Below the pieces are notes generated by a model. The model had not been told where the DNA came from. It saw only the letters and a list, made by a program, of their open reading frames with translations, and did not search any database. The translations under genes were made by a program, and so were the position numbers. This document shows positions 1 to 64,000 of a stretch of DNA of 64,000 nt, piece by piece (position 1 is the stretch's first letter; each line of letters opens with the position of its first letter). Source of the stretch: Kineosporia succinea (GTDB lineage: Bacteria; Actinomycetota; Actinomycetes; Actinomycetales; Kineosporiaceae). The stretch is taken from the NCBI RefSeq assembly GCF_030811555.1, contig NZ_JAUSQZ010000001.1, positions 248,001 to 312,000 of the forward strand. Reading direction: 5' to 3'.

Positions 1-1
1 C

Positions 2-1498
2 GACCCGGCCGGCGCCGCGCCGCTGTCCGACCTGCTCACCGAGTTCACGCACGACGAGCGCACTCTCGACGAGATCGTGGAGGTCTCGAAGCGGCGCATC
101 ATCGACTCCAGCCTGAACACCGAGGTACGGCGGCTGACCGACCTGCTCTGCGACCTGCGCGACGCGAACCCGGCCTACGCCGACTTCACCCGCCGGGCCC
201 TGCACGGCGCCGTGGTCGAGCTGCTGGTGGCGATGGACCGGTACCGCGCCTACGTGGTGCCCGGTTCGGCCGCTCCCGCCGAGGCCGTGGCCGTGCTGGA
301 ACGTGCCGGTTCGGTGGCCTCCTCGCGCCTGCCGCACGAGCACCTGCCCGCCCTCGACCTGGTGATGGACCTGCTGCTCGACGGCGTCGCGGCGGGTTCC
401 GACCCGGTGCGGGCCGAGCTGGTCACCCGGTTCCAGCAGACCTGCGGCCCGGTGATGGCCAAGGGCATCGAGGACACCACGTTCTACCGTTACCACCGGC
501 TGCTCGCACTGAACGAGGTGGGCGGCGAACCGGGGCATTTCGGGGTCGGGCCGGACGAGTTCCACGCCTTCGCCGCGCGTCTGGCGCGCGACTGGCCGAC
601 CACGATGACGACCCTCTCCACGCACGACACGAAGCGTTCCGAGGACGCCCGGGCCCGGCTGGCCCCACTCAGCGAGATCCCGGCCGAGTGGGCGGCCGAG
701 GTCACGCACTGGCGGGAACTCGCGGCGAAGCACCACTGCCCCGATCCCTCCACCGAGTACCTGTTCTGGCAGACGCTTCTCGCGGTGCCGGACATCACCG
801 CCGAGCGGCTGACCGGCTACCTGTCCAAGGCCACCCGTGAGGCCAAGGAACAGACCACCTGGACCAGCCCGAACGAGGAGTTCGACCAGGCGCTGGAGTC
901 GTTCGCCCGCGGGGTGCTGGCCGACGACGACGTGATGGGCGCGGTCAGGGCCTTCAGCGACCGCCTGGCCCCGGCCGTGCGCGCCGCGGTCCTCGGCCAG
1001 AAGCTCGTGCAGCTGACCATGCCGGGCGTGCCCGACGTGTACCAGGGCACCGAGATCGTCGAGGCGTCGCTGGTCGACCCGGACAACCGGCGCCCCGTCG
1101 ACTTCGCCTACCGGGAGCGGCTTCTCGACGTGGTCGAGTCGGGCTCCCTGGCGAACCTGGGCGGCCGGGAACTCGAGGACGCGGAGAAGCTGCTGGTCAC
1201 CCGGGCCGCCCTGCGCCTGCGGCGGGAACACCCGGAGTGGTTCACGCAGGGCGCCTACGCCCCCCTGCCCACCTCGTCGTCGCACGCCCTGGCGTTCGGG
1301 CGGGGCGAGAACGTCGTGACGGTCGCGACCCGTCTGCCCCTGACGCTCGAGTCGCACGGCGGCTGGGGTGCGTCGGTGGTGGTGCTGCCGGAGGGAACCT
1401 GGACGGATCAGCTCACCGGGAAGACGGTTCCGGGCGGCCCGGTGGGCCTGGCCGGTCTGCTGGGCGACTTCCCGGTGGCCCTGCTGGTGCGTGCCTGA
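2..1498 (+). CDS. treY: Maltooligosyl trehalose synthase, C-terminal part (5' end outside window)
   Basis: The reading frame is open from base 2, so the gene begins before the window; about 498 residues remain of a family usually 750-850 long. TreY is a cytoplasmic GH13 enzyme that turns the reducing-end alpha-1,4 link of maltodextrins into an alpha-1,1 trehalose link. Visible family features are the segment GIEDTTFYRYHRL, the STHDTKRSEDAR segment typical of TreY, and VYQGTEIVEASLVDPDNRRP near the end. TreZ, the partner that releases trehalose, is 1.75 kb downstream on the same strand but is separated from treY by two opposite-strand genes. Identification is firm from the sequence; the start cannot be assessed. 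Confidence 0.95.
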   Translation, partial: DPAGAAPLSDLLTEFTHDERTLDEIVEVSKRRIIDSSLNTEVRRLTDLLCDLRDANPAYADFTRRALHGAVVELLVAMDRYRAYVVPGSAAPAEAVAVLERAGSVASSRLPHEHLPALDLVMDLLLDGVAAGSDPVRAELVTRFQQTCGPVMAKGIEDTTFYRYHRLLALNEVGGEPGHFGVGPDEFHAFAARLARDWPTTMTTLSTHDTKRSEDARARLAPLSEIPAEWAAEVTHWRELAAKHHCPDPSTEYLFWQTLLAVPDITAERLTGYLSKATREAKEQTTWTSPNEEFDQALESFARGVLADDDVMGAVRAFSDRLAPAVRAAVLGQKLVQLTMPGVPDVYQGTEIVEASLVDPDNRRPVDFAYRERLLDVVESGSLANLGGRELEDAEKLLVTRAALRLRREHPEWFTQGAYAPLPTSSSHALAFGRGENVVTVATRLPLTLESHGGWGASVVVLPEGTWTDQLTGKTVPGGPVGLAGLLGDFPVALLVRA

Positions 1499-1545
1499 CC
1501 CACCCCTGATCCACCCCCGATCCACCCCCGATCCACGCGGCCGGG

Positions 1546-1572
1546 ACGAAGGGCGACCGGGTCGTCCTTCGT
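1546..1572. terminator. Hairpin between convergent treY and ppk2
   Basis: Inverted repeat ACGAAGG...CCTTCGT continuing inward with one wobble pair. It lies just after a short run of three CCCCCGATCCA-like repeats (about 1503-1536). Its place between two convergent stop codons suggests a bidirectional terminator; no T-run is evident, as is usual in high-G+C actinobacteria. Confidence 0.55.
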
Positions 1573-1573
1573 C

Positions 1574-2437
1574 TCAGCCACCGAGAAGGGCCTTCAGCCG
1601 CGCCCGCTCGGCCTCCACGTCGAACCGGGCCGGCGGCCACTGCGGGTCGAGACCGGCCAGCGCCTCGATCAGCAGGCTCTGAACCGCCCAGCGGGCGTAC
1701 CACTTACGGTCGGCGGGCACCACGAACCAGGGCGCCTTCGGCGTCGAGCAGCGGGTGAGCGCGGCCTGGTACGCCTCCTGGTACGCGTCCCAGTAGGCGT
1801 GCTCGTCGAGATCGGAAACCGCGTACTTCCAGTACTTGTCGGGCCGGTACAGTCGCTTCTCGAGGCGGCGCAGCTGCTCGGCCGGCGAGATGTGCAGCAT
1901 CACCTTGACGATGGCCGTGCCCTGGGCCGCCAGCTCGGCCTCGAACGCGTTGATCGCGTCGTAGCGGGTCTCCCACTCCGCGGCGGGCACCAGGTCGTGG
2001 ACCCGCACGATCAGCACGTCCTCGTAGTGCGAGCGGTCGAAGACGCCGATCTGCCCGGCCCCGGGCACCCGGGTCCGCACCCGCCAGAGGAAGTCGTGCG
2101 CCAGCTCCTGCGCGGTCGGCGACTTGAACGCCGTGTGCCGCACGCCCTGCGGATCGACCGCGCCGACCACGTGCCGCACGATGCCACCCTTGCCGGACGT
2201 GTCCATGCCCTGGATGACCAGCAGAACCCGGCGGTCGCTGCTGCCGCTGAAACCGGCTGCGAACAGGCGCTCCTGGAGCTCGGACAGCCGCGTGGCCCCC
2301 GCCGCCAGCGCCGCCTCACCCTCGTCGCGCGAGCCGGGGAACCCGGGCGTGCCGGACGGATCCACCCCGGCCAGCTCGAAACCCGCACCCACCCGCAGAA
2401 GGCCGGTCACGTCGTCCTCACGCTTCTTCTTCGCCAT
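1574..2437 (-). CDS. Polyphosphate kinase 2 family protein (class III-like)
   Basis: A 287-residue single-domain PPK2 protein. PPK2 enzymes move phosphate between polyphosphate and nucleotides in the cytoplasm. The Walker A motif GMDTSGKGG is at about residues 77-85, and the lid/Walker B region VFDRSHYEDVL at about 132-142. FLWR followed by the DRSHYEDVL block resembles class III PPK2, which phosphorylates AMP and ADP; the class assignment is inference. The start was placed at the ATG at 2437, which begins MAKKKRED and follows AGAGAGGGTTCCGTG; the frame stays open further upstream but those residues look non-coding. It lies 14 bases after the SDR gene on the same strand, so the two may be cotranscribed. 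Confidence 0.9.
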   Translation of the reverse strand: MAKKKREDDVTGLLRVGAGFELAGVDPSGTPGFPGSRDEGEAALAAGATRLSELQERLFAAGFSGSSDRRVLLVIQGMDTSGKGGIVRHVVGAVDPQGVRHTAFKSPTAQELAHDFLWRVRTRVPGAGQIGVFDRSHYEDVLIVRVHDLVPAAEWETRYDAINAFEAELAAQGTAIVKVMLHISPAEQLRRLEKRLYRPDKYWKYAVSDLDEHAYWDAYQEAYQAALTRCSTPKAPWFVVPADRKWYARWAVQSLLIEALAGLDPQWPPARFDVEAERARLKALLGG

Positions 2438-2451
2438 CACGGAACCCTCTC

Positions 2452-3201
2452 TCAGCTGCGGGTACGGGCCGCCACCCGACGCACCAGGGAACGCGGCAGC
2501 AGTTTCGCCGCGACGACCACCGCCCGGTAGCGCAGACTCGGGACCGAGACCACCACGTCCCTGCGCAGGTCCCGAAGGGCCTGGTCCACCACGTGGTCGG
2601 CCTCGAGCCACACGAAACCGGGCGCCCGCGACATGTCGATCGCGGCGCGCGCGTGGAACTCGGTGCGCACGAAGCCCGGGCACAGCGCGAGCAACCGCAC
2701 CCCGGTTCCGGCCATCGCGTGCGCGAGGCCCTCGGTCAGCGAGATGACCCACGCCTTGCTCGCGGTGTAGGTGGTGCCGCGGCCCGGGATCAGTCCGGCC
2801 ACGCTGGCCACGTTGATGATGCCGCCCGCGCCGCGCCGCCGCATGTTCGGCAGGGCCGCACGGGTCAGGTCCATCACCGCGGTCACGTTCAGCTCGAGCT
2901 GGTGGTGCAGGTCTTCGGAGGACAGGTCCCAGAACAGGCCCCGGGTCCCGATCCCGGCGTTGTTGACGAGCAGGTCGACCGGCCGGTCCTCCTCGAGCAG
3001 ACGGTCGATCACCCGCTGCCGCTGCTCCGGATCGGCCAGATCGGCGACGATGACCTCGACGTCGTGCAGCTCCTCGCGCAGCCGTTCCAGACGTTCGGCG
3101 TCGCGGGCCACGAGCACGAGGTGGTAGCTGTCGCGGGCCAGGCGCCGGGCGAACGCGGCCCCGAGTCCGGAGGTGGGGCCGGTGATGAGCGCGGTGGGCA
3201 T
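2452..3201 (-). CDS. Short-chain dehydrogenase/reductase (SDR)
   Basis: A 249-residue classical SDR with a Rossmann fold. Visible features are the cofactor loop TGPTSGLG (residues 7-14), NNAG (about 90-93), the catalytic Ser in NVASVAG and YTASK (Tyr145, Lys149). The substrate is unknown. The start at 3201 was chosen because GGTGAGG sits at Shine-Dalgarno distance and translation begins directly with the beta-strand MPTALITG. It is divergent from treZ with only 47 bases between the starts, so any treZ promoter must lie in that gap or inside this gene. It and PPK2 split treY from treZ. Confidence 0.88.
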   Translation of the reverse strand: MPTALITGPTSGLGAAFARRLARDSYHLVLVARDAERLERLREELHDVEVIVADLADPEQRQRVIDRLLEEDRPVDLLVNNAGIGTRGLFWDLSSEDLHHQLELNVTAVMDLTRAALPNMRRRGAGGIINVASVAGLIPGRGTTYTASKAWVISLTEGLAHAMAGTGVRLLALCPGFVRTEFHARAAIDMSRAPGFVWLEADHVVDQALRDLRRDVVVSVPSLRYRAVVVAAKLLPRSLVRRVAARTRS

Positions 3202-3248
3202 GTGCCTCACCGTATGTGCTCCGGGCCAACTCATGACAGGCTGACGCC

Positions 3249-5024
3249 GTGCACGAGTTCACCCTGTGGGCGCCCGCCGCCACTCGCGTCATGCTGCACC
3301 TCCCCGGCCTCGACCGCCGTGAGCCGATGAGGCTCGTCGCGGACCCGGCCCTGGGGCAGGAACCGACCCCCGACACCGACGGCTGGTGGCACGTGTCGGT
3401 GGCCGAAGCCGGGCACGGCACGGACTACGCGTTCGCGCTCGACGGCGGCGACCTGCGTCCCGACCCGCGCAGCCCCTGGCAGCCAGAGGGGGTGCACGGG
3501 CCCAGCCGGGTGTTCGACGCCTCGCTCCACCCCTGGTCGGACGGCTCGTGGAGCGGTGTCGACGCCCGGGGCGCGGTGTTCTATGAACTGCACATCGGCA
3601 CGTTCACGCCCGAGGGCACGCTCGACGCCGCGATCGCCCGGCTCGGCCACCTGGTCGAGCTCGGGGTGCAGATGGTCGAGCTGCTGCCGGTCGCCGAGTT
3701 CTCCGGGGTGCGGGGCTGGGGCTACGACGGGGTCGACCTCTACGCGGTGCACCACTCGTACGGCGGGCCGGAGGCGCTGCAGCGGTTCGTCGACGCGGCC
3801 CATGCGGCCGGCCTCGGGGTCTGCCTCGACGCCGTCTACAACCACCTCGGCCCGGACGGCAACTACCTGCGCGAGTTCGGCCCGTACTTCACCGACGCGC
3901 ACACCACGCCCTGGGGCGAGGCGGTCAATCTCGACGACGACGGCTCGACCGGCGTGCGGTCGTGGATCCTCGACAACGCCACGCGCTGGTTCCGGGACTT
4001 CCACATCGACTGCCTGCGGCTCGACGCGGTGCACGCGCTGGTCGACTCCTCGCCGCGGCACATCCTGGCCGAGCTGTCCGACGCGGTCGACGACCTGTCG
4101 GCCTCGCTCGGCCGTCCGCTGGGGCTGATCGCCGAGAGCGACCTGAACGACCCGTTCATGGTCGAGGGCACCGCCGAGGGCGGCCGCGGCATGACCGGCC
4201 AGTGGGACGACGACGTCCACCACGCGCTGCACGCGTTCTTCACCGGTGAGACGCAGGGCTACTACGTCGACTTCGGCACCGCGTCGGTGCTGGCCCGGGT
4301 GCTGAAGGAGGGGTTCCGGCACGCCGGCGACTACTCCACCTTCCGCGGGAAGCACTGGGGCAAGCCGATTTCCGCCGATCGCCACCGGGGTCACCAGTTC
4401 GTGGTGGCCACCCAGAACCACGACCAGGTGGGCAACCGGGCCACCGGTGACCGCCCCTCGTCCACGGTGTCCTCCGGCCGCCTGGCCGGCTCGGCCGCAC
4501 TCATGCTGACCAGCGTCTACACGCCCATGCTGTTCATGGGTGAGGAGTGGGGCGCGCTCACGCCCTGGCAGTTCTTCACGGCCTTCGAGAGTCCCGAGCT
4601 CGCGGACGCGGTGCGCAAGGGACGGCGCGCGGAGTTCGGCTCCCACGGGTGGGCACCGGAGGAGGTCCCCGACCCCCAGGCGGTGTCCACGCGAGACGCG
4701 TCGGTGCTGGACTGGTCCGAGATCGACCGGGTGGACGGGGAACTCGACCACGCGGCGCTGCTGCGCTGGTACCGCGACCTGATCGCGCTGCGGCGCTCGT
4801 CGCCCGACCTGCTCGACGACTCGTTCGACGCGGTGTCGGTGACGCACGGCGAGACCTGGGTGGCGATGCGGCACGGCTCGTTCACGACGGTGGTGAACAT
4901 CGGGCCCTCGGCGGTGACGGTGGACGTCCCGGCCGGGTCGGTGGCCCGGCTCACCTGGGGTTCGTTCGAGGTCGCGGACCAGCTTCTGCTGCAGCCCGAC
5001 TCCGTGGTGGTGCTGCAGGCTTGA
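3249..5024 (+). CDS. treZ: Malto-oligosyltrehalose trehalohydrolase
   Basis: A 591-residue GH13 enzyme that releases trehalose from the maltooligosyl-trehalose made by TreY. The N-terminal region (from FTLWAPAATRV) is the carbohydrate-binding-like domain. The catalytic barrel shows DCLRLDAVHAL with the nucleophile near Asp259, LIAESDLND with the acid/base near Glu296, and the transition-state Asp in QNHDQVGN (about 392). The length is typical. GTG start at 3249; its ribosome site is weak (ACAGGCTGACGCC). The stop codon overlaps the TTG start of the next gene, so the two are probably translationally coupled. Confidence 0.96.
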   Translation: MHEFTLWAPAATRVMLHLPGLDRREPMRLVADPALGQEPTPDTDGWWHVSVAEAGHGTDYAFALDGGDLRPDPRSPWQPEGVHGPSRVFDASLHPWSDGSWSGVDARGAVFYELHIGTFTPEGTLDAAIARLGHLVELGVQMVELLPVAEFSGVRGWGYDGVDLYAVHHSYGGPEALQRFVDAAHAAGLGVCLDAVYNHLGPDGNYLREFGPYFTDAHTTPWGEAVNLDDDGSTGVRSWILDNATRWFRDFHIDCLRLDAVHALVDSSPRHILAELSDAVDDLSASLGRPLGLIAESDLNDPFMVEGTAEGGRGMTGQWDDDVHHALHAFFTGETQGYYVDFGTASVLARVLKEGFRHAGDYSTFRGKHWGKPISADRHRGHQFVVATQNHDQVGNRATGDRPSSTVSSGRLAGSAALMLTSVYTPMLFMGEEWGALTPWQFFTAFESPELADAVRKGRRAEFGSHGWAPEEVPDPQAVSTRDASVLDWSEIDRVDGELDHAALLRWYRDLIALRRSSPDLLDDSFDAVSVTHGETWVAMRHGSFTTVVNIGPSAVTVDVPAGSVARLTWGSFEVADQLLLQPDSVVVLQA

Positions 5025-5341
5025 GTTCCGAACTCGACGCGCTCACCGAGTCGCTGGAGCTGGTGTCGCAGCGGTACGCGCGCATCTTCGGGATCAGTCG
5101 TGACCCGGCCTGGTTCCTGCTCAAGCTGCACGAGGAGATGGGCGAGCTGACGCAGGCCTACCTGGCCTCGACCGGTCAGGCCCGGGCCAAGGGGCTCTCG
5201 GCGCCCGAGCTGCGTGAGTCCTTCGAGAACGAGGTGGCCGACGTGCTGGCCCACGTGCTGCTGCTGGCGCGGCATCACGGCGTCGATGTCGACGCCGTGA
5301 TGCAGCGGAAGTGGCTGTCCCGGTTACCCGCGCCCGAGTAG
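5021..5341 (+). CDS. MazG-like nucleotide pyrophosphohydrolase
   Basis: A 106-residue all-alpha protein of the MazG-like/phosphoribosyl-ATP pyrophosphohydrolase type. The metal-binding helices are visible as KLHEEMGELTQAY (about residues 32-44) and ENEVADVLAHVLLLA, giving the EExxE and ExxD pattern of the superfamily. Such enzymes hydrolyse (d)NTPs to monophosphate and pyrophosphate; the natural substrate here is unknown. I place the start at the TTG at 5021, which overlaps the treZ stop (TTGA) and begins just before SSELDALTESLEL. It converges with the aldolase gene and the two 3' ends overlap by 18 bases. Confidence 0.8.
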   Translation: MSSELDALTESLELVSQRYARIFGISRDPAWFLLKLHEEMGELTQAYLASTGQARAKGLSAPELRESFENEVADVLAHVLLLARHHGVDVDAVMQRKWLSRLPAPE

Positions 5342-6145
5342 GCCCAGCAGGCGCTCGACCTCGTCGGCCACGGCCTGCCGGGCCAGGGCCACGTACGTGC
5401 GCGGGTCGACGAGCTTCTCGTCGGCCGCGAGCTTCTCCCGGACGGCCCGGGTGAACAGCCCGTTCAGGTGCGTCGAGATGTTCACCTTCACCAGGCCGGC
5501 CCGCACCGCGCCGGTCAGCTGCTCGTCGGAGACCCCGGACGAGCCGTGCAGCACCAGAGGCACCTCGACACTGCCCGCCAGGGCGGTGATCAGGTCGAGG
5601 TCGAGCCGGGCCGTGCGCTCGGTCATGGCGTGCGAGCTGCCCACCGCCACGGCCAGGCTGTCGACGCCGGTCGCGGCGACGAATGCCCGGGCGTCGGCCG
5701 GGTCGGTGCGGGCGCCCGGGGCGTGCACCCCGTCCTTCCCGCCGACCTCACCGAGCTCGGCCTCCACGTGAACGCCCGCGGCGTGGCAGAACTCGACCAT
5801 CGCGGCGGTGCGGCGCACGTTGTCGTCGTACTCGTCGTGCGAGGCGTCGAACATGACGCTGTGCACGCCGAGCCCGACCGCCTGCCGCACCAGGTCTTCA
5901 CTCTCGGCGTGGTCGAGGTGCACCACCGCCGGCACCTTCGCGTTCCTCGCCACGGCCAGAGTGCCGGCCAGGATCGGTTCCAGCGCACCGTGATAGCTGA
6001 CGCAGTTCTCGCTGATCTGGAGGATCACCGGCAGCCCGGCCGCCTCCGCCCCGGCCACGATCGCCTCGGCGTGCTCCAGCAGGATCACGTTGAACGCGCC
6101 GACACCCCGGCCGGCGGCCTTGGCGTCTTCCAGCACCGTGCTCAT
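5324..6145 (-). CDS. Class II fructose/tagatose-bisphosphate aldolase
   Basis: A 273-residue zinc-dependent aldolase of the GatY/KbaY/FbaA family. It carries the metal-binding HLDHAE segment (about residues 82-87), the glutamate region AELGEVGGKDG, an SSHAM phosphate-loop segment, LHGSSGVSD and VKVNISTHLN. It is the last gene of the amino-sugar operon: its ATG starts 2 bases after the end of the PfkB-kinase gene. In that context it most likely splits tagatose-1,6-bisphosphate to glyceraldehyde-3-phosphate and DHAP; fructose-1,6-bisphosphate is the alternative. Family is certain; substrate is inference. Confidence 0.88.
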   Translation of the reverse strand: MSTVLEDAKAAGRGVGAFNVILLEHAEAIVAGAEAAGLPVILQISENCVSYHGALEPILAGTLAVARNAKVPAVVHLDHAESEDLVRQAVGLGVHSVMFDASHDEYDDNVRRTAAMVEFCHAAGVHVEAELGEVGGKDGVHAPGARTDPADARAFVAATGVDSLAVAVGSSHAMTERTARLDLDLITALAGSVEVPLVLHGSSGVSDEQLTGAVRAGLVKVNISTHLNGLFTRAVREKLAADEKLVDPRTYVALARQAVADEVERLLGLLGRG

Positions 6146-6146
6146 G

Positions 6147-7061
6147 TCAGTCCTCTTTCAGCAGTTCCCGGAACGCCTCGACGTCCTTCGGGTCGACCTC
6201 TCCGGCCACGGGTTGACGCACGGCGGCGGCGCCGAGAACCGCTGCCTGCCGGAGCATTTCCTGGACGGGCTCACCCCGGGCCCAGGCCTGGGCCAGTCCG
6301 GCGGTGGCCGCGTCCCCCGCACCCGTGGGATTGCCGGTGACGCCCTTCACCGCGGCCTGCCGGGTCCGGGTTCCCTCGGGCGCGAAGGCGATGAGCCCGT
6401 CGGCCCCCTGCGAGACCACGATGATGGACGCGCCGGCAGCCTGAAGTCTCGAAACGGCGCCTTCCAGCGTGGTTTCCCCGGTCGCGTCGAGCAGCTCCTG
6501 CGCGTTGGGCTTCAGCAGGTCGGCCCCCGCCTCGGCCGCGGCCACCAGTGCGGGACCGGACGTGTCCACCGCAACCCTGGCCCCGGCCGCCTTCACCGCC
6601 CCGACGAGTTCTCCCAGCCAGGCCGGGCCGATGCCGCGCGGCAGTGAACCACTCACCACCACCACCGATCCCGGCTCGCAGTGCTTCACGGCTGCCGCGA
6701 TCACGGCCAGCCCCTCGGCGGCGGTCAGCTCGGGCCCCGGCTCGTTGAACAGCGTGGGATGCCCGACCGGGTCGACGATCGCCACCGTGGTGCGGGTCTC
6801 CCCCGCCACGGCCACGACCTCACCGGCGAGTCCCTCCGCGTCCACCGCCGACGAGACCCACCGCCCCGCCGCGCCCCCCAGGGGAAGCACCGCGACGGCC
6901 GGCTCGCCGAGCGCGCGCAGCACGCGCACCACGTTGAGGCCCTTACCACCCGGGCGTCTGCTCACTCCGGAAACCCGCACGCTCGAACCCGGTTCGTACG
7001 CCGGGACGTCGTAGGTCACGTCCACCGCCGGGTTCGGCGTCACCACGATCAGCTGAGCCAT
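6147..7061 (-). CDS. PfkB-family sugar-phosphate kinase (tagatose-6-P or fructose-1-P kinase type)
   Basis: A 304-residue ribokinase-superfamily kinase of the LacC/FruK/PfkB branch. Signatures are the N-terminal TPNPAVDVTY, the PGGKGLNVVRVLRALG motif (about residues 37-51) and the C-terminal NPTGAGDAATAGL loop with the catalytic Asp. The family phosphorylates tagatose-6-phosphate, fructose-1-phosphate or fructose-6-phosphate. The aldolase behind it and the amino-sugar genes ahead favour tagatose-6-phosphate (inference). The start overlaps the nagA 3' end by 13 bases. Confidence 0.88.
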   Translation of the reverse strand: MAQLIVVTPNPAVDVTYDVPAYEPGSSVRVSGVSRRPGGKGLNVVRVLRALGEPAVAVLPLGGAAGRWVSSAVDAEGLAGEVVAVAGETRTTVAIVDPVGHPTLFNEPGPELTAAEGLAVIAAAVKHCEPGSVVVVSGSLPRGIGPAWLGELVGAVKAAGARVAVDTSGPALVAAAEAGADLLKPNAQELLDATGETTLEGAVSRLQAAGASIIVVSQGADGLIAFAPEGTRTRQAAVKGVTGNPTGAGDAATAGLAQAWARGEPVQEMLRQAAVLGAAAVRQPVAGEVDPKDVEAFRELLKED

Positions 7062-8170
7062 ACGCCTCGCCGGGCCACCCGCGCGACCTCGGCCACGCCG
7101 TCGGGGAAATGGATCTCGATCAGGTCGGCCGGCTCCCCGGCGCGCAGCGAGTGACCGGTCAGGCCGAACACGCCGGCCGCCGTCGCGCTCGTCGCCGCCA
7201 CGATCTCGGGCAGGGACACGCCCCGCCGCAGCAGCCGCAGCGCGGCCGGGACCAGCTCGGTCGTGCTGCCCGCCAGGGAGTTTCCCCCGGCCAGCACGGC
7301 GACCCCGTTCGACACCACGACCTCGGAACCGGCCAGGTCGTAGCGTCCGTCACCGAGGCCGGTCGCGGACATCGCGTCGGACACCAGCACCAGGCGCCCG
7401 GCCGCGGCCCGGCGGGTCACGTCGATGACCTCGTCGCTGACGTGCTCGCCGTCGGCGATGATCTCGACGGTGACCCGGTCGTCGCTCAGCGAGACCCCGA
7501 CCGTTCCGGCCTGCCGGTGGTGCATCGGGGCCATGCCGTTGTAGAGGTGCGTGGTGACGCGGGCGCCGGCGTCGACGGCCCGGTGCACGGTCTCGGTGTC
7601 CGCGTCGGTGTGGCCGATCGCGACCACGACCCCGGCGCGCACCAGCTCGTCGATCGCGTCGAAGGCGCCGGGCAGTTCGGGGGCGATCGTCACCATGCGC
7701 ACGGTGCCGTCGCCGGCTCCGAGCAGGGCGTTGACCTCGTTTCGGTCCGGTGACCGCAGCAGCTCGGGACTGTGGGCCCCGCGCCGCTTCTCGGAGATCC
7801 ACGGACCCTCGAGGTGGATCCCGGCCAGACGGCCCTCGCGCACCAGCGGGGCGAGTTCCTTCACCCGGGTGCGGGTGTCGTCGAGACGGCCGGTCGCCAG
7901 CGAGGCGATCATCGTGGTGCTGCCCGAGCGGTGATGGTGGTCGAGCGCGGGCTGCGGATCGATGCCCGGGGTGGCCAGGTCGATCCCGGCCGCCCCGTGG
8001 ACGTGAGTGTCGACGCCACCGGGGACCACCACGTCCAGACGCTCGACCGGCCCGGACGCGGGCTCGCCCTCACCGCGCTCGACGACCACCCCGTTCTCGA
8101 TGCGCAGCCAGGCCGGGCCGTCCTGCCGAACACCGTCGACCAGCCGCCGGATCGCGAAAACGCCGTTCAC
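7049..8170 (-). CDS. nagA: N-acetylglucosamine/N-acetylgalactosamine-6-phosphate deacetylase
   Basis: A 373-residue amidohydrolase of the NagA/AgaA family, which removes acetate from GlcNAc-6-P or GalNAc-6-P. The metal and active-site motifs are present: DTHVHGAAG (about 54-62), HLEGPW (about 119), GHTDAD, THLYNGM and the catalytic Asp in VSDAMSATG. The GTG start at 8170 has GGAGG upstream and overlaps the stop of the ROK-kinase gene (GTGA). In this operon it would act on the product of the ROK kinase. GlcNAc versus GalNAc specificity cannot be read from the sequence; the operon partners suggest GalNAc. Confidence 0.93.
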   Translation of the reverse strand: MNGVFAIRRLVDGVRQDGPAWLRIENGVVVERGEGEPASGPVERLDVVVPGGVDTHVHGAAGIDLATPGIDPQPALDHHHRSGSTTMIASLATGRLDDTRTRVKELAPLVREGRLAGIHLEGPWISEKRRGAHSPELLRSPDRNEVNALLGAGDGTVRMVTIAPELPGAFDAIDELVRAGVVVAIGHTDADTETVHRAVDAGARVTTHLYNGMAPMHHRQAGTVGVSLSDDRVTVEIIADGEHVSDEVIDVTRRAAAGRLVLVSDAMSATGLGDGRYDLAGSEVVVSNGVAVLAGGNSLAGSTTELVPAALRLLRRGVSLPEIVAATSATAAGVFGLTGHSLRAGEPADLIEIHFPDGVAEVARVARRGVWLS

Positions 8171-9048
8171 GCCACGACCTCCAGACCCAGAAGAGCGGCG
8201 CCGACCGCGGCGGCGGCATCACCGTGCGCCGCCGCCACCAGTTCGGGAAGCCGTAACCCGGGCAACCGCCGGGCCAGTTCGGTGCTCAGCGGTTCGATCA
8301 GCTGGCGGCCGGCCAGGGCCAGACCGCCGCCGATCACGATCACCGACGGCGCGACCGTGGCGCTCAGCCCGGCCAGCGCGTCGGCCAGCACGGTGACGGT
8401 CTCGTTCCAGACCTGCTGCGAGGTCTCGCTCCCGCGGGCCGCGGCCGAGGCCACGTCCCGGGCGCTGGCCACCCCGGCGCGCAGGGCGGTGGCCCGGGCC
8501 GAGGCCACCTCCTCGAGGCGCTGCCCGGCGAAATCGCCCGAGGTGATGAGCAGCTGGCCGATCTCCCCGGCCCAGCCCCCGGAGACCAGGGGCTTGCCGT
8601 CGATCAGCACCGCCGCCGCGATCCCGGTGCCGACGGGGAGGAAGGCGACCACGCCGTCCACCCCCTGCGCGGCACCGGTGCGGGCCTCCGCGACGCCACC
8701 GGCGCGCACGTCGTGCGACAGCGCGACGTTCACCCCGAGCCGCTCGGACAGCAGGTCCCGCATCGGCAGATCACGCCAGCCCAGGTTGACGCTGACCACG
8801 GCCAGGCCGTGGTCCTCGTCCACCACCCCGGGCAGCGCGACCCCCACCGGCAGGGCGTGATCGCCGGTCAGGGCATCGCGGACGGCCGCGACCGTCTCCA
8901 CGACCCCCTTGCCGGTGGGATCCGGGCTGGGGGTGGGCAGCCGGTGCACGGCGAGGATCGACCCGTCGTCGCCCAGCAGCACACCCTTGACCGACGTACC
9001 GCCGACATCGATGCCGACAGCTCTGGCAGTTGCGCTCATGCCACTCAT
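8167..9048 (-). CDS. ROK-family sugar kinase
   Basis: A 293-residue ROK-family kinase with the ATP-binding DVGGTSVKG at about residues 13-21, the catalytic-region LSHDVRAGG, and the phosphate-binding PVGTGIAAAVLIDG. It probably phosphorylates an N-acetylhexosamine at C6, feeding the NagA-type deacetylase encoded next. Odd point: the cysteine-rich zinc motif usual in ROK proteins is missing; where it should be, after GGWAGEIGQ, the sequence reads LLITSGDFAGQRLEE without cysteines. Two ATGs (9048 and 9039) are possible starts. Confidence 0.85.
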   Translation of the reverse strand: MSGMSATARAVGIDVGGTSVKGVLLGDDGSILAVHRLPTPSPDPTGKGVVETVAAVRDALTGDHALPVGVALPGVVDEDHGLAVVSVNLGWRDLPMRDLLSERLGVNVALSHDVRAGGVAEARTGAAQGVDGVVAFLPVGTGIAAAVLIDGKPLVSGGWAGEIGQLLITSGDFAGQRLEEVASARATALRAGVASARDVASAAARGSETSQQVWNETVTVLADALAGLSATVAPSVIVIGGGLALAGRQLIEPLSTELARRLPGLRLPELVAAAHGDAAAAVGAALLGLEVVA

Positions 9049-9080
9049 GGCTCCGATCGTTTCACCCTTGTCCAGCAGAC

Positions 9081-9959
9081 TCAGGTGAGGATGACCGAGC
9101 GGGTCAGCGACCGCGGGTTGTCCGGGTCGAGGCCCCGCTCGTGGGCCAGACCGATCGCGAAGCGCTGGGCCACCACCAGGGCGGCCAGCGGGTCGAGGTC
9201 GTGGTGCACGAACGTGGCACCGGTGGCGGCGACGTCGGCGTCCAGGCCCTCCGGCGTCTCACCGAACGACCAGACCAGACGGCCCGGCTGGGCGATGGCG
9301 ATCGGGCCGTGGCGGTAGTCCATCGCCGGGTACGACTCGGCCCAGAACTGCGCCGCCTCGCGGGTCTTCAGGGCCGCCTCGCTGGCCAGGCCGACGGTCC
9401 AGCCGCGGCCCAGGAAGGTCACCTGGCTGGCCGTGAGCAGGCTGTCGATGCCGGTAGCGAGGGCCTTCTCGCCGTCCGCGACGAGCGCGTCGAGGTCGGG
9501 CGCGGAGGTCAGCGAGAACCGCAGCAGGGTCAGCGCGCTGGTGGCGAAGCGGGTCTGCACCACCGACTGCTCGTCGGCGAACGGCATCCCGACGACGGCG
9601 TCGGCGTACTGCGCGGCGGGTGCGTCGGGCACGGCCGTGATCAGGACGCTGGGCGTGCTCTCGGCGCGCAGCAGGTCGATGATCTCGGTCGTGGTGCCGG
9701 AGCGGGAGATCGCGACGATGCGGTCGTAGTCGCGGCCCGCCGGGTACTCGGAGCCGGCGAAGGCGTCGGTGAGGCCGTCGCCGGCCTGCTCACGCAGCAC
9801 CGCGTAGCTCGCGGCGATGAACCAGCTGGTGCCGCAGCCGACGACCGCCACCCGCTCGCCCCGCTGGGGCAGGTCGGCGCTGACGGTGGAGGCGAGGGTG
9901 CCCGCGAGCCGCCAGACTTCCGGCTGCGAGGCGATCTCGGCATCGACGAAGGTGGTCAT
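9081..9959 (-). CDS. SIS-domain aminosugar-phosphate isomerase/deaminase (AgaS/GlmS-like)
   Basis: A 292-residue protein with two SIS (sugar isomerase) halves, like the isomerase part of GlmS. The first half shows VGCGTSWF and AISRSGTTTE (phosphosugar-binding Ser/Thr); the second shows FLGRGWTVGLASEAALK, then AESYPAMDYRHGP. No glutaminase domain is present, so it should deaminate/isomerise rather than make glucosamine-6-P. As first gene of the operon it probably converts galactosamine-6-P to tagatose-6-P (AgaS role) or glucosamine-6-P to fructose-6-P. ATG at 9959 preceded by GGAAGAGGGC. Confidence 0.83.
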   Translation of the reverse strand: MTTFVDAEIASQPEVWRLAGTLASTVSADLPQRGERVAVVGCGTSWFIAASYAVLREQAGDGLTDAFAGSEYPAGRDYDRIVAISRSGTTTEIIDLLRAESTPSVLITAVPDAPAAQYADAVVGMPFADEQSVVQTRFATSALTLLRFSLTSAPDLDALVADGEKALATGIDSLLTASQVTFLGRGWTVGLASEAALKTREAAQFWAESYPAMDYRHGPIAIAQPGRLVWSFGETPEGLDADVAATGATFVHHDLDPLAALVVAQRFAIGLAHERGLDPDNPRSLTRSVILT

Positions 9960-9989
9960 GCCCTCTTCCAGATGGTCGGGAGTGATGGG

Positions 9990-10041
9990 TCAATCAGTGA
10001 ACGACTAGTTCTGATTGATATTGCGTCATACGATCAGAACT
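9990..10041. promoter_or_regulatory. Operator region with three half-sites between deoR-type gene and sugar operon
   Basis: The 156-base divergent gap holds a perfect 9-bp inverted repeat, AGTTCTGAT (10007-10015) and ATCAGAACT (10033-10041). A second, overlapping inverted repeat is TCAATCAG (9990-9997) with CTGATTGA (10011-10018). Together these are three related half-sites (ATCAG with AAC following). DeoR-family regulators commonly bind spaced repeats in divergent promoters, so this is the likely binding site of the neighbouring regulator, controlling both directions. Confidence 0.65.
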
Positions 10042-10115
10042 GAACACAGCGAGTCAACCCCCTGGTGCCACCATGCGTGAGAGCATGTGACACCAGTGTG
10101 CTCAGATGGAGAGAG

Positions 10116-10904
10116 ATGACGGCCCAGCAGCGGCTCAACAAGGTTCTAGAGTTCGTCACCGAGCGGGGCAACGTCTCCATTGCCGATGTCGCCGAAGCAC
10201 TCGACGTCTCCCCCGCGACCGTCCGCCGCGACCTGAATCTCCTTGCGCAGCAGCGACTCGTCACCCGGACGCACGGCGGGGCGTCGGCGCTCGGGTCCGG
10301 CTACGAGCTGCCCCTGCAGTACAAGCTGGTGCGGCAGGCCGACGGCAAGGCGGCGATCGCCAAGGCGGTGGCGGCGCTGGTCTCGGCCGGCGACTCGGTG
10401 GGCCTGAACGGCGGCACCACCACCAGCGAGGTCGCACGGGTGCTCGGTTCCAGTGAGCGCCTGCTGGCCCGGGGCTCCACGCCGGGGATCACCATCGTCA
10501 CGAACGCCCTGAACATCGCCTTCGAGATGAGCGTGCGCGAGCACGTGAAGATCGTGGTCACCGGCGGTGTCCCCCGCGCGCAGTCCTACGAGCTGGTGGG
10601 CCCGCTGGTCGCCGCCTCGCTCGCCGAGTTCAGCCTCGACCTGGCCATTCTCGGCGTCGACGGCCTGACCGGACGCTTCGGCGCCACCACCATCCACGAG
10701 GGCGAGGCCGAGGCCAGCCGCCAGATCGCCACGGTCGCGCGCCGGGTGATCGTCGCCGCCGACTCCACCAAGCTCGGCCGCACCACCTTCGCCCGCATCT
10801 GCCCCCTCGAGCAGGTGGACGTGCTGGTCACCGACCAGCCCCTGCCCCCCGAACTGGCGCCGTCCCTGGAGTCGGCCGGGGTGGACGTCATCATCGCGAG
10901 CTGA
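10116..10904 (+). CDS. DeoR-family transcriptional regulator
   Basis: A 262-residue regulator. The N-terminal winged helix contains the DeoR signature (VSIADVAEALDVSPATVRRD, about residues 20-39, followed by THGGA). The C-terminal DeoR sensor domain (residues about 75-255) resembles phosphosugar isomerases: NGGTTTSEVA, IVTNALNIA, VVTGG, LGVDGLT and AADSTKLGR. The start at 10116 is supported by GGAGAGAG right upstream. It is divergent from the SIS-kinase-deacetylase-kinase-aldolase operon and most likely represses it, sensing a phosphorylated sugar intermediate. Confidence 0.92.
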   Translation: MTAQQRLNKVLEFVTERGNVSIADVAEALDVSPATVRRDLNLLAQQRLVTRTHGGASALGSGYELPLQYKLVRQADGKAAIAKAVAALVSAGDSVGLNGGTTTSEVARVLGSSERLLARGSTPGITIVTNALNIAFEMSVREHVKIVVTGGVPRAQSYELVGPLVAASLAEFSLDLAILGVDGLTGRFGATTIHEGEAEASRQIATVARRVIVAADSTKLGRTTFARICPLEQVDVLVTDQPLPPELAPSLESAGVDVIIAS

Positions 10905-10939
10905 CCTGCAGTTTCGTCCTCGCGGTCGTCGGAGGACGC

Positions 10940-11200
10940 GGGCCCGGCCGAGTCGTGGCCCCGGCCGATCCGCGAGGGCCCCAGCCGATCCGCGCGGGCC
11001 TGGCCAAATCGTGGGCCCCGAAGCAGCCGCGGGCGCCGGAGCTCAGCCGCGGGCGCCGGAGCTCAGCCGCGGGCGCCGGAGCTCAGCCGCGGGCGCCGGA
11101 GCTCAGCCGCGGGCGCCGGAGCTCAGCCGCGGGCGCCGGAGCTCAGCCGCGGGCGCCGGAGCTCAGCCGCGGGCGCCGGAGCTCAGCCGCGGGCGCCGGA
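10940..11200. repeat. Tandem array 1, about 20-bp unit
   Basis: The stretch 11026-11200 is a perfect 20-bp tandem repeat: nine copies of GCCGCGGGCGCCGGA spaced by GCTCA. Upstream (10940-11025) about five degraded units with the same rhythm run into it, for example GGCCCCAGCCGATCCGCG. The array starts about 35 bases after the regulator stop and ends exactly at the hairpin at 11201. Open frames through it are by-products of the repeat. Confidence 0.9.
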
Positions 11201-11245
11201 GCAGAGACACCCCCTATACCGATTCGGTATAGGGGGTGTCTCTGC
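11201..11245. repeat. 45-bp perfect hairpin, copy 1 of a dispersed hairpin family
   Basis: Perfect palindrome with 22-bp arms around one central T: GCAGAGACACCCCC, then TATACCGATTCGGTATA, then the exact complement. A related copy is at 49201-49245 with the same centre and three compensatory base-pair changes. It follows array 1 directly. No T-run follows on either strand, so a classical terminator is uncertain; it could also be a protein-binding palindrome or an RNA element. Confidence 0.9.
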
Positions 11246-11318
11246 TCCCGGCCCACTGAAGCCACGAACGGCAACCGCCGAAGCTCAGCCGTACGCACGA
11301 CAGCCGGCCAGGCCCGCC

Positions 11319-11680
11319 GGGACGTTCGACGAGACCCGGCGGGAGGTCGGCAATCCCGGTTGAGACAACTAGGGAGACCCGCCGCGACGGTCAATCAGCC
11401 CCGTTGCAACGGCCGGACATACCGTTGCGACGATCGGGCAGACCTGTTGCAGCAGTGGGGAACCTGTTGGGATGCCGGCGCGACCCGGTGCGGCGATCGG
11501 CGAGACCCGGCGCGGCGGTCAGCAAGAGCCACTGGGACATCGGCGCGCCCCGGCGCAACGGTCCGCGAGCCCCCGTGCAACGGTCGCCGAGGCCCGGCGC
11601 GACGGTCCGCGAGCCCCGCGCGACAGTCGGCACGACCCGCGCGACAGTCGGCACGACCCGCGCGACAGTCGGCGAGACCC
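11319..11680. repeat. Tandem array 2, 21-22-bp unit, about 17 degenerate copies
   Basis: The units follow a pattern near GGCGCGACGGTCGGCGAGACCC. The last three (11618-11638, 11639-11659, 11660-11680) are almost identical 21-mers; earlier ones are progressively degraded. The array stops at TATTAGGGCAG. No credible gene lies here; long frames arise from the biased repeat. Confidence 0.85.
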
Positions 11681-11770
11681 TATTAGGGCAGTTGCCACGC
11701 TTGGGGATTGGTTGGGGAACGGTTGGCGAGGGCCGGGCGCGAGGCGACCACCACGTCCACCATCAGGCAC

Positions 11771-11910
11771 CTCAGGCCCAACGGCGCGGCGCTTCAGGCC
11801 CTCGGGCACAGCACTTCCAGCCCGCCGGCGCGGCACTCCGAGCCCCAGGCACGGCGCTCAGGCCCCCTGGCACAGCACCTCCAGCCTGCCGTCGCGGGGC
11901 CTCAGGCACG
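11771..11910. repeat. Tandem array 3, 21-22-bp unit, about 6-7 degenerate copies
   Basis: Units such as CTCAGGCCCAACGGCGCGGCG and CTCAGGCCCCCTGGCACAGC repeat every 21-22 bases with many substitutions. The consensus differs from arrays 1 and 2 although the period is similar. The remaining 166 bases before the oxidoreductase gene are less G+C-rich and presumably carry its promoter. Confidence 0.75.
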
Positions 11911-12076
11911 CATGATGCCCGTTTCGCACCGTTCGCGACTGCACATGTTGCAGGCGCGTTACTTCTGGCGATCCAGCTCGTCAACACCCCTAGGCGCCCG
12001 CAAGATTCGCCGCTACTGTCTATTCACGCTCATTCGGAGCCATGATTAGTCAAAATCGCTCAGGAGCTCGCGAGGG

Positions 12077-13267
12077 ATGATCAGCTCAGGTCTGTCAGTT
12101 GCCGTCATCGGTGCCGGCGCTCGCTCGGTGATCGGGTTGCACGTGCCCGACGTACGGCCAGGATCCCGCATCACGGCCGTGGTGGACACCGAGCCGGAGG
12201 GCCGGAGGAGGGCTGCCGAGATCTTTCCCGGCGCCCAGGTTCTCGACAGCGTCGAGGCGCTGATCGAACGGGGCGGGGTGGACGCGGCCGTCGTCACCAC
12301 TCCCGACCACACGCACGCGGACATCGCCACCGCACTGCTCGCCAGCAACATCGCGGTCTACCTCGAGAAGCCGCTCGCCACCACGCTCGACGACGCCGAC
12401 CGCGTGCTCCGAGCGGCCGCGGACACCAGCACTCCGCTCTACGTCGGTCACAACTTCCGGCACTCGGGCGTGGTCAAGACCCTGCGCGACGTGGTGCAGC
12501 GCGGTGAGATCGGCGAGGTGAAGGCGGTCTGGGTCAGGCATTTCGTCGGCAACGGCGGTGACTACTACTACAAGGACTGGCACGCCGACCGCTCCAAGAC
12601 CAACACGCTGCTGCTGCAGAAGGCCAGCCACGACATCGACGTGGTGCACCACCTCGCCGGCGGCTACACCCGCCAGGTGGTCGGCATGGGCGGGCTGGTC
12701 ATGTTCGGCGGCATCACCGACCGGCGCGAGCGCACCGGCGAAACCATGCCCGACTGGTTCTCGTTCGACAACTGGCCGCCCGCGAGTCACACCGGCCTGA
12801 ACCCGGTCGTCGACGTCGAAGACCTGTCGATGATGCTGATGACCCTCGACAACGGGGTCTTCGCGAGCTACCAGCAGTGCCACTTCACCCCCGACTACTG
12901 GCGCAACTACACGGTGATCGGCACCGAGGGCCGCGTCGAGAACTTCGGCGACACCGGCGGCGGCGTGGTGCGGGTCTGGAACCGGCGCCACCTGCACCAG
13001 GCCCGGGGCGACGCGGAGTACGAGATCCCGGGCGTGGTCGAGGGTCACGAGGACGCCGACCGCCTCACCATGGCCGAGTTCCTCGAGCACGCCGTCACCG
13101 GCGCCCCCACGCTCGTCTCCCCGGTCGCCGCCCGCGAGGCCGTGGCCGCCGGCGACCTGGCCGCGCGCTCCCTCCGCAACGGCTCGGTCCCCCAGCGAGT
13201 CCCCGAACTGCCCGACGACGTATTGACGTACTTCACCTCCGGCGCAAGCGAAAGGTCCCCCCGATGA
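12077..13267 (+). CDS. Gfo/Idh/MocA-family NAD(P)-dependent oxidoreductase
   Basis: A 396-residue oxidoreductase with an N-terminal Rossmann fold (VAVIGAGARSVIGLH), the family EKPLATT motif (Lys in the active site, about residue 95), and the catalytic-region ASHDIDVVHHLAGGY. Members oxidise or epimerise sugars and inositols. ATG at 12077 follows GCGAGGG. Its stop overlaps the start of the ABC binding-protein gene (ATGA), so it belongs to the transport operon and probably processes the imported sugar. The substrate is unknown. Confidence 0.9.
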   Translation: MISSGLSVAVIGAGARSVIGLHVPDVRPGSRITAVVDTEPEGRRRAAEIFPGAQVLDSVEALIERGGVDAAVVTTPDHTHADIATALLASNIAVYLEKPLATTLDDADRVLRAAADTSTPLYVGHNFRHSGVVKTLRDVVQRGEIGEVKAVWVRHFVGNGGDYYYKDWHADRSKTNTLLLQKASHDIDVVHHLAGGYTRQVVGMGGLVMFGGITDRRERTGETMPDWFSFDNWPPASHTGLNPVVDVEDLSMMLMTLDNGVFASYQQCHFTPDYWRNYTVIGTEGRVENFGDTGGGVVRVWNRRHLHQARGDAEYEIPGVVEGHEDADRLTMAEFLEHAVTGAPTLVSPVAAREAVAAGDLAARSLRNGSVPQRVPELPDDVLTYFTSGASERSPR

Positions 13268-14562
13268 CCACCCAGTTCTCCCGCCGCTCGATGCTCACCG
13301 GCGTGCTCGGTCTAGGCGTCCTCGTGACCACCGCGGCCTGCGGTGGCGACGAGGACTCAGCGGCCTCGAGCGAGAAGTACACCGAGCCCGGCACCGACCT
13401 GAAGGCCAAGCTGACGTACGGCGTCTGGGACCAGACCCAGGTCGAGGCCATCCAGAAGAACCTCGACGCGTTCAACGCCAAGTACCCGGGCATCGAGGTC
13501 GCCATCAGCGTCACGCCGTTCGCGCAGTACTTCACCAAGCTGCAGACCCAGGCCTCCAGTGACACCCTGCCCGACCTGTTCTGGATGAACGGCCCGAACT
13601 TCCAGCTCTACGCGGGCAACGGCAAGGTCGACCCGATCACCGGCCCGGTCGAGGCCGGCGCGATCGACCCGAAGAACTACCCCGAGGCGCTGACCACCCT
13701 CTACAGCCTCGAGGGCGTGCAGTACGGGGTGCCGAAGGACATGGACACGATCGGCGTCTGGGTCAACCGGGCGGTGTTCGAGAGGGCCGGGGTCGAGGTG
13801 CCCGGTGAGGACTGGACCTGGGACGAGTTCCAGAGCACGGCGGCGGCCGTCTCGAAGGCCCTCAAGAGCGAGGGCACCTACGGCGCCGCGGGCGGCATGG
13901 ACGGCCAGACCACCTACTACAACACGGTGTTCGAGGCCGGTGGCGAGATCGTCAAGGACGGCACGTCGCAGTACAACACCCCGCAGGCGCAGGAGGGCAT
14001 CGGCTTCTGGGCCGACCTCATCGCCTCCGGCGGCTCCCCCACCTACCAGCAGCTGCTCGACACCACGGCCGACCAGTGGTTCGTCAGCGGCAAGCTCGGG
14101 ATGTACTGGGGCGGCAGCTGGTTCCGCGGCGCGCTGGCCGGCACCGACATCGAGGACGACATCACCGTGCTGCCGCTGCCCCGGGGCACCGCGCAGGCCA
14201 CGGTCATCCACGGCGTCTCCAACCTGGTCGCCGCCAACAGCCAGAACAAGCAGGCCGCCCACGCCCTTCAGGCCTACCTCGCCGGCCAGGAGGCCCAGCA
14301 GGCCTACGGTGAGGCCGGTTCTGTGATCCCCGCGTTCACCGGCACCCAGGCCACCTTCACCAAGAGCATGCCCAAGGCCAACCTGCAGGTCTTCCTCGAC
14401 GCCGTGGACTACGCCAAACCGCTTCCGGTGAGCGCCAACACGGCCGCCTGGAACACCCTCGAGACCAAGCTCCTGCCCGACGCGTTCACCGGTTCCAAGC
14501 CGGTGGCGGACGTGACGGCCGACCTCGCCTCGCAGATGGACGCGGCGCTGGCCAAGGAGTGA
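13264..14562 (+). CDS. Sugar ABC transporter substrate-binding lipoprotein
   Basis: A 432-residue extracellular solute-binding protein of the maltose-binding (family 1) type. The N-terminus carries both a twin-arginine signal (SRRSMLTG) and a lipobox ending TTAAC, so it is probably a Tat-exported lipoprotein anchored outside the membrane. The mature part has the expected pattern: LTYGVWDQTQ, FNAKYPGIEV, LPDLFWMNG, YGVPKDMDT and GKLGMYWGGSW. It is translationally coupled to the oxidoreductase before it and the permease after it. Confidence 0.93.
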   Translation: MTTQFSRRSMLTGVLGLGVLVTTAACGGDEDSAASSEKYTEPGTDLKAKLTYGVWDQTQVEAIQKNLDAFNAKYPGIEVAISVTPFAQYFTKLQTQASSDTLPDLFWMNGPNFQLYAGNGKVDPITGPVEAGAIDPKNYPEALTTLYSLEGVQYGVPKDMDTIGVWVNRAVFERAGVEVPGEDWTWDEFQSTAAAVSKALKSEGTYGAAGGMDGQTTYYNTVFEAGGEIVKDGTSQYNTPQAQEGIGFWADLIASGGSPTYQQLLDTTADQWFVSGKLGMYWGGSWFRGALAGTDIEDDITVLPLPRGTAQATVIHGVSNLVAANSQNKQAAHALQAYLAGQEAQQAYGEAGSVIPAFTGTQATFTKSMPKANLQVFLDAVDYAKPLPVSANTAAWNTLETKLLPDAFTGSKPVADVTADLASQMDAALAKE

Positions 14563-15449
14563 GCACCATGAAGCGGAGGGACGGCTTCTGGCCCTGGCTC
14601 TTCATCGCTCCTCTCACAGCCGGCGTCAGCGTCTTCTACCTCTGGCCGATCGTGAAGACGGCCTGGCTCTCACTGACCGAGTCGGGCGTCTTCGGCGGCA
14701 CCACGTTCACCGGCCTGGACAACTACACCTCGCTGTTCCAGGACGGCGACCTCTACCGGTCCATCGGCAACACGCTGCTCTACACCGCGATCGTGCTGCT
14801 CAACATCCCGATCGCGATCGTCGTGGCCAGCCTGATGAACACCCCGGGCCTGAGGGGTGCCTCGGTCTACCGGGTGCTGTACTTCCTGCCCTACGTGGCC
14901 ATGCCGACGGCCGTGGCGATGGTCTGGCGGATCATCTTCAACGGTGACTTCGGCGTCGTGAACTACGTTCTCGGCTGGTTCGGCATCGACGGGCCGTACT
15001 GGATCAGCACGCCCGGGTTCGCGATCGTCGCGGTCTCGGTCGTGGGGCTCTGGTCATCCGTGGGCTTCTCGGTGATCGTGCTGGGCTCCGGCCTGAAGCA
15101 GATCCCGCCGGAGCTGTACGAGGCGGCCGAGCTCGACGGGGCCTCACGGGTGCGGCAGTTCTTCTCGATCACCGTGCCCCTGCTCACCCCGAGCATCGCG
15201 TTCCTGTCGATCGTCACGGTGATCAGCGGTTTCCAGCTGTTCGACCTGCTCTACGCGGTGCTCGGCAACTCGTACAGCAACCCGACGATCTACAGCTCGA
15301 TGTCGCTCGTGTACATGTTCTACGAGGCCGGTTTCGTGACCAACGAGAAGGGTCTCGCCGCGGCGATCGCGATGGTCGTGCTGGTGCTGGTGGCCCTGGC
15401 CACCCTGGTGCAGTTCCGGCTGCAGAAGAGGTGGGTGCACATTGATTAA
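14559..15449 (+). CDS. Sugar ABC transporter permease (MalF-like)
   Basis: A 296-residue integral membrane protein of the binding-protein-dependent transport family, with six predicted membrane segments starting at WPWLFIAPLTAGVSVFYLW. The cytoplasmic EAA loop that docks the ATPase is EAAELDGASRVRQFFSITVP (about residues 188-207). GTG start at 14559 overlaps the binding-protein stop (GTGA). It pairs with the next permease to form the channel. Confidence 0.92.
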   Translation: MSTMKRRDGFWPWLFIAPLTAGVSVFYLWPIVKTAWLSLTESGVFGGTTFTGLDNYTSLFQDGDLYRSIGNTLLYTAIVLLNIPIAIVVASLMNTPGLRGASVYRVLYFLPYVAMPTAVAMVWRIIFNGDFGVVNYVLGWFGIDGPYWISTPGFAIVAVSVVGLWSSVGFSVIVLGSGLKQIPPELYEAAELDGASRVRQFFSITVPLLTPSIAFLSIVTVISGFQLFDLLYAVLGNSYSNPTIYSSMSLVYMFYEAGFVTNEKGLAAAIAMVVLVLVALATLVQFRLQKRWVHID

Positions 15450-16257
15450 ACGCAACAACCTCCTCGTGCACGCCGTGCTCATCGCGGGTGCCGTGCTGAT
15501 GATGTTCCCGTTCGTCTGGCAGATTCTCATGAGCCTGTCCACGAACGCCGAGGTGCAGTCGGTGACCCCGCACCTGTGGCCCTCGAAGTTCCAGTGGGGC
15601 AACTACGCCGAGGTGTTCCGGCAGGTGCCGTTCCTCGACCAGCTGCGCACCTCGGTCTGGATCACCGTGGTGCGGGTGCTCGCCCAGATCGCGTTCTGCA
15701 CCCTGGCCGGATACGCCTTCGCCCGCATGCAGTTCCGGGGGAAGGCGATCGTGCTCGGCGCGGTGCTGTCGATCCTGATGGTGCCCTCGCAGGTCTACCT
15801 GCTGCCGCAGTACGAGATCGTGCAGGACCTCGGGCTCCTCGGCAGCATGACCGGCCTGCTGCTGCCCGGCCTGTTCAGCGCCTTCGGCACCTTCCTGATG
15901 CGGACGGCGTTCCTGAACCTGCCGTCCGAGCTGGAGGAGGCCGCCCGGCTCGACGGGGCCAACCCGTTCCAGGTGTTCTGGCACGTGATGCTGCCCCTGA
16001 TCCGGCCCAGCATCAGCGTTCTCGCGATCACGTCGACCCTGTGGTCGTGGAACGAGCTGCTCTGGCCGCTGGTCGTGGCGACGCAGAGCGAGGACATGCC
16101 GTTGTCGGCCGGCCTGGCCACGCTGATCAACGACCGCACGGTCAACTACCCGGTGGTGCTCGCGGCCAGCCTGCTGGCCACGGCTCCGGTGCTGATCATG
16201 TTCATCCTGCTGCAGCGCCGGGTGATCGACGGGCTGGCGACGTCGGGCCTCAAATGA
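15442..16257 (+). CDS. Sugar ABC transporter permease (MalG-like)
   Basis: A 271-residue partner permease with six membrane segments and the EAA loop EAARLDGANPFQVFWHVMLP. The start is a TTG at 15442, 8 bases inside the previous gene, preceded by AGAGGTGG. No ATPase gene follows: the operon ends here at a strong hairpin. In actinobacteria such importers often share one MsiK-type ATPase encoded elsewhere, so this one probably does too (inference). Confidence 0.92.
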   Translation: MIKRNNLLVHAVLIAGAVLMMFPFVWQILMSLSTNAEVQSVTPHLWPSKFQWGNYAEVFRQVPFLDQLRTSVWITVVRVLAQIAFCTLAGYAFARMQFRGKAIVLGAVLSILMVPSQVYLLPQYEIVQDLGLLGSMTGLLLPGLFSAFGTFLMRTAFLNLPSELEEAARLDGANPFQVFWHVMLPLIRPSISVLAITSTLWSWNELLWPLVVATQSEDMPLSAGLATLINDRTVNYPVVLAASLLATAPVLIMFILLQRRVIDGLATSGLK

Positions 16258-16262
16258 GGGAC

Positions 16263-16299
16263 GCGTCGGGGCACCTCGGGAACCGAGGTGCCCCGACGC
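16263..16299. terminator. Strong 17-bp hairpin after sugar ABC operon
   Basis: Perfect 17-bp inverted repeat (GCGTCGGGGCACCTCGG and complement) with a GAA loop, followed by TTCTC. It sits between convergent stop codons and can serve both strands. Confidence 0.85.
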
Positions 16300-16302
16300 T
16301 TC

Positions 16303-18552
16303 TCACAGGACTTCGGCGAGCAGTGCGGCCGGGTCCCGCACGTCGAACGTGCTGTCCCCGTCGAGCCCGACCGTGACCGTGGCCTCGGCCCGGTCGCCGG
16401 TCAGCACACCACCCCGGGCCGCCACGGCGTGCCGTACCACCGCTGCCACCGAGGGCTTGAACATCGCCCGGGCCACCGAACCGGCCACCAGCTCGGCCGT
16501 CGCGACCTCACTGGTCTCCACCCGGTTCTGATAGCCGTGGCCGGTGTACAGATCCAGGTGGACCACCTCGCCGCTGACCAGGTCGACCATCATCGGCAGT
16601 GCCTGCACCCGGCGCCCGTTCAGCGCGAAGGCGCTGACCACCGTCGCCGGGTCGTAGGTGCGACGGTCGGACGAGGTCTGCTCACGCAGCATCCAGCCCG
16701 CCACCGCCTCCGGCAGGTCACCGAAAGACGGCCCGGCGTAGCGATACACGGCCGGCACCAGGTAACGCCAGCCCTCCTGCTCACGCGCCGCCTCGAGCCG
16801 CACGTCGATGAACTCCTGCGCCCCCTCGGGAGCACTCGTGAGGTCACCCGAGTGCGTCATCGTGCCGTCGCCCAGGTTCGTCCACGACACCTGCGAGACC
16901 AGCTCGAACGTCTCGTTCAGCGCCATCAGCGACAGGTCGAGGTCGGACGCGTTGCCCTTCGGCTCACGCCAGTGCACGAACAGCCGCAGCACCGGGGCCT
17001 CGCCCAGCGCCAGCCGGGAACCGCGCTCGACCTGCACCAGACCGGGTGCCGTGGACCGCAGCTGGTCGGGCAGCAGCACCTTCTCCAGGGCCGGGTCGAT
17101 CCAGACCCTGGCGTCGTGCAGCTTCACCTCCGACTCGGTCTCGCGGGCGACCTGGTGGGCGGTGAGAGCACCCTCCAGCGTGGCCAGCACCTGGTTCCGG
17201 ACGCCCTCGGTGACCGCCAGGTGCCCGGCCGGACCGGGCACCCGCAGCGCGCCGCCGGCCTTGGTGATCGCCAGACGCGGGTACGTCGCACCGTTGTCGG
17301 CGATCTGGCCGTGGGCGGCCCAGAGCACACGCGGCGGAACCTGGCCGGCGACGTCCGCGAGAGCCCGCAGCACCTCGCCGACCGGATCGGCGACCGCAGA
17401 GCCGTCAGCACCGGCATCAGCCGTCGACCCGAACGCCTCTCCGGAGGAAGCACTCTCAGCCATCGCGACCAGCCGCCGTAGCTGACGCACCAGCAGTCCC
17501 GGTGCCTCGCGCCGCAGCAGCCGCGCCGCAGAACCGACCTGCCCCTCGGCGAGCAGCTTCTCGGTGCGCGACGGCAGACTCGTCTCGTCGCGCCGGTTCT
17601 CGCGCAGCCGGGCGAACACCTCGTGCACCCGCGGCGCGTCGAACTCGCGCAGGTGCAGCCCCCGGGCGATCGCCAGCCAGAGCCCCCGGCGCCGGAACAC
17701 GTCGGGCAGCCGCGGCGAGGCCTCGAGCGCCCGCACCACCGCCCGGCGCTGCGCCCGCGTGAGCTTCGGGAAGCGCATCGTGGTGCCCAGCGACACGTCA
17801 GTGCCGGTCAGGTCGGCGAACAGGCGCAGCAGATCGTCGGGGCCCGGAGCCGTCGTCGCCAGAGCCGCCGGCTCCCGCTCGAACACCCGGCGCAGCAGCA
17901 GGACCCGGGTCTCCAGGAACGGAACCGCCTCCAGCGCGGGCAGCTCGCCGAGGAAGTCGTCGAGCACCAGGTCCAGATCGTCACGCACGTCGGCCCGCAG
18001 CGACCCCGGCGAGGCCAGGGCCTGCAGCACGAACGCCTTGAGTTCGTCACGGAGGTCGGGCACCAGCGTGACCACCGTCAGCTGCCGCAGCGAGTCACCC
18101 GGCAGGGTGCGCTCGAACTCCCGGTCGAGCTTCACGGCATCGGTGTCCTGCGGCACCGAGGACGCCGGCCACCAGCCGATCCCGGAGAAGTCCAGGGCGT
18201 CGCGCAGGTCGGACCCGTCGACCGCGCCGTCGCGCAGCGACCGCGCGGCCAGCCGCGCCAGGGCCACGCCGAAGCGCAGCGCGGCGTCGTCGGTGTCGGG
18301 CAGCTGCTCCGGGAAACCCCGGAAGAGCGGTGTGTAGGTGCCCTTCTCGCCCCGCTCCTCACGCGACCAGGTCGCCCAGACCGCCACCCGTCCGGCGCAC
18401 TCGGACGTGAGCATCTCCGGGTTGTCCAGCACCAGCCCGGCGTTGCGCAGCTCGAGCACCACGGCCGCGCCCAGGCGCGGTGCGGGGGCGCCGGCCGACG
18501 GCGCGAGAAGCACCCGGCGCCGCCGGAAGGCGATCTGCTCACGTGTGGTCAT
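16303..18552 (-). CDS. Large protein with TerD-like region (possible MXAN_6230/SCO0854-type)
   Basis: A 749-residue soluble protein. Most of it is alpha-helix-like, arginine- and leucine-rich sequence without a motif I can name. Around residues 535-580 the segment DLDLSLMALN...WTNLG...THSGDLTSAPEGAQEFIDV closely resembles the calcium-binding core of TerD-family proteins (DLDLS, then HSGD, then acidic residues). TerD-like domains occur in tellurium-resistance and stress-linked Ter systems. Large actinobacterial proteins of the MXAN_6230/SCO0854 kind are a possible match, but no RING-type cysteine cluster is visible at the C-terminus. Start at 18552 with AAGGAGG upstream; a 12-bp hairpin sits just before that ribosome site. 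No other ter genes are nearby. Confidence 0.7.
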   Translation of the reverse strand: MTTREQIAFRRRRVLLAPSAGAPAPRLGAAVVLELRNAGLVLDNPEMLTSECAGRVAVWATWSREERGEKGTYTPLFRGFPEQLPDTDDAALRFGVALARLAARSLRDGAVDGSDLRDALDFSGIGWWPASSVPQDTDAVKLDREFERTLPGDSLRQLTVVTLVPDLRDELKAFVLQALASPGSLRADVRDDLDLVLDDFLGELPALEAVPFLETRVLLLRRVFEREPAALATTAPGPDDLLRLFADLTGTDVSLGTTMRFPKLTRAQRRAVVRALEASPRLPDVFRRRGLWLAIARGLHLREFDAPRVHEVFARLRENRRDETSLPSRTEKLLAEGQVGSAARLLRREAPGLLVRQLRRLVAMAESASSGEAFGSTADAGADGSAVADPVGEVLRALADVAGQVPPRVLWAAHGQIADNGATYPRLAITKAGGALRVPGPAGHLAVTEGVRNQVLATLEGALTAHQVARETESEVKLHDARVWIDPALEKVLLPDQLRSTAPGLVQVERGSRLALGEAPVLRLFVHWREPKGNASDLDLSLMALNETFELVSQVSWTNLGDGTMTHSGDLTSAPEGAQEFIDVRLEAAREQEGWRYLVPAVYRYAGPSFGDLPEAVAGWMLREQTSSDRRTYDPATVVSAFALNGRRVQALPMMVDLVSGEVVHLDLYTGHGYQNRVETSEVATAELVAGSVARAMFKPSVAAVVRHAVAARGGVLTGDRAEATVTVGLDGDSTFDVRDPAALLAEVL

Positions 18553-18575
18553 GGTCCGGCCTCCTTGAAAGGCGA

Positions 18576-18839
18576 GGCCGGCCGGTCACGCGGACCGGCC
18601 GGCCGTGAGGGAATTGCCAGGACGTAGTGCCGTCCGCCCGGAGGCAGGCTCGGAAAGGGAGTCGGAGGATGTCCCGGCCAGGCCTCGATGATCAAAGGTG
18701 CCAGAACCTTCCGCCCCGCACAACGCAATAAGGGCCGGTCCGTACGGACCGGCCCTTATCAGCGAGGGAATCGCCAGGACGTTTTCACCAGAAGAAGAAC
18801 CCGAAGGTTCACGAAGGATGTCCCGGCCAGGCCTCGGTG
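18576..18839. repeat. Tandemly duplicated structured intergenic element (two copies of about 113 bp)
   Basis: Copy A (18576-18690) and copy B (18728-18839) share the same build. Each has a G+C hairpin (12-bp arms at 18576-18604; a perfect 32-bp palindrome at 18728-18759), then G.GAGGGAAT.GCCAGGACGT (18605-18625 and 18762-18782), then a variable 32-40 bases, then AGGATGTCCCGGCCAGGCCTCG (from 18666 and from 18815). The two conserved blocks can pair with each other (GCCAGGACGT with ATGTCCCGGC). On the minus strand the element lies after the beta-galactosidase gene and in the leader of the TerD-like gene. It fills the whole 325-base gap. Confidence 0.75.
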
Positions 18840-18877
18840 CCACCGTGCCAGACGAACCGGCACGGCGGCAACCGGTT

Positions 18878-21730
18878 TCAGACGGCCTCGAGCAGCAGGG
18901 TCACCCGGCCCGGCTTCGCGGCGAGACGGTAGCGCGGCAGCACGCCCGGCCCGCAGGTGGCCGTGCCGACCCCGCTCTGGAACAGGTCGATCGAGACGTG
19001 GGTGCGCCCGTCGGCCTCCAGCTCGTGGTGGTGGCCGGTCGTGGCGAGCGCCTGACGCGACCACGGCGACACGGTGACCGCGACGTCGTCCACCGACAGC
19101 ACCGTCACCTTGAGAGCACCGGCGGCCGTCGAGACCGTGGCCTCACGGACACCCGCCCGGGCCCCGCTCTCCTGCGGCTTCACGTGCGGCGTGTACAGCT
19201 CGTCGGCGCCGACCTGGTGCCGGCCCGCGAACGTGCCGGCCGCGAGGTCGGGGTACGACGGACCCGGGCCCTGGCCCAGCCAGGCCAGGCCCTCGGGCGC
19301 CGCGTCGATGACGAAGTCCAGCCCGAGTCGCGCCCATTCGACCGGCCAGGTGCCGCCCGGGGTGAGCGTGACGTCGACCGTGAGCGCCGAGTCCGAGACC
19401 CGGCGCCAGACGAACTCGCCGTCGACCGAGAAGTCCCGCCCGGCCGGGGCGGTGCGGGTGGAGACCCGCAGCGCGTCTTCGTCGAGCGACGACGACACCA
19501 CGCGGGTACGGGTGCGGTCGAGACCGGCCACGTGCCAGCGCTCGGCGTACGGCGGGAGGTCCCGCTCGTCCCAGCCCGGGTAGCGGTCGTTGTCGGTCGG
19601 GGCCCGCCAGACACCGACCTCCGGCCCTTCCAGCGAAAGAGAGCCCAGCGAGAGCAGCTTCAGGGACACCGGGTCGAAGGACCCCACCGACGGCGCCGAG
19701 GTCTCCTCCGGGGCGTCGGGCAGCTCCAGCCAGACCCGCTCGCCGCGGCCGACCACGTGACCGGCCGGCGCCCAGGCGGTGTCCGCCGCGAGAGCGGCCG
19801 TCACGGTGACGATCTCGGGCAGGTCGAGGTTCGCCAGGTCGTCGGGGAACGGCACCACGACCACCTCGCCGGCGGCCACGTCACCGACCTTGAGCTCGCC
19901 GGAGACATCCGGAGAGGCCGACCAGGTGAACGTCAGCCCGCTGAGATCGGCGAAGGCGTAGCGGTTCTCGATGCGGACGGCGTCGTCGAGCACGGTGATG
20001 CGGGCCGGCGTGTACCAGTGCGCGAGCGCGACCAGCCCCGGCCGCACCTCACGGTTCGGGCCGACCAGCCCGTCGATGACGAAGTTGCTGTCGTGCACGT
20101 CCTCACCGAAGTCACCGCCGTAGGCGTAACCGCCGCCGGGCAGCGAGAGACCGTGCTCGATCCACTCCCAGATGAAACCGCCCGCCAGACGCGGGTAGGT
20201 GTCGAACAGCTCCTGGTACTCCTGCAGCCCGCCCGGGCCGTTGCCCATGGCGTGCGCGTACTCGCACTGCATGAACGGCAGCGAGCGCCGGTGGATCTGG
20301 GCGGCGGTGGCGTCGAACGGCGCGGGGGTGAGCACCTCCTCGCCGATCCGGCGCACCTCCTCGAAACCCGCGTACATGCGCGAGTACACGTCGACGTAGG
20401 TGCTGGCCCAGTCACCTTCGTAGTGGATGAGCCGCGAGGGGTCGAAGCCGCGGGTCCAGGCGGCCATCGCCTCGAGGTTGGTGCCGGTGCCGGCCTCGTT
20501 GCCCAGCGACCAGATGACCACGCTGGCGTGGTTCTTGTCGCGGTGCACGGTGCGCTGCATGCGGTCGAGGTAGGCGCCGCGCCACTCCGGGTCGGCGCTG
20601 GGGTTGCCCTTCCAGCCGATCTCCTCGAAACCGTGGGTCTCCAGGTCACATTCGAGCACGACGTAGAGGCCGAGCTCGTCGGTGAGGTCGAGGAAGCCGG
20701 GGTGCGGCGGGTAGTGCGAGGTGCGCACCGCGTTGACGTTGTGCTGCTTCATCAGCAGCAGGTCCTGCTTCATGCGCTCCGGGGAGGCCACGCGGCCCTT
20801 CTCCGGGTCGTGCTCGTGACGGTTGACGCCACGGAACTGGATCGGCTCACCGTTGACGAGCAGCACGCTGTCGCGCACCTCGATGCGGCGGAAGCCCAGG
20901 CGCAGGGTGACGGTCTCGCCCGCGCTGACGAGCACCGCCTCGTACAGCCGCGGGTTCTCGGCCGACCAGGGCTCGACCTCACCGACGCCGATGACGCCGC
21001 CGTCGGAGGCGTCCAGGTCGATGCCGAGCTCGGGGATCCGCAGCTGGACGGGCGACCCGGCCTCCACGAAGAGATCCAGCGTGCCGGTGCCGTCGAGCGC
21101 CTCGTAGTCGGTGACCGCGAACGCGTCCCAGATGCCGTCGGCGGGCGTCGCGACCAGCTCGACGTCGCGGAAGATGCCGGGCATCCACCACATGTCCTGG
21201 TCTTCGAGGTAGCTGGCGTCGGAGAACTGGGCCACGCGCACGGCGAGCACGTTGCCGCTCTCGCGCAGGGTGCCGCTCACGTCGAACTCGTGGGTGAGGC
21301 GGCTGCCCCGGGTCTCGCCGAGCAGCCGGCCGTTGAGGTGGACCTCGGCGGCCGACTCGATGCCGTCGAACCGCAGCACGGCACCGGCGGTGAGCTCGGG
21401 CGTGGCGTCGAAGATCAGGCGGTAGTCACCGATCGGGTTCTCGTCCGGCGGGTTGGGCACGTCGATCGCGAACGGGAAACGGGTGTTGGTGTAGGCGGGT
21501 TTTCCGTGGCCCTCGAGCACCCAGTGGGCGGGGACCGGGATGTCGCTCCACGCGTCCACCGGCGCCCACGAGAGGTCGTCGTCGGTCCATCCGTCCGCCG
21601 GGGCCACCGTGAGGCCTCGGGACACACGGAACCGCCAGGTTCCGTTCAGGCTCTGACGAGGGGCGGAGGACTGGAGTCGGGCGCGAGGGGACCGGGCTCC
21701 GGCGCCGGGCCCCTTCCGGGCGATGTTCAT
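18878..21730 (-). CDS. GH2-family beta-galactosidase (LacZ-type)
   Basis: A 950-residue glycoside hydrolase family 2 enzyme. The sugar-binding domain (about residues 30-210) contains SLNGTWRFRVSRG, VPAHWVLEGHGKPAYTN and MWWMPGIFRDVEL. The TIM barrel contains FRGVNRHEHDP, RTSHYPPHP, the acid/base Glu in WSLGNEAGTGTN and the nucleophile Glu in MQCEYAHAMGNGPG. The C-terminal small-chain domain follows. Length and motifs fit LacZ, which hydrolyses terminal beta-galactosides; specificity is not proven. There is no signal peptide, so it is cytoplasmic. ATG at 21730 has a weak ribosome site. It is divergent from sufE. Confidence 0.9.
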   Translation of the reverse strand: MNIARKGPGAGARSPRARLQSSAPRQSLNGTWRFRVSRGLTVAPADGWTDDDLSWAPVDAWSDIPVPAHWVLEGHGKPAYTNTRFPFAIDVPNPPDENPIGDYRLIFDATPELTAGAVLRFDGIESAAEVHLNGRLLGETRGSRLTHEFDVSGTLRESGNVLAVRVAQFSDASYLEDQDMWWMPGIFRDVELVATPADGIWDAFAVTDYEALDGTGTLDLFVEAGSPVQLRIPELGIDLDASDGGVIGVGEVEPWSAENPRLYEAVLVSAGETVTLRLGFRRIEVRDSVLLVNGEPIQFRGVNRHEHDPEKGRVASPERMKQDLLLMKQHNVNAVRTSHYPPHPGFLDLTDELGLYVVLECDLETHGFEEIGWKGNPSADPEWRGAYLDRMQRTVHRDKNHASVVIWSLGNEAGTGTNLEAMAAWTRGFDPSRLIHYEGDWASTYVDVYSRMYAGFEEVRRIGEEVLTPAPFDATAAQIHRRSLPFMQCEYAHAMGNGPGGLQEYQELFDTYPRLAGGFIWEWIEHGLSLPGGGYAYGGDFGEDVHDSNFVIDGLVGPNREVRPGLVALAHWYTPARITVLDDAVRIENRYAFADLSGLTFTWSASPDVSGELKVGDVAAGEVVVVPFPDDLANLDLPEIVTVTAALAADTAWAPAGHVVGRGERVWLELPDAPEETSAPSVGSFDPVSLKLLSLGSLSLEGPEVGVWRAPTDNDRYPGWDERDLPPYAERWHVAGLDRTRTRVVSSSLDEDALRVSTRTAPAGRDFSVDGEFVWRRVSDSALTVDVTLTPGGTWPVEWARLGLDFVIDAAPEGLAWLGQGPGPSYPDLAAGTFAGRHQVGADELYTPHVKPQESGARAGVREATVSTAAGALKVTVLSVDDVAVTVSPWSRQALATTGHHHELEADGRTHVSIDLFQSGVGTATCGPGVLPRYRLAAKPGRVTLLLEAV

Positions 21731-21811
21731 GCCGCCAGAGTCCCAGAAGCACGCGCCCACCGTAACGACCGGGGTACGCGAGAAGACACACAGCATGACA
21801 GGATCGGCACC

Positions 21812-22273
21812 GTGGCCGAGAACTCCAGCACAGGCAGCGCGCTGCCCCCCTCCTTCGCCGAGATCGTCGACGACTTCCACGCGCTGGCCCTGAAGGACCG
21901 GCTCCAGCTGCTGCTGGAGTTCAGCCGGGAGCTGCCCGCGCTGCCCCCCGAGCTGGCGGGCGACCACACCGGCATGGAAGCTGTCACCGAGTGCCAGTCC
22001 CCGGTGTTCGTGAAGGTCGAGACCGGGTCGACGCTGGCCGACGAAGCACGGATCTACTTCGACGCCCCGGCCGAGGCGCCCACCACCCGGGGCTTCGCGA
22101 GCATCCTGGCCACCGGGCTGAAGGGCCTGACCGCCCAGCAGGTGCTCGACGTGCCCGACGACGTGCCCCAGCGCCTGGGGCTGGCCGAGGCCGTGAGCCC
22201 GCTGCGCCTGCGCGGCATGGCCGGGATGCTGGCTCGCATCAAGCGTCAGGTGAGGGAGGGCACGGCCGCGTGA
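21812..22273 (+). CDS. SufE-family sulfur-acceptor protein
   Basis: A 153-residue SufE-like protein. SufE accepts persulfide sulfur from the cysteine desulfurase SufS during Fe-S cluster assembly. The active-site cysteine is in VTECQSPVFVKVE (about residue 58), and the N-terminal helix IVDDFHALALKDRLQLLLEF matches the family. GTG start at 21812; a nearby ATG at 21795 is out of frame. No suf genes are next to it; its stop overlaps the start of the RibD-C-domain gene. Confidence 0.88.
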   Translation: MAENSSTGSALPPSFAEIVDDFHALALKDRLQLLLEFSRELPALPPELAGDHTGMEAVTECQSPVFVKVETGSTLADEARIYFDAPAEAPTTRGFASILATGLKGLTAQQVLDVPDDVPQRLGLAEAVSPLRLRGMAGMLARIKRQVREGTAA

Positions 22274-23055
22274 CCGTGCTGCAGCTCCTGCTGCCGGGCC
22301 GGGCCGAGGTGGGCAACCTGACCACCGATCCCGAGCCCACCGTCCAGGCCCTCGCCGACCTGTACGCCTACCCCGAGCCGGTGCCCGCGCGGGGCTGGGT
22401 GCGGGCCAACATGGTGAGCACGCTCGACGGTTCGGCCAGCGGCGCCGACGGCGTGTCGGGTTCGCTCGGCGGGTCCGTCGACCGGGCCACCTTCGGCGTG
22501 CTGCGCGGGCTTTCGGACGTGGTGCTGGTCGGGGCGGGCACCGTGCGGGCCGAGGGGTACGGGGCTCCCAGGGTCGATCCGGCGTTCACCGAGCGCCGCC
22601 GGGGCCGGGGGCAGCTGCCCGCACCGGCGCTGGCCGTGGTCACCCGCAGCGGTCACGTGCCGACCGGCAACGGGATCTTCGAGGGTCCCTCCCCCACCTT
22701 CGTGGTCACCACCGCGAAGGCCGACCTGCACCGGCTGCGCGACCTGGCCGGCGCGGGTCAGGTGATCGTGGCCGGTGACGACGACGTGGACCTCGACGAC
22801 GCGGTGAGGGTGCTCGCCGCCCGGGGTTTCCGCCGGGTGCTGCTCGAGGGCGGACCGTCGCTGCTCGGCCAGGCGCTGGCCGCCGGCCGGGTCGACGAAC
22901 TGTGCCTGACCTGGGCCCCGCTGCTGGTCGGGGGCCAGGGGCCGCGCATCGCGGTGGGTCCCGACGCCCGCGTGAACGCCCGTCCGGCCCATCTGATCGC
23001 GGCCGAGGACGTGCTGCTCGGCCGCTGGCTGGTGCAGCACGTGCCCAACAACTGA
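22270..23055 (+). CDS. RibD C-terminal domain (pyrimidine reductase-like) protein
   Basis: A 261-residue protein of the RibD-C/dihydrofolate-reductase-like family. Features are RANMVSTLDGSASG (substrate/NADPH region, about residues 46-60), VVLVGAGTVRAEGYG (NADPH-binding) and RRVLLEGGPSLLGQ. Such proteins reduce the riboflavin precursor in RibD/RibG, but stand-alone copies in actinobacteria have uncertain substrates. GTG start overlaps the sufE stop (GTGA). Confidence 0.85.
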   Translation: MTVLQLLLPGRAEVGNLTTDPEPTVQALADLYAYPEPVPARGWVRANMVSTLDGSASGADGVSGSLGGSVDRATFGVLRGLSDVVLVGAGTVRAEGYGAPRVDPAFTERRRGRGQLPAPALAVVTRSGHVPTGNGIFEGPSPTFVVTTAKADLHRLRDLAGAGQVIVAGDDDVDLDDAVRVLAARGFRRVLLEGGPSLLGQALAAGRVDELCLTWAPLLVGGQGPRIAVGPDARVNARPAHLIAAEDVLLGRWLVQHVPNN

Positions 23056-23070
23056 GTCCGGGACAAGGGC

Positions 23071-23101
23071 GGACGTCGTGGTCGCGGTGACCACGACGTC
23101 C
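23071..23101. terminator. 13-bp hairpin between convergent genes
   Basis: Perfect inverted repeat GGACGTCGTGGTC / GACCACGACGTCC with loop GCGGT, between the RibD-C gene and the hydrolase gene; probable bidirectional terminator. Confidence 0.8.
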
Positions 23102-23112
23102 ACCGTTCGGCT

Positions 23113-24408
23113 CTAGAGACGCAGCAGGAACCGGGCGACCGCCGACTCCCAGGTGGTCTGGTCGACGTTCCACTCCTTGCAGTGCCGTGCGCCCTCGATG
23201 TTCACGTAGGTGGCGAGGTCGGGCCGGGCCGCGGCGAACTTCTCCGAGGGCCCGGACGGCACGTACTCGTCGTCGCGGCTGTGGATCAGCAGGATCGGGT
23301 GCTTCACCTCGGACGCGCGGGTGACCCAGTCGAGCCGGTCGAGGTCGACCGGGGCCTCGGTGCCGGCCAGCCGCCACACCGAGCGGTGCGACAGCACGGT
23401 CTGCCCGAGTTTGCCCACGGCGGGCGGGATCTTGTTCATCCGGGCCTGGTGGGCGAGGGTGTCGCGCCAGTCCATCACCGGGGCGTCGAGCACGATGCCC
23501 TTGACCCGGTCGGCCGTCCACGAGCGGGCCACGGTCTGCATCACGATCGCGCCGCCCATCGACCAGCCGAACAGCACGACCTCCTGCGCCCCGTGCTCGG
23601 CCGCGTAGACGATGGCCGCCTCCACGTCCCGCCACTCGGTGTCGCCCAGGTGGTAGCGGGGCGAGGACTGCGGCGTGAGCAGCGGCAGCCCGGCGGTGGT
23701 GCGGTACCCGGCGACCAGCGACGTGACGCCCAGCCGGTGCAGCACCGGGATCGCCCGCAGGCACTCCTCGCGCGTGGCCCCGCGGCCGTGCACCAGGATC
23801 GCCCAGGTGCCGCCGGTGGGAGGCAGGGCCGACAGATCGGCGCGGCGGCTGCGCGCCACCTTCACCCGGGCCCCCGCCACCGCGGTGACGGTGGCCCCGA
23901 CGTGCTCGGACGAGTTCAGCTCGGCCCCCGGCACCACCCAGCCGTGCAGCACCGAGTCGCCCTCGATCGTGATGTCGGCGAACGGCAGGCCCAGCGCGGT
24001 GAACGGGTCGCCGGCGTAGTAGTACTGGTTCAGGCGGGCGCGGCCGGGACGCAGCTGCCCGGCGTCGATCCCGATCACCGGCCGCTCGACCGTGCCGGCC
24101 GCGGTGTCGTAGCGCGACACCTCCCCCACCCGCACGTGGGTGCGGACGCCGTCCTGCCAGAGCCCGTAGCGGCCCGGCATCGTGGTGTCGGCGTCGGCGC
24201 GCAACGTGACCATACCGGCGGACACCGCGACGATCTCGACGTTCTCCGGTCTGTTGGCGTCGGGTGTGACCACCCGCCGGGCGAACACGGTGGCGGCCGT
24301 CGCCGCGGCCACCCCCGCCGCCACGGCCGACGAGGCCCCCGCCACCGCGGCCGCGAGCACCAGTCGCCGTACCCCGTCGGGCACCGGCTGCCCACCCCGC
24401 GGGCTCAT
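23113..24408 (-). CDS. Membrane-anchored or secreted alpha/beta-hydrolase
   Basis: A 431-residue protein. Residues 1-45 form a positively charged N-terminus followed by a hydrophobic alanine-rich stretch (VLAAAVAGASSAVAAGVAAA), a signal anchor or signal peptide. The alpha/beta-hydrolase core from about residue 200 shows WAILVHGRGATREE (oxyanion region), the nucleophile elbow GWSMGG, the acid in HSRDDEYVP and the catalytic His in GARHCKEW. The ester or peptide substrate is unknown. ATG at 24408 has an excellent GGAGGAG ribosome site. Confidence 0.85.
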   Translation of the reverse strand: MSPRGGQPVPDGVRRLVLAAAVAGASSAVAAGVAAATAATVFARRVVTPDANRPENVEIVAVSAGMVTLRADADTTMPGRYGLWQDGVRTHVRVGEVSRYDTAAGTVERPVIGIDAGQLRPGRARLNQYYYAGDPFTALGLPFADITIEGDSVLHGWVVPGAELNSSEHVGATVTAVAGARVKVARSRRADLSALPPTGGTWAILVHGRGATREECLRAIPVLHRLGVTSLVAGYRTTAGLPLLTPQSSPRYHLGDTEWRDVEAAIVYAAEHGAQEVVLFGWSMGGAIVMQTVARSWTADRVKGIVLDAPVMDWRDTLAHQARMNKIPPAVGKLGQTVLSHRSVWRLAGTEAPVDLDRLDWVTRASEVKHPILLIHSRDDEYVPSGPSEKFAAARPDLATYVNIEGARHCKEWNVDQTTWESAVARFLLRL

Positions 24409-24553
24409 CGAGCTCCTCCAGCAACGCTCATGACCCCAATTCTGCCGACCTACCCGCCGGGCGGCGATGCCGGGCGCCCCGGTGCCCGCCCGGCGCCGCC
24501 CGGGGAGGCCGGCGCGCGAGCACAAGATCGGGCCAGGCTCTAGGGTGAATGCC

Positions 24554-25048
24554 GTGACCGACACATCCTCGATCCTGGTCCTGACCGAAGTCGCGCTGAG
24601 CGACGAGGACGCCGTACGGCTCACCTCGGTGCACGCCGGAGACCCGGACGACCGTCCGGGTTACCACCTGATGGTCCCGGCCGACGTGGAGCGCAACCTG
24701 CTCGCCGACGTGCTCGACCACCTCAGCCTGTTCCAGCTGCGGGAGGCCCTGGAGGCCGTGCGCGGCGACGACGAGCCGAGCCGCACCGAGGCCGCCGACG
24801 ACCTGGCGCTCTCCCTGGCCGCCTTCACCCGGGCCGGCTTCACCGCCACCGGTGAGGTCGTCGAGGGCGACCCGGTCGACGTGCTGCAGAAGAAGGTGGG
24901 CTCCGACGCGTCCACCCGTGAGGTCATCGTGGTGACCAGGCCGCACGCGGTCGAGGACACGTTCCACACCGACTGGGCCTCCCGGGCGCGCGAGGCGCTC
25001 GGGGTGCCCGTGCTGCACGTGTACGCGGGCAGCAGTTTCCTCGGCTGA
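24554..25048 (+). CDS. Conserved actinobacterial protein, function unknown
   Basis: A 164-residue acidic protein: alternating strand/helix pattern (SSILVLTEVALSDED, HLMVPADVERNLLADVLDHL, REVIVVTRPHAVED, GVPVLHVYAGSS) suggests a universal-stress-like Rossmann-type fold, but no nucleotide-binding glycine motif is clear. The segment HAVEDTFHTDWASRAREALG looks strongly conserved. Start at GTG 24554; an in-frame GTG at 24545 is an alternative. No function is assigned. Confidence 0.75.
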   Translation: MTDTSSILVLTEVALSDEDAVRLTSVHAGDPDDRPGYHLMVPADVERNLLADVLDHLSLFQLREALEAVRGDDEPSRTEAADDLALSLAAFTRAGFTATGEVVEGDPVDVLQKKVGSDASTREVIVVTRPHAVEDTFHTDWASRAREALGVPVLHVYAGSSFLG

Positions 25049-25052
25049 AGCA

Positions 25053-25099
25053 CACGAACGAGGGGCCCCACCCAGCTGGGTGAGGCCCCCTCGTTCGTG
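25053..25099. terminator. Long hairpin between convergent genes
   Basis: A near-perfect inverted repeat (CACGAACGAGGGG ... CCCCTCGTTCGTG with an inner CACCCAGCTGGGTG palindrome) fills the gap between two convergent stops; a bidirectional terminator. Confidence 0.85.
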
Positions 25100-25103
25100 A
25101 AAC

Positions 25104-25838
25104 CTACTGCTGGCGCGGCGGGATCAGCGTCCAGCCGAGCGCGAACAGCACGAACGCCGAGACCATCGACAGGCTGCTGAACGACTCCGGCGCGTCGGTC
25201 ACCCGCAGGTCGGCCAGGCCCAGCCAGACCGCCAGGAAGATCACCACGACCGGCAGGCCGAGCGATCCCGGGTCGGTGCGGAAGGCGGCCATCCCGGCGG
25301 CCCACGGACGCGGTCGCACGGTGGTGTGCGGATGCGCCGGGTCGCTGTCGTCCACCACCTCGACCACTTCGACCTCGGTCTCGCGCGGCAGGCCGCGCAG
25401 AACCAGCTGGATGCCCTGCGCCACCATGATCAGGGCCGCGATCAGGGCCGGGACACGCAGCAGCATGCTGGTGCCGTCGGCCTGCTGGTCCGAGACTCCC
25501 AGCAGCACACCGAGAACCAGCACCCCGATGCCGAAACCGAGTCGCCCGGGCGAGGAGACGGTGGCGGTGCGGGTGGTGGGCATCGGCGGGGCCGGGGCGG
25601 CCGCCGCCGGCTGGCCGTAACCCGGGTCACGGTAACCGGGCTCGGCGTAACGGGTCTCGGTGTAGGCGGTCTCGGCGGTGGCGCTGGTTCCGGCCGGGCC
25701 CGTCACCGCGGCCGGCGGCACTTCCTCGTGCAGCGGGTGGTCGACGGGCGCTCCCTTGACCGGCTGCTGGAGAGAGTCAGTGCCCGGGCGGTCCGTGGGG
25801 GCGTCGACAGGCCGTGGGGTACTCGCATCGCTGGTCAT
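25104..25838 (-). CDS. Membrane protein with proline-rich N-terminal tail
   Basis: A 244-residue protein. The first about 110 residues are hydrophilic and rich in Pro, Thr and Ala with repeated Tyr/Gly/Pro units (TRYAEPGYRDPGYGQP). Four hydrophobic segments follow (LGFGIGVLVLGVLLG, ALIAALIMVAQGI, LPVVVIFLAVWLGLA, MVSAFVLFALGWTLI). I recognise no family. ATG at 25838 has GGGGAG upstream; an ATG three codons earlier (25847) is possible. It lies upstream of the hairpin shared with the neighbouring convergent gene. Confidence 0.7.
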   Translation of the reverse strand: MTSDASTPRPVDAPTDRPGTDSLQQPVKGAPVDHPLHEEVPPAAVTGPAGTSATAETAYTETRYAEPGYRDPGYGQPAAAAPAPPMPTTRTATVSSPGRLGFGIGVLVLGVLLGVSDQQADGTSMLLRVPALIAALIMVAQGIQLVLRGLPRETEVEVVEVVDDSDPAHPHTTVRPRPWAAGMAAFRTDPGSLGLPVVVIFLAVWLGLADLRVTDAPESFSSLSMVSAFVLFALGWTLIPPRQQ

Positions 25839-25952
25839 GGGTGTCATCTCCCCGATTCCGGTGAGTTTCGGCGACTCCTGGTCAACGTACGGCCGAACGG
25901 GTGACCCCGAAACTCGAGAACGCACTCCCGCCGCCCCGCGCGACGACCTCCA

Positions 25953-26531
25953 CTACCCTGCCCGCGAGCGCCGCCGCCCGGCGTAGGCCCGCACCCGCAC
26001 CCGGTTGCCGCAGTCGGCCGGGTCGCACCAGCGGCGGCTGTGGTTGCGCGTGGTGTCGAGGAAGAACCAGCCGCACCCCGGCCCCTCGCAGCGGCGCACC
26101 CGGCGCACGGCGTCCGAGAACAGCAGGTCGCCGGCCGAGAAAGCGAGCCGATGGGGGACGCGCCGGGGCGAGGACGGCTCGATCGTCACGGTGAGCGGGA
26201 GCCGGGTGCCCGAACCGGTACCGGCCTGCGCGATCGCGGATCTCCAGGCGCCGAGCACCACCTCGAGCGCCGGGCGCGGCAGTTCCCGTTCCTCGACGTG
26301 GGCGTCGAGGACGTCACCGAGCGCGTCCCGCAGCTCGCCGACCCACCCGGGACCGGCGGCCGGGAGCGGTGTCTCCGGAACGTCCGCCATCACCGCCAGC
26401 CACCCCGCGAACCCCTCGGGAGAGGCGATCCGGTCGGCCCGCCGCTGCGGGTCGAGCCGCCAGGACACCGTGTTCACCAGGTCGAGCGCAGGGTGCCCGC
26501 CGATCAGCGACCAGGCCCCGTCACGATCCAT
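25953..26531 (-). CDS. CGNR zinc-finger/ABATE-domain regulator-like protein
   Basis: A 192-residue protein with the N-terminal stress-associated ABATE-type domain (GGHPALDLVNTVSWR) and a C-terminal CGNR zinc finger. Its cysteines are in RRCEGPGCGWFFLDTTRNHS and RRWCDPADCGNRVR. Such proteins are predicted DNA- or RNA-binding regulators in actinobacteria. ATG at 26531. It is divergent from azlCD with 42 bases between the starts, so it may control that pair (inference). Confidence 0.88.
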   Translation of the reverse strand: MDRDGAWSLIGGHPALDLVNTVSWRLDPQRRADRIASPEGFAGWLAVMADVPETPLPAAGPGWVGELRDALGDVLDAHVEERELPRPALEVVLGAWRSAIAQAGTGSGTRLPLTVTIEPSSPRRVPHRLAFSAGDLLFSDAVRRVRRCEGPGCGWFFLDTTRNHSRRWCDPADCGNRVRVRAYAGRRRSRAG

Positions 26532-26573
26532 GCCCAGATGCTACATGCCCTAAATCGCGATAGACCATGTGAC

Positions 26574-27269
26574 ATGGATGAGCGGGAGGGGTGGCGCGGG
26601 GGCCTGCTGGTCGGGGCCGGGCTCGCGACCGGGTCGTTCGCCCTGGCCATGAGCTTCGGGGCGTTCGCGGTGCTGCACGGCTGGCCGGTCTGGCTCACGG
26701 TGCTGGCCTCGGCCGTGACGTTCTCCGGCTCGGCGCAGTTCGCGCTGGCCACGGCCCTGGCCGGTGGGGGCGGCGTCCTGACGGCGGTGGCCGGGGCGAC
26801 GCTGATCAACCTGCGGTTCGTGCCGATGGGCGCGGCGACGGCCCGCCACCTGCGCGGTGGGCGGCTGCGTCGCGGGCTCGAGGGGCAGGCCGTCGTCGAC
26901 GGGTCGTGGGTCGCCGCCCAGCGCGACGACGGCACGCTCGACCGGGAGAAACTGTTCGGCGCGACGCTCGTGCAGTGGCCCGCCTGGGTGGTGGGCACGG
27001 CGTGCGGGGCGCTGCTGGTGCCGTCGGCCGACTTCGCCCGCGCCTGGGGGCTCGACGTGATCTTTCCCGGGTTCTTCGCCCTGCTGCTGCTCGACGCGCT
27101 GCGCCAGAGACCCGCGACGATCCCGCTCGCCGCGCTGGCCGCGGTGCTCGCCGGGGCCGCCTGCCTGGTCGTGCCGCCGGGGGTGGCCCTGCTGGTCGCG
27201 GCCCTGGCGGCCGTCCCCGGCCTGGTGGCACCCGGCCGGGTGGCGCCCGGGCCGGTGCGGGCCCGATGA
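26574..27269 (+). CDS. AzlC-family branched-chain amino-acid exporter, large subunit
   Basis: A 231-residue membrane protein of the AzlC/BrnF family, which with AzlD exports branched-chain amino acids. Typical early segments are GSFALAMSFGAFAVLHGWPV and ASAVTFSGSAQFALATALA, followed by LINLRFVPMGAA. ATG at 26574; its stop overlaps the azlD start (ATGA). Substrate by family analogy only. Confidence 0.88.
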   Translation: MDEREGWRGGLLVGAGLATGSFALAMSFGAFAVLHGWPVWLTVLASAVTFSGSAQFALATALAGGGGVLTAVAGATLINLRFVPMGAATARHLRGGRLRRGLEGQAVVDGSWVAAQRDDGTLDREKLFGATLVQWPAWVVGTACGALLVPSADFARAWGLDVIFPGFFALLLLDALRQRPATIPLAALAAVLAGAACLVVPPGVALLVAALAAVPGLVAPGRVAPGPVRAR

Positions 27270-27571
27270 TCCTCACCGCCGTCGTCACCCTCGCCGTGAT
27301 CAACGTGCTGTTCAAGGCCGCCGGCCCGGCCCTGCTGGGCGACCGGGCCTTCCCGCCGCGGGTCGAGGCGCTGGTGACCGCCCTGCCGGTGGTGCTGCTG
27401 GCCGGCCTGCTCACGGTCGACCTGACCGGTGCGCGGTGGGAGTCCGCCGACTGGACGCTGCTGCCCGGGCTCGGCGCCGCCCTGCTGCTGCGGGTGGCCC
27501 TCGGGCGCCCGCATCTGCTGTGCCTGGCGGTGGCGGTGACTGTGACGATCGCCGTGCGGCATGCCGTCTAA
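27266..27571 (+). CDS. AzlD-family branched-chain amino-acid exporter, small subunit
   Basis: A 101-residue membrane protein with four hydrophobic segments, matching the AzlD/BrnE small-subunit pattern (VINVLFKAAGPALLG, LVTALPVVLLAGLL). Translationally coupled to azlC by an ATGA overlap; the pair forms the exporter. Confidence 0.85.
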   Translation: MILTAVVTLAVINVLFKAAGPALLGDRAFPPRVEALVTALPVVLLAGLLTVDLTGARWESADWTLLPGLGAALLLRVALGRPHLLCLAVAVTVTIAVRHAV

Positions 27572-27611
27572 GGTGGGGAACGACCCGGCGCACGACCTTG
27601 TTGAGGTGGTC

Positions 27612-28040
27612 ATGGCAACCAACAGCACGAACCGCATCTACCCGCTGCAGCTCACCAACGACGAGTGGCGGCAGAAGCTCAGCGCGGAGGAGTTCCACGT
27701 GCTGCGCGAGGCCGGTACGGAGCGCGCGTTCACGGGCGAGTACTGGGACGACCACACCGAGGGCGTCTACTCCTGCCGCGCGTGCGGCACGGAACTCTTC
27801 CGCAGCACCGAGAAGTTCGACAGCAACTGCGGCTGGCCGTCGTTCTTCGCCCCCGCCGCCGAGGGCAAGGTGGAGTACATCGAAGACCGCTCGCTCGGTG
27901 CGGTGCGCACCGAGGTGCGCTGCCTGAACTGCGGCTCGCACCTGGGCCACGTGTTCGAGGGCGAGGGCTTCGCCACCCCGACCGACAAGCGGTACTGCAT
28001 CAACTCGATCAGCATCAGGCGGGAGCCCGCGCAGGGCTGA
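27612..28040 (+). CDS. msrB: Peptide-methionine (R)-S-oxide reductase
   Basis: A 142-residue MsrB, which repairs methionine-R-sulfoxide in proteins. Zinc cysteines are in YSCRACGTELF and RCLNCGSHLGHVF. The catalytic Cys is in KRYCINSISI near the C-terminus, and NCGWPSFF is the family signature. I chose the ATG at 27612 because GAGGTGG precedes it; an in-frame ATG 17 codons earlier lacks such a site. It opens the conserved block also seen at M. tuberculosis Rv2674. Confidence 0.95.
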   Translation: MATNSTNRIYPLQLTNDEWRQKLSAEEFHVLREAGTERAFTGEYWDDHTEGVYSCRACGTELFRSTEKFDSNCGWPSFFAPAAEGKVEYIEDRSLGAVRTEVRCLNCGSHLGHVFEGEGFATPTDKRYCINSISIRREPAQG

Positions 28041-28085
28041 CCCGCGGATTCGTCGAAGGGAGCGCCCGGGTGGCAGCATCCGGGC

Positions 28086-28550
28086 GTGACCACCGACGTG
28101 CTGCACCGCCAGACCTGGCTCGACCTCGACCCCCTCACCGCCTACGCCCTGATGCGGCTGCGGGTGGACGTGTTCGTGGTCGAGCAGGAGTGCCCCTACC
28201 CCGAGCTCGACGGGCGTGACCTGGAGCCGGGCGCGGAGCACGTCTGGTTCGAGGACGCGTCCGGCCCCACCGCCTACCTGCGGCTGCTGAAGGATCCGGA
28301 CGGGGCGCTGCGCATCGGCCGGGTCCTCACCCGCGCCGACGCCCGGGGCCGTTCCCTGGCCGGGCGGCTGGTCTCGGCGTCGCTCGAGAACTGGCCGGGC
28401 CCGGCGGTTCTCGACGCCCAGGCCCACCTCACGGGGTGGTACGCCCGCTTCGGCTTCGAGGCCGACGGCCCGGAGTACATCGAGGACGGCATCCCGCACG
28501 TGCCGATGCGCAGACCGGCCGCGAACCAGGCCCGGGCGAACCAGGCCTGA
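28086..28550 (+). CDS. GNAT-family acetyltransferase (ElaA-like)
   Basis: A 154-residue N-acetyltransferase resembling ElaA. Family features are the N-terminal RLRVDVFVVEQECPYPELDGRD, the acetyl-CoA loop region RIGRVLTRADARGRSLAGRL (residues about 74-93) and WYARFGFEADGPEYIEDGIPH. The target is unknown. GTG start at 28086. The C-terminus ends in a short AANQARANQA repeat. Confidence 0.88.
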   Translation: MTTDVLHRQTWLDLDPLTAYALMRLRVDVFVVEQECPYPELDGRDLEPGAEHVWFEDASGPTAYLRLLKDPDGALRIGRVLTRADARGRSLAGRLVSASLENWPGPAVLDAQAHLTGWYARFGFEADGPEYIEDGIPHVPMRRPAANQARANQA

Positions 28551-28554
28551 GCGC

Positions 28555-28619
28555 ACCGGGCCGGGAGCGGACCGGGCCGGGAGCGGACCGGGCCTGAGCG
28601 CTCTGCGCCCAGGCCGGGT
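28555..28619. repeat. Short 16-bp tandem repeat leading into a terminator-like hairpin
   Basis: ACCGGGCCGGGAGCGG occurs twice (28555-28570, 28571-28586), followed by a third partial copy. That copy forms the left arm of an imperfect hairpin (28587-28619, ACCGGGCCTGAGCGC against GCGCCCAGGCCGGGT). It lies between the convergent GNAT and hemQ genes. Confidence 0.65.
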
Positions 28620-28627
28620 CCGGTGTC

Positions 28628-29347
28628 TCACGGCAGGGCGGTGACGATGTCGCCGATGCTCATCTTCAGGCCGGTGAAGAACGGGATCTCCTCGCGCACG
28701 TGCTTGCGCGCGTCGGTGGCCCGCAGGTCACGCATGAGGTCGACGATGCGGTGGAGCTCGTCGGCCTCGAACGCGAGCAGCCACTCGTAGTCGCCGAGCG
28801 CGAACGACGCCACCGTGTTGGCCCGCACGTCGGCGTAGCCCCGGGCGGCCTTGCCGTGCTCGATCAGCATGTCCCGGCGCTCGGCCTCGGGCAGGATGTA
28901 CCACTCGTAACTGCGCACGAACGGGTACACGCAGATGAACGGCTTCGCGTCCTCCCCCGACATGAACGCCGGCACGTGACCGCGGTTGAACTCGGCCGGG
29001 CGGTGCAGGCCGACGTTCGACCAGACCCCCTCCAGGTACGAGCCCAGCTCGGTGCGCAGGAGGTCCTTGTACGCGGCCTGGAGAACCGTGACGTCCTCGG
29101 CGTGCCACCACACCATGATGTCGGCGTCGGCGCGCATGCCGGACAGGTCGTAGATGCCGCGCACCACGACGCCCTTGGCCTCGAGCCCGGCGAAGAAGGC
29201 CTCGGCCCCGGCCTTCAGCTCGTCGCGGTCGCCCGGCTCACCGGGGAGCCGGTTCGCGGCGAAGACCGACCACATCGTGTAGCGGATGGTGTCGTTGATC
29301 TTCTCGGCGTCGGGGTGAGCGTGCGCTTCAGTTTCAGTCTGGCTCAT
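28628..29347 (-). CDS. hemQ: Coproheme decarboxylase (chlorite dismutase-like)
   Basis: A 239-residue HemQ/ChdC, the last enzyme of the coproporphyrin-dependent heme pathway; it oxidatively decarboxylates coproheme to heme b. The catalytic Tyr lies in RSYEWYILP (about residue 146) and the proximal heme His in [14 protein letters not shown]. Length is typical of actinobacterial HemQ. It is the third gene of hemE-hemG-hemQ on the minus strand, 17 bases after hemG. Confidence 0.95.
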
Positions 29348-29364
29348 TCTTCAATTCTCTCGTG

Positions 29365-30846
29365 TCAGCCCCGTGGCCCGTTGACCAGGGTGCGCAGATC
29401 GATCCGCAGGCCGGCGTCCAGGTCGTGGACGGCGCGATCCGCTGCGGCAATGCAGGCCGGGATGCCCACGCCGTCGAACACCGCACCGCAGACCGCCAGG
29501 CCGGGAACCCCGGCGACAGCTTCGCGGATCCGGTGCACCCGGTCCAGGTGCCCGACCTCGTACTGCGGCAGCGCGCCGCCCCAGCGCACCACTCTCGTGG
29601 CGACCGGAGTGACCTCGCGGCGCAGCACGTCACGCAGTTCGGCGACCGCCAGGTCGGACAGCTCGGCGTCGTCGCGCTGCAGAACCGTCTCCTCGCGGGC
29701 GCGTCCCAGCGAGAGCCGCACGACCAGGTTGTCCTCGCGCGTCTCGTCGCTGACCCACTTCCACTTGTTCGAGGAGAAGGTCGCGGCCTTGATCACCCGC
29801 CGCTCCACCGGCGGGATCAGCAGGCCGGTGCCGGTGAGCCCGTCGAGCTGCTCGCGCCCGATCGCGGCGGCGACCACCGCCACGCTCGCGGTCTCGACCT
29901 GCCCGAACTCGGCGGCGGCGACCGGTACCTCGGCGGCCAGCAGCTTCGCGGCGGCCGGGGCGGGAACGGCCAGGATCACGCCGTCGGCGTCGATGAACCC
30001 GGGTGCGGTGGCCGCTGCGTCACGGGTACCGGTCTCGATCCGCCAGCCGCGCTCGGTGCGCGTCAGCCCGCGAACGGTGACGCCCGTGCGGACGTCTCCC
30101 CCCGCGTCCTCAATCTTCTGGGCCAGCACCAGCGGCAGGCGACCGACACCACCACGCAGACCGGCGAACACCGGCCCCTGGGGGGCGGCGGCCTCGGGCT
30201 GGGCGGCGGGGTCGAGCAGAGGACGACCGGCCCGGGCCCGCTGCCACAGCTGCGGAACGGTGGCACGAAGGGACAACCGGTCGGCGTTGCCCGCGTAGAC
30301 ACCACCGAGCAGCGGCTCGACCAGCCGGTCGACGACGGCCCGGCCCATGCGCCACGTCACCCAGGACGCCACGTCGATGTCCTCGGTGACCCGCAGGACC
30401 TCACGGCGGCTCTCCTGGCCGACCCGGGCGACCTCTTCCTCGTCGAGGATCCCGGCCAGGCCCCGCAGGCGGGTGCGGTCGACCGGGACGCCCATGACGG
30501 TGCCCTTGGGCAGGGCGTACAAGGTGCCGCGGGAGAGCACCGACGCGGACGCGGCCCGCGGGTGCACCACGTCGTCGTCGAGGCCGAGTTCCTTGAGGAG
30601 GGCGACGCCCTCGGGCCGGCGGGCGAGCATCGACTCGGCACCGACGTCCACCGTGACCCCGCCGACCTCACCGACGGCGAGCTTGCCCCCGACGGACGGC
30701 GACGACTCCAGCACGAGCACCTCGACCGGGCGTTCACGCGGGCTGCGGTCGGGTCTCAGCTGGTTCACGAGCCGCCAGGCGGCCACCAGCCCCGAGATGC
30801 CCCCGCCGATCACGACGAACCGCCGCGCTGCGGCTGCCTCTTCCAT
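29365..30846 (-). CDS. hemG: Coproporphyrinogen III / protoporphyrinogen oxidase
   Basis: A 493-residue FAD-dependent amine-oxidase-fold enzyme (HemY/CgoX type). The dinucleotide motif VVIGGGISGLVAAWRL is at about residues 10-25. VLVLESSPSVGGK and the C-terminal FAD contact CGAVFDGVGIPACIAAA are also present. With HemQ and HemE beside it, it most likely oxidises coproporphyrinogen III to coproporphyrin III (the gene is also called hemY or cgoX). I chose the ATG at 30846, preceded by GGAAGGA; ATGs at 30870 and 30888 are possible. Confidence 0.92.
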   Translation of the reverse strand: MEEAAAARRFVVIGGGISGLVAAWRLVNQLRPDRSPRERPVEVLVLESSPSVGGKLAVGEVGGVTVDVGAESMLARRPEGVALLKELGLDDDVVHPRAASASVLSRGTLYALPKGTVMGVPVDRTRLRGLAGILDEEEVARVGQESRREVLRVTEDIDVASWVTWRMGRAVVDRLVEPLLGGVYAGNADRLSLRATVPQLWQRARAGRPLLDPAAQPEAAAPQGPVFAGLRGGVGRLPLVLAQKIEDAGGDVRTGVTVRGLTRTERGWRIETGTRDAAATAPGFIDADGVILAVPAPAAAKLLAAEVPVAAAEFGQVETASVAVVAAAIGREQLDGLTGTGLLIPPVERRVIKAATFSSNKWKWVSDETREDNLVVRLSLGRAREETVLQRDDAELSDLAVAELRDVLRREVTPVATRVVRWGGALPQYEVGHLDRVHRIREAVAGVPGLAVCGAVFDGVGIPACIAAADRAVHDLDAGLRIDLRTLVNGPRG

Positions 30847-31043
30847 GGCGTCCTTCCCGCCGCCGCTCATCGTGCCGCTCTCCGGCACGTGTGCGGCGAA
30901 CCCTTCCTCATGCCACGATCCTCCCCGGCCGGGGGGTGTACCCGGCCAGGGCCGAACGGCCCTTCCGGGGGACCGGAACGTCCGTCGTTCTGTCCGACGA
31001 CCTTACGAGACGTGTCCGGACAGCCCGCGACCGGGTACGAGAC

Positions 31044-32123
31044 CTACTGGTAGTCGGCGAATTTCCAGCCGTGCACGGCGTCGACCACGTACTTGACCTG
31101 GTCCGGGTCGGTGTCGGGCGGCACCCCGTGACCCAGGTTGAAGATGTGGCCGGAGGCGAACCGGCCGGCCGTCAGGGTCTCCCCCACCCGCCGGCGCAGC
31201 ACGTCGCGGGGGGCGAAAAGGAGTGCCGGGTCGAGGTTTCCCTGCACCGCCCGGCCCGGCCCGATCCGGGTCACGGCCTCGTCGAGCGGCACCCGGAAGT
31301 CCACGCCGACCACGTCCGCGCCGGCCTCGCCCATGGCGTGCAGCAGCTCACCGGTCTGCACCCCGAAGTGGATGCGGGGGACGGTGGGGTCCAGATCGCG
31401 CACGGCGGCCAGCACCTTCGAGGACGCCGGACGCACGAATCGCGTGTAGTCGGCGAGCGGGAGGGCGCCCACCCAGGAGTCGAAGAGCTGCACGGCGCTC
31501 GCCCCGGCGGCCACCTGCACCCGCAGGAACTCGCCGGAGATCTGGGCCAGCCGGTTCAGCAGGTCGTTCCAGAGCTGCGGGTCGGAGTACATCAGGGCCT
31601 TGGTCTTGCCCAGGTCGCGGCTCGGGCCCCCCTCGACCAGGTACGAGGCCAGGGTGAAGGGCGCTCCGGCGAAGCCGATCAGCGGGGTCGCCCCCAGCTC
31701 GGCGGTGAGCAGCCTCACCGACTCGGTGATGTCGGTGATCATGCCGGCGTCCAGCTCGGGGATCCGGTCGAGGTCGGCGCGGGTGCGGAACGGCTGCTCG
31801 ATCACCGGCCCGACGCCCGGCTTGATGTCCAGCCCGACGCCGACGGCCTTGAGCGGGACCACGATGTCGGAGAAGAAGATCGCGGCGTCCACCCCGTAGC
31901 GGCGCACCGGCTGCAGCGTGATCTCGGTGACCAGGTCCGGGCGGCGGCAGCTGTCGAGCATCGCGATGCCCTCGCGCACCTTGCGGTACTCCGGCAGCGA
32001 CCGGCCGGCCTGCCGCATGAACCAGACGGGGGTCACCTCCGGGTGCTCACCGCGGGCCGCGATCAGCAGCGGTGCGTCGTGGAGGCGGGGATCACGGGTG
32101 GCTACGGGGTACTCGGTCGGCAC
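31044..32123 (-). CDS. hemE: Uroporphyrinogen decarboxylase
   Basis: A 359-residue UroD that decarboxylates uroporphyrinogen III to coproporphyrinogen III. Signature [14 protein letters not shown] (about residues 34-47), [14 protein letters not shown] with the catalytic Asp, and [17 protein letters not shown] are visible. GTG start at 32123 with GAGGA upstream. About 200 bases separate it from hemG, so hemG-hemQ may have their own promoter. Divergent from the DUF3000 gene. Confidence 0.96.
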
Positions 32124-32279
32124 CTGGCGATCCTCTCAGGTGAGGGGCGGGCCCCGCACACTCTCCGCGTGCGGTTCCTCGGAGACCGGTCACACCGTGT
32201 GCGCGAAACGGCTGGGACAGGCCCCGGGATTGGGCGCGTCGTCCCCGATAGTGGCGATCCGTCACCGTACGCTGCGAAC

Positions 32280-32852
32280 GTGCCTGCCATGAGGATGTCC
32301 GACGACGCCCCCGAGGGTTTCCTCGACGTGGTGACGCGGTTGCGCTCCGCCAAGCTACGGCCCGAGGTGGTCGTGGAGGAGGTCCCGGCCCCCCAGCGGA
32401 TCGCCCCGTTCGCGCTGGCGCTGAGCGCCGACGTGGTCTCCGAGGACGACGAGGACCTGGCCACCGGGCGGTTCGTGCTGCTCCACGACCCGTCGGCGCC
32501 GGAGCCCTGGGAAGGCACCTACCGCGTGGTGAGTTTCATCCGGGCGGCGCTGGAGAGCGATCTGGCCACCGACCCGCTGATGGGGCAGGTGGGCTGGGCC
32601 TGGCTGCAGGAGTCGCTGTCCGCGGCCGGGGCCGACCACGTCGCCTCCGGTGGCACCATCACCCGGGTGGTGTCCGAGTCGTTCGGCGCGCTGGCCGGGC
32701 AGGCGCCCACGGTCGACATCGAGCTGCGGGCCTCGTGGACGCCGGTGAACGACGCGGTGGTGCACCTCACGGCCTGGTCGGAGCTGCTGTGCACGGTCGG
32801 CGGGCTGCCGCCGCTGGCGCCGGGGGTCACGGCGCTGCCGCGCAGGCGCTGA
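32280..32852 (+). CDS. DUF3000-family protein
   Basis: A 190-residue actinobacterial protein of unknown function (family also present as Rv2680 in M. tuberculosis, next to hemE). Visible conserved stretches: FLDVVTRLRSAKLRPEVVVEEVPAP, IAPFALALSADV, and WAWLQESLSAAGA followed by VVSESFGALAG. Starts at GTG 32280, ATG 32289 or ATG 32295 are all possible. It is divergent from hemE and precedes the LuxR-type regulator by 136 bases. Confidence 0.85.
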   Translation: MPAMRMSDDAPEGFLDVVTRLRSAKLRPEVVVEEVPAPQRIAPFALALSADVVSEDDEDLATGRFVLLHDPSAPEPWEGTYRVVSFIRAALESDLATDPLMGQVGWAWLQESLSAAGADHVASGGTITRVVSESFGALAGQAPTVDIELRASWTPVNDAVVHLTAWSELLCTVGGLPPLAPGVTALPRRR

Positions 32853-32988
32853 AGGCCTCATCCGTACGGGCTCTGGACGCCCCTACGCGCGGGTTCTCAA
32901 GTCGGCACCGGGCGGTGCCGACCCTCTTGGGGAGCAATCAATCCGGCAGCTGACATCAGCCTGGCCGAAACATCCCTGGGAGGCTGAG

Positions 32989-33588
32989 GTGACCACACTG
33001 GTGGAGCGAACAGGAGTTGCGGTGCCACGCCCGGGCCGCTTCGCCGCGATGGTCGTGGTCAACAGCCCCGCCGTCCGCGAAACCGTGGCCCACACCCTGC
33101 GCGCCATGGGTGCCCGGCACGTGCTGGAGATCAACACCGTCGCGGAGGCCCGGCAGCGCGCCGCGGCCGGGATCGCCGACCTGGTGGTGGCCGAGGCCGG
33201 CCTGCCCGACGGTTCGGGCATCGCGCTGGTGCGGGAACTGCGTCAGGCCGGGTGGCAGCGCGGCATGGTGGTCGCGACCAGTGACGACCCGTACAGCGTG
33301 CGGGCCGCTGTGGGGGCCGGGATCCGCTGCTACGTGGTCTCGGCCGCGGGCACCGGGATGCCCCGCCCGTCCGCCGACCGCGGTGAGGGCGTCGACTCGC
33401 TGTCGGCCCGCGAGATCCAGGTGCTGCAGCTGGTGGCCGAGGGCAAGTCGAACAAGGACATCGGCGTGGCCCTGGGACTGTCCGCGCTGACCGTGAAGAG
33501 CCACCTGGCCCGGATCGCCCGCAAACTGGGCACCGGCGACCGCGCGGAGATGGTGGCGACCTCGCTGCGCTCCGGCGTCATCGCCTGA
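32989..33588 (+). CDS. Atypical LuxR-type response regulator (receiver without phospho-Asp)
   Basis: A 199-residue regulator. The C-terminal LuxR helix-turn-helix is clear (LSAREIQVLQLVAEGKSNKD, then LTVKSHLARIARKLGTGDR). The N-terminal half (residues about 18-120) has the receiver pattern but lacks key acids. The usual acidic pair is replaced by VVVNSPAVRE, and the phospho-acceptor position in DLVVAEAGLPDGSG is Glu instead of Asp. It is therefore unlikely to be switched by phosphorylation. GTG at 32989 with GGGAGG upstream. No histidine kinase is nearby. Confidence 0.88.
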   Translation: MTTLVERTGVAVPRPGRFAAMVVVNSPAVRETVAHTLRAMGARHVLEINTVAEARQRAAAGIADLVVAEAGLPDGSGIALVRELRQAGWQRGMVVATSDDPYSVRAAVGAGIRCYVVSAAGTGMPRPSADRGEGVDSLSAREIQVLQLVAEGKSNKDIGVALGLSALTVKSHLARIARKLGTGDRAEMVATSLRSGVIA

Positions 33589-34046
33589 GCGGGCCGGGCT
33601 CCGCGCGTCCTCGCCGGAAGGATCGGGCATGATCCCGGCCACACGGGGGACCGGCCGGATGCGCACGCGCCCGGGCCTTTTCGTCCGTGATCACGCACGA
33701 TCCGCCTCCCGCGCGGGAGCGGTGGAGTAAATCGGTTGAGCCAAGGGCTCGATTTCTGCGCGCGGATCGGGTGATATGGGACCAGCAACGCCGGGCTTCG
33801 CCGAGGCGTGACCCGGGTCACGCCTTCGCAACGTCCCGGCGCTGCCCCGGACACGGACGCCGATCGGTGGCACCCTGACAACGTCGAGCCCTCGGCCTGA
33901 CAACCTGATGGCAGGGCTTCATCCGGTTCCCGCCGTCACTTCCGAGTCGCATCGCACACTGCACGTCACCGGGCAGAACAAGCGACACCGGCAGGCGGCA
34001 GGCTACGGTGGGGTTTGTGTCGATTGACGAAGGGAGGAGCGATTCT
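33589..34046. other. 458-base gap before RNase D gene
   Basis: No convincing gene. It contains a perfect 22-bp palindrome (33804-33825, listed separately) and a small stem GAGCC/GGCTC at about 33738-33750. Part of it (33721-33780) is less G+C-rich than its surroundings and may hold promoter sequence. Short open frames here lack ribosome sites and codon bias. Confidence 0.6.
33804..33825. promoter_or_regulatory. Perfect 22-bp palindrome
   Basis: AGGCGTGACCC followed immediately by its complement GGGTCACGCCT. The lack of a loop favours a dimeric protein-binding site over a terminator, although a cruciform or terminator for the regulator gene 215 bases upstream is possible. Confidence 0.45.
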
Positions 34047-35339
34047 TTGACCCCGGACGGAGTCCCTGCAGGACCTGCGGTCCCCGCAGCCGGTAGCCCC
34101 GACGGCGAGCGCGTGCTGGAACGGCTCGACGCGCCGCGCGACGGAGTTCCCCCGGTGGTCAGCGACGTCGCGACCCTGGAGAAGGTCATCGATGCCTTCG
34201 CGGCCGGCACCGGCCCGGTCGCGGTCGACGCCGAGCGGGCCTCCGGGCACCGCTACGGCCAGCGCGCCTTCTTGGTGCAGCTGCGTCGCGAAGGCGCCGG
34301 CACCGCACTCATCGACCCGGTCGCGCTGCCCGACCTGAGCGGCCTGAACGCCGTGATCGCGGGCGCCGAGTGGGTGCTGCACGCAGCCTCGCAAGACCTT
34401 CCCTGCCTGCACGAGGTCGGGCTGATCCCGACGCTCGTCTTCGACACCGAGCTGGGCGCGCGCCTGGCCGGCTACCCCCGTGTGGGCCTGGCCGCGATGG
34501 TCGAGGAGCTGCTCGGGCTGAGCCTGGCCAAGGAGCACTCGGCCGTCGACTGGAGCACCCGCCCGCTGCCCGAGCCCTGGCTGCGGTACGCCGCGCTCGA
34601 CGTGGAGGTGCTGGTCGACCTGCGCGAAGCGGTGTCCGCCGAGCTGACCCGGCAGGGCAAGCTCGACTGGGCGCTCGAGGAGTTCGCCGCGGTCGCCGCC
34701 ACCCCGCCGCCCGCGCCCCGGGTCGATCCCTGGCGCCGCACGTCCGGCATGCACCGGGTGCGCGACCGCCGCCGCCTGGCCGCGGTGCGGGAGCTGTGGC
34801 AGACCCGCGACGCCATCGCCCGGCAGCGCGACCTGTCCCCCGGCCGGGTGCTGGGCGACGCCGCGATCATCGAGGCCGCCCTGGCCATGCCCACCACGCA
34901 GAGCGGCCTGATCGCCCTGCCCGCCTTCAACGGACGCGGCGCCCGCCGCTACGCCCGTCAGTGGACCGAGGCCGTGGCCCGGGCCCGATCCTTCGCCGAC
35001 TCCGACCTGCCGCCGCAGCACCTGCCCAGCGAGGGCCCGCCCCCGCCGCGGGTCTGGGCCGAGCGCGACGCGGCCGCCGCCGCCCGTCTGGCGGCCTCCC
35101 GGGCGTCGATGGGTGAACTGGCCGCCGAGCTGACCATGCCGGTGGAGAACCTGGTCTCCCCCGACACGGTGCGCCGCCTGTCGTGGTCCCCGCCCGACGA
35201 GATCACGCCGGAAACGGTGCGGGCCCGGCTGTCCGCCGCCGGAGCCCGCCCCTGGCAGATCACCCTGATCGCCGACCGCCTGGCCGAGACCCTGCAGACC
35301 CCGGCACCGGACCCGTCCGAGGACGACCCCAAGGCCTGA
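34047..35339 (+). CDS. rnd: Ribonuclease D-like 3'-5' exonuclease with HRDC domain
   Basis: A 430-residue RNase D-family protein involved in 3' trimming of tRNA and other structured RNA. DEDD residues are in VAVDAERASG, HAASQDLPCL with LVFDTELGARLAG, and RYAALDVEVL (the Tyr and last Asp). The HRDC domain follows at about residues 225-305. I choose the TTG at 34047 because GGGAGGAG sits 7 bases upstream; GTG at 34017 or 34008 would add 10-13 residues but has no ribosome site. Counterpart of Rv2681 in the conserved block. Confidence 0.9.
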   Translation: MTPDGVPAGPAVPAAGSPDGERVLERLDAPRDGVPPVVSDVATLEKVIDAFAAGTGPVAVDAERASGHRYGQRAFLVQLRREGAGTALIDPVALPDLSGLNAVIAGAEWVLHAASQDLPCLHEVGLIPTLVFDTELGARLAGYPRVGLAAMVEELLGLSLAKEHSAVDWSTRPLPEPWLRYAALDVEVLVDLREAVSAELTRQGKLDWALEEFAAVAATPPPAPRVDPWRRTSGMHRVRDRRRLAAVRELWQTRDAIARQRDLSPGRVLGDAAIIEAALAMPTTQSGLIALPAFNGRGARRYARQWTEAVARARSFADSDLPPQHLPSEGPPPPRVWAERDAAAAARLAASRASMGELAAELTMPVENLVSPDTVRRLSWSPPDEITPETVRARLSAAGARPWQITLIADRLAETLQTPAPDPSEDDPKA

Positions 35340-35400
35340 GCCCTCGCAGGTCGTCACCGGTGCGTCCCGGCCCGGCCCCTCCGGCCCGGACCGGGGCGGC

Positions 35401-35486
35401 CATGCATCCTGGCCGGCCCGACCCATGCGTCAAGGCCTGCCCGATCGACGCGTCCTGGCCGGCCCGAGCGACGCGTCCGGGCCGGG
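35401..35486. repeat. Degenerate 23-24-bp tandem repeat, about 3.7 copies
   Basis: Units begin at 35401, 35424, 35448 and 35471, near ACGCGTCCTGGCCGGCCCGACC, with a possible further decayed unit upstream. It fills the first part of the 323-base gap between rnd and the thiolase gene; the rest (35490-35662) carries the thiolase promoter region. Confidence 0.7.
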
Positions 35487-35580
35487 TAATGCGGTGAGGA
35501 CCACACCGGCGGCGCGTAACGTCGTCCCCGGACGGGGCAAAATCTTTCACCACTGGTGACCGACACCTTTCGCACCGCGC

Positions 35581-35596
35581 GTTACTCACGAGTAGC
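35581..35596. promoter_or_regulatory. Imperfect palindrome upstream of beta-oxidation genes
   Basis: GTTACTCACGAGTAGC is an imperfect palindrome (6 of 8 positions) 67 bases before the thiolase start; TAGCAT overlapping its right half could be a -10 hexamer. This would suit a TetR-family fatty-acid repressor, but that is inference. Confidence 0.35.
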
Positions 35597-35662
35597 ATTC
35601 GGATGGACACGCCAACGCCGGCGGGGCTCTGGCACGGCCGGCTCATGATTCGGGGAGGTCAC

Positions 35663-36880
35663 GTGCCCGGCACATCGAGAGACGTCGTATTCGTCGACGG
35701 CGTCCGCACCCCTTTCGGCAAGGCCGGTGACAAGGGGATGTACGCCCAGACGCGCGCCGACGACCTGGTCGTGCGCTGCATCCGGGAACTGCTCGCGCGG
35801 CACCCGGAACTGCCACCCGAGAAGGTCGACGAGGTCGCCGTCGCGGCCACCACGCAGACCGGCGACCAGGGGCTGACCATCGGCCGCACGGCCGCGTTGC
35901 TGGCCGGGCTGCCCAAGAGCGTGCCCGGCTACGCCATCGACCGGATGTGCGCCGGGGCCATGACGGCGGTGACGACCACCGCGTCCGGGATCGCGTTCGG
36001 GGCCTACGACGTGGTGATCGCGGGCGGCGTCGAGCACATGGGGCACCATCCGATGGGCGAGGGCGTCGACCCGAACCCACGGTTCCTGTCCGAGAAGATC
36101 GTCGACCCGGCCGCGCTGGTCATGGGCGAGACCGCGGAGAACCTGCACGACCGGTTCCCGCACCTGACCAAGGACCGCGCCGACGCCTACGCCGTCGCCA
36201 GCCAGGCCAAGGTGCAGGCCGCCTACGAGGCCGGTCGCATCCAGCGCGACCTGGTGTCGATGGCCACCCGCCACGCCGAGCAGGGCTGGGGTCTGGCCAC
36301 GGCCGACGAACCGCCGCGTCCGGGAACGACTCTCGAGGGCCTGTCGAGCCTGAAGACGCCCTTCCGGCCGCACGGGCGGATCACCGCCGGCAACGCGGCC
36401 GGCCTGAACGACGGGGCCACGGCCTGTCTCCTCGCCGACGCCGAGACCGCCGCGGAGCTCGGCCTGCCGGTGAAGATGCGCCTGGTCAGCTACGGCTTCA
36501 AGGGCGTCGAGCCCGAGGTGATGGGCTACGGCCCGGTGCCGGCCACCGAAAGGGCGCTCAAGCTGGCCGGTCTCACCATCGACGACATCGGCCTGTTCGA
36601 GATCAACGAGGCCTTCGCGGTGCAGGTGCTGAGCTTCCTCGACTTCTACGGCATCAAGGACGACGACCCGCGCGTCAACCCGGACGGCGGCGCGATCGCG
36701 CTCGGCCACCCGCTCGCGGCCTCCGGCGTGCGCCTGATGACGCAGCTGGCGCGGCATTTCGAGGACCACCCGGAGGTGCGCTACGGCCTCACCACGATGT
36801 GCATCGGCATCGGCATGGGTGGCTCCGTGATCTGGGAGAACCCGCACCACTCCGACTACGGCAAGGGGGCCGCCGCGTGA
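35663..36880 (+). CDS. Acetyl-CoA C-acyltransferase (thiolase)
   Basis: A 405-residue thiolase that cleaves 3-ketoacyl-CoA in beta-oxidation. The acyl-binding Cys lies in DRMCAGAMTAV (about residue 97). The active-site His is in GGAIALGHPLAASG and the second Cys in TTMCIGIGMGGSVIWE. GTG at 35663 follows GGGGAGG. Its stop overlaps the start of the FadB-type gene (GTGA), so the two make the trifunctional-type complex (FadA-FadB arrangement). Confidence 0.93.
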   Translation: MPGTSRDVVFVDGVRTPFGKAGDKGMYAQTRADDLVVRCIRELLARHPELPPEKVDEVAVAATTQTGDQGLTIGRTAALLAGLPKSVPGYAIDRMCAGAMTAVTTTASGIAFGAYDVVIAGGVEHMGHHPMGEGVDPNPRFLSEKIVDPAALVMGETAENLHDRFPHLTKDRADAYAVASQAKVQAAYEAGRIQRDLVSMATRHAEQGWGLATADEPPRPGTTLEGLSSLKTPFRPHGRITAGNAAGLNDGATACLLADAETAAELGLPVKMRLVSYGFKGVEPEVMGYGPVPATERALKLAGLTIDDIGLFEINEAFAVQVLSFLDFYGIKDDDPRVNPDGGAIALGHPLAASGVRLMTQLARHFEDHPEVRYGLTTMCIGIGMGGSVIWENPHHSDYGKGAAA

Positions 36881-39003
36881 CCGTCACCGATCTTCGCGAG
36901 CAGGGCGAGGCGGCCAACCCGGACGAGGTCGTCACCCGGGCCCTGTCCCGCGACATCACGCTCCCCCACGGAGCCGGCACCCTCGTCCTCGTCACCCTCG
37001 ACAACGGACTGGACCACACCCGTCCCACCACGTTCGGACTCCGGGGTCTGCGCAGCCTGGAAGAGGCCCTGGACGCGGCCCGGGAACGGGCGGGCCGCAA
37101 CGAGATCCAGGCCGTCGCCGTCACCGGCAAACCGTTCTTCCTGGCCGCCGGCGCCGACCTGAACCTGCTCAAGGGCTCCAGCTCGCGCGAGCAGGCGCTG
37201 ATGGTGGCCCGGCTCGGGCACGACGTCTTCCGCCGGCTCGGTGAACTGGGCGTCCCCAGCTTCGCCTTCGTCAACGGCGCGGCCCTCGGCGGTGGACTCG
37301 AGATCGCCCTGCACTGCACCTACCGCACGATCTCGGGCGGGGTGCCGGCCCTGGCGCTGCCCGAGTGCTTCCTCGGGCTGATCCCCGGCTGGGGCGGCAC
37401 CTACCTGCTCCCCCGGCTGATCGGCCCGGCCGCCGCGCTCGAGGTCATCATCAAGAACCCGCTCAGCAACAACCGGATGCTGAACGGCCCCAGGGCGTTC
37501 AGGCTCGGGATCGCCGACGCGGTGTTCGAGCCCGCCGACTTCCTCGAGCGCTCGATCGAGTGGGCCGCGGCCGTGCTCCGGGGCGAGATCGCCGTCGACC
37601 GGCCGGAGCCGGCCGACGAGAGCACCTGGAACGCCGCCGTCCAGGAGGCCCGGGCCTTCGCCGACTCCAAGATCGGCGGCGCCGCCCCCGCCCCCTACCG
37701 CGCCCTGGACCTGGTCGGCAACGCCCGCACCGCAACCCGCGACGAGGGTTTCGCGGCCGAGGACGAGGCCCTCGCCGACTGCGCCCTCAGCCCCGAGCTG
37801 AGGGCCGGGCTGTACGCCTTCGACCTCGTGAACAAGCGCGCCAAGCGGCCTTCCGGTGCCCCCGACAAGGCACTGGCCCGCCCGGTGGGCACGGTCGGCG
37901 TGGTCGGGGCCGGACTGATGGCCAGCCAGCTCGCCCTGCTGTTCGTGCGGCGGCTGAAGGTGCCGGTCGTTCTCACCGACCTCGACACCGAGCGCGTCGA
38001 GAAGGGCGTGCGCTACGTCCACGACGAGATCGACAAGCTCCTGCTCAAGGGCCGGGTGAGCACCGACGGCGCGAACCGGCTCAAGGCGCTCGTCAGCGGC
38101 TCCACCGACCAGGGCGTCTTCGCCGGCGCCGACGTCGTGATCGAGGCGGTGTTCGAGGACCTCGCGGTGAAGAAGCAGGTTCTCGCCCGACTCGAGACGA
38201 TCGTTCCTGAGACGTGCGTGCTGCTGACCAACACGTCCTCGCTCTCGGTCAGCCAGATGGCCGCCGACCTCGAGCATCCGGAGCGCGTGGCCGGTTTCCA
38301 CTTCTTCAACCCGGTCTCGGTGCTGCCGCTGGTCGAGGTGGTGCGCGCCGAGAAGACCGACGACGCCACGCTGGCCACGGTCTTCCAGCTCGGCAGGGCC
38401 CTGAAGAAGACCTGCGTGCTGGCCGACGACGCCCCCGCGTTCATCGTCAACCGCCTCCTCACCCGGATGATGGGTGAGGTCGTCACGGCCGTCGACGAGG
38501 GCAGCGACCTGCACGTCGCCGACAGCGCCCTGGCCCCGCTCGGCCTGCCGATGTCCCCGTTCCTGCTGATGAGCCTGGTCGGCCCGGCCATCGCCCTGCA
38601 CGTGTCCGAGACGCTGCACACCGCCTTCCCCGACCGGTTCGCGGTGTCGGAGAACCTGGGCCGGCTGGTCGCGGCCGGGAAGACGGCGATCTGGTCGTAC
38701 GACGCCGACGGGCAGCCGTTCGTGGACGAGGAGACGGCCGCCCTGTTCCGTACCGGCGACAAGGCGTCCACCGCCGAGGAGATCCGCGACCGCACGCTGA
38801 CCGCGATCACCCAGGAGATCGGGCTCATGCTCGACGAGGGTGTGGTGCAGGCCCCGCAGGACGTCGACCTGTGCATGATCATGGGCGCCGGCTGGCCGTT
38901 CCACCTGGGCGGCATCACCCCTTACCTGGACCGTGAGGGGTACAGCGAGCGGGTGCTCGGCCGGCGCTTCCTGCCGGCCGGGGAGTCCACCCTTCCGTCA
39001 TGA
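36877..39003 (+). CDS. 3-hydroxyacyl-CoA dehydrogenase / enoyl-CoA hydratase (FadB/FadJ-type)
   Basis: A 708-residue bifunctional beta-oxidation enzyme. The enoyl-CoA hydratase half (residues about 20-250) shows FFLAAGADLN, NGAALGGGLEIALHC and PECFLGLIPGWGGT with the catalytic Glu. The dehydrogenase half starts at VGVVGAGLMASQLALLF (about residue 342) with FHFFNPVSVLPLVEVV carrying the catalytic His and VNRLLTRMMGE. GTG start overlaps the thiolase stop. Confidence 0.94.
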   Translation: MTVTDLREQGEAANPDEVVTRALSRDITLPHGAGTLVLVTLDNGLDHTRPTTFGLRGLRSLEEALDAARERAGRNEIQAVAVTGKPFFLAAGADLNLLKGSSSREQALMVARLGHDVFRRLGELGVPSFAFVNGAALGGGLEIALHCTYRTISGGVPALALPECFLGLIPGWGGTYLLPRLIGPAAALEVIIKNPLSNNRMLNGPRAFRLGIADAVFEPADFLERSIEWAAAVLRGEIAVDRPEPADESTWNAAVQEARAFADSKIGGAAPAPYRALDLVGNARTATRDEGFAAEDEALADCALSPELRAGLYAFDLVNKRAKRPSGAPDKALARPVGTVGVVGAGLMASQLALLFVRRLKVPVVLTDLDTERVEKGVRYVHDEIDKLLLKGRVSTDGANRLKALVSGSTDQGVFAGADVVIEAVFEDLAVKKQVLARLETIVPETCVLLTNTSSLSVSQMAADLEHPERVAGFHFFNPVSVLPLVEVVRAEKTDDATLATVFQLGRALKKTCVLADDAPAFIVNRLLTRMMGEVVTAVDEGSDLHVADSALAPLGLPMSPFLLMSLVGPAIALHVSETLHTAFPDRFAVSENLGRLVAAGKTAIWSYDADGQPFVDEETAALFRTGDKASTAEEIRDRTLTAITQEIGLMLDEGVVQAPQDVDLCMIMGAGWPFHLGGITPYLDREGYSERVLGRRFLPAGESTLPS

Positions 39004-39130
39004 CAGTCAGCAACCACTGATACGCATTAGGTGAGAGAGCGCCTGGCGTCCGGGTACTGAGCGTTCACGATTAGGCCTCAGACCGCTCGAATCCGGCGCC
39101 GGGCGCACTCTCCGCGTTTACGGTGACCAC

Positions 39131-39949
39131 ATGCCCGACGCCTCCGGAACAGACGGAACCTCGCTGCGCCGCTGCGTTCTCGCCGTGAGCGTGCTCGACG
39201 ACATCGACCTGCACCCCGGCGACGACGGCGTCCGCATCCCCGACCACGAGGGTGTGCACGTCACCTGGCCGATGATCGGCCAGGTCGTGGGTGACCTGCC
39301 CCCGGAGAGCCCCGTCGCCCGGCACCGGGTGGCCACCCTGCTGCGGCTGCACCGCATGGTCGGTGAGCTCGGGTCCGAGGCCCGTCCCGCGTTCCGCGAG
39401 GCGCTGCGCCTCGTGGCGCTCCCGCCCGGCCACATCGACCACCTGGGCCCCGACTGGGTGATCCAGACCCTTCCCGGCGGTGCTCTCGAGCTCGGTTACG
39501 GCGTCTACGGGCTTTTGGACGAGCCGGACCGTTGCGTGCCTCTCGCACCGTCACTGGCGGCCCGGGTCGGGATCGGGGGACGCGACTCCTGGGCCGCGCT
39601 GCGCGAGTACACCGAGCGGATGGGCGCACTCGCCGCGGCGCGGCTCGAGCGCGACGGCCGGCAGGGCGTGATCCGCCCGGTCGGCGGCTGTGACGTGCTC
39701 GCCCTGCTGACGTCACGCACCCTGCGGCGGCACCTGGCCGAGGGGGACGGCGTGGGCATGCGGGCCGTGGCCTCCCCCACCCGCCAGCGCGCCTGGTACG
39801 ACCTGCGGAACCTGGACCCCTCGTTCGTGCAGGCCGCCTGGCTCCTCACCGACGAGGCCGACCGCGGGCTCGAGATCCCGCTGCTGGTCACGCCGGACGA
39901 GGTGGCCGTGCCCCGGCAGCCGCGCCGGGGACGTCACGCGTCGCTCTGA
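39131..39949 (+). CDS. Hypothetical protein, conserved-looking
   Basis: A 272-residue soluble protein with strong coding bias that I do not recognise. No signal peptide or membrane segment. Visible features: an N-terminal DDIDLHPGDDGVRIPDHEGVHVTWP region, a helical VARHRVATLLRLHRMVGEL, and LARRDSWAALREYTERMGALAAAR-like helices in the middle. The length and the Trp-rich patches (THWP, WAALRE, RAWYDL) do not match a family I know. It is 127 bases after the beta-oxidation pair and ends at a hairpin before the convergent dxs gene. Confidence 0.7.
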   Translation: MPDASGTDGTSLRRCVLAVSVLDDIDLHPGDDGVRIPDHEGVHVTWPMIGQVVGDLPPESPVARHRVATLLRLHRMVGELGSEARPAFREALRLVALPPGHIDHLGPDWVIQTLPGGALELGYGVYGLLDEPDRCVPLAPSLAARVGIGGRDSWAALREYTERMGALAAARLERDGRQGVIRPVGGCDVLALLTSRTLRRHLAEGDGVGMRAVASPTRQRAWYDLRNLDPSFVQAAWLLTDEADRGLEIPLLVTPDEVAVPRQPRRGRHASL

Positions 39950-39968
39950 GGTGCCCGCCTCCCCGGGG

Positions 39969-40003
39969 GAGGACGCGCCGGGACGGTGCCCCGGCGCGTC
40001 CTC
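39969..40003. terminator. 14-bp hairpin between convergent genes
   Basis: GAGGACGCGCCGGG pairs perfectly with CCCGGCGCGTCCTC around a 7-base loop, between the hypothetical gene and dxs. Bidirectional terminator. Confidence 0.85.
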
Positions 40004-40024
40004 AATCCCTTGAGGTCAGGGAAC

Positions 40025-41935
40025 TCAGGCGCGGGGCACGTCTTGGAGCGCCGGCTCGGACTGCCGGCTGAAGTGCTCGACCACCTCACGCGACACCTCC
40101 TGCGCCGTGAGCCCGACCTGCTCGAGCACCTCGGACCGGCTGGCGTGGTCGAGGAACTCCTGCGGGATGCCGAAACCCCGCACCGCGGTGGCGACCCGGG
40201 CCTGCGCGAGCGCGGCACCGATCCGGGTGCCGATGCCACCGGCCACGCCGTTGTCCTCCACCACCACGACCAGCTGGTGCCGGGCCGCGAGCGCGGGCAT
40301 CGCGGCGTCGACCGGGACCACCCAGCGCGGGTCGACCACGGTGACGCCGATGCCCTGCTGGTTGAGCCGCTGCGCGACGGCCAGGCCGAGGCCCGCCATC
40401 GAGCCGACGGTGACGACGAGCACGTCCTCGTCGCCCTCGCGGTGCAGCACGTCCATGCCACCGACCCGCTCGGTGGCCTCGAGTTCGCCCGCCACCTGGC
40501 CCTTCTGGAACCGGAGCACGGTGGGCCCGTCTTCGACGGCGACGGCCTCGCGCAGCTCCTCGCGCAGGCGGGTGGCGTCTCGCGGGGCGGCGATGCGGAT
40601 GCCGGGGACCAGGCCGAGGAGCGAGAGGTCCCACATGCCGTTGTGGCTCGCGCCGTCGTCACCGGTGACCCCGGCCCGGTCGAGCACGAAGGTGACGCCC
40701 TCGCGGTGCAGCGCGACGTCCATCAGGACCTGGTCGAACGCGCGGTTCATGAACGTGGCGTAGACCGCGACGACCGGGTGCAGGCCACCGTGGGCCATGC
40801 CGGCGGCGCTGGCCACGGCGTGCTGCTCGGCGATGCCGACGTCGAAGACCCGGTCGGGGTGCTTCTCGGCGAAGCGGTGCAGGCCGACCGGGATGAGCAT
40901 GGCGGCGGTGATGCCGACCACGTCGGGCCGCTCGTCGGCGATCTTCACGATCTCGTCGGCGAACACCCCGGTCCACTTCGGGCCGCCCCCGCCGGACCCG
41001 CCGACCGGCTTGCCGGTCTCCGGGTCGATGACGCCGATGGCGTGGAACTGGTCGGCCTCGTGCTCGCGGGCGGGCGCGTAGCCACGGCCCTTCTCGGTGA
41101 TCGCGTGCACGATGACCGGGCCGCCGAAGCCCTTGGCCCGGCCCAGCGCGAACTCCATGGCCTCGAGGTCGTGACCGTCGACCGGACCGACGTACTTGAT
41201 GCCGAGGTCCTCGAACATGCCCTGGGGAGCGACGATGTCCTTGATCCCCTTCTTCATGCCGTGCAGCGTGCCGTAGGCCAGGCGGCCGGGCGCTCCCCCG
41301 CGCTGCAGCACCGACTTGCCCAGGTCGAGGGCCTTCTCGTAGCTGTTCAGCGTGCGCAGGGTGGCCAGCCGCTCGGAGAGGCCGCCGATGGTGGGCGCGT
41401 AGGAGCGCTCGTTGTCGTTCACCACGATGACCAGGTTGCGCTCACGGCCGACGGCGATGTTGTTGAGCGCCTCCCAGGCCATACCGCCGGTGAGCGCGCC
41501 GTCGCCGATGACCGCGACCACGTGCCGGTCGCCCCGGCCGGTGAGCTGGTTGGCCTTGGCCAGGCCGTCGGCCCAGGACAGCGAGGACGAGGCGTGGCTG
41601 CTCTCGACGATGTCGTGCTCGGACTCGGCGCGCGAGGGGTAGCCGGACAGGCCGCCCTTGCGCTTGAGGGCACTGAAGTCGTGGCGGCCGGTGAGCAGCT
41701 TGTGCACGTAGGACTGGTGGCCGGTGTCGAACACGATCTGGTCGTGCGGGGACTCGAACACCCGGTGCACGGCCATGGTCAGCTCGACGACGCCCAGGTT
41801 GGGGCCGAGGTGACCGCCGGTGCGGGAGACCTCGCGGATCAGGAACGTGCGGATCTGCTGCGCCAGGTCGGTCAGCTGGGTCTCGTCGAGTGCTCGCAGG
41901 TCGTCCGGGCCGTGGATGTCCTTGAGCGCCACCAT
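40025..41935 (-). CDS. dxs: 1-deoxy-D-xylulose-5-phosphate synthase
   Basis: A 636-residue thiamine-diphosphate enzyme that condenses pyruvate and glyceraldehyde-3-P, the first step of the MEP isoprenoid pathway. ThDP-binding [16 protein letters not shown] (about residues 150-165), [22 protein letters not shown], and [18 protein letters not shown] are visible. Length is typical. ATG at 41935 with GAGGAGA upstream. Counterpart of Rv2682c in the conserved block. Confidence 0.96.
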
Positions 41936-42136
41936 CGACTACGCATCTCCTCAAACTGAGCCCACCGGATCTGGCCGGGACGCCGACGCCCCGGACTGAT
42001 TCTAGGGTCGGCGCGAACCCGCGCGCGGCGAACCTCCACCCGTAATGGATTAGATCCACGAAACTTTCGTAATTCGTGGCGATGACGACGCAGTAGTTCA
42101 CTCACGGCATGTCACGACATGCACCCGGACGGGTAC

Positions 42137-42505
42137 TCACAGGCGTGGGACGTACCTCTCACCGCGCAGGGCCCGGGCGACGAGTTCCACGCCCCGGGAG
42201 GCGGCCATCATCCGGGCCTGCTCGTGTTCCACGGTCTCGATCATCTCGTCGAGCGCGGGCGGGGGCAGGTCGCGCGAGAGGTCGGTGCGGATCTTGGCCA
42301 GGCCGCGGGCGAGCGCCTGCTTCTGGGCCCCGACGTGCTGGTAGGCCAGCCAGGCCAGGCCGAGGGGCTGGCGACGCAGCACCGGGTAGCCGCGGAAGTC
42401 GGGCGGGCACAGGTCGAGGAGCCAGGCGGTGGCGGTCTGCTCCCACTCGGGGACGCCGGGCGGCCGGACCGCGTCGGGCCAGCCGGGCGGGAGGTGGTTG
42501 CTCAT
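42137..42505 (-). CDS. Hypothetical protein (122 aa)
   Basis: A 122-residue soluble protein of unknown function. The N-terminal half contains WEQTATAWLLDLCPPDFRGY and VLRRQPLGLAWLAYQHV; the C-terminal half is a long helix (ALARGLAKIRTDLSRDLPPP, then MIETVEHEQARMMAASRGVE). Coding bias is strong and the length agrees with a real gene. It lies about 200 bases upstream of dxs on the same strand. Confidence 0.7.
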   Translation of the reverse strand: MSNHLPPGWPDAVRPPGVPEWEQTATAWLLDLCPPDFRGYPVLRRQPLGLAWLAYQHVGAQKQALARGLAKIRTDLSRDLPPPALDEMIETVEHEQARMMAASRGVELVARALRGERYVPRL

Positions 42506-42574
42506 GATGTCAGCATGCGCTGCACGGTGCGGAGACCCGGGCAGGCCGCCGCACCGTGTCGCTCCCCGGCCGGA

Positions 42575-43837
42575 TCAGCGGCGGCTGCCGGCCGACTGCC
42601 TCCGCGAGATCGCGTCGACACTGGCCGCCAGCAGCAGCACGGCCCCGGTCACGATGTACTGGATGCCGGACTTCTGGGTGATCAGCAGCAGGCCGTTCTG
42701 GATCACGGCGACCACCAGGCCACCCAGGATGGCGTCGATCACCCGGCCCTTGCCGCCGAACAGCGAGGTGCCGCCGATCACGGCCGCGCCCACCGCGTAG
42801 AGCAGGGTGGACGCGCCACCGGTGGTCGGCGCGACCGAGTTGTCGTACGAGGCGTACAGGATGCCCGCCACCGCGGCCATGGCCGAGCCGATGACGAAGC
42901 ACATGATCATGATGAAGCTGACGTTGATACCGGCCCGGCGGGCGGCCTCGGCATTGCCGCCGACCGCGTAGACGTGCCGCCCGAACGAGGTCCGGGTGAG
43001 CAGGAACGTCAGGAGCACCAGGAACACGAGGGTGAACGGCACGATCACCGGCACACCCTTGAGCGACCGGATGATCACGTTGTTCGAGCGCTCCTGGTTG
43101 AGGAACGCCACCACCAGCGCCAGCGGTACCGCCAGGGCCAGGATCTTGGCCGCCACCAGCGAGGTGGCCGCCCCCGGCAGGCCGGCCCGGCGGCGGGTGA
43201 CCTCGGTCCCGAGCATCGGCAGCGACCAGCCCGCCACGATGATCACGAACAGCACCCAGCCCATCGCCGGGCTCAGGTTGTTGTTCATGATCGCCAGGAT
43301 CGTGCTGTCGGTGATGCTGATCGTGCCGCCCTCGCCGATCACGAGCAGCAGCACGCCCTGCAGGCCGAGGAACGAGGCCAGGGTGACCACGAACGACGGG
43401 ATGCGCACCTGGGCGATCAGCGCCCCCAGCACGACGCCGACCAGCACGCCGAAGGCCACGCAGGCCAGCACGGCCAGCGGCCAGGCCACGCCGTGCTTGG
43501 TCAGCAGCACGGCCATCACGGCCGCGCCGGTGCCGGCGGTGAAGCCCGCACCCAGGTCGATCTCGCCGAGCAGCAGCACGAAGACCAGGCCCATCGCGAT
43601 GAACACGACCGGGGCGGCCTGCGGCAGCAGGTTGGCGACGTTGCGCTCGGTGGCGAACAGGTCGGGCTTGATCGCGCTGAAGAAGATCACCAGCACGACC
43701 AGGCCGAGCACGACCGGCAGGGCGCCGACGTCACCGCCGCGGATCTTGTCGACCCAGGCCTGCAGGGCGCCGCCGATCGACTGCTGCTCCGGCGCGCGCT
43801 CCGGCGACTGCTCGGGCGAGTGAGAGGTGGTGGTCAT
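42575..43837 (-). CDS. Sugar ABC transporter permease (XylH/RbsC-like)
   Basis: A 420-residue membrane permease of the ribose/xylose (CUT2) class, with about ten hydrophobic segments from GDVGALPVVLGLVVLVIFFS. Typical stretches are FIAMGLVFVLLLGEIDLGAG, FVVTLASFLGLQGVLLL and AVGGNAEAARRAGINV. Its start overlaps the ATPase stop (ATGA). The operon order on the minus strand is binding protein, ATPase, permease, as in xylFGH. Confidence 0.92.
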   Translation of the reverse strand: MTTTSHSPEQSPERAPEQQSIGGALQAWVDKIRGGDVGALPVVLGLVVLVIFFSAIKPDLFATERNVANLLPQAAPVVFIAMGLVFVLLLGEIDLGAGFTAGTGAAVMAVLLTKHGVAWPLAVLACVAFGVLVGVVLGALIAQVRIPSFVVTLASFLGLQGVLLLVIGEGGTISITDSTILAIMNNNLSPAMGWVLFVIIVAGWSLPMLGTEVTRRRAGLPGAATSLVAAKILALAVPLALVVAFLNQERSNNVIIRSLKGVPVIVPFTLVFLVLLTFLLTRTSFGRHVYAVGGNAEAARRAGINVSFIMIMCFVIGSAMAAVAGILYASYDNSVAPTTGGASTLLYAVGAAVIGGTSLFGGKGRVIDAILGGLVVAVIQNGLLLITQKSGIQYIVTGAVLLLAASVDAISRRQSAGSRR

Positions 43838-44625
43838 GTGGTGGCCTCCTTCGCCACGTCCGCGGGCAGCCCGACGTCACCGCTGCGCCCGGTCGTGATC
43901 AGCTCCACGATCTGGGTGGAGGTGGTCGACGCGGCCGGGATCTGCGCGGCCGTGCGGCCCAGGTAGAGGGCGCACACGCTGTCGGAGACCCGCAGCACGT
44001 CGTTCATGTTGTGGCTGATCAGGATCACGGCCAGGCCGTTGTCGGCGAGCCGGCGCACGAGCTGCAGCACCTGCTCGGTCTGGGCCACGCCCAGGGCCGC
44101 GGTCGGCTCGTCGAGGATCACCAGCTTGCTGTTCCAGAGCACGGCCTTGGCGATCGCGACGGTCTGCCGCTGGCCGCCGGACAGGCTCGAGACCTTCATC
44201 CGCACCGACTTCAGGGTGCGCACCGACAGGCCGGCCAGGGTCTCCTCGGCGCGGCGTTCCATGGTGACCTCGTCGAGGGTGATCCCGCGCTTGATCTCGC
44301 GGCCCAGGAACATGTTCTGCACCACGTCGAGGTTGTCGCACAGCGCCAGGTCCTGGTAGACGACCTCGATGCCGAGCGCCGCCGACTGCTTCGGCGAGGA
44401 CACGTGCACGCTCTGCCCGTCGAACCGGTACTCGCCGCTGTCGAAGCTGTAGATCCCGGCGATCCCCTTGACGAAGGTGGACTTACCGGCGCCGTTGTCC
44501 CCCACCAGCGCCGTCACCCGGCCCGGCCAGGCGTCCAGGCCCACGTCCTTGAGCACGTGCACGGCGCCGAAACTCTTGTTGATCGCACGAAGGCTGAGCA
44601 CCGGCTCGCCGAAACTCTCTGTCAT
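43834..44625 (-). CDS. Sugar ABC transporter ATPase, single nucleotide-binding domain
   Basis: A 263-residue ATPase. Walker A is GDNGAGKST (about residues 37-45), the signature LSGGQRQTVAIAKA, Walker B VILDEPTAALG, and the switch His ISHNMNDV. Most CUT2 transporters have a double-length ATPase of about 500 residues; this one has a single domain, like FrcA. I prefer the ATG at 44625 because AGGAG is 6 bases before it; a GTG one codon upstream is possible. Confidence 0.92.
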   Translation of the reverse strand: MTESFGEPVLSLRAINKSFGAVHVLKDVGLDAWPGRVTALVGDNGAGKSTFVKGIAGIYSFDSGEYRFDGQSVHVSSPKQSAALGIEVVYQDLALCDNLDVVQNMFLGREIKRGITLDEVTMERRAEETLAGLSVRTLKSVRMKVSSLSGGQRQTVAIAKAVLWNSKLVILDEPTAALGVAQTEQVLQLVRRLADNGLAVILISHNMNDVLRVSDSVCALYLGRTAAQIPAASTTSTQIVELITTGRSGDVGLPADVAKEATT

Positions 44626-44651
44626 CACTCACTCCTAGGACCCCGTTGGAC

Positions 44652-44684
44652 CGGGCCGGGCCGCCTCCCGGGCGGCCCGGCCCG
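44652..44684. terminator. Hairpin between binding-protein and ATPase genes
   Basis: A 14-bp perfect G+C stem (CGGGCCGGGCCGCC and complement, loop TCCCG) lies inside the operon. It may stabilise the upstream mRNA for the abundant binding protein or partly terminate transcription. Confidence 0.65.
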
Positions 44685-44701
44685 TCACACCTTCCGAAAG
44701 C

Positions 44702-45823
44702 TCAGGAGACGCCGTACTTCTCGCAGGCCTTCTTGAGCTCGGCGTCCTTGCAGATGTCGTCGGCCGAGGCGGCACCGTCGGCGACCACGTCCTTCACCGT
44801 CTCGGCGGTGATGTTCTGCGGCTCGAGCAGGACCGAGGGCACGTCCTTGTTCAGGGTGGTGTCCTTGGTGGTGCCGCTGGCCTGGGAGTCGGCCCCCGAC
44901 TTGTCCTGCTTGATCAGCGAGATCGCGAGCTTGGCGGCCGCCTCGGCCTCCTTGCTCACGGCCTTGTAGATGGTGTTGCACTGGGTGCCGAGCAGCACCC
45001 GCTGCAGGCCCTCGGTGGTGGCGTCCTGGCCACTCACGGGCACCTTGCCGGCCGTGCCGTCGGCCTTCAGACGGGCCACGACCGCACCGGCCAGGCCGTC
45101 GTTGGCGGCGGCCACGCCGACGTACTTGCCGCCCAGCTTGGTGTCGATCTGCTGGAAGTTCTTGCCACCGGTGTTCGGGTCCCACTTCTGCACGGCCTGC
45201 GAGGCCGCGACCGTGTAACCGGCGTCCTTGAGGGCCTTGTCGTAGCCCTCCTTGAACAGGGTGGCGTTGTTGTCGTCGGGCGAGCCGTTGAGCTCGACCA
45301 CCGGGCCGTCGTCGTCGCCGTTGGCCTTCATGCACTCGATCAGGCCGTTGCCGATCGCGGTGCCGACGGCCACGTTGTCGAACGAGACGTAGTACGAGGC
45401 CCCGCCGCCCAGGGTGAGGCGGTCGTAGTCGATGACCGGGATACCGGCGTTGGTGGCCTTCTTGATCACGGCCGTGCCGGAACCGTTGTCGAGGTTGTCG
45501 ATCAGCAGCACGTCGACGCCGGCGCTGATCATGCTGTCGGCGATGGCCTGGAACTTGGAGACGTCACCCCCGGCGTTCTGGATGTCCGCCTCGATCCCGG
45601 CCGCGTCGAACGCCTTCTTCAGCAGGGGGCGGTCGAGGGTCTCGTAACGGGCGGACGAGGCGGTGTCGGGCAGGATGACCCCGACCTTGCCGCCCTCCGC
45701 GCTGCCCGAGCCGGCGGACGCGCCACCCGAGGAACCGGCCGAGCTGGAGTCGCTGCCACAGGCCGTGAGGGCCAGGATCCCGGCGGTTCCCACCGCCATG
45801 ACCGCAAAGAGGTGCTTACGCAT
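44702..45823 (-). CDS. Sugar ABC transporter substrate-binding lipoprotein (XylF-like)
   Basis: A 373-residue periplasmic-binding-fold lipoprotein. Residues 1-20 are a signal peptide ending in the lipobox LTAC, followed by a Ser/Gly linker. The mature protein matches XylF/ChvE-type pentose or hexose binders: KVGVILPDTASSARYETLDR, GIPVIDYDRLTLGGGASYYV then SFDNVAVG, and AANDGLAGAVV. I chose the ATG at 45823, which has GAGGAGGACC upstream. The sugar is unknown; xylose is a guess from similarity. Confidence 0.92.
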   Translation of the reverse strand: MRKHLFAVMAVGTAGILALTACGSDSSSAGSSGGASAGSGSAEGGKVGVILPDTASSARYETLDRPLLKKAFDAAGIEADIQNAGGDVSKFQAIADSMISAGVDVLLIDNLDNGSGTAVIKKATNAGIPVIDYDRLTLGGGASYYVSFDNVAVGTAIGNGLIECMKANGDDDGPVVELNGSPDDNNATLFKEGYDKALKDAGYTVAASQAVQKWDPNTGGKNFQQIDTKLGGKYVGVAAANDGLAGAVVARLKADGTAGKVPVSGQDATTEGLQRVLLGTQCNTIYKAVSKEAEAAAKLAISLIKQDKSGADSQASGTTKDTTLNKDVPSVLLEPQNITAETVKDVVADGAASADDICKDAELKKACEKYGVS

Positions 45824-46122
45824 AGCGTTTGGTCCTCCTCGTGCCGGCCACTGCGCCGGCACTGTTGGGGACCCCGCGGGTGCGGGGACCGACGAGGGCT
45901 CCCCCGGCGCCGGTCACCGCGCCGGCGCCGCGCCGTGTCCGAAACGCCGCCGGACGGGCACTCACGCGTCGCGGCTCGTCAGTGTCTGCGGAGAGCCTGC
46001 TTGCCCTTGCCCATCGGCAGCCACTCCCCGGCACTTGCGAATCCACGTGCGCTAGAACGTGATTCGAGTCTTCCTACTCGGCGGTTCCCTCTGTGAACGC
46101 GACCGTTCCGCCGCAAAACGCG
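45824..46122. other. Leader/promoter region of the XylFGH-like operon
   Basis: No gene seen. It contains a G+C hairpin at 45905-45930 (CGGCGCCGG/CCGGCGCCG) and a weaker CCCCGCGGGTGCGGGG stem at about 45882-45897, both in the probable 5' leader of the binding-protein mRNA. No confident operator or promoter hexamers. Confidence 0.5.
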
Positions 46123-46150
46123 ACGGCCCGCCGGAAACCCGGCGGGCCGT
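46123..46150. terminator. Aconitase terminator hairpin
   Basis: ACGGCCCGCCGG and its complement around AAAC, 17 bases past the aconitase stop (minus strand). Confidence 0.8.
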
Positions 46151-46166
46151 GCACGATCCGGCTCTT

Positions 46167-48962
<2,796 letters not shown>

Positions 48963-49016
48963 CGAGAGCTCCTTAGATCGTCGTAGATCGTCGTGTCACC
49001 AGGCACCATACTAAAG

Positions 49017-49049
49017 TATCTCGACGTCAAGATAGTTAGCCGAACCTAA
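49017..49049 (-). promoter_or_regulatory. acnA promoter region: 18-bp palindrome and IdeR/DtxR-like iron box
   Basis: TATCTCGACGTCAAGATA (49017-49034) is a palindrome with two mismatched positions. Overlapping it, the minus-strand 49049-49031 reads TTAGGTTCGGCTAACTATC, matching the IdeR/DtxR box TTAGGTTAGGCTAACCTAA at 14 of the first 15 positions. Both lie 55-87 bases upstream of the acnA start. Iron-dependent control of an Fe-S aconitase is plausible. Confidence 0.6.
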
Positions 49050-49200
49050 CTTCGAGACTGCCCTGTCAAGGGCGCGGGTGCAGGTTGACGCGCGTGAGCA
49101 CTTTTCTATCAAGGGTGGACGCACGACACCCTCCGGTGTCCGGGTCGCCTTCGTCCCGGGGTCGCCCCTCCCCCGGACGCGTCCCACCTCTCCCCCAGAC

Positions 49201-49245
49201 GCAGAGGTGCCCCCCATACCGATTCGGTATAGGGGGCACCTGTGC
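49201..49245. repeat. 45-bp hairpin, copy 2 of the dispersed hairpin family
   Basis: Same build as 11201-11245: GCAGAG, variable stem, CCCCC, ATACCGATTCGGTATA centre and complement. Relative to copy 1, three neighbouring stem pairs changed on both sides (A-T to G-C, C-G to T-A, A-T to G-C), while two pairs are mismatched (49215/49231 and 49204/49242). It lies between the acnA promoter and array 4. Confidence 0.88.
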
Positions 49246-49310
49246 TCAGGCCAGCCGGCCGCGTCCGATCAGATCCGGCCGAAACGACCGGTTCCGGCCG
49301 GGCGACGACG

Positions 49311-49426
49311 CATCACATCCAGTCGGCCGGGCGGGGACGCGTCAGGTCCGGCCGATCAGGCGGTGGCGCATCAGGTCCAGCCGGACGGGCGGGAACGCAT
49401 CAGGTCCAGCCGGACGGGCGCGAACA
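49311..49426. repeat. Tandem array 4: four exact-length 29-bp units
   Basis: Units start at 49311, 49340, 49369 and 49398; the last two differ at two to three bases. Consensus begins CATCAGGTCCAGCCGGACGG. A weaker unit precedes at 49282, and a partial one continues into the end of the RNA methyltransferase gene (stop at 49429). No gene lies between this array and acnA. Confidence 0.88.
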
Positions 49427-49428
49427 CC

Positions 49429-50913
49429 TCAGTTCCGGCGGCGGGCCGGGCGCGCCGGGCGGCTCTGCGACGGACGGGCCTGGTTCGGCCGGTTCTGGCG
49501 AGGCGCGCGCTCGGTGACCACCGGCACCTCCCGGGGCTCCGGGCGTCCGTCCCTGGGCTCGAGAACCGCCACGCACTCGACGTGGTGGGTCATCGGGAAC
49601 AGGTCGAACGCCCGCAGACCGCTCAGCGCATAACCGGCGGCGTCGGCCGTGGCCAGGTCGCGGGCGAGCGCGGCCGGGTCACAGGCGACGTACACGATCA
49701 CCCGCGGGGCCAGCGCCACCATCTGCGCGATGACGTCCTTGCCGGCGCCCGAGCGCGGCGGGTCGAGCACGATCACGTCGGCTCCCCCCTCGGCCAGGGG
49801 CTGCCCCTCGGTCGCCAGACGCGGCAGCACCCGCGAGACCGACCCGGCCTCCACCCGCACCTGGTCGAGGTCGTGCAGCCCGCGCCGGGCGTCGGACGCG
49901 GCGCGGCTGTCACCCTCCACGAGCACCACCGTGCCGGTGACGCCGACCTGCTCGGCCAGACCGGCCGCGAACAGGCCCACGCCGCCGTACAGGTCGAGCG
50001 CGCGCTCGCCCGGCCGGGCCTGGGCGGCCTCCATCACGGCGTCGTGCAGCGTCTGCGCGGCGGCCGGGTGCACCTGCCAGAAGCCGGTGCCGGTGACCCG
50101 GAACGGGCGCGGCGAACCGGCGACCACGACCTCCTCCGAGACCCAGGTGCGTCCCTTGACCTGGTGCACCCCGGACTCGTCGCGCGTGGCCAGGTTCGTG
50201 CCCTGCGGCAGCTTGGGCAGGCGCAGCTTGTCACCGGTGCGCCCGGCGACCGGCTCGGCCACCACCAGCGGGCCACCGGTGGACGGGGAGATCACCTCGA
50301 CCGCGAGCGCTCCCGGCCAGCGGGCCTGGGTGACGCCCAGCTCGGCCGCGTCGGGCGTCGCGATCAGGCACTCCTTGACCGCGACCACGTCGTGCGAGCG
50401 GTGCTTGCGCAGCCCGGGACGTCCTTCGGTGTCGACCGTGAACCGCACCCGCGTGCGCCAGCCCAGCCCGTCACCGTCGGGGCCCTCCACGACCACCTCG
50501 GGCACCGGGTCGAGCTTGGCGATGCGGCGCAGCTGCTCGGTGACCACGTCGGCCTTGAGCCGGCGCTGGGCGGACAGGTCGGCGTGCTGCCAGTCGCAGC
50601 CGCCGCACAGGCCCGGACCGGCCACCGGGCAGGGCGCGGGCACCCGGTCGGGCGAGGGCTCGATCGCCTCGACCGCGTCGGCCCGCCAGAACTTGGCGTC
50701 GGGCGCGGACTCGGTGAGCCGCGCCAGCACGACCTCGCCGGGCAGCGTGTGCCGGACGAAGACCACCCGTCCGTCGTAACGCGCCACGCAGTGCCCGCCG
50801 TGCGCGACCGGGCCGATCTCGAGCTGCACGAGCTCGTCGGTGACCAGGCCCGGGCCGGCCTCGTCCCGCGCGGCCGCCGGGGTGTGGGAGTGGTGCTGGT
50901 CGCCGTCAGGCAT
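49429..50913 (-). CDS. m5U-type RNA methyltransferase with TRAM domain (TrmA/RlmD family)
   Basis: A 494-residue SAM-dependent uridine-5 methyltransferase. A TRAM RNA-binding domain (residues about 22-85, VQLEIGPVAHGGHCVAR) leads to a cysteine cluster (CPVAGPGLCGGCDWQH) that with a later Cys (KECLIA) resembles the Fe-S site of RlmD. The SAM fold has LDLYGGVGLFA and VLDPPRSGAG; the catalytic Cys is in YVACDPAALARDL. The C-terminal about 25 residues are Arg/Pro/Gln-rich. ATG at 50913 with GAAGGA; overlaps the permease stop by 8 bases. Counterpart of Rv2689c. Confidence 0.9.
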   Translation of the reverse strand: MPDGDQHHSHTPAAARDEAGPGLVTDELVQLEIGPVAHGGHCVARYDGRVVFVRHTLPGEVVLARLTESAPDAKFWRADAVEAIEPSPDRVPAPCPVAGPGLCGGCDWQHADLSAQRRLKADVVTEQLRRIAKLDPVPEVVVEGPDGDGLGWRTRVRFTVDTEGRPGLRKHRSHDVVAVKECLIATPDAAELGVTQARWPGALAVEVISPSTGGPLVVAEPVAGRTGDKLRLPKLPQGTNLATRDESGVHQVKGRTWVSEEVVVAGSPRPFRVTGTGFWQVHPAAAQTLHDAVMEAAQARPGERALDLYGGVGLFAAGLAEQVGVTGTVVLVEGDSRAASDARRGLHDLDQVRVEAGSVSRVLPRLATEGQPLAEGGADVIVLDPPRSGAGKDVIAQMVALAPRVIVYVACDPAALARDLATADAAGYALSGLRAFDLFPMTHHVECVAVLEPRDGRPEPREVPVVTERAPRQNRPNQARPSQSRPARPARRRN

Positions 50914-52951
50914 TCTGTTCCTTCTTCGAATCATCGGTCTCGTGAGGCAGGGTGCCGCGCCGCGCGTCCCCCGGTGCGGGCTTGCTCTCCTCGCCCAGAC
51001 GGTGGCTGGACGAGCGCAGCTGCCAGGGCACGCTGGCCACGATCACGCCGGGCACGAAGTGCAGCCCGCTCTTCAGGCGCAGCGCACTCTGGTTGTGCAG
51101 CAGCTGTTCCCACCAGCGTCCGACCACGTACTCGGGCACGTACACGACCACCAGGTCGCGGGGGCTCTCCCGGCGCACGCTCTTCACGTAGTTCAGCACG
51201 GGCCGGGTGATCTCTCGGTAGGGCGAGTCCAGCGCCCGCAGCGGCACCGGGATGTCCCGGCGGTCCCACTCGTCCTGCAGGCGCCGGGTCTCGTCGGCGT
51301 CCACGGTGACCGTGACCGCCTCCAGCACCGACGGGCGGGACGCGCGGGCGTAGGCGAGCGCGCGCAGGGTGGGCTTGTGGAGCTTGGAGACCAGCACGAT
51401 CGCGTGCACCCGGGAGGGCAGCGCGCGTCCCCTGGTGTCGTCCTCCTCGGCCAGCTCGGCGCGCACCTTGCGGTAGTGCCGGCGGATCGCGAGCATCAGC
51501 AGGAAGAGCAGCGCCATGAAGATCAGGGCGAGGTACGCGCCGCGGGTGAACTTGGTGATCAGCACCACCACCAGCACGCTGCCCGTGATGGTCAGGCCGA
51601 TCGAGTTGATGATCCGCGACTGCTGCATCTTGCGCCGGGCGGCGGGCACGGTCTCCAGCTTCAGCAGCCGCGTCCAGTGCCGCACCATGCCGGTCTGGCT
51701 CACCGTGAACGAGATGAAGACGCCCACGATGTAGAGCTGGATCAGCCGGGTCACCTGTGCGTCGAACGCGATGATCAGCAGGCTCGCCCCGACCGCGAGC
51801 GCGATGATGCCGTTGCTGTAGGCCAGCCGGTCGCCCCGGGTGTGCAGCTGACGGGGCAGCAGGTCGTCCTTGGCCAGGATCGAGCCGAGCACCGGGAAAC
51901 CGTTGAAAGCGGTGTTGGCGGCCAGGATCAGGATCAGCCCGGTCGCGAACGTGACCAGGTAGAAGGCCGGCTGGAAGCTGCCGAAGAGGGCGTCGGCGAT
52001 CTGGCCGATCACCGGGTCCTGCACGTAGTCGTCGCCGACCGAGACCCCGTTGAGGAACAGCTGCTCGGAGGGGAACTCGGCGAACCGCACGTGCATGAGC
52101 CGGCTCAGGATGATGATCGACATCAGCATGGTGACCGCGATCGTGCCGAGCATCGCCAGCGTCATCGCCGCGTTCCTGCTCTTGGGCACCTTGAACGCGG
52201 GCACCCCGTTGCTGATCGCCTCGACCCCGGTCAGCGCGGCGCAGCCGCTCGAGAAGGCGCGCAGCAGCAGGAATCCCCCGGCCAGGCCGACCAGCCCCTG
52301 GTTGAACTGGTCCTCCGGCACCAGCGTCAGGCCGGCGGAGTCGGCCTGCGGCAGGTCACCGGTGAAGAACCGCACGAAGCCCCAGGCGCTCATGCCCAGG
52401 ATCGAGAACATGAAGACGTAGGTGGGCACCGCGAACGCGCTGCCGGACTCGCGCACACCGCGCAGGTTGATGGTGGTCAGCACGACGACCAGGCCGACGG
52501 CCAGGAACGCCTCGTGCCCGCGCAGGAACGGCATGGCCGAGGCCGCGTACTGGGCCCCGGAGGAGATGGACACGGCGACGGTGAGCACGTAGTCGACCAG
52601 CAGCGCGCTCGCCACCGTGATGCCGGCGGTCGGGCCGAGGTTGACCGTGGCCACCTCGTAGTCGCCGCCGCCGGAGGGGTAGGCGTGCACGTTCTGCCGG
52701 TAGGAGGCGACCACGATGAGCATGACCGCCACGACCGCGACACCGACCCAGGGCGAGAGGGCGTACGAGGTCAGTCCGGCGGCCGCGAGCGTGAGCAGGA
52801 TTTCGTCGGGCGCATAGGCCACCGACGAGAGAGCGTCGGAGGCGAAGACCGGCAGCGCGATGCGTTTGGGCAGCAAGGTCTCGCCCAGGCGCTCACTACG
52901 CACCGGCCGCCCCACGAGCAGCCTCTTCAGAGCGCCAGGAAAGTTGGGCAC
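50906..52951 (-). CDS. APC-superfamily permease, KimA-like potassium transporter
   Basis: A 681-residue protein with about 12 membrane segments and a cytoplasmic C-terminal domain of about 200 residues. The N-terminal LLVGRPVRSERLGETLLPKR and PVFASDALSSVAYAPDEILL strongly resemble the KimA (YdaO) family of high-affinity potassium transporters. The family position next to two TrkA genes, as in Rv2690c-Rv2692, supports potassium transport, although many relatives are labelled amino-acid permeases. GTG start at 52951. No c-di-AMP riboswitch is evident in the 177-base divergent gap. Confidence 0.85.
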   Translation of the reverse strand: MPNFPGALKRLLVGRPVRSERLGETLLPKRIALPVFASDALSSVAYAPDEILLTLAAAGLTSYALSPWVGVAVVAVMLIVVASYRQNVHAYPSGGGDYEVATVNLGPTAGITVASALLVDYVLTVAVSISSGAQYAASAMPFLRGHEAFLAVGLVVVLTTINLRGVRESGSAFAVPTYVFMFSILGMSAWGFVRFFTGDLPQADSAGLTLVPEDQFNQGLVGLAGGFLLLRAFSSGCAALTGVEAISNGVPAFKVPKSRNAAMTLAMLGTIAVTMLMSIIILSRLMHVRFAEFPSEQLFLNGVSVGDDYVQDPVIGQIADALFGSFQPAFYLVTFATGLILILAANTAFNGFPVLGSILAKDDLLPRQLHTRGDRLAYSNGIIALAVGASLLIIAFDAQVTRLIQLYIVGVFISFTVSQTGMVRHWTRLLKLETVPAARRKMQQSRIINSIGLTITGSVLVVVLITKFTRGAYLALIFMALLFLLMLAIRRHYRKVRAELAEEDDTRGRALPSRVHAIVLVSKLHKPTLRALAYARASRPSVLEAVTVTVDADETRRLQDEWDRRDIPVPLRALDSPYREITRPVLNYVKSVRRESPRDLVVVYVPEYVVGRWWEQLLHNQSALRLKSGLHFVPGVIVASVPWQLRSSSHRLGEESKPAPGDARRGTLPHETDDSKKEQNA

Positions 52952-53128
52952 GACGGGTCATCGTAGGCCTGTTCGCCCAGCGGTACGACAGGCGGTGGGA
53001 CTGGTTCCGGCCGGTGGCACACACTTGACCGGCCCTTGAGCGAGAGGGCCCACCGGACCGGTGTACCTTCGGCCACGGGCGGTGCCGAGAGGGCGGACCG
53101 CGCGTCGCTGTCGAGAGGCCGGGCTTAC

Positions 53129-53797
53129 GTGCACTTCGTGATCATGGGATGCGGCCGGACCGGCTCCACGCTGGCCCAGATGGTCGAGGACCGGGGCCAC
53201 ACCGTCGCCGTGGTGGACCAGAACGCGAACGCCTTCCGCCGCCTCGGGCCGCATTTCGAGGGCCGCCGGGTGGTGGGCCCGGGCTTCGACCGGGACACGC
53301 TCACCGAGGCCGGCATCGAAGACGCGTACGCGTTCGCGGCGGTCAGCAACGGCGACAACTCCAACATCCTGGCCGCCCGGGTGGCCCGCGAGACGTTCGG
53401 CGTGAGCAACGTGGTCGCGCGCATCTACGACCCGGGCCGCGCCGAGGTCTACCAGCGCCTGGGCATCCCCACCGTCGCCACCGTGCGCTGGACGGCCGAC
53501 CAGATGGCCCGCCGGCTCCTGCCGGCCGGGGCGATCTCCGAGTTCCGCGACCCCTCCGGCGCCGTGATCCTGGCCGAGGTGCAGGTGCACACCGGCTGGG
53601 TGGGCCGGCGCATGCCCTCGCTGGAGGCCGCGTCGCAGGCCCGGGTGGCGTTCCTGACCCGGCTCGGCGAGGGCGTCGTGCCCGGCGCCGACACCGTCTA
53701 CCAGGAGGGCGACCTGGTGCACTTCGTGCTCCGGCACGACCAGCTGACCGAGGTCGAACAACGCATGGCCGTCGCGCCGACGAAGGATGAGCTCTGA
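53129..53797 (+). CDS. TrkA/RCK-family potassium regulatory subunit (first copy)
   Basis: A 222-residue cytoplasmic regulator. The N-terminal Rossmann-like RCK domain starts at FVIMGCGRTGSTLAQ with VVDQNANAFRRL; the C-terminal TrkA_C part covers about residues 140-220. RCK subunits bind NAD(H) or nucleotides and gate potassium transporters. GTG at 53129. It is divergent from the KimA-like permease and overlaps the next trkA by one base (TGATG). Counterpart of Rv2691 (ceoB). Confidence 0.9.
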   Translation: MHFVIMGCGRTGSTLAQMVEDRGHTVAVVDQNANAFRRLGPHFEGRRVVGPGFDRDTLTEAGIEDAYAFAAVSNGDNSNILAARVARETFGVSNVVARIYDPGRAEVYQRLGIPTVATVRWTADQMARRLLPAGAISEFRDPSGAVILAEVQVHTGWVGRRMPSLEAASQARVAFLTRLGEGVVPGADTVYQEGDLVHFVLRHDQLTEVEQRMAVAPTKDEL

Positions 53798-54459
53798 TGC
53801 GGATCGTCATCGTCGGGGCCGGCAGCGTGGGCCGCTCGATCGCGCGGGAGCTCCTCACCAACGGGCACCGCGTCCTGCTCATCGACAAGGACCCCAACGC
53901 CATCCGCGTCACCAGCGTGCCGGAGGCCGAGTGGCTGCTGGCCGACGCCTGCGAGATCAGCTCGCTGGCCGACGCCGGGCTGGCCGAGTGCGACGTGGTG
54001 GTGGCCGCGAGCGGTGACGACAAGGCGAACCTGGTGGTGTCGCTGCTGTCGAAGACCGAGTACGGCGTGCCCCGCACCGTGGCCCGCGTGAACACCCCGG
54101 CCAACGAGTGGATGTTCGACGAGGCCTGGGGCGTCGACGTCGCGGTCTCCACGCCGCGCATCATGACGGCGCTGGTCGAGGAGGCCGTCTCGATCGGCGA
54201 GCTGGTGCGGATCTTCACGTTCCAGCAGGGGCAGGCCGCGATGGTCGAGCTCACTCTGCCCGACGACTCACCCCTGGCCGGCACCACGGTCGGCGAGATC
54301 GCCTGGCCCGACGACACCGTGCTGGTCGGCATCATCCGTGGCGAGCGCCCGATCCCGCCCAGCCGCGACGACGCGCTCGAGGCCGGCGACGAGCTGATGT
54401 TCATCACCGTGCCCGAGAGCGAAGACGCGCTGCAGCAGCTGCTGAACCCGAGGGCGTGA
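53797..54459 (+). CDS. TrkA/RCK-family potassium regulatory subunit (second copy)
   Basis: A 220-residue paralogue. The dinucleotide motif RIVIVGAGSVGRSIAREL is intact at the N-terminus, followed by LIDKDPNAIR and the helix EAWGVDVAVSTPRIM; the TrkA_C domain is at residues about 135-218. The intact GxGxxG here, against GCGRTG in the first copy, suggests that the two subunits form a heteromeric ring. Ends at a strong hairpin. Confidence 0.92.
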   Translation: MRIVIVGAGSVGRSIARELLTNGHRVLLIDKDPNAIRVTSVPEAEWLLADACEISSLADAGLAECDVVVAASGDDKANLVVSLLSKTEYGVPRTVARVNTPANEWMFDEAWGVDVAVSTPRIMTALVEEAVSIGELVRIFTFQQGQAAMVELTLPDDSPLAGTTVGEIAWPDDTVLVGIIRGERPIPPSRDDALEAGDELMFITVPESEDALQQLLNPRA

Positions 54460-54470
54460 GATCTCTTTGA

Positions 54471-54518
54471 TGAGCTAAGGAGCAGGTGTCTGGAGAAGGA
54501 CACCTGCTCCTTAGCTCA
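54471..54518. terminator. Perfect 20-bp hairpin after the trkA pair
   Basis: TGAGCTAAGGAGCAGGTGTC pairs perfectly with its complement around TGGAGAAG. It separates the trkA operon from the convergent secreted-protein gene and is a likely bidirectional terminator. Confidence 0.88.
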
Positions 54519-54531
54519 GTTCCCCCGAGGA

Positions 54532-55104
54532 CTACTTCGAGATGTTGTGGCACTGGGTCGCGAGTGTTTTCCCGTTCGCAATGAACCGGGCGCACGCTCG
54601 TCCAGCGTGGGCCAAGGTGATGTCCTTGTTGAAAACATGACCAATCGGACTGTCGCCATACGAGGTGCACTTGCTCACCATCGGACTCTTCCGCGAGCGG
54701 TAAAGATCACCGCTCGTGTTGTAGTAACTGAAGGTGAACTGGTAGTTGCAGTAAATTCCACCCACGACGCCCGCCCCGACCAAATCTTCGACGTTGGCAT
54801 CCTCGCGAGTGATCTTGAGCTTGCTGCCCTTGATCGAATGTCCCAGGTAGCCACCCGGCCAGCAGACCTTCTGCCCAAAGACCGTCGCGCAAGCGGATCC
54901 GAACCACTGGTACCCCACCGCACTGGCCGTCGAGTAGTCGCCTGCTGCCGCCGCCCGAACAGCACCCTTGACTACCGGGAGGCTTGCCGCCTGAGCTCCT
55001 GTCGACGACACGATTGCAGACAACGACAGAGCCAAGACCAGAGCACATACTCCAGCAATCCGTCTGAACAATTTACCCATACCTCCCGCATCGGGCACAG
55101 GCAT
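54532..55104 (-). CDS. Secreted small protein with six cysteines, function unknown
   Basis: A 190-residue protein with a clear signal peptide (GKLFRRIAGVCALVLALSLS then ending near GAQA|ASLP). The mature part holds six cysteines (SAC, KVC, IYC, SKC, RAC, TQC), enough for three disulfides, and many Gly, Tyr and Ser residues. I recognise no family. Start at 55104 has GGAAGGG upstream; ATG 55080 is an alternative. Sample lines here count 55-62% G+C, lower than the flanking genes, and it interrupts a conserved gene order, so it may be acquired. Confidence 0.75.
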   Translation of the reverse strand: MPVPDAGGMGKLFRRIAGVCALVLALSLSAIVSSTGAQAASLPVVKGAVRAAAAGDYSTASAVGYQWFGSACATVFGQKVCWPGGYLGHSIKGSKLKITREDANVEDLVGAGVVGGIYCNYQFTFSYYNTSGDLYRSRKSPMVSKCTSYGDSPIGHVFNKDITLAHAGRACARFIANGKTLATQCHNISK

Positions 55105-55239
55105 CCCTGTGCCCTTCCGAACACTTCGGAGGCTGCGCCGAAGTGCGGGGGATACGGTACGAACCAGACAAGCGAAAATCCATCGAAAGCGAACTTTGCC
55201 ACACTGAGACTGAAATCGGAAAGGTGGCTGACTCGGCCC

Positions 55240-55968
55240 CTACGGGGTAGAGCTTTCCTCGTTCACCTGGCTAGCTTCCGCGACAGTGACAGGAACGCGT
55301 CTGAGTACCTGCCACATGCCCCAGACGGCCAGGGCGAATAAAGGGATGCCAAGCACAAAACCGTTGAGGAGGCCTAGAAGTACTGCCTGATCGGCGATGC
55401 TGAGCGGCACCTGTACGGCCAGACGGAGCACGAACAGGCTGATAAAGATCCAGGTTGCATGAACGTACGCGCGGTAACGGGCCCTGTCAGACCGCCACGC
55501 GAACATCTCACCGGTCAGCGGGCCGGCGAAGACCCCGACCAGCGGCCAACGAACGGCGACAGAAATCATGCCGAGGAGTGCCGAGCCCCCGTTCTTCAGG
55601 ATTCCCCAAAGGAAGACGTCAGATGCTCGACCGGTCTGGTGCGCCGCCCATGCTCCCAGGCCGATGCCCATAGCCCCAGAAATCACCTGGACCGGTGGCT
55701 CCCGTCGCACGAGCCGCACGATCAGTAGGACGGCCAAAGGCGCCAGAGCTGAATAAACGGAGGTGCGGAGATCCTGGGTGATGGCGTAGGCGATGGAGAA
55801 GACCGTGTACGGAAGTACCGACTCAATGACCCCTCTAGGGCCACCGATCGCCTTCTGCAGGTCGAACTCGGCGGCCACGGCCGCCCCGAACTTGCCCTTG
55901 CCGACCCGTTCCGCCGCGTGCTCAGCCTGTTCCGTCACCTGATGATGATCCCCCGGGGAGCCGGTCAT
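55240..55968 (-). CDS. DUF3159-family membrane protein
   Basis: A 242-residue membrane protein with about six hydrophobic segments (VLPYTVFSIAYAI, APLAVLLIVRLV, GAMGIGLGAWAAH, WIFISLFVLRLAVQV, NGFVLGIPLFALAVWGM). DUF3159 members are actinobacterial and sit next to the OB-fold gene, as in Rv2693c; function unknown. The start overlaps the OB-fold gene stop by one base. The 3' third is less G+C-rich than the rest. Confidence 0.88.
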   Translation of the reverse strand: MTGSPGDHHQVTEQAEHAAERVGKGKFGAAVAAEFDLQKAIGGPRGVIESVLPYTVFSIAYAITQDLRTSVYSALAPLAVLLIVRLVRREPPVQVISGAMGIGLGAWAAHQTGRASDVFLWGILKNGGSALLGMISVAVRWPLVGVFAGPLTGEMFAWRSDRARYRAYVHATWIFISLFVLRLAVQVPLSIADQAVLLGLLNGFVLGIPLFALAVWGMWQVLRRVPVTVAEASQVNEESSTP

Positions 55969-56465
55969 CAGCTACCGGAACCCGGCACGAGCTCGTACTT
56001 CGGGTTGAAGATGGTGGCGGTGCCGCTGGCCTCGCAGACCACGCCCTGCACCCGGATGCGGCGGCCCGGCTCGACCCCGCCGATGTGGCGCCGGCCCAGC
56101 CAGACCACGGAGATGCTGCCACTGCCGTCGTAGAGCTCGGCGACCAGCGCCGGGACCCCGGCGCGGGGGCGCAGCGTGACCGCCCGGAGCGTGCCGCAGA
56201 CCATGGCCGGCTGGCGGCCCTTGAGCTGCGCGATCGGCGTGCCCCCGAGACGGTGGGCCTGCTCGCGCTCCTCGTCGGCGTGCACGACACTCTGCGGCGC
56301 GGTGAACCGGGCCAGGGCGCGACGGAGGCCGAAGCGCTCGGCCGTCTTGGTGTCTACCGGCACGATCGTCGCCTGATCACCGGTGATCTGCTTGCTCACG
56401 GATTTCAGCGTACCCATCCCGGACCCGCTCTCCGCCCGCTCCCCGTGTTCCGGAAGAGTGGCCAT
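55968..56465 (-). CDS. OB-fold nucleic-acid-binding domain protein
   Basis: A 165-residue protein. The C-terminal half (residues about 85-160) has an OB-fold pattern: AMVCGTLRAVTLRPRAGVPA, ISVVWLGRRHIGGVEPGRRI and VQGVVCEASG. Such proteins bind single-stranded nucleic acid, but this family (Rv2694c position) has no known role. I place the start at the ATG at 56465; ATG 56417 (MGTLKSVSK) is an alternative. Confidence 0.85.
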   Translation of the reverse strand: MATLPEHGERAESGSGMGTLKSVSKQITGDQATIVPVDTKTAERFGLRRALARFTAPQSVVHADEEREQAHRLGGTPIAQLKGRQPAMVCGTLRAVTLRPRAGVPALVAELYDGSGSISVVWLGRRHIGGVEPGRRIRVQGVVCEASGTATIFNPKYELVPGSGS

Positions 56466-56635
56466 CAGCACTCTTTCCTGCTCTGGCGAACTCCTGCTCA
56501 ACAAGGTAATTCAGAATTTATTCCCGAACGTGCAGGGAACCTTGATCATTTCTTGACGCATCCGGAAGAGCCCCGGGACGTCCGGATCGATACCGGTGCC
56601 GGTCAGATTCAGCCGGACGGCCCACCGCACACGAA

Positions 56636-56681
56636 GGGCGGGCCGGGCGTCGCACCACTGGCGACGACGCCCGGCCCGCCC
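56636..56681. terminator. 17-bp hairpin downstream of DUF3710 gene
   Basis: GGGCGGGCCGGGCGTCG pairs with its complement around a 12-base loop, 19 bases past the DUF3710 stop on the minus strand. Confidence 0.85.
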
Positions 56682-56699
56682 CGCGGGTGAGGAAGCGGT

Positions 56700-57455
56700 T
56701 CAGCGGACCTCGGTGATCTCCGGACCGCGCTCCGGCGGGCGCAGCGTGTCGTTGCCCTCGGCCGGCTCGCCCTCGCCCTCGGCGGGCTGGGCGTTCTCGG
56801 GCAGGCGCAGCGGCAGCAGCTCGCGCGGGGCCATCGCCTCGGCGCCACGCACCACCACCACGTCACGCACCAGGTTCTCGAGCTCGAGCGCCTTCTGCTC
56901 GTCGAGGGCCGCGGCACCGTGGAACACGGCGCGCAGGAACCAGCGCGGGCCGTCGACCCCGGAGAAGCGGGCGGGCTGCAGCACGGTGCGGCCGTCGGGG
57001 GTGCGCGCGGGAACCTTGGCGAGCAGCTCGCGGCCGAAGACGCCGGGGACGTCGTCGACCTCACCGCCCTGGCGGCTCACGCTGGCGGCGATCTCGCCGC
57101 GGATCTCGTCCCAGATGCCGGAGGTGCGCGGCGCGGCGAAGGCCTGCAGCTGCACCGCGGAGTCGTCGAGCTGCACGGTCGCGGCGATGACCTTGCTGGT
57201 CTCCTCCTCGATCTCCAGGCGCAGCTGGATGGTGCCCTCCTTGGCGGGCAGCCGGATCGCGCCGAGATCGATGTACGTCTCCTCGGCGTCGGCCTCGGAC
57301 TCGTCCCAGGGGCCCTTCGACCGGTCGTAGACGTCGGTGAGCGCGGCCGGGGAGGCGGACTCCTCCGAGTCCTCCTCCGGCTGCGTCGAGGCCACGTCCT
57401 GGGCCTCGTCGACGCCGGAGGCGTCGTCCCCCTTGTTGCGTCGGAACCAGCTCAT
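56700..57455 (-). CDS. DUF3710-family protein
   Basis: A 251-residue acidic soluble protein (Rv2696c position). The N-terminus MSWFRRNKGDDA and acidic low-complexity stretch lead into YIDLGAIRLPAKEGTIQLRL and GPRWFLRAVFHGAAA, typical of DUF3710. Function unknown. Its ATG overlaps the dut stop (ATGA). Confidence 0.9.
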   Translation of the reverse strand: MSWFRRNKGDDASGVDEAQDVASTQPEEDSEESASPAALTDVYDRSKGPWDESEADAEETYIDLGAIRLPAKEGTIQLRLEIEEETSKVIAATVQLDDSAVQLQAFAAPRTSGIWDEIRGEIAASVSRQGGEVDDVPGVFGRELLAKVPARTPDGRTVLQPARFSGVDGPRWFLRAVFHGAAALDEQKALELENLVRDVVVVRGAEAMAPRELLPLRLPENAQPAEGEGEPAEGNDTLRPPERGPEITEVR

Positions 57456-57979
57456 CAGTGTTCTCCTCGTTGCGTTCGGAGCCCCGTGGACCCGAAGCCG
57501 CCTTCACCGCGGGCGGAGCCCGGCAGCCGCTCGGCCGGGACGAAGTACGCCCGGCTCACCGCCTGGATCACCAGCTGGGCGATCCGGTCTCCCCGCTTCA
57601 GCTCGACCGCGGTCTCGCGGTCGGTGTTCAGCAGCGTGACCCTGATCTCACCGCGGTATCCCGCATCGACCGTGCCGGGTGCGTTGACCACCGTCAACCC
57701 GTGACGGGCGGCCAGACCCGACCGAGGGTGCACGAACGCGGCGTACCCGTCGGGCAGGGCGATCGCGACCCCCGTGCCGACCGTGCGGCGCTCGCCCGGT
57801 GCCAGCGTCACGTCTTCCGACGTGACCAGATCGGCACCGGCGTCGCCGGGATGGGAGTAACCAGGGACGGGGAGGTCCGGGTGCAGCCGCTGCAGCAGCA
57901 CCTCGACCTGGCCGGGCTCGAAGCCCGGCCCGGCGGGGCCACCGTCGGGAGCGCCGGCCGGCGCGGAAGACGTGCTCAC
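57455..57979 (-). CDS. dut: Deoxyuridine 5'-triphosphate nucleotidohydrolase
   Basis: A 174-residue trimeric dUTPase that hydrolyses dUTP to dUMP and PPi. All five motifs can be seen: AGADLVTSED, HPRSGLAARHG, VNAPGTVDAGYRGEI, RGDRIAQLVIQ and the C-terminal GSARGEGGFGSTG. GTG start at 57979. Gene pair with DUF3710 as in M. tuberculosis. Confidence 0.96.
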   Translation of the reverse strand: MSTSSAPAGAPDGGPAGPGFEPGQVEVLLQRLHPDLPVPGYSHPGDAGADLVTSEDVTLAPGERRTVGTGVAIALPDGYAAFVHPRSGLAARHGLTVVNAPGTVDAGYRGEIRVTLLNTDRETAVELKRGDRIAQLVIQAVSRAYFVPAERLPGSARGEGGFGSTGLRTQRGEH

Positions 57980-58051
57980 GGTGGAACAGCCTAGCCAGAG
58001 CGCCGCACCACCTGGCGCACACTCCGGATCCGGGCGTGGGAAGCTGATTTC

Positions 58052-58513
58052 ATGAGCTCGGATCAGCAGCAGAAGGCCAAGGTCAAGCGCCTCGAGGAGT
58101 CCCTGTCGCCGTCACCGGCGATGTGGTTCGTCTTCGTGCTGCTGGGCGCATCGTTCGGGCTCATCCCCGGGCCGATCAACACCACCGTGGCCCTGGTGAC
58201 CAGCGTGCTCTGCGTCGTGCTCACGGTGGGGCTGGTGGTGGGCTTCACCCCACGCCTGAGCCTCGCCAAGGGGGTCTTCGCGGCCGGTCGCGCCAAGGTG
58301 CCGGCCTCCCTGGTGGCGAAGGTCGAGCCGCTCGACGCCGCGCAGATGCGCGCCGCGCACGGCGTCGACCTGGACGCCCGGGCCTACCTGTGCACCCGGG
58401 CGTGGGTGCGCACGGGGATCAGGGTCACGCTCGACGATCCGGCCGACCCCACCCCGTACTGGCTGATCTCGACCCGCCGGCCGCAGGAGTGGGTGCGGGC
58501 GCTGGGCTCGTGA
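58052..58513 (+). CDS. DUF3093-family membrane protein
   Basis: A 153-residue protein with two hydrophobic segments (WFVFVLLGASFGLIPGP, TTVALVTSVLCVVLTVGLVV) and a soluble C-terminal half ending YWLISTRRPQEWVRALG, characteristic of DUF3093 (Rv2698 position). Function unknown. Divergent from dut. Confidence 0.9.
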   Translation: MSSDQQQKAKVKRLEESLSPSPAMWFVFVLLGASFGLIPGPINTTVALVTSVLCVVLTVGLVVGFTPRLSLAKGVFAAGRAKVPASLVAKVEPLDAAQMRAAHGVDLDARAYLCTRAWVRTGIRVTLDDPADPTPYWLISTRRPQEWVRALGS

Positions 58514-58540
58514 CGAGCCCGCGCCCACCGCTCACACGGC

Positions 58541-58564
58541 CCTGATCAGGAGAGCCTGATCAGG
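58541..58564. terminator. Hairpin between convergent DUF3093 and DUF4193 genes
   Basis: Two copies of CCTGATCAGG separated by AGAG form a 10-bp stem; each arm is also a palindrome. It overlaps the DUF4193 stop codon. Confidence 0.7.
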
Positions 58565-58859
58565 CGGCGCACTCCTTGCAGATGAGCTGGCCGTTCTTCT
58601 CGCCCGCCAGCTGGCTGCGGTGGTGCACCAGGAAACAGCTCATGCAGGTGAACTCGTCGGCCTGCCGAGGCAGGACCCGGACCGAGAGCTCCTCGTTGGA
58701 GAGGTCGGCACCGGGCAGCTCGAAGCCTTCGGCCGCCTCGGTCTCGTCCTCGTCGACCGAGCCGGTCGACTTGTCCACGCGACGGGCCTTGAGCTCCTCG
58801 AGCGAGTCCTCGTTGAGGTCGTCGTCGGTCTTGCGCGGCGCGTCGTAGTCGGTTGCCAT
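58560..58859 (-). CDS. DUF4193-family zinc-ribbon-like protein
   Basis: A 99-residue protein with an acidic N-terminal half (DDDLNEDSLEELKARR) and a C-terminal zinc-ribbon-like pair of CxxC motifs (FTCMSCFLVHH and ICKECAA). Family is actinobacterial (Rv2699c position), function unknown. Confidence 0.92.
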   Translation of the reverse strand: MATDYDAPRKTDDDLNEDSLEELKARRVDKSTGSVDEDETEAAEGFELPGADLSNEELSVRVLPRQADEFTCMSCFLVHHRSQLAGEKNGQLICKECAA

Positions 58860-59456
58860 TGTTAGGTCACGCTCCGGTGTGTGGAACCCACGAGGACGTG
58901 CCCTGCTCCCGATGCCGCCGGCGGCGGGACCGGTCGAGGTCGCGTTTCCCCCATGAGAACGGGATTGCTGGTCGTTGCCGATGGTGCGGTGGTGCTGTCT
59001 TACGCCGAGGTGACGGTGCCCGCGCCCTGCACATCAAGGTCGGTGCCGCCGGACTGTGGACTAACGCGCCCGGAGCCTGATTTGTGCCCGCTCTCTGCGG
59101 CAGGGATTGTGCACCAGTCCAGCGCCGTTGGCCATACCGCCACCCCGGGAGATCGACACAATTTCCCGTCACAGTGCGGATGACCCCTCACCCTGTGTCG
59201 CTGGACGTGGCCCCTAACGGGTGGTCGTCACGAAATGTTCCCGCACCGGTCGGCTCCCGTCACACCGGCACCCGTTCCGGTCACCCCGCGTGGAACGTAG
59301 AGTGTCGGGCGGTGCAGTGCGCCTCACAGTCGACCCACGGCCTGTTCGCAGCCGGAATTCACTCGTGGGACACACCATGCACCAGCGCCGGTGGAGATGG
59401 CCCCCGTCGTTGAAGGGCCCGCCGGCCTGTCCGGTGGGCGAGTGAGGGAGAAGTGA
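58860..59456. other. 597-base gap, no gene recognised
   Basis: Divergent region between DUF4193 and the 76-aa gene. Short frames on both strands lack ribosome sites and recognisable domains. AACGTAGAGTGT at about 59295 resembles a -10 region for the 76-aa gene. In M. tuberculosis a membrane gene (Rv2700) occupies this place; none is seen here. Confidence 0.5.
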
Positions 59457-59687
59457 ATGAGCGAGTTCGTCGCGCAGATCAGGGGCCGTGCGGCAGAGGC
59501 GCTGACCTGGCTCCAGCAGGCTCAGGCCAGCGGGGACGAATATCTCGTCAATGTCTCGCTCGACCAGATCGAGTCGATCGCCCGGGTGGCGGCCGACCAC
59601 CAGATCCCCCTCGAGGGGGTGGCCGAGTCGCTCAGCGCCTACGGCCTGCGGATCCCCCAGGGCCGCCCCGACGCGGCGACGGCCTGA
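59457..59687 (+). CDS. Small hypothetical protein (76 aa)
   Basis: A 76-residue acidic, helical protein (FVAQIRGRAAEALTWLQQAQ, VNVSLDQIESIARVAADHQI). GGGAGAAG just before the ATG and even codon bias support a real gene. No family recognised; no signal peptide or membrane segment. Confidence 0.65.
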   Translation: MSEFVAQIRGRAAEALTWLQQAQASGDEYLVNVSLDQIESIARVAADHQIPLEGVAESLSAYGLRIPQGRPDAATA

Positions 59688-59718
59688 GCGACCCGCAGTC
59701 ACCGCGGTGACAACCGGT

Positions 59719-60567
59719 TCACACCGGGTCGGAGTCGGCGTCCAGCTGCCCGAGGACGTCGCAGAGCCCCTCCACGAGGGGTGACGCCGCTCCGACGACC
59801 ATCGCCCCACCGGCTGGGGCCCCGCGCAGGCCGCTCACCGTTCCACCGGCCTCGGTGAGCACGAGCACCGCGGCGGCGATGTCCCAGACGTTCACCCCCC
59901 GCTCGTAGTAGGCGTCGACCGTGCCGGTCGCCACGCCGCACAGGTCGAGCGACGCACTGCCGATCCGCCGGATGTCGCGGATAGTGGGCAGCAGCCCCGT
60001 CAGCACCCGGGCCTGGCCGGCCCGCCGCGCCGCGGCGTAGCCGAAGCCGGTGGCCACCAGGGCCTGTCCCAGCTCCGGAGGAGCCCCCAGCGCCAGCGTG
60101 CGGGCCGGGGAGCCGTCGCCGGGGGTCAGCTGCGCCCCCAGTCCGCGCCCGGCCGTCCAGGTGTCACCGGTGGCCGGGTTGTGCACGCAGGCCGCGACCG
60201 GGGTCCAGGCGCCGTCCACCGTCGGGTCGCCCTCGACCACGGCCACGCTCACCGCGTAGGCGTCGATGCCGTAGCGGTAGTTCACGGTGCCGTCGATCGG
60301 GTCGAGCACCCAGGTCAGGCCGGAGTCGCCGGGCTGGTAGCCGTTCTCCTCGCCGAGCAGGCCGTCGTTCGGCCGCACCGCCGCGATGCGCTCGCGCAGC
60401 AGCCGCTCCACGGCCCGGTCCATCGCCGTGACGATGTCGGTCTCGGTCGACTTGGTGGCGGTCACCTCCCGGGCGGCCGGGTCGTCGGCCAGACCGGCCC
60501 GGATCAGGTCTCCCCCGGCCCGGGCCACCTCCTCGGCGAGCCCGCGCAGGGCCCGGGCGTCACTCAC
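59719..60567 (-). CDS. Inositol monophosphatase-family phosphatase (SuhB-like)
   Basis: A 282-residue Mg-dependent phosphatase. The metal-binding motifs are LLGEENGYQ, WVLDPIDGTVNY (about residues 88-99) and GVNVWDIAAAVLVLTEAGG. Family members hydrolyse inositol-1-phosphate, histidinol-phosphate or related substrates. GTG at 60567 overlaps the ferrochelatase stop (GTGA), so the two are cotranscribed. Rv2701c (suhB) has the same position in M. tuberculosis. Confidence 0.92.
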   Translation of the reverse strand: MSDARALRGLAEEVARAGGDLIRAGLADDPAAREVTATKSTETDIVTAMDRAVERLLRERIAAVRPNDGLLGEENGYQPGDSGLTWVLDPIDGTVNYRYGIDAYAVSVAVVEGDPTVDGAWTPVAACVHNPATGDTWTAGRGLGAQLTPGDGSPARTLALGAPPELGQALVATGFGYAAARRAGQARVLTGLLPTIRDIRRIGSASLDLCGVATGTVDAYYERGVNVWDIAAAVLVLTEAGGTVSGLRGAPAGGAMVVGAASPLVEGLCDVLGQLDADSDPV

Positions 60568-61703
60568 CGCGTCACCTCGGCCGGGGCCGCGGCGGACGAC
60601 GTGTCGATCGGCAGCACCCAGTCCACGCCGCAGGCCGCGGGCTTGTCCGGGTTGCGCAGGTTGGCGCAGCACCCGGCCGGGCAGACGTCGTGCCAGGGGC
60701 CGGAACCGGCCTGCGAGCCGCGCTCGGGGTTCTCGCCGCGCTCGGCCGCCGCCCGCTCCACCACCAGCGAGGCCAGCATCGCGGCGAAGGCGGTGGCCCG
60801 GCCCGACGTGGCGGCCCGCACGAACGGCAGGTCGAGGCCCTGGGCGATCTCCTCGGCCTCGGTGTCGAGGTCGAACACGACCTCCATGTGGTCGCTGACG
60901 AACCCGATCGGGACGCAGACCACGCCCGGCACGCCGGCGTTCTTCAGCCCGGCCAGGTGGTCGCCGATGTCCGGCTCCAGCCAGGGCTGCGACGGCGGGC
61001 CGGAGCGCGAGCAGTAGACCAGGTCCCACTCCGGCACCGTGTCCACCGCGAGCAGCGACAGCACCGCCTCGCAGGCCTCGCGGTGCGTCTTCGTGTAGGC
61101 GTTGCCCTGCGGGCCGGACGCGTCGTCCATGGCATCCGGGATCGAGTGCGTCACGAAGGCGATGTGCGAGCCGGTGGGCACTGTGCCGAGGGCCTCGGTG
61201 ATCGACTCGGCGATCGGGCTGAGGAACCCGTCCTGGTCGAAGTAGTGACGGATCTTGTCGACCCGCATCGAGCGGCCCTCGCGGGACAGCGTGATCAGGG
61301 CCTCGGCCAGGTCCTCGCGGTACTGGCGGCAGCCCGAGTAGCTGGGATAGGCGCTGGTCACGACGGCGAGCACCCGGCGGGCGCCGTTCTCGTGCGCCTC
61401 GCGCAGCACGTCGGTGGTGAAGGGGGCCCAGTTGCGGTTGCCCCAGTAGACCGGGGTCTGGTCGAGGTCGACCCCGGCGGCGGTCAGCTGCTCGCGCAGG
61501 TTGGCCAGCAGCGCCCGGTTCTCGTCGTTGATCGGGCTGCGCCCGCCGAAGTGCATGTAGTGCTCGGACACCTCGAGCAACCGCTCCCGCGGGATGCCCC
61601 GGCCCCGGGTCACGTTCTCCAGGAACGGCATCACCTCGTCGGGAGCCTCGGGGCCGCCGAAGGACAGCAGGAGGACGGCGTCGTACGGCTTCAAGGAGCT
61701 CAC
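60564..61703 (-). CDS. hemH: Ferrochelatase (coproporphyrin ferrochelatase, [2Fe-2S] type)
   Basis: A 379-residue ferrochelatase. In organisms with HemQ it inserts iron into coproporphyrin III. Conserved parts: YDAVLLLSFGGPEAPDEVMP, TSAYPSYSGCRQY, the active His in IAFVTHSIPDAM, and SDHMEVVFDLD. The C-terminus CPAGCCANLRNPDKPAACG supplies three to four cysteines for the [2Fe-2S] cluster found in actinobacterial ferrochelatases. GTG start at 61703. Confidence 0.94.
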   Translation of the reverse strand: MSSLKPYDAVLLLSFGGPEAPDEVMPFLENVTRGRGIPRERLLEVSEHYMHFGGRSPINDENRALLANLREQLTAAGVDLDQTPVYWGNRNWAPFTTDVLREAHENGARRVLAVVTSAYPSYSGCRQYREDLAEALITLSREGRSMRVDKIRHYFDQDGFLSPIAESITEALGTVPTGSHIAFVTHSIPDAMDDASGPQGNAYTKTHREACEAVLSLLAVDTVPEWDLVYCSRSGPPSQPWLEPDIGDHLAGLKNAGVPGVVCVPIGFVSDHMEVVFDLDTEAEEIAQGLDLPFVRAATSGRATAFAAMLASLVVERAAAERGENPERGSQAGSGPWHDVCPAGCCANLRNPDKPAACGVDWVLPIDTSSAAAPAEVTR

Positions 61704-61990
61704 GGATAGATCCTGCCAAGTCGCTGCCCCGGGCGCGCGTCCGGGTGGGCACGGGTCAGCGTGTCGCCGGACGGCGGGCCCCGCCCCCGCGTCCATAATC
61801 GGGTTCGCCTCCCCGACAACCACACAACGTGATTTCATCGGCACCCAGGTCACGTAGGACACTGGGCGCTCAGCTGTGGATCCGGGCCGATCATCGAATT
61901 CGGTGCCGACTCGCCCAGCCATGTGCTTCGCCGATGGGGTACGAAGTGGCACAGTCTTCTCGCAGGTCGCGTTTGCCGGAGGGAGTGAAC

Positions 61991-63280
61991 ATGGAAGATC
62001 TTTCGCTCGTCGGCGTACACGAAGACGGAGAACACCTTCTCGTCGCGGGGCCGAACGGCCAGCGCTTCCGGTTACGGGTGGACGACGCGTTGCGCGCCGC
62101 GATCCGCCGCGACCGCGCCCGTCTGAGCCAGATCCAGATCGAGTCGGAGGGCCGCCTGCGCCCGCGCGAGATCCAGGCGCGCATCCGCGCCGGTGAGACC
62201 GCGGAAGAGGTGGCCGAGGCGGCCGGCCTGTCGCTGGAGCACGTGCGCAAGTACGAGGGCCCGGTCCTGGCCGAGCGCGGTTACCTGGCCGAGCAGGCCC
62301 GCCGGGTGCGGGTGCGGCGGGGTGGCGGCGCCGAGTCGCTGTCGCTCGACGACACCGTCACCGAACGCCTGCAGGCCCGCGAGGTCGACTCCTCGTCCAT
62401 CACCTGGGACGCGTGGCGGGGCGACGACGGCCTCTGGGTGCTCGCGCTCGAGTTCATCGCGGGTTCCACGCTGCGTCAGGCCCGCTGGCTCTACAACGCC
62501 AGCCTGCGTCACGTCACCGCCCACAACGACGAGGCCCGCTGGCTCACCGAGGACGAGCCACAGGCCGCCGACCCGGCGCCGCCCACCTCGCCCACCGGCA
62601 TGCGCCGCCTGAACTCGGTGAACCCCGGGCGCGGCGGCGACCGCCCGTACGACCAGGAGCAGGGCGTCGTGGCCCGGCCCGCCTACGAGGAACCGGCCGC
62701 CGTCAACCTGCTCGACACGCTGCGCGAGCGCCGGGGCCGTCGCAGCCGCGCGCTCAGTGAGGACGACGACCGCACCGGTCACGCCGACCCGGTGCGCGAG
62801 GCGATCGACTCGCTGCTCAACCGCACCGACGCGATGGGTGAGCCGCCGGCCGCCCACCCGGCGCGCTCGCGTCCCCAGGACGCACGCGACGGTGAGGTGC
62901 TGGTGCTGCCCGACGCCGAGTCGATGTACGACCTCGACAGCATCGACACCGACCCCGACGAGGACGACGCCCCGGTGGCCCGTCCCGAGGCGCGGACCCC
63001 CGAGCGGGGTGACCGCGACAAGCTCGACCGCGACCGTTCCGAGCGGGAACGCTCGGAACGCGAGCGGGAACGCGCCGAGCGGGAACGCCGGGAGCGGGCC
63101 GAACGCGAGCGCGCCGAACTGGAGAACGACGACACCGACGGTGACGCCGCCGCAGAGGCCGCCGAGCCGGAGCAGACCCCGGTGCCCGCCGGGCGCCGTC
63201 CCTCGGCCGGCAGCCGCAAGCAGCGGCGGGCGAGCGTTCCCTCGTGGGACGACATCGTTTTCGGCCAGCGGCGCGACTGA
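61991..63280 (+). CDS. sepH: Cell division protein SepH (DUF3071)
   Basis: A 429-residue SepH, which stimulates FtsZ assembly during septum formation in Streptomyces and mycobacteria. The N-terminal DUF3071 domain with a helix-turn-helix (LRPREIQARIRAGETAEEVA then AAGLSLEHVRKYEGPV) is intact. A long disordered middle follows. A highly charged Arg/Glu stretch (about 345-378) and the conserved C-terminal RASVPSWDDIVFGQRRD complete it. ATG at 61991 with GGAGTG upstream. Confidence 0.94.
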   Translation: MEDLSLVGVHEDGEHLLVAGPNGQRFRLRVDDALRAAIRRDRARLSQIQIESEGRLRPREIQARIRAGETAEEVAEAAGLSLEHVRKYEGPVLAERGYLAEQARRVRVRRGGGAESLSLDDTVTERLQAREVDSSSITWDAWRGDDGLWVLALEFIAGSTLRQARWLYNASLRHVTAHNDEARWLTEDEPQAADPAPPTSPTGMRRLNSVNPGRGGDRPYDQEQGVVARPAYEEPAAVNLLDTLRERRGRRSRALSEDDDRTGHADPVREAIDSLLNRTDAMGEPPAAHPARSRPQDARDGEVLVLPDAESMYDLDSIDTDPDEDDAPVARPEARTPERGDRDKLDRDRSERERSERERERAERERRERAERERAELENDDTDGDAAAEAAEPEQTPVPAGRRPSAGSRKQRRASVPSWDDIVFGQRRD

Positions 63281-63295
63281 GGTTTCCGGAGCCGA

Positions 63296-63333
63296 CCACC
63301 TCCGACGAGGGACGCGTCCCTCGTCGGAGGTGG
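63296..63333. terminator. Perfect 38-bp palindrome between convergent genes
   Basis: CCACCTCCGACGAGGGACG and exact complement, between sepH and the phosphodiesterase gene; bidirectional terminator. Confidence 0.88.
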
Positions 63334-63334
63334 A

Positions 63335-64000
63335 TCAGTTCTGCGCGACCAGGAGCGGGATCTCGGTCTCGACGCTCGTGCGGGAACCGTGCAGGCCGAG
63401 CAGACGCAGCGTCTGCGGGCGGGCCGTGCGGGAGTCGACCACCGCGACCGGTCCGGTGGCGGCCGTGACCACGTCGCCGATGCGGGGCAGCACGTGCGGC
63501 TCGACCGGGCCGAACCAGCCCGCCTCGACCGCCTCCTCGCGGGTGACCACGGTCATGTCGCCGCCGACCCGGGCGTGCCAGGCGGCCGCCACGTCGTCGG
63601 CCGCACCGGGCTCGCAGTACATCTGCAGCGAGCGCGGTTCTCCGCCGAAATGCCGCACGCCGTCGAGCAGTTCGGGCTCGTGGGCGACGTCGAGACGGTT
63701 CTCGAAGGGCACGTCGACCATGCCGTGGTCGGCGGTGACGGCCAGCACACTGCCGGCGGGCAGGCCGTCGGCGAGCGCCTGCGCGCAGGCGTCGACGCGT
63801 TCCAGCTCGGCGAGCCACTTCCAGGACGAGCAGCCCTGCTCGTGGCCGATCTTGTCGAGGTCGCCCCAGTAGACGTAGATCAGCGCGCCCTTCGACCTCC
63901 GGGCCGCGGCGATCGCCACGTCGACACGTTCCTCGAGCGACCGGGCGGCCACGAACCGGCCCCCGCGCTGCACCGCCTCGGTCAGGCCGGAGCCGTCGAA
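63335..64000 (-). CDS. Alkaline phosphatase-superfamily nucleotide pyrophosphatase/phosphodiesterase, C-terminal part
   Basis: The frame is open to the window edge, so the N-terminus is missing; 221 residues are visible. IYVYWGDLDKIGHEQG and TADHGMVDVP carry metal-binding Asp/His residues of type I phosphodiesterases (nucleotide pyrophosphatase family). An internal GTG at 63973 is not needed as a start. Sits convergent to sepH, as commonly seen in actinobacteria. Substrate unknown. Confidence 0.85.
   Translation of the reverse strand, partial: FDGSGLTEAVQRGGRFVAARSLEERVDVAIAAARRSKGALIYVYWGDLDKIGHEQGCSSWKWLAELERVDACAQALADGLPAGSVLAVTADHGMVDVPFENRLDVAHEPELLDGVRHFGGEPRSLQMYCEPGAADDVAAAWHARVGGDMTVVTREEAVEAGWFGPVEPHVLPRIGDVVTAATGPVAVVDSRTARPQTLRLLGLHGSRTSVETEIPLLVAQN

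Follow-up and report, generated by a model that had tools for sequence, protein, structure and literature searches.

Two related hairpins in intergenic space

The window, that is the whole stretch of DNA analysed (64,000 nt), corresponds to positions 248001-312000 of the single 8.07-Mb contig of its genome; this contig is probably circular, because a gene seems to span its ends. Genes were called by codon usage and not taken from annotation. The features around the two palindromes are as follows:

10116..10904, strand +: DeoR-type regulator gene (codon-usage call; Pfam DeoRC and HTH_DeoR)
11024..11202, no strand: tandem array by hairpin 1, 20-nt unit, 8.9 copies
11198..11248, no strand: family A hairpin, copy 1, two perfectly paired 25-bp arms flanking the centre (core ATACC 11216-11220, loop GATTC 11221-11225, GGTAT 11226-11230)
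46167..48962, strand -: next gene (codon-usage call); copy 2 lies ~240 nt upstream of its start
49201..49245, no strand: family A hairpin, copy 2, imperfect, with 22-bp arms that are 91% complementary (core ATACC 49216-49220, loop 49221-49225, GGTAT 49226-49230)
49294..49436, no strand: tandem array by hairpin 2, 29-nt unit, ~50 nt past the hairpin
49429..50913, strand -: tRNA/rRNA (uracil-5-)methyltransferase-like gene (codon-usage call; Pfam tRNA_U5-meth_tr)

The sequence-only reading had described palindromes at 11201-11245 and 49201-49245 that share their centre, lie in intergenic space beside tandem arrays and have no T-run, and all of this was found again: both copies are between called genes, each next to its array (11024-11202 and 49294-49436), and neither is followed by a T-run. 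The common 15-nt centre, ATACCGATTCGGTAT, is identical in both copies; with up to two mismatches allowed it occurs nowhere else in the window (their reverse strands apart), and it was absent from 100 dinucleotide shuffles of the window. The compensatory difference reported at positions 7-9 (ACA/TGT versus GTG/CAC) was confirmed, but pairing in copy 2 is not perfect, a C being opposed to an A beside the core (CCATACC versus GGTATAG) and a G to a G near the base. Copy 1 is faced by the 3' end of the DeoR-type gene, ~290 nt upstream, and copy 2 by that of the methyltransferase-like gene, ~180 nt apart. The last unit of the first array overlaps the left foot of hairpin 1. A scan of the window against Rfam gave no family at gathering scores.

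More strong hairpins stand between convergent genes of the window, at 16263-16299, 39969-40003, 54471-54518 and 63296-63333. A GGACG...CGTCC stem is common to several hairpins of the genus and perhaps marks a genus-wide class.

A dispersed family with a constant core and covarying arms

A covariance model (R1) was built from 37 of 40 copies, leaving out L034, L044 and the duplicate L039; its top-scoring genome match is copy 1 (E 2.1e-17), which was among the sequences used to build it. The search returned at least 40 sites in the genome of the window (family A), a lower bound since the model scored 150 of 1303 first-look candidates. One site, 160400, aligns over positions 13-37 only (E 0.0018), and another, 92957, has an E of 5e-5. 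Nearly all 40 were scored on both strands, as palindromes should be. L038 and L039 are the two products of one duplication and so are not independent copies. What was proposed from two copies, a dispersed family with compensatory stem changes around an identical centre, therefore extends to 40 sites, and its reality is established. Eight of the 40 copies fall in one 330-kb stretch (G000:C1:21261-325734; P 0.025 versus uniform placement).

The architecture consists of a C-rich arm, TATACC-N5-GGTATA and a G-rich arm, together with a variable, mostly paired outer stem. The core is almost invariant and the spacer fixed at 5 nt (38 of 38 non-background copies checked can be read as a TATACC-like arm, 5 nt of loop and a GGTATA-like arm), while the loop varies freely, with 27 types in 40 copies after orientation, and the outer arms drift. 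The flanks beyond the stem show no conservation, and the predicted fold of the stem is very stable. In the same genome, CTATACC-N4-GGGTATAG with up to three mismatches gave 49 and 50 matches on the two strands; the reversed control gave 12 and 10. The arm ACCCCCTATACC barely exists apart from hairpins: 66 of its 69 genome matches with at most one mismatch, and 30 of 30 exact ones, lie inside them.

Pairing was assessed on the 37 copies. Standard pairs occupied 85% of the pair cells, a value that dropped to 36-57% when the partner was slid by 1-3 columns. Cells changed on both sides numbered 87, versus 36.7 in shuffles, and for three of the five measures none of the 500 shuffles reached the observed covariation. 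The outer-stem pairs are strongly skewed: 132 have A in the 5' arm opposite T in the 3' arm, and 4 have the reverse.

Selection on RNA pairing would be expected to tolerate G-U more than A-C on the sense strand. The 18 co-directional copies gave 15:14, which excludes only a strong bias, and orientation by the loop gave 37:29 (P 0.39). That selection at the RNA level preserves the pairing is not demonstrated; with no sense-strand preference for G-U, covariation alone does not prove an RNA role.

Position relative to genes

None of the 40 copies is inside a called gene. Seventeen are in convergent spacers, 18 in co-directional ones and five in divergent ones. Taking 504 kb of the genome as a base, where convergent spacers make up 6% of intergenic length and 14% of spacers, the convergent class was expected to hold 2.5 copies by length or ~5.5 by number of spacers, and the divergent class 10.2. 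At least one gene end faces 35 of the copies; the five in divergent spacers have no facing stop codon. The intergenic, 3'-end placement is clear: 18 copies follow a stop codon at a distance of at most 65 nt (random intergenic positions would give 7.0), and two are at most 65 nt from a gene start (11.1 expected, or 6.8 within their own spacers). Random placement within their own spacers already gives 14.7 copies close to a stop (P 0.10), so that much of the 3' bias is a matter of choice of spacer.

Tandem arrays accompany 27 of the 40 copies, versus 11.4 expected for spacers of equal length, perhaps as a result of replication slippage near the hairpins. The nearest genes, scanned for 20 of the 40 copies, are ordinary, share no theme and include no transposase. 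A link between hairpin orientation and gene direction was rejected (8 same, 10 opposite).

No U-tract directly follows the stem. Among 52 gene-side tails TTT was found once and TTTT never, whereas 10 of 51 tails of other hairpins of this genome contain TTT; the mean number of T in the 9-nt tail was 1.75 versus 2.67 for those hairpins. Counting instead from the end of the inner 11-bp stem changes the picture: the next 9 nt hold 3.8 T on the + strand and 4.1 on the - strand, for a background of 1.45. This U-enriched stretch belongs to the outer stem. Given the A-T skew of that stem, A could plausibly be a hairpin working in both directions, its 3' half being U-rich with interruptions.

Sister genomes use other hairpins, partly at the same gene ends

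The comparison set comprised the genome of the window (G000) and five sister genomes of the genus (G001-G005), which are drafts in which hairpins may be lost. The exact A core is absent from the five, so that the conservation in related strains which the sequence-only reading had set as a test was not seen; the combination it had considered fatal, two copies only and no conservation in relatives, did not arise, the genome having far more than two. Three weak model matches in relatives (L068-L070) proved to be other hairpins with unrelated sequence; one of them stands before the end of a sigma-factor-like gene. Matches to CCC-N-CTATRCC-N5-GGYATAG-N-GGG number 28 on each strand of the genome of the window, and there are none in the 296 further genomes searched within the order. 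In the GTDB collection (from which the own genome may be excluded) it was found in five lone stretches from unrelated taxa and in one viral contig; these outside matches are isolated and chance-like. A literature search with partial coverage of subscription papers returned no description of A, nor of hairpin standards that differ between lineages of this group. Family A is a real, lineage-private family of dispersed hairpins.

De novo searches for intergenic hairpins gave 43 in 504 kb of the genome of the window and 5-9 in 84-89 kb of each sister genome. Two further families emerged:

Family B, GCTTTCGATTATCGATAATCGAAAGC: 40 sites in G000 with up to three mismatches, 26 of them exact (copies L094:5441, L096:788, L097:13940, L105:2026, L106:7633, L107:8687 and L167-L181)
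Family D, CGTGATCATGC...GCATGATCACG: elements L182-L241, L139, L141 and others in G003 and G005

B has a perfect core of 26 nt, and its outer arms vary but are mostly complementary; the copies looked at are in the middle of long spacers, and none was found in the five relatives. In D, the ends and the centre are conserved and the middle varies freely while remaining complementary. With a middle of 8-38 nt, 49 D sites were counted in G005, 37 in G003, 4 in G002, 3 in G000, 1 in G001 and 0 in G004; longer forms measure 81-83 nt. In G003 the D palindromes amount to ~15 per 200 kb. Among 73 elements, 29 are in convergent spacers, 34 in co-directional and 3 in divergent ones, and 7 are at an edge or intragenic (3 inside a called gene). 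D is close to stop codons: 59 of 63 are at most 65 nt from the facing one, with a median of 13, or about 13-15 nt. Its tails are A-rich (per 9 nt, 2.9 A on average and 1.2 T), therefore unfit as U-tracts, which favours end protection.

In the relatives, D or another strong hairpin occurs in part at the very places where G000 has A. Five A sites were compared with their orthologous spacers. In G003 four of these (L001, L002, L003 and L012) contain D, and L024, where the neighbouring genes abut, has no hairpin. D is also present in G005 at L001 and, seen from the D side, in both G003 and G005 at L005. The four out of five in G003 compare with 4 of 48 other spacers (P 0.001). For all relatives together, a strong hairpin or a D was found in 10 of 21 spacers orthologous to A sites versus 29 of 226 others (P 0.0003). 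When convergent spacers only are considered there is no excess (7 of 12 versus 16 of 40; P 0.33). Gene ends that attract hairpins in one species thus tend to attract them in others, part of the effect being simply convergence. Different hairpin sets in sister species, partly at the same gene ends, suggest punctuation marks for gene reading.

Paired changes in the arms of D

G003 and G005 are alignable over 189 kb at 92.5%. Out of 14 mappable D sites of G003, 10 have a D counterpart in G005 when judged by pattern, and alignment adds at least one more. Same-site pairs were compared position by position (16 of 19, three being too different in length): both arms differ at 21 pair positions, a single arm at 40 and neither at 345. 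The 21 both-arm changes, versus 4.1 expected under independence, are Watson-Crick in both genomes for 18, and several form runs of three pairs. The 12 pairs of equal length gave 10 both-arm changes for 1.5 expected. As with A, there was no sense-strand preference for G-U over A-C in co-directional genes (13:17).

Template switching in hairpin-forming DNA, by which several bases can undergo compensatory change in one step, has been proposed for RNA genes in the available part of one report (PMC8794818). The paired arm changes of D are the pattern to be expected if such switching takes place during replication. By analogy it may also operate in A, which has no same-site relative.

How copies spread

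One copy of A was spread through plain duplication of a gene together with its hairpin: L038:1421-2745 and L039:1421-2745 form a 1325-bp duplication, 99.2% identical, with its two members 1.2 Mb apart. The gene concerned looks like an alpha-hydroxy-acid dehydrogenase. A search for the Y1 (RAYT-type) transposase, PF01797, returned no match at E <= 0.001 in the genome of the window (98.1% complete), while the control gave matches in 5 of 14 named genomes. No target duplication was seen in the few sites aligned, the flanks of which are scrambled.

Interpretation

Our best reading is that the A copies are bidirectional 3'-end hairpins, serving as terminators or as protectors of transcript ends, that have spread as a REP-like repeat. 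We give a probability of roughly 0.55 to the complete statement, i.e. that A is a lineage-private dispersed palindromic repeat which acts as a two-way 3'-end hairpin and whose arms owe their lasting complementarity mostly to template switching. Whichever side a transcript comes from, the C5-TATACC/GGTATA-G5 stem would form in it. On both strands the outer stem is U/C-rich in its 3' half (~4 T in 9), which may provide a weak, interrupted U-tract and, after intrinsic pausing or after Rho action and trimming, the folded hairpin would shield the RNA 3' end from exonucleases. Template switching between the arms during replication would copy one arm onto the other in blocks and so keep them complementary. 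Several features count against this reading: within their own spacers the copies are hardly enriched near stop codons, the tails of A are poor in T-runs and those of D A-rich, G-U is not favoured on the sense strand, hairpins at A sites in relatives are not in excess among convergent spacers, five copies have no facing stop codon, and the very constant core exceeds what a terminator needs.

That constancy, combined with drifting outer arms, speaks for an alternative in which A, B and D are REP- or MITE-like mobile palindromes with a core-recognising transposase, gene ends being the least harmful landing places and effects on transcripts incidental. Convergent spacers and the 3' ends of genes are known locations of REP families. 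The bursts of private copies (A and B in G000 only, D abundant in G003 and G005 and at 0-4 sites in the other four genomes) point the same way, as does L024, where the genes abut or nearly so in G001, G003 and G005 and are separated in G000 by a 173-nt spacer containing A (compactness was judged without base-by-base alignment). Against it stand the lack of a Y1 transposase match in the genome and of target duplications in the few sites aligned, the lack of an autonomous relative or of any transposase among the 20 neighbours scanned, and the fact that most D sites of G003 are common to G005, so that D does not jump often. We consider this explanation rather unlikely.

It is improbable that TATACC-N5-GGTATA is primarily the DNA site of a dimeric nucleoid protein or regulator, with the stem as a by-product. 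A near-invariant core, a fixed spacer and a free loop are what such a site would show, and the core presumably resembles the operators of CsoR-type copper repressors; the L018 copy, in a divergent spacer, is 483 nt from a CsoR-family gene (L018:722-1003). The starts of the two genes are nevertheless 256 and 483 nt away from this copy, copies close to 5' ends are rarer than by chance, the neighbours scanned have no common theme, and paired changes outside the core would be useless to a dimer. The CsoR operator idea was discarded, there being one CsoR-family neighbour only. Still less probable is a structured RNA (a small RNA or regulatory element) under selection for RNA pairing, which would agree with the stable fold and with covariation above shuffled and slid controls but not with the unbiased G-U counts, the variable loop and the lack of an Rfam match in the window. 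Among the roles listed in the sequence-only reading, a terminator class or a small mobile hairpin fits best, and probably both apply; a dimer site alone is insufficient, because it leaves the paired changes outside the core unexplained.

Returning to the two-way 3'-end hairpin, a wider proposal, which we put forward as tentative and on balance doubtful, is that each of the sister species of one actinobacterial genus has its own gene-end hairpin standard, swapped wholesale (A and B versus D) at partly the same gene ends, copied without a RAYT and edited in blocks by mutual templating of the arms; covariation, in general regarded as proving that an RNA is functional, would then chiefly reflect the way DNA palindromes mutate. 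If our reading is right, paired changes in repeats can stem from replication and not from RNA selection, and the 3'-end hairpins of a GC-rich actinobacterium would be recognisable by sequence, with a turnover traceable at orthologous gene ends. The same-site D pairs of two close genomes make the template-switch idea directly testable.

Comparison with known systems

Like canonical intrinsic terminators, A is a GC-rich hairpin near gene 3' ends (18 of 40 within 65 nt); unlike them, it lacks a U-tract directly after the stem. It is closer in this respect to the U-less 3'-end hairpins of GC-rich bacteria. The available parts of one report count, for Streptomyces clavuligerus, 353 structured transcript ends without a U-tract versus 182 with one (PMC8269248), and both this report and a second source, also seen in part, interpret such ends either as I-shaped terminators or as the result of Rho termination followed by trimming to a hairpin (PMC8269248, PMC13289151). 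These are likewise GC-rich, located past the stop codon and devoid of a clear U-tract, but no sequence family is described in the accessible portions of either paper, whereas here 40 copies have one private core and sister genomes use another.

REP elements and REPINs are, according to the parts available of two papers, short palindromes with many intergenic copies, specific to a lineage and with several families per genome (PMC3733652, PMC3116915). A is likewise a short palindromic repeat with many intergenic copies. It differs by its symmetric stems of at least 20 bp with paired block changes in the arms, by the absence, over 65 oriented columns, of the one-sided GTAG or CGTC end tag of REPs, and by the lack of a detectable Y1 transposase in its genome. 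Finally, the template-switch renewal proposed for RNA genes, as far as the accessible text of that work goes (PMC8794818), concerns a different setting from the dispersed intergenic palindromes of family D, most copies of which serve no known RNA gene, but the two have in common the multi-base paired changes of the arms.
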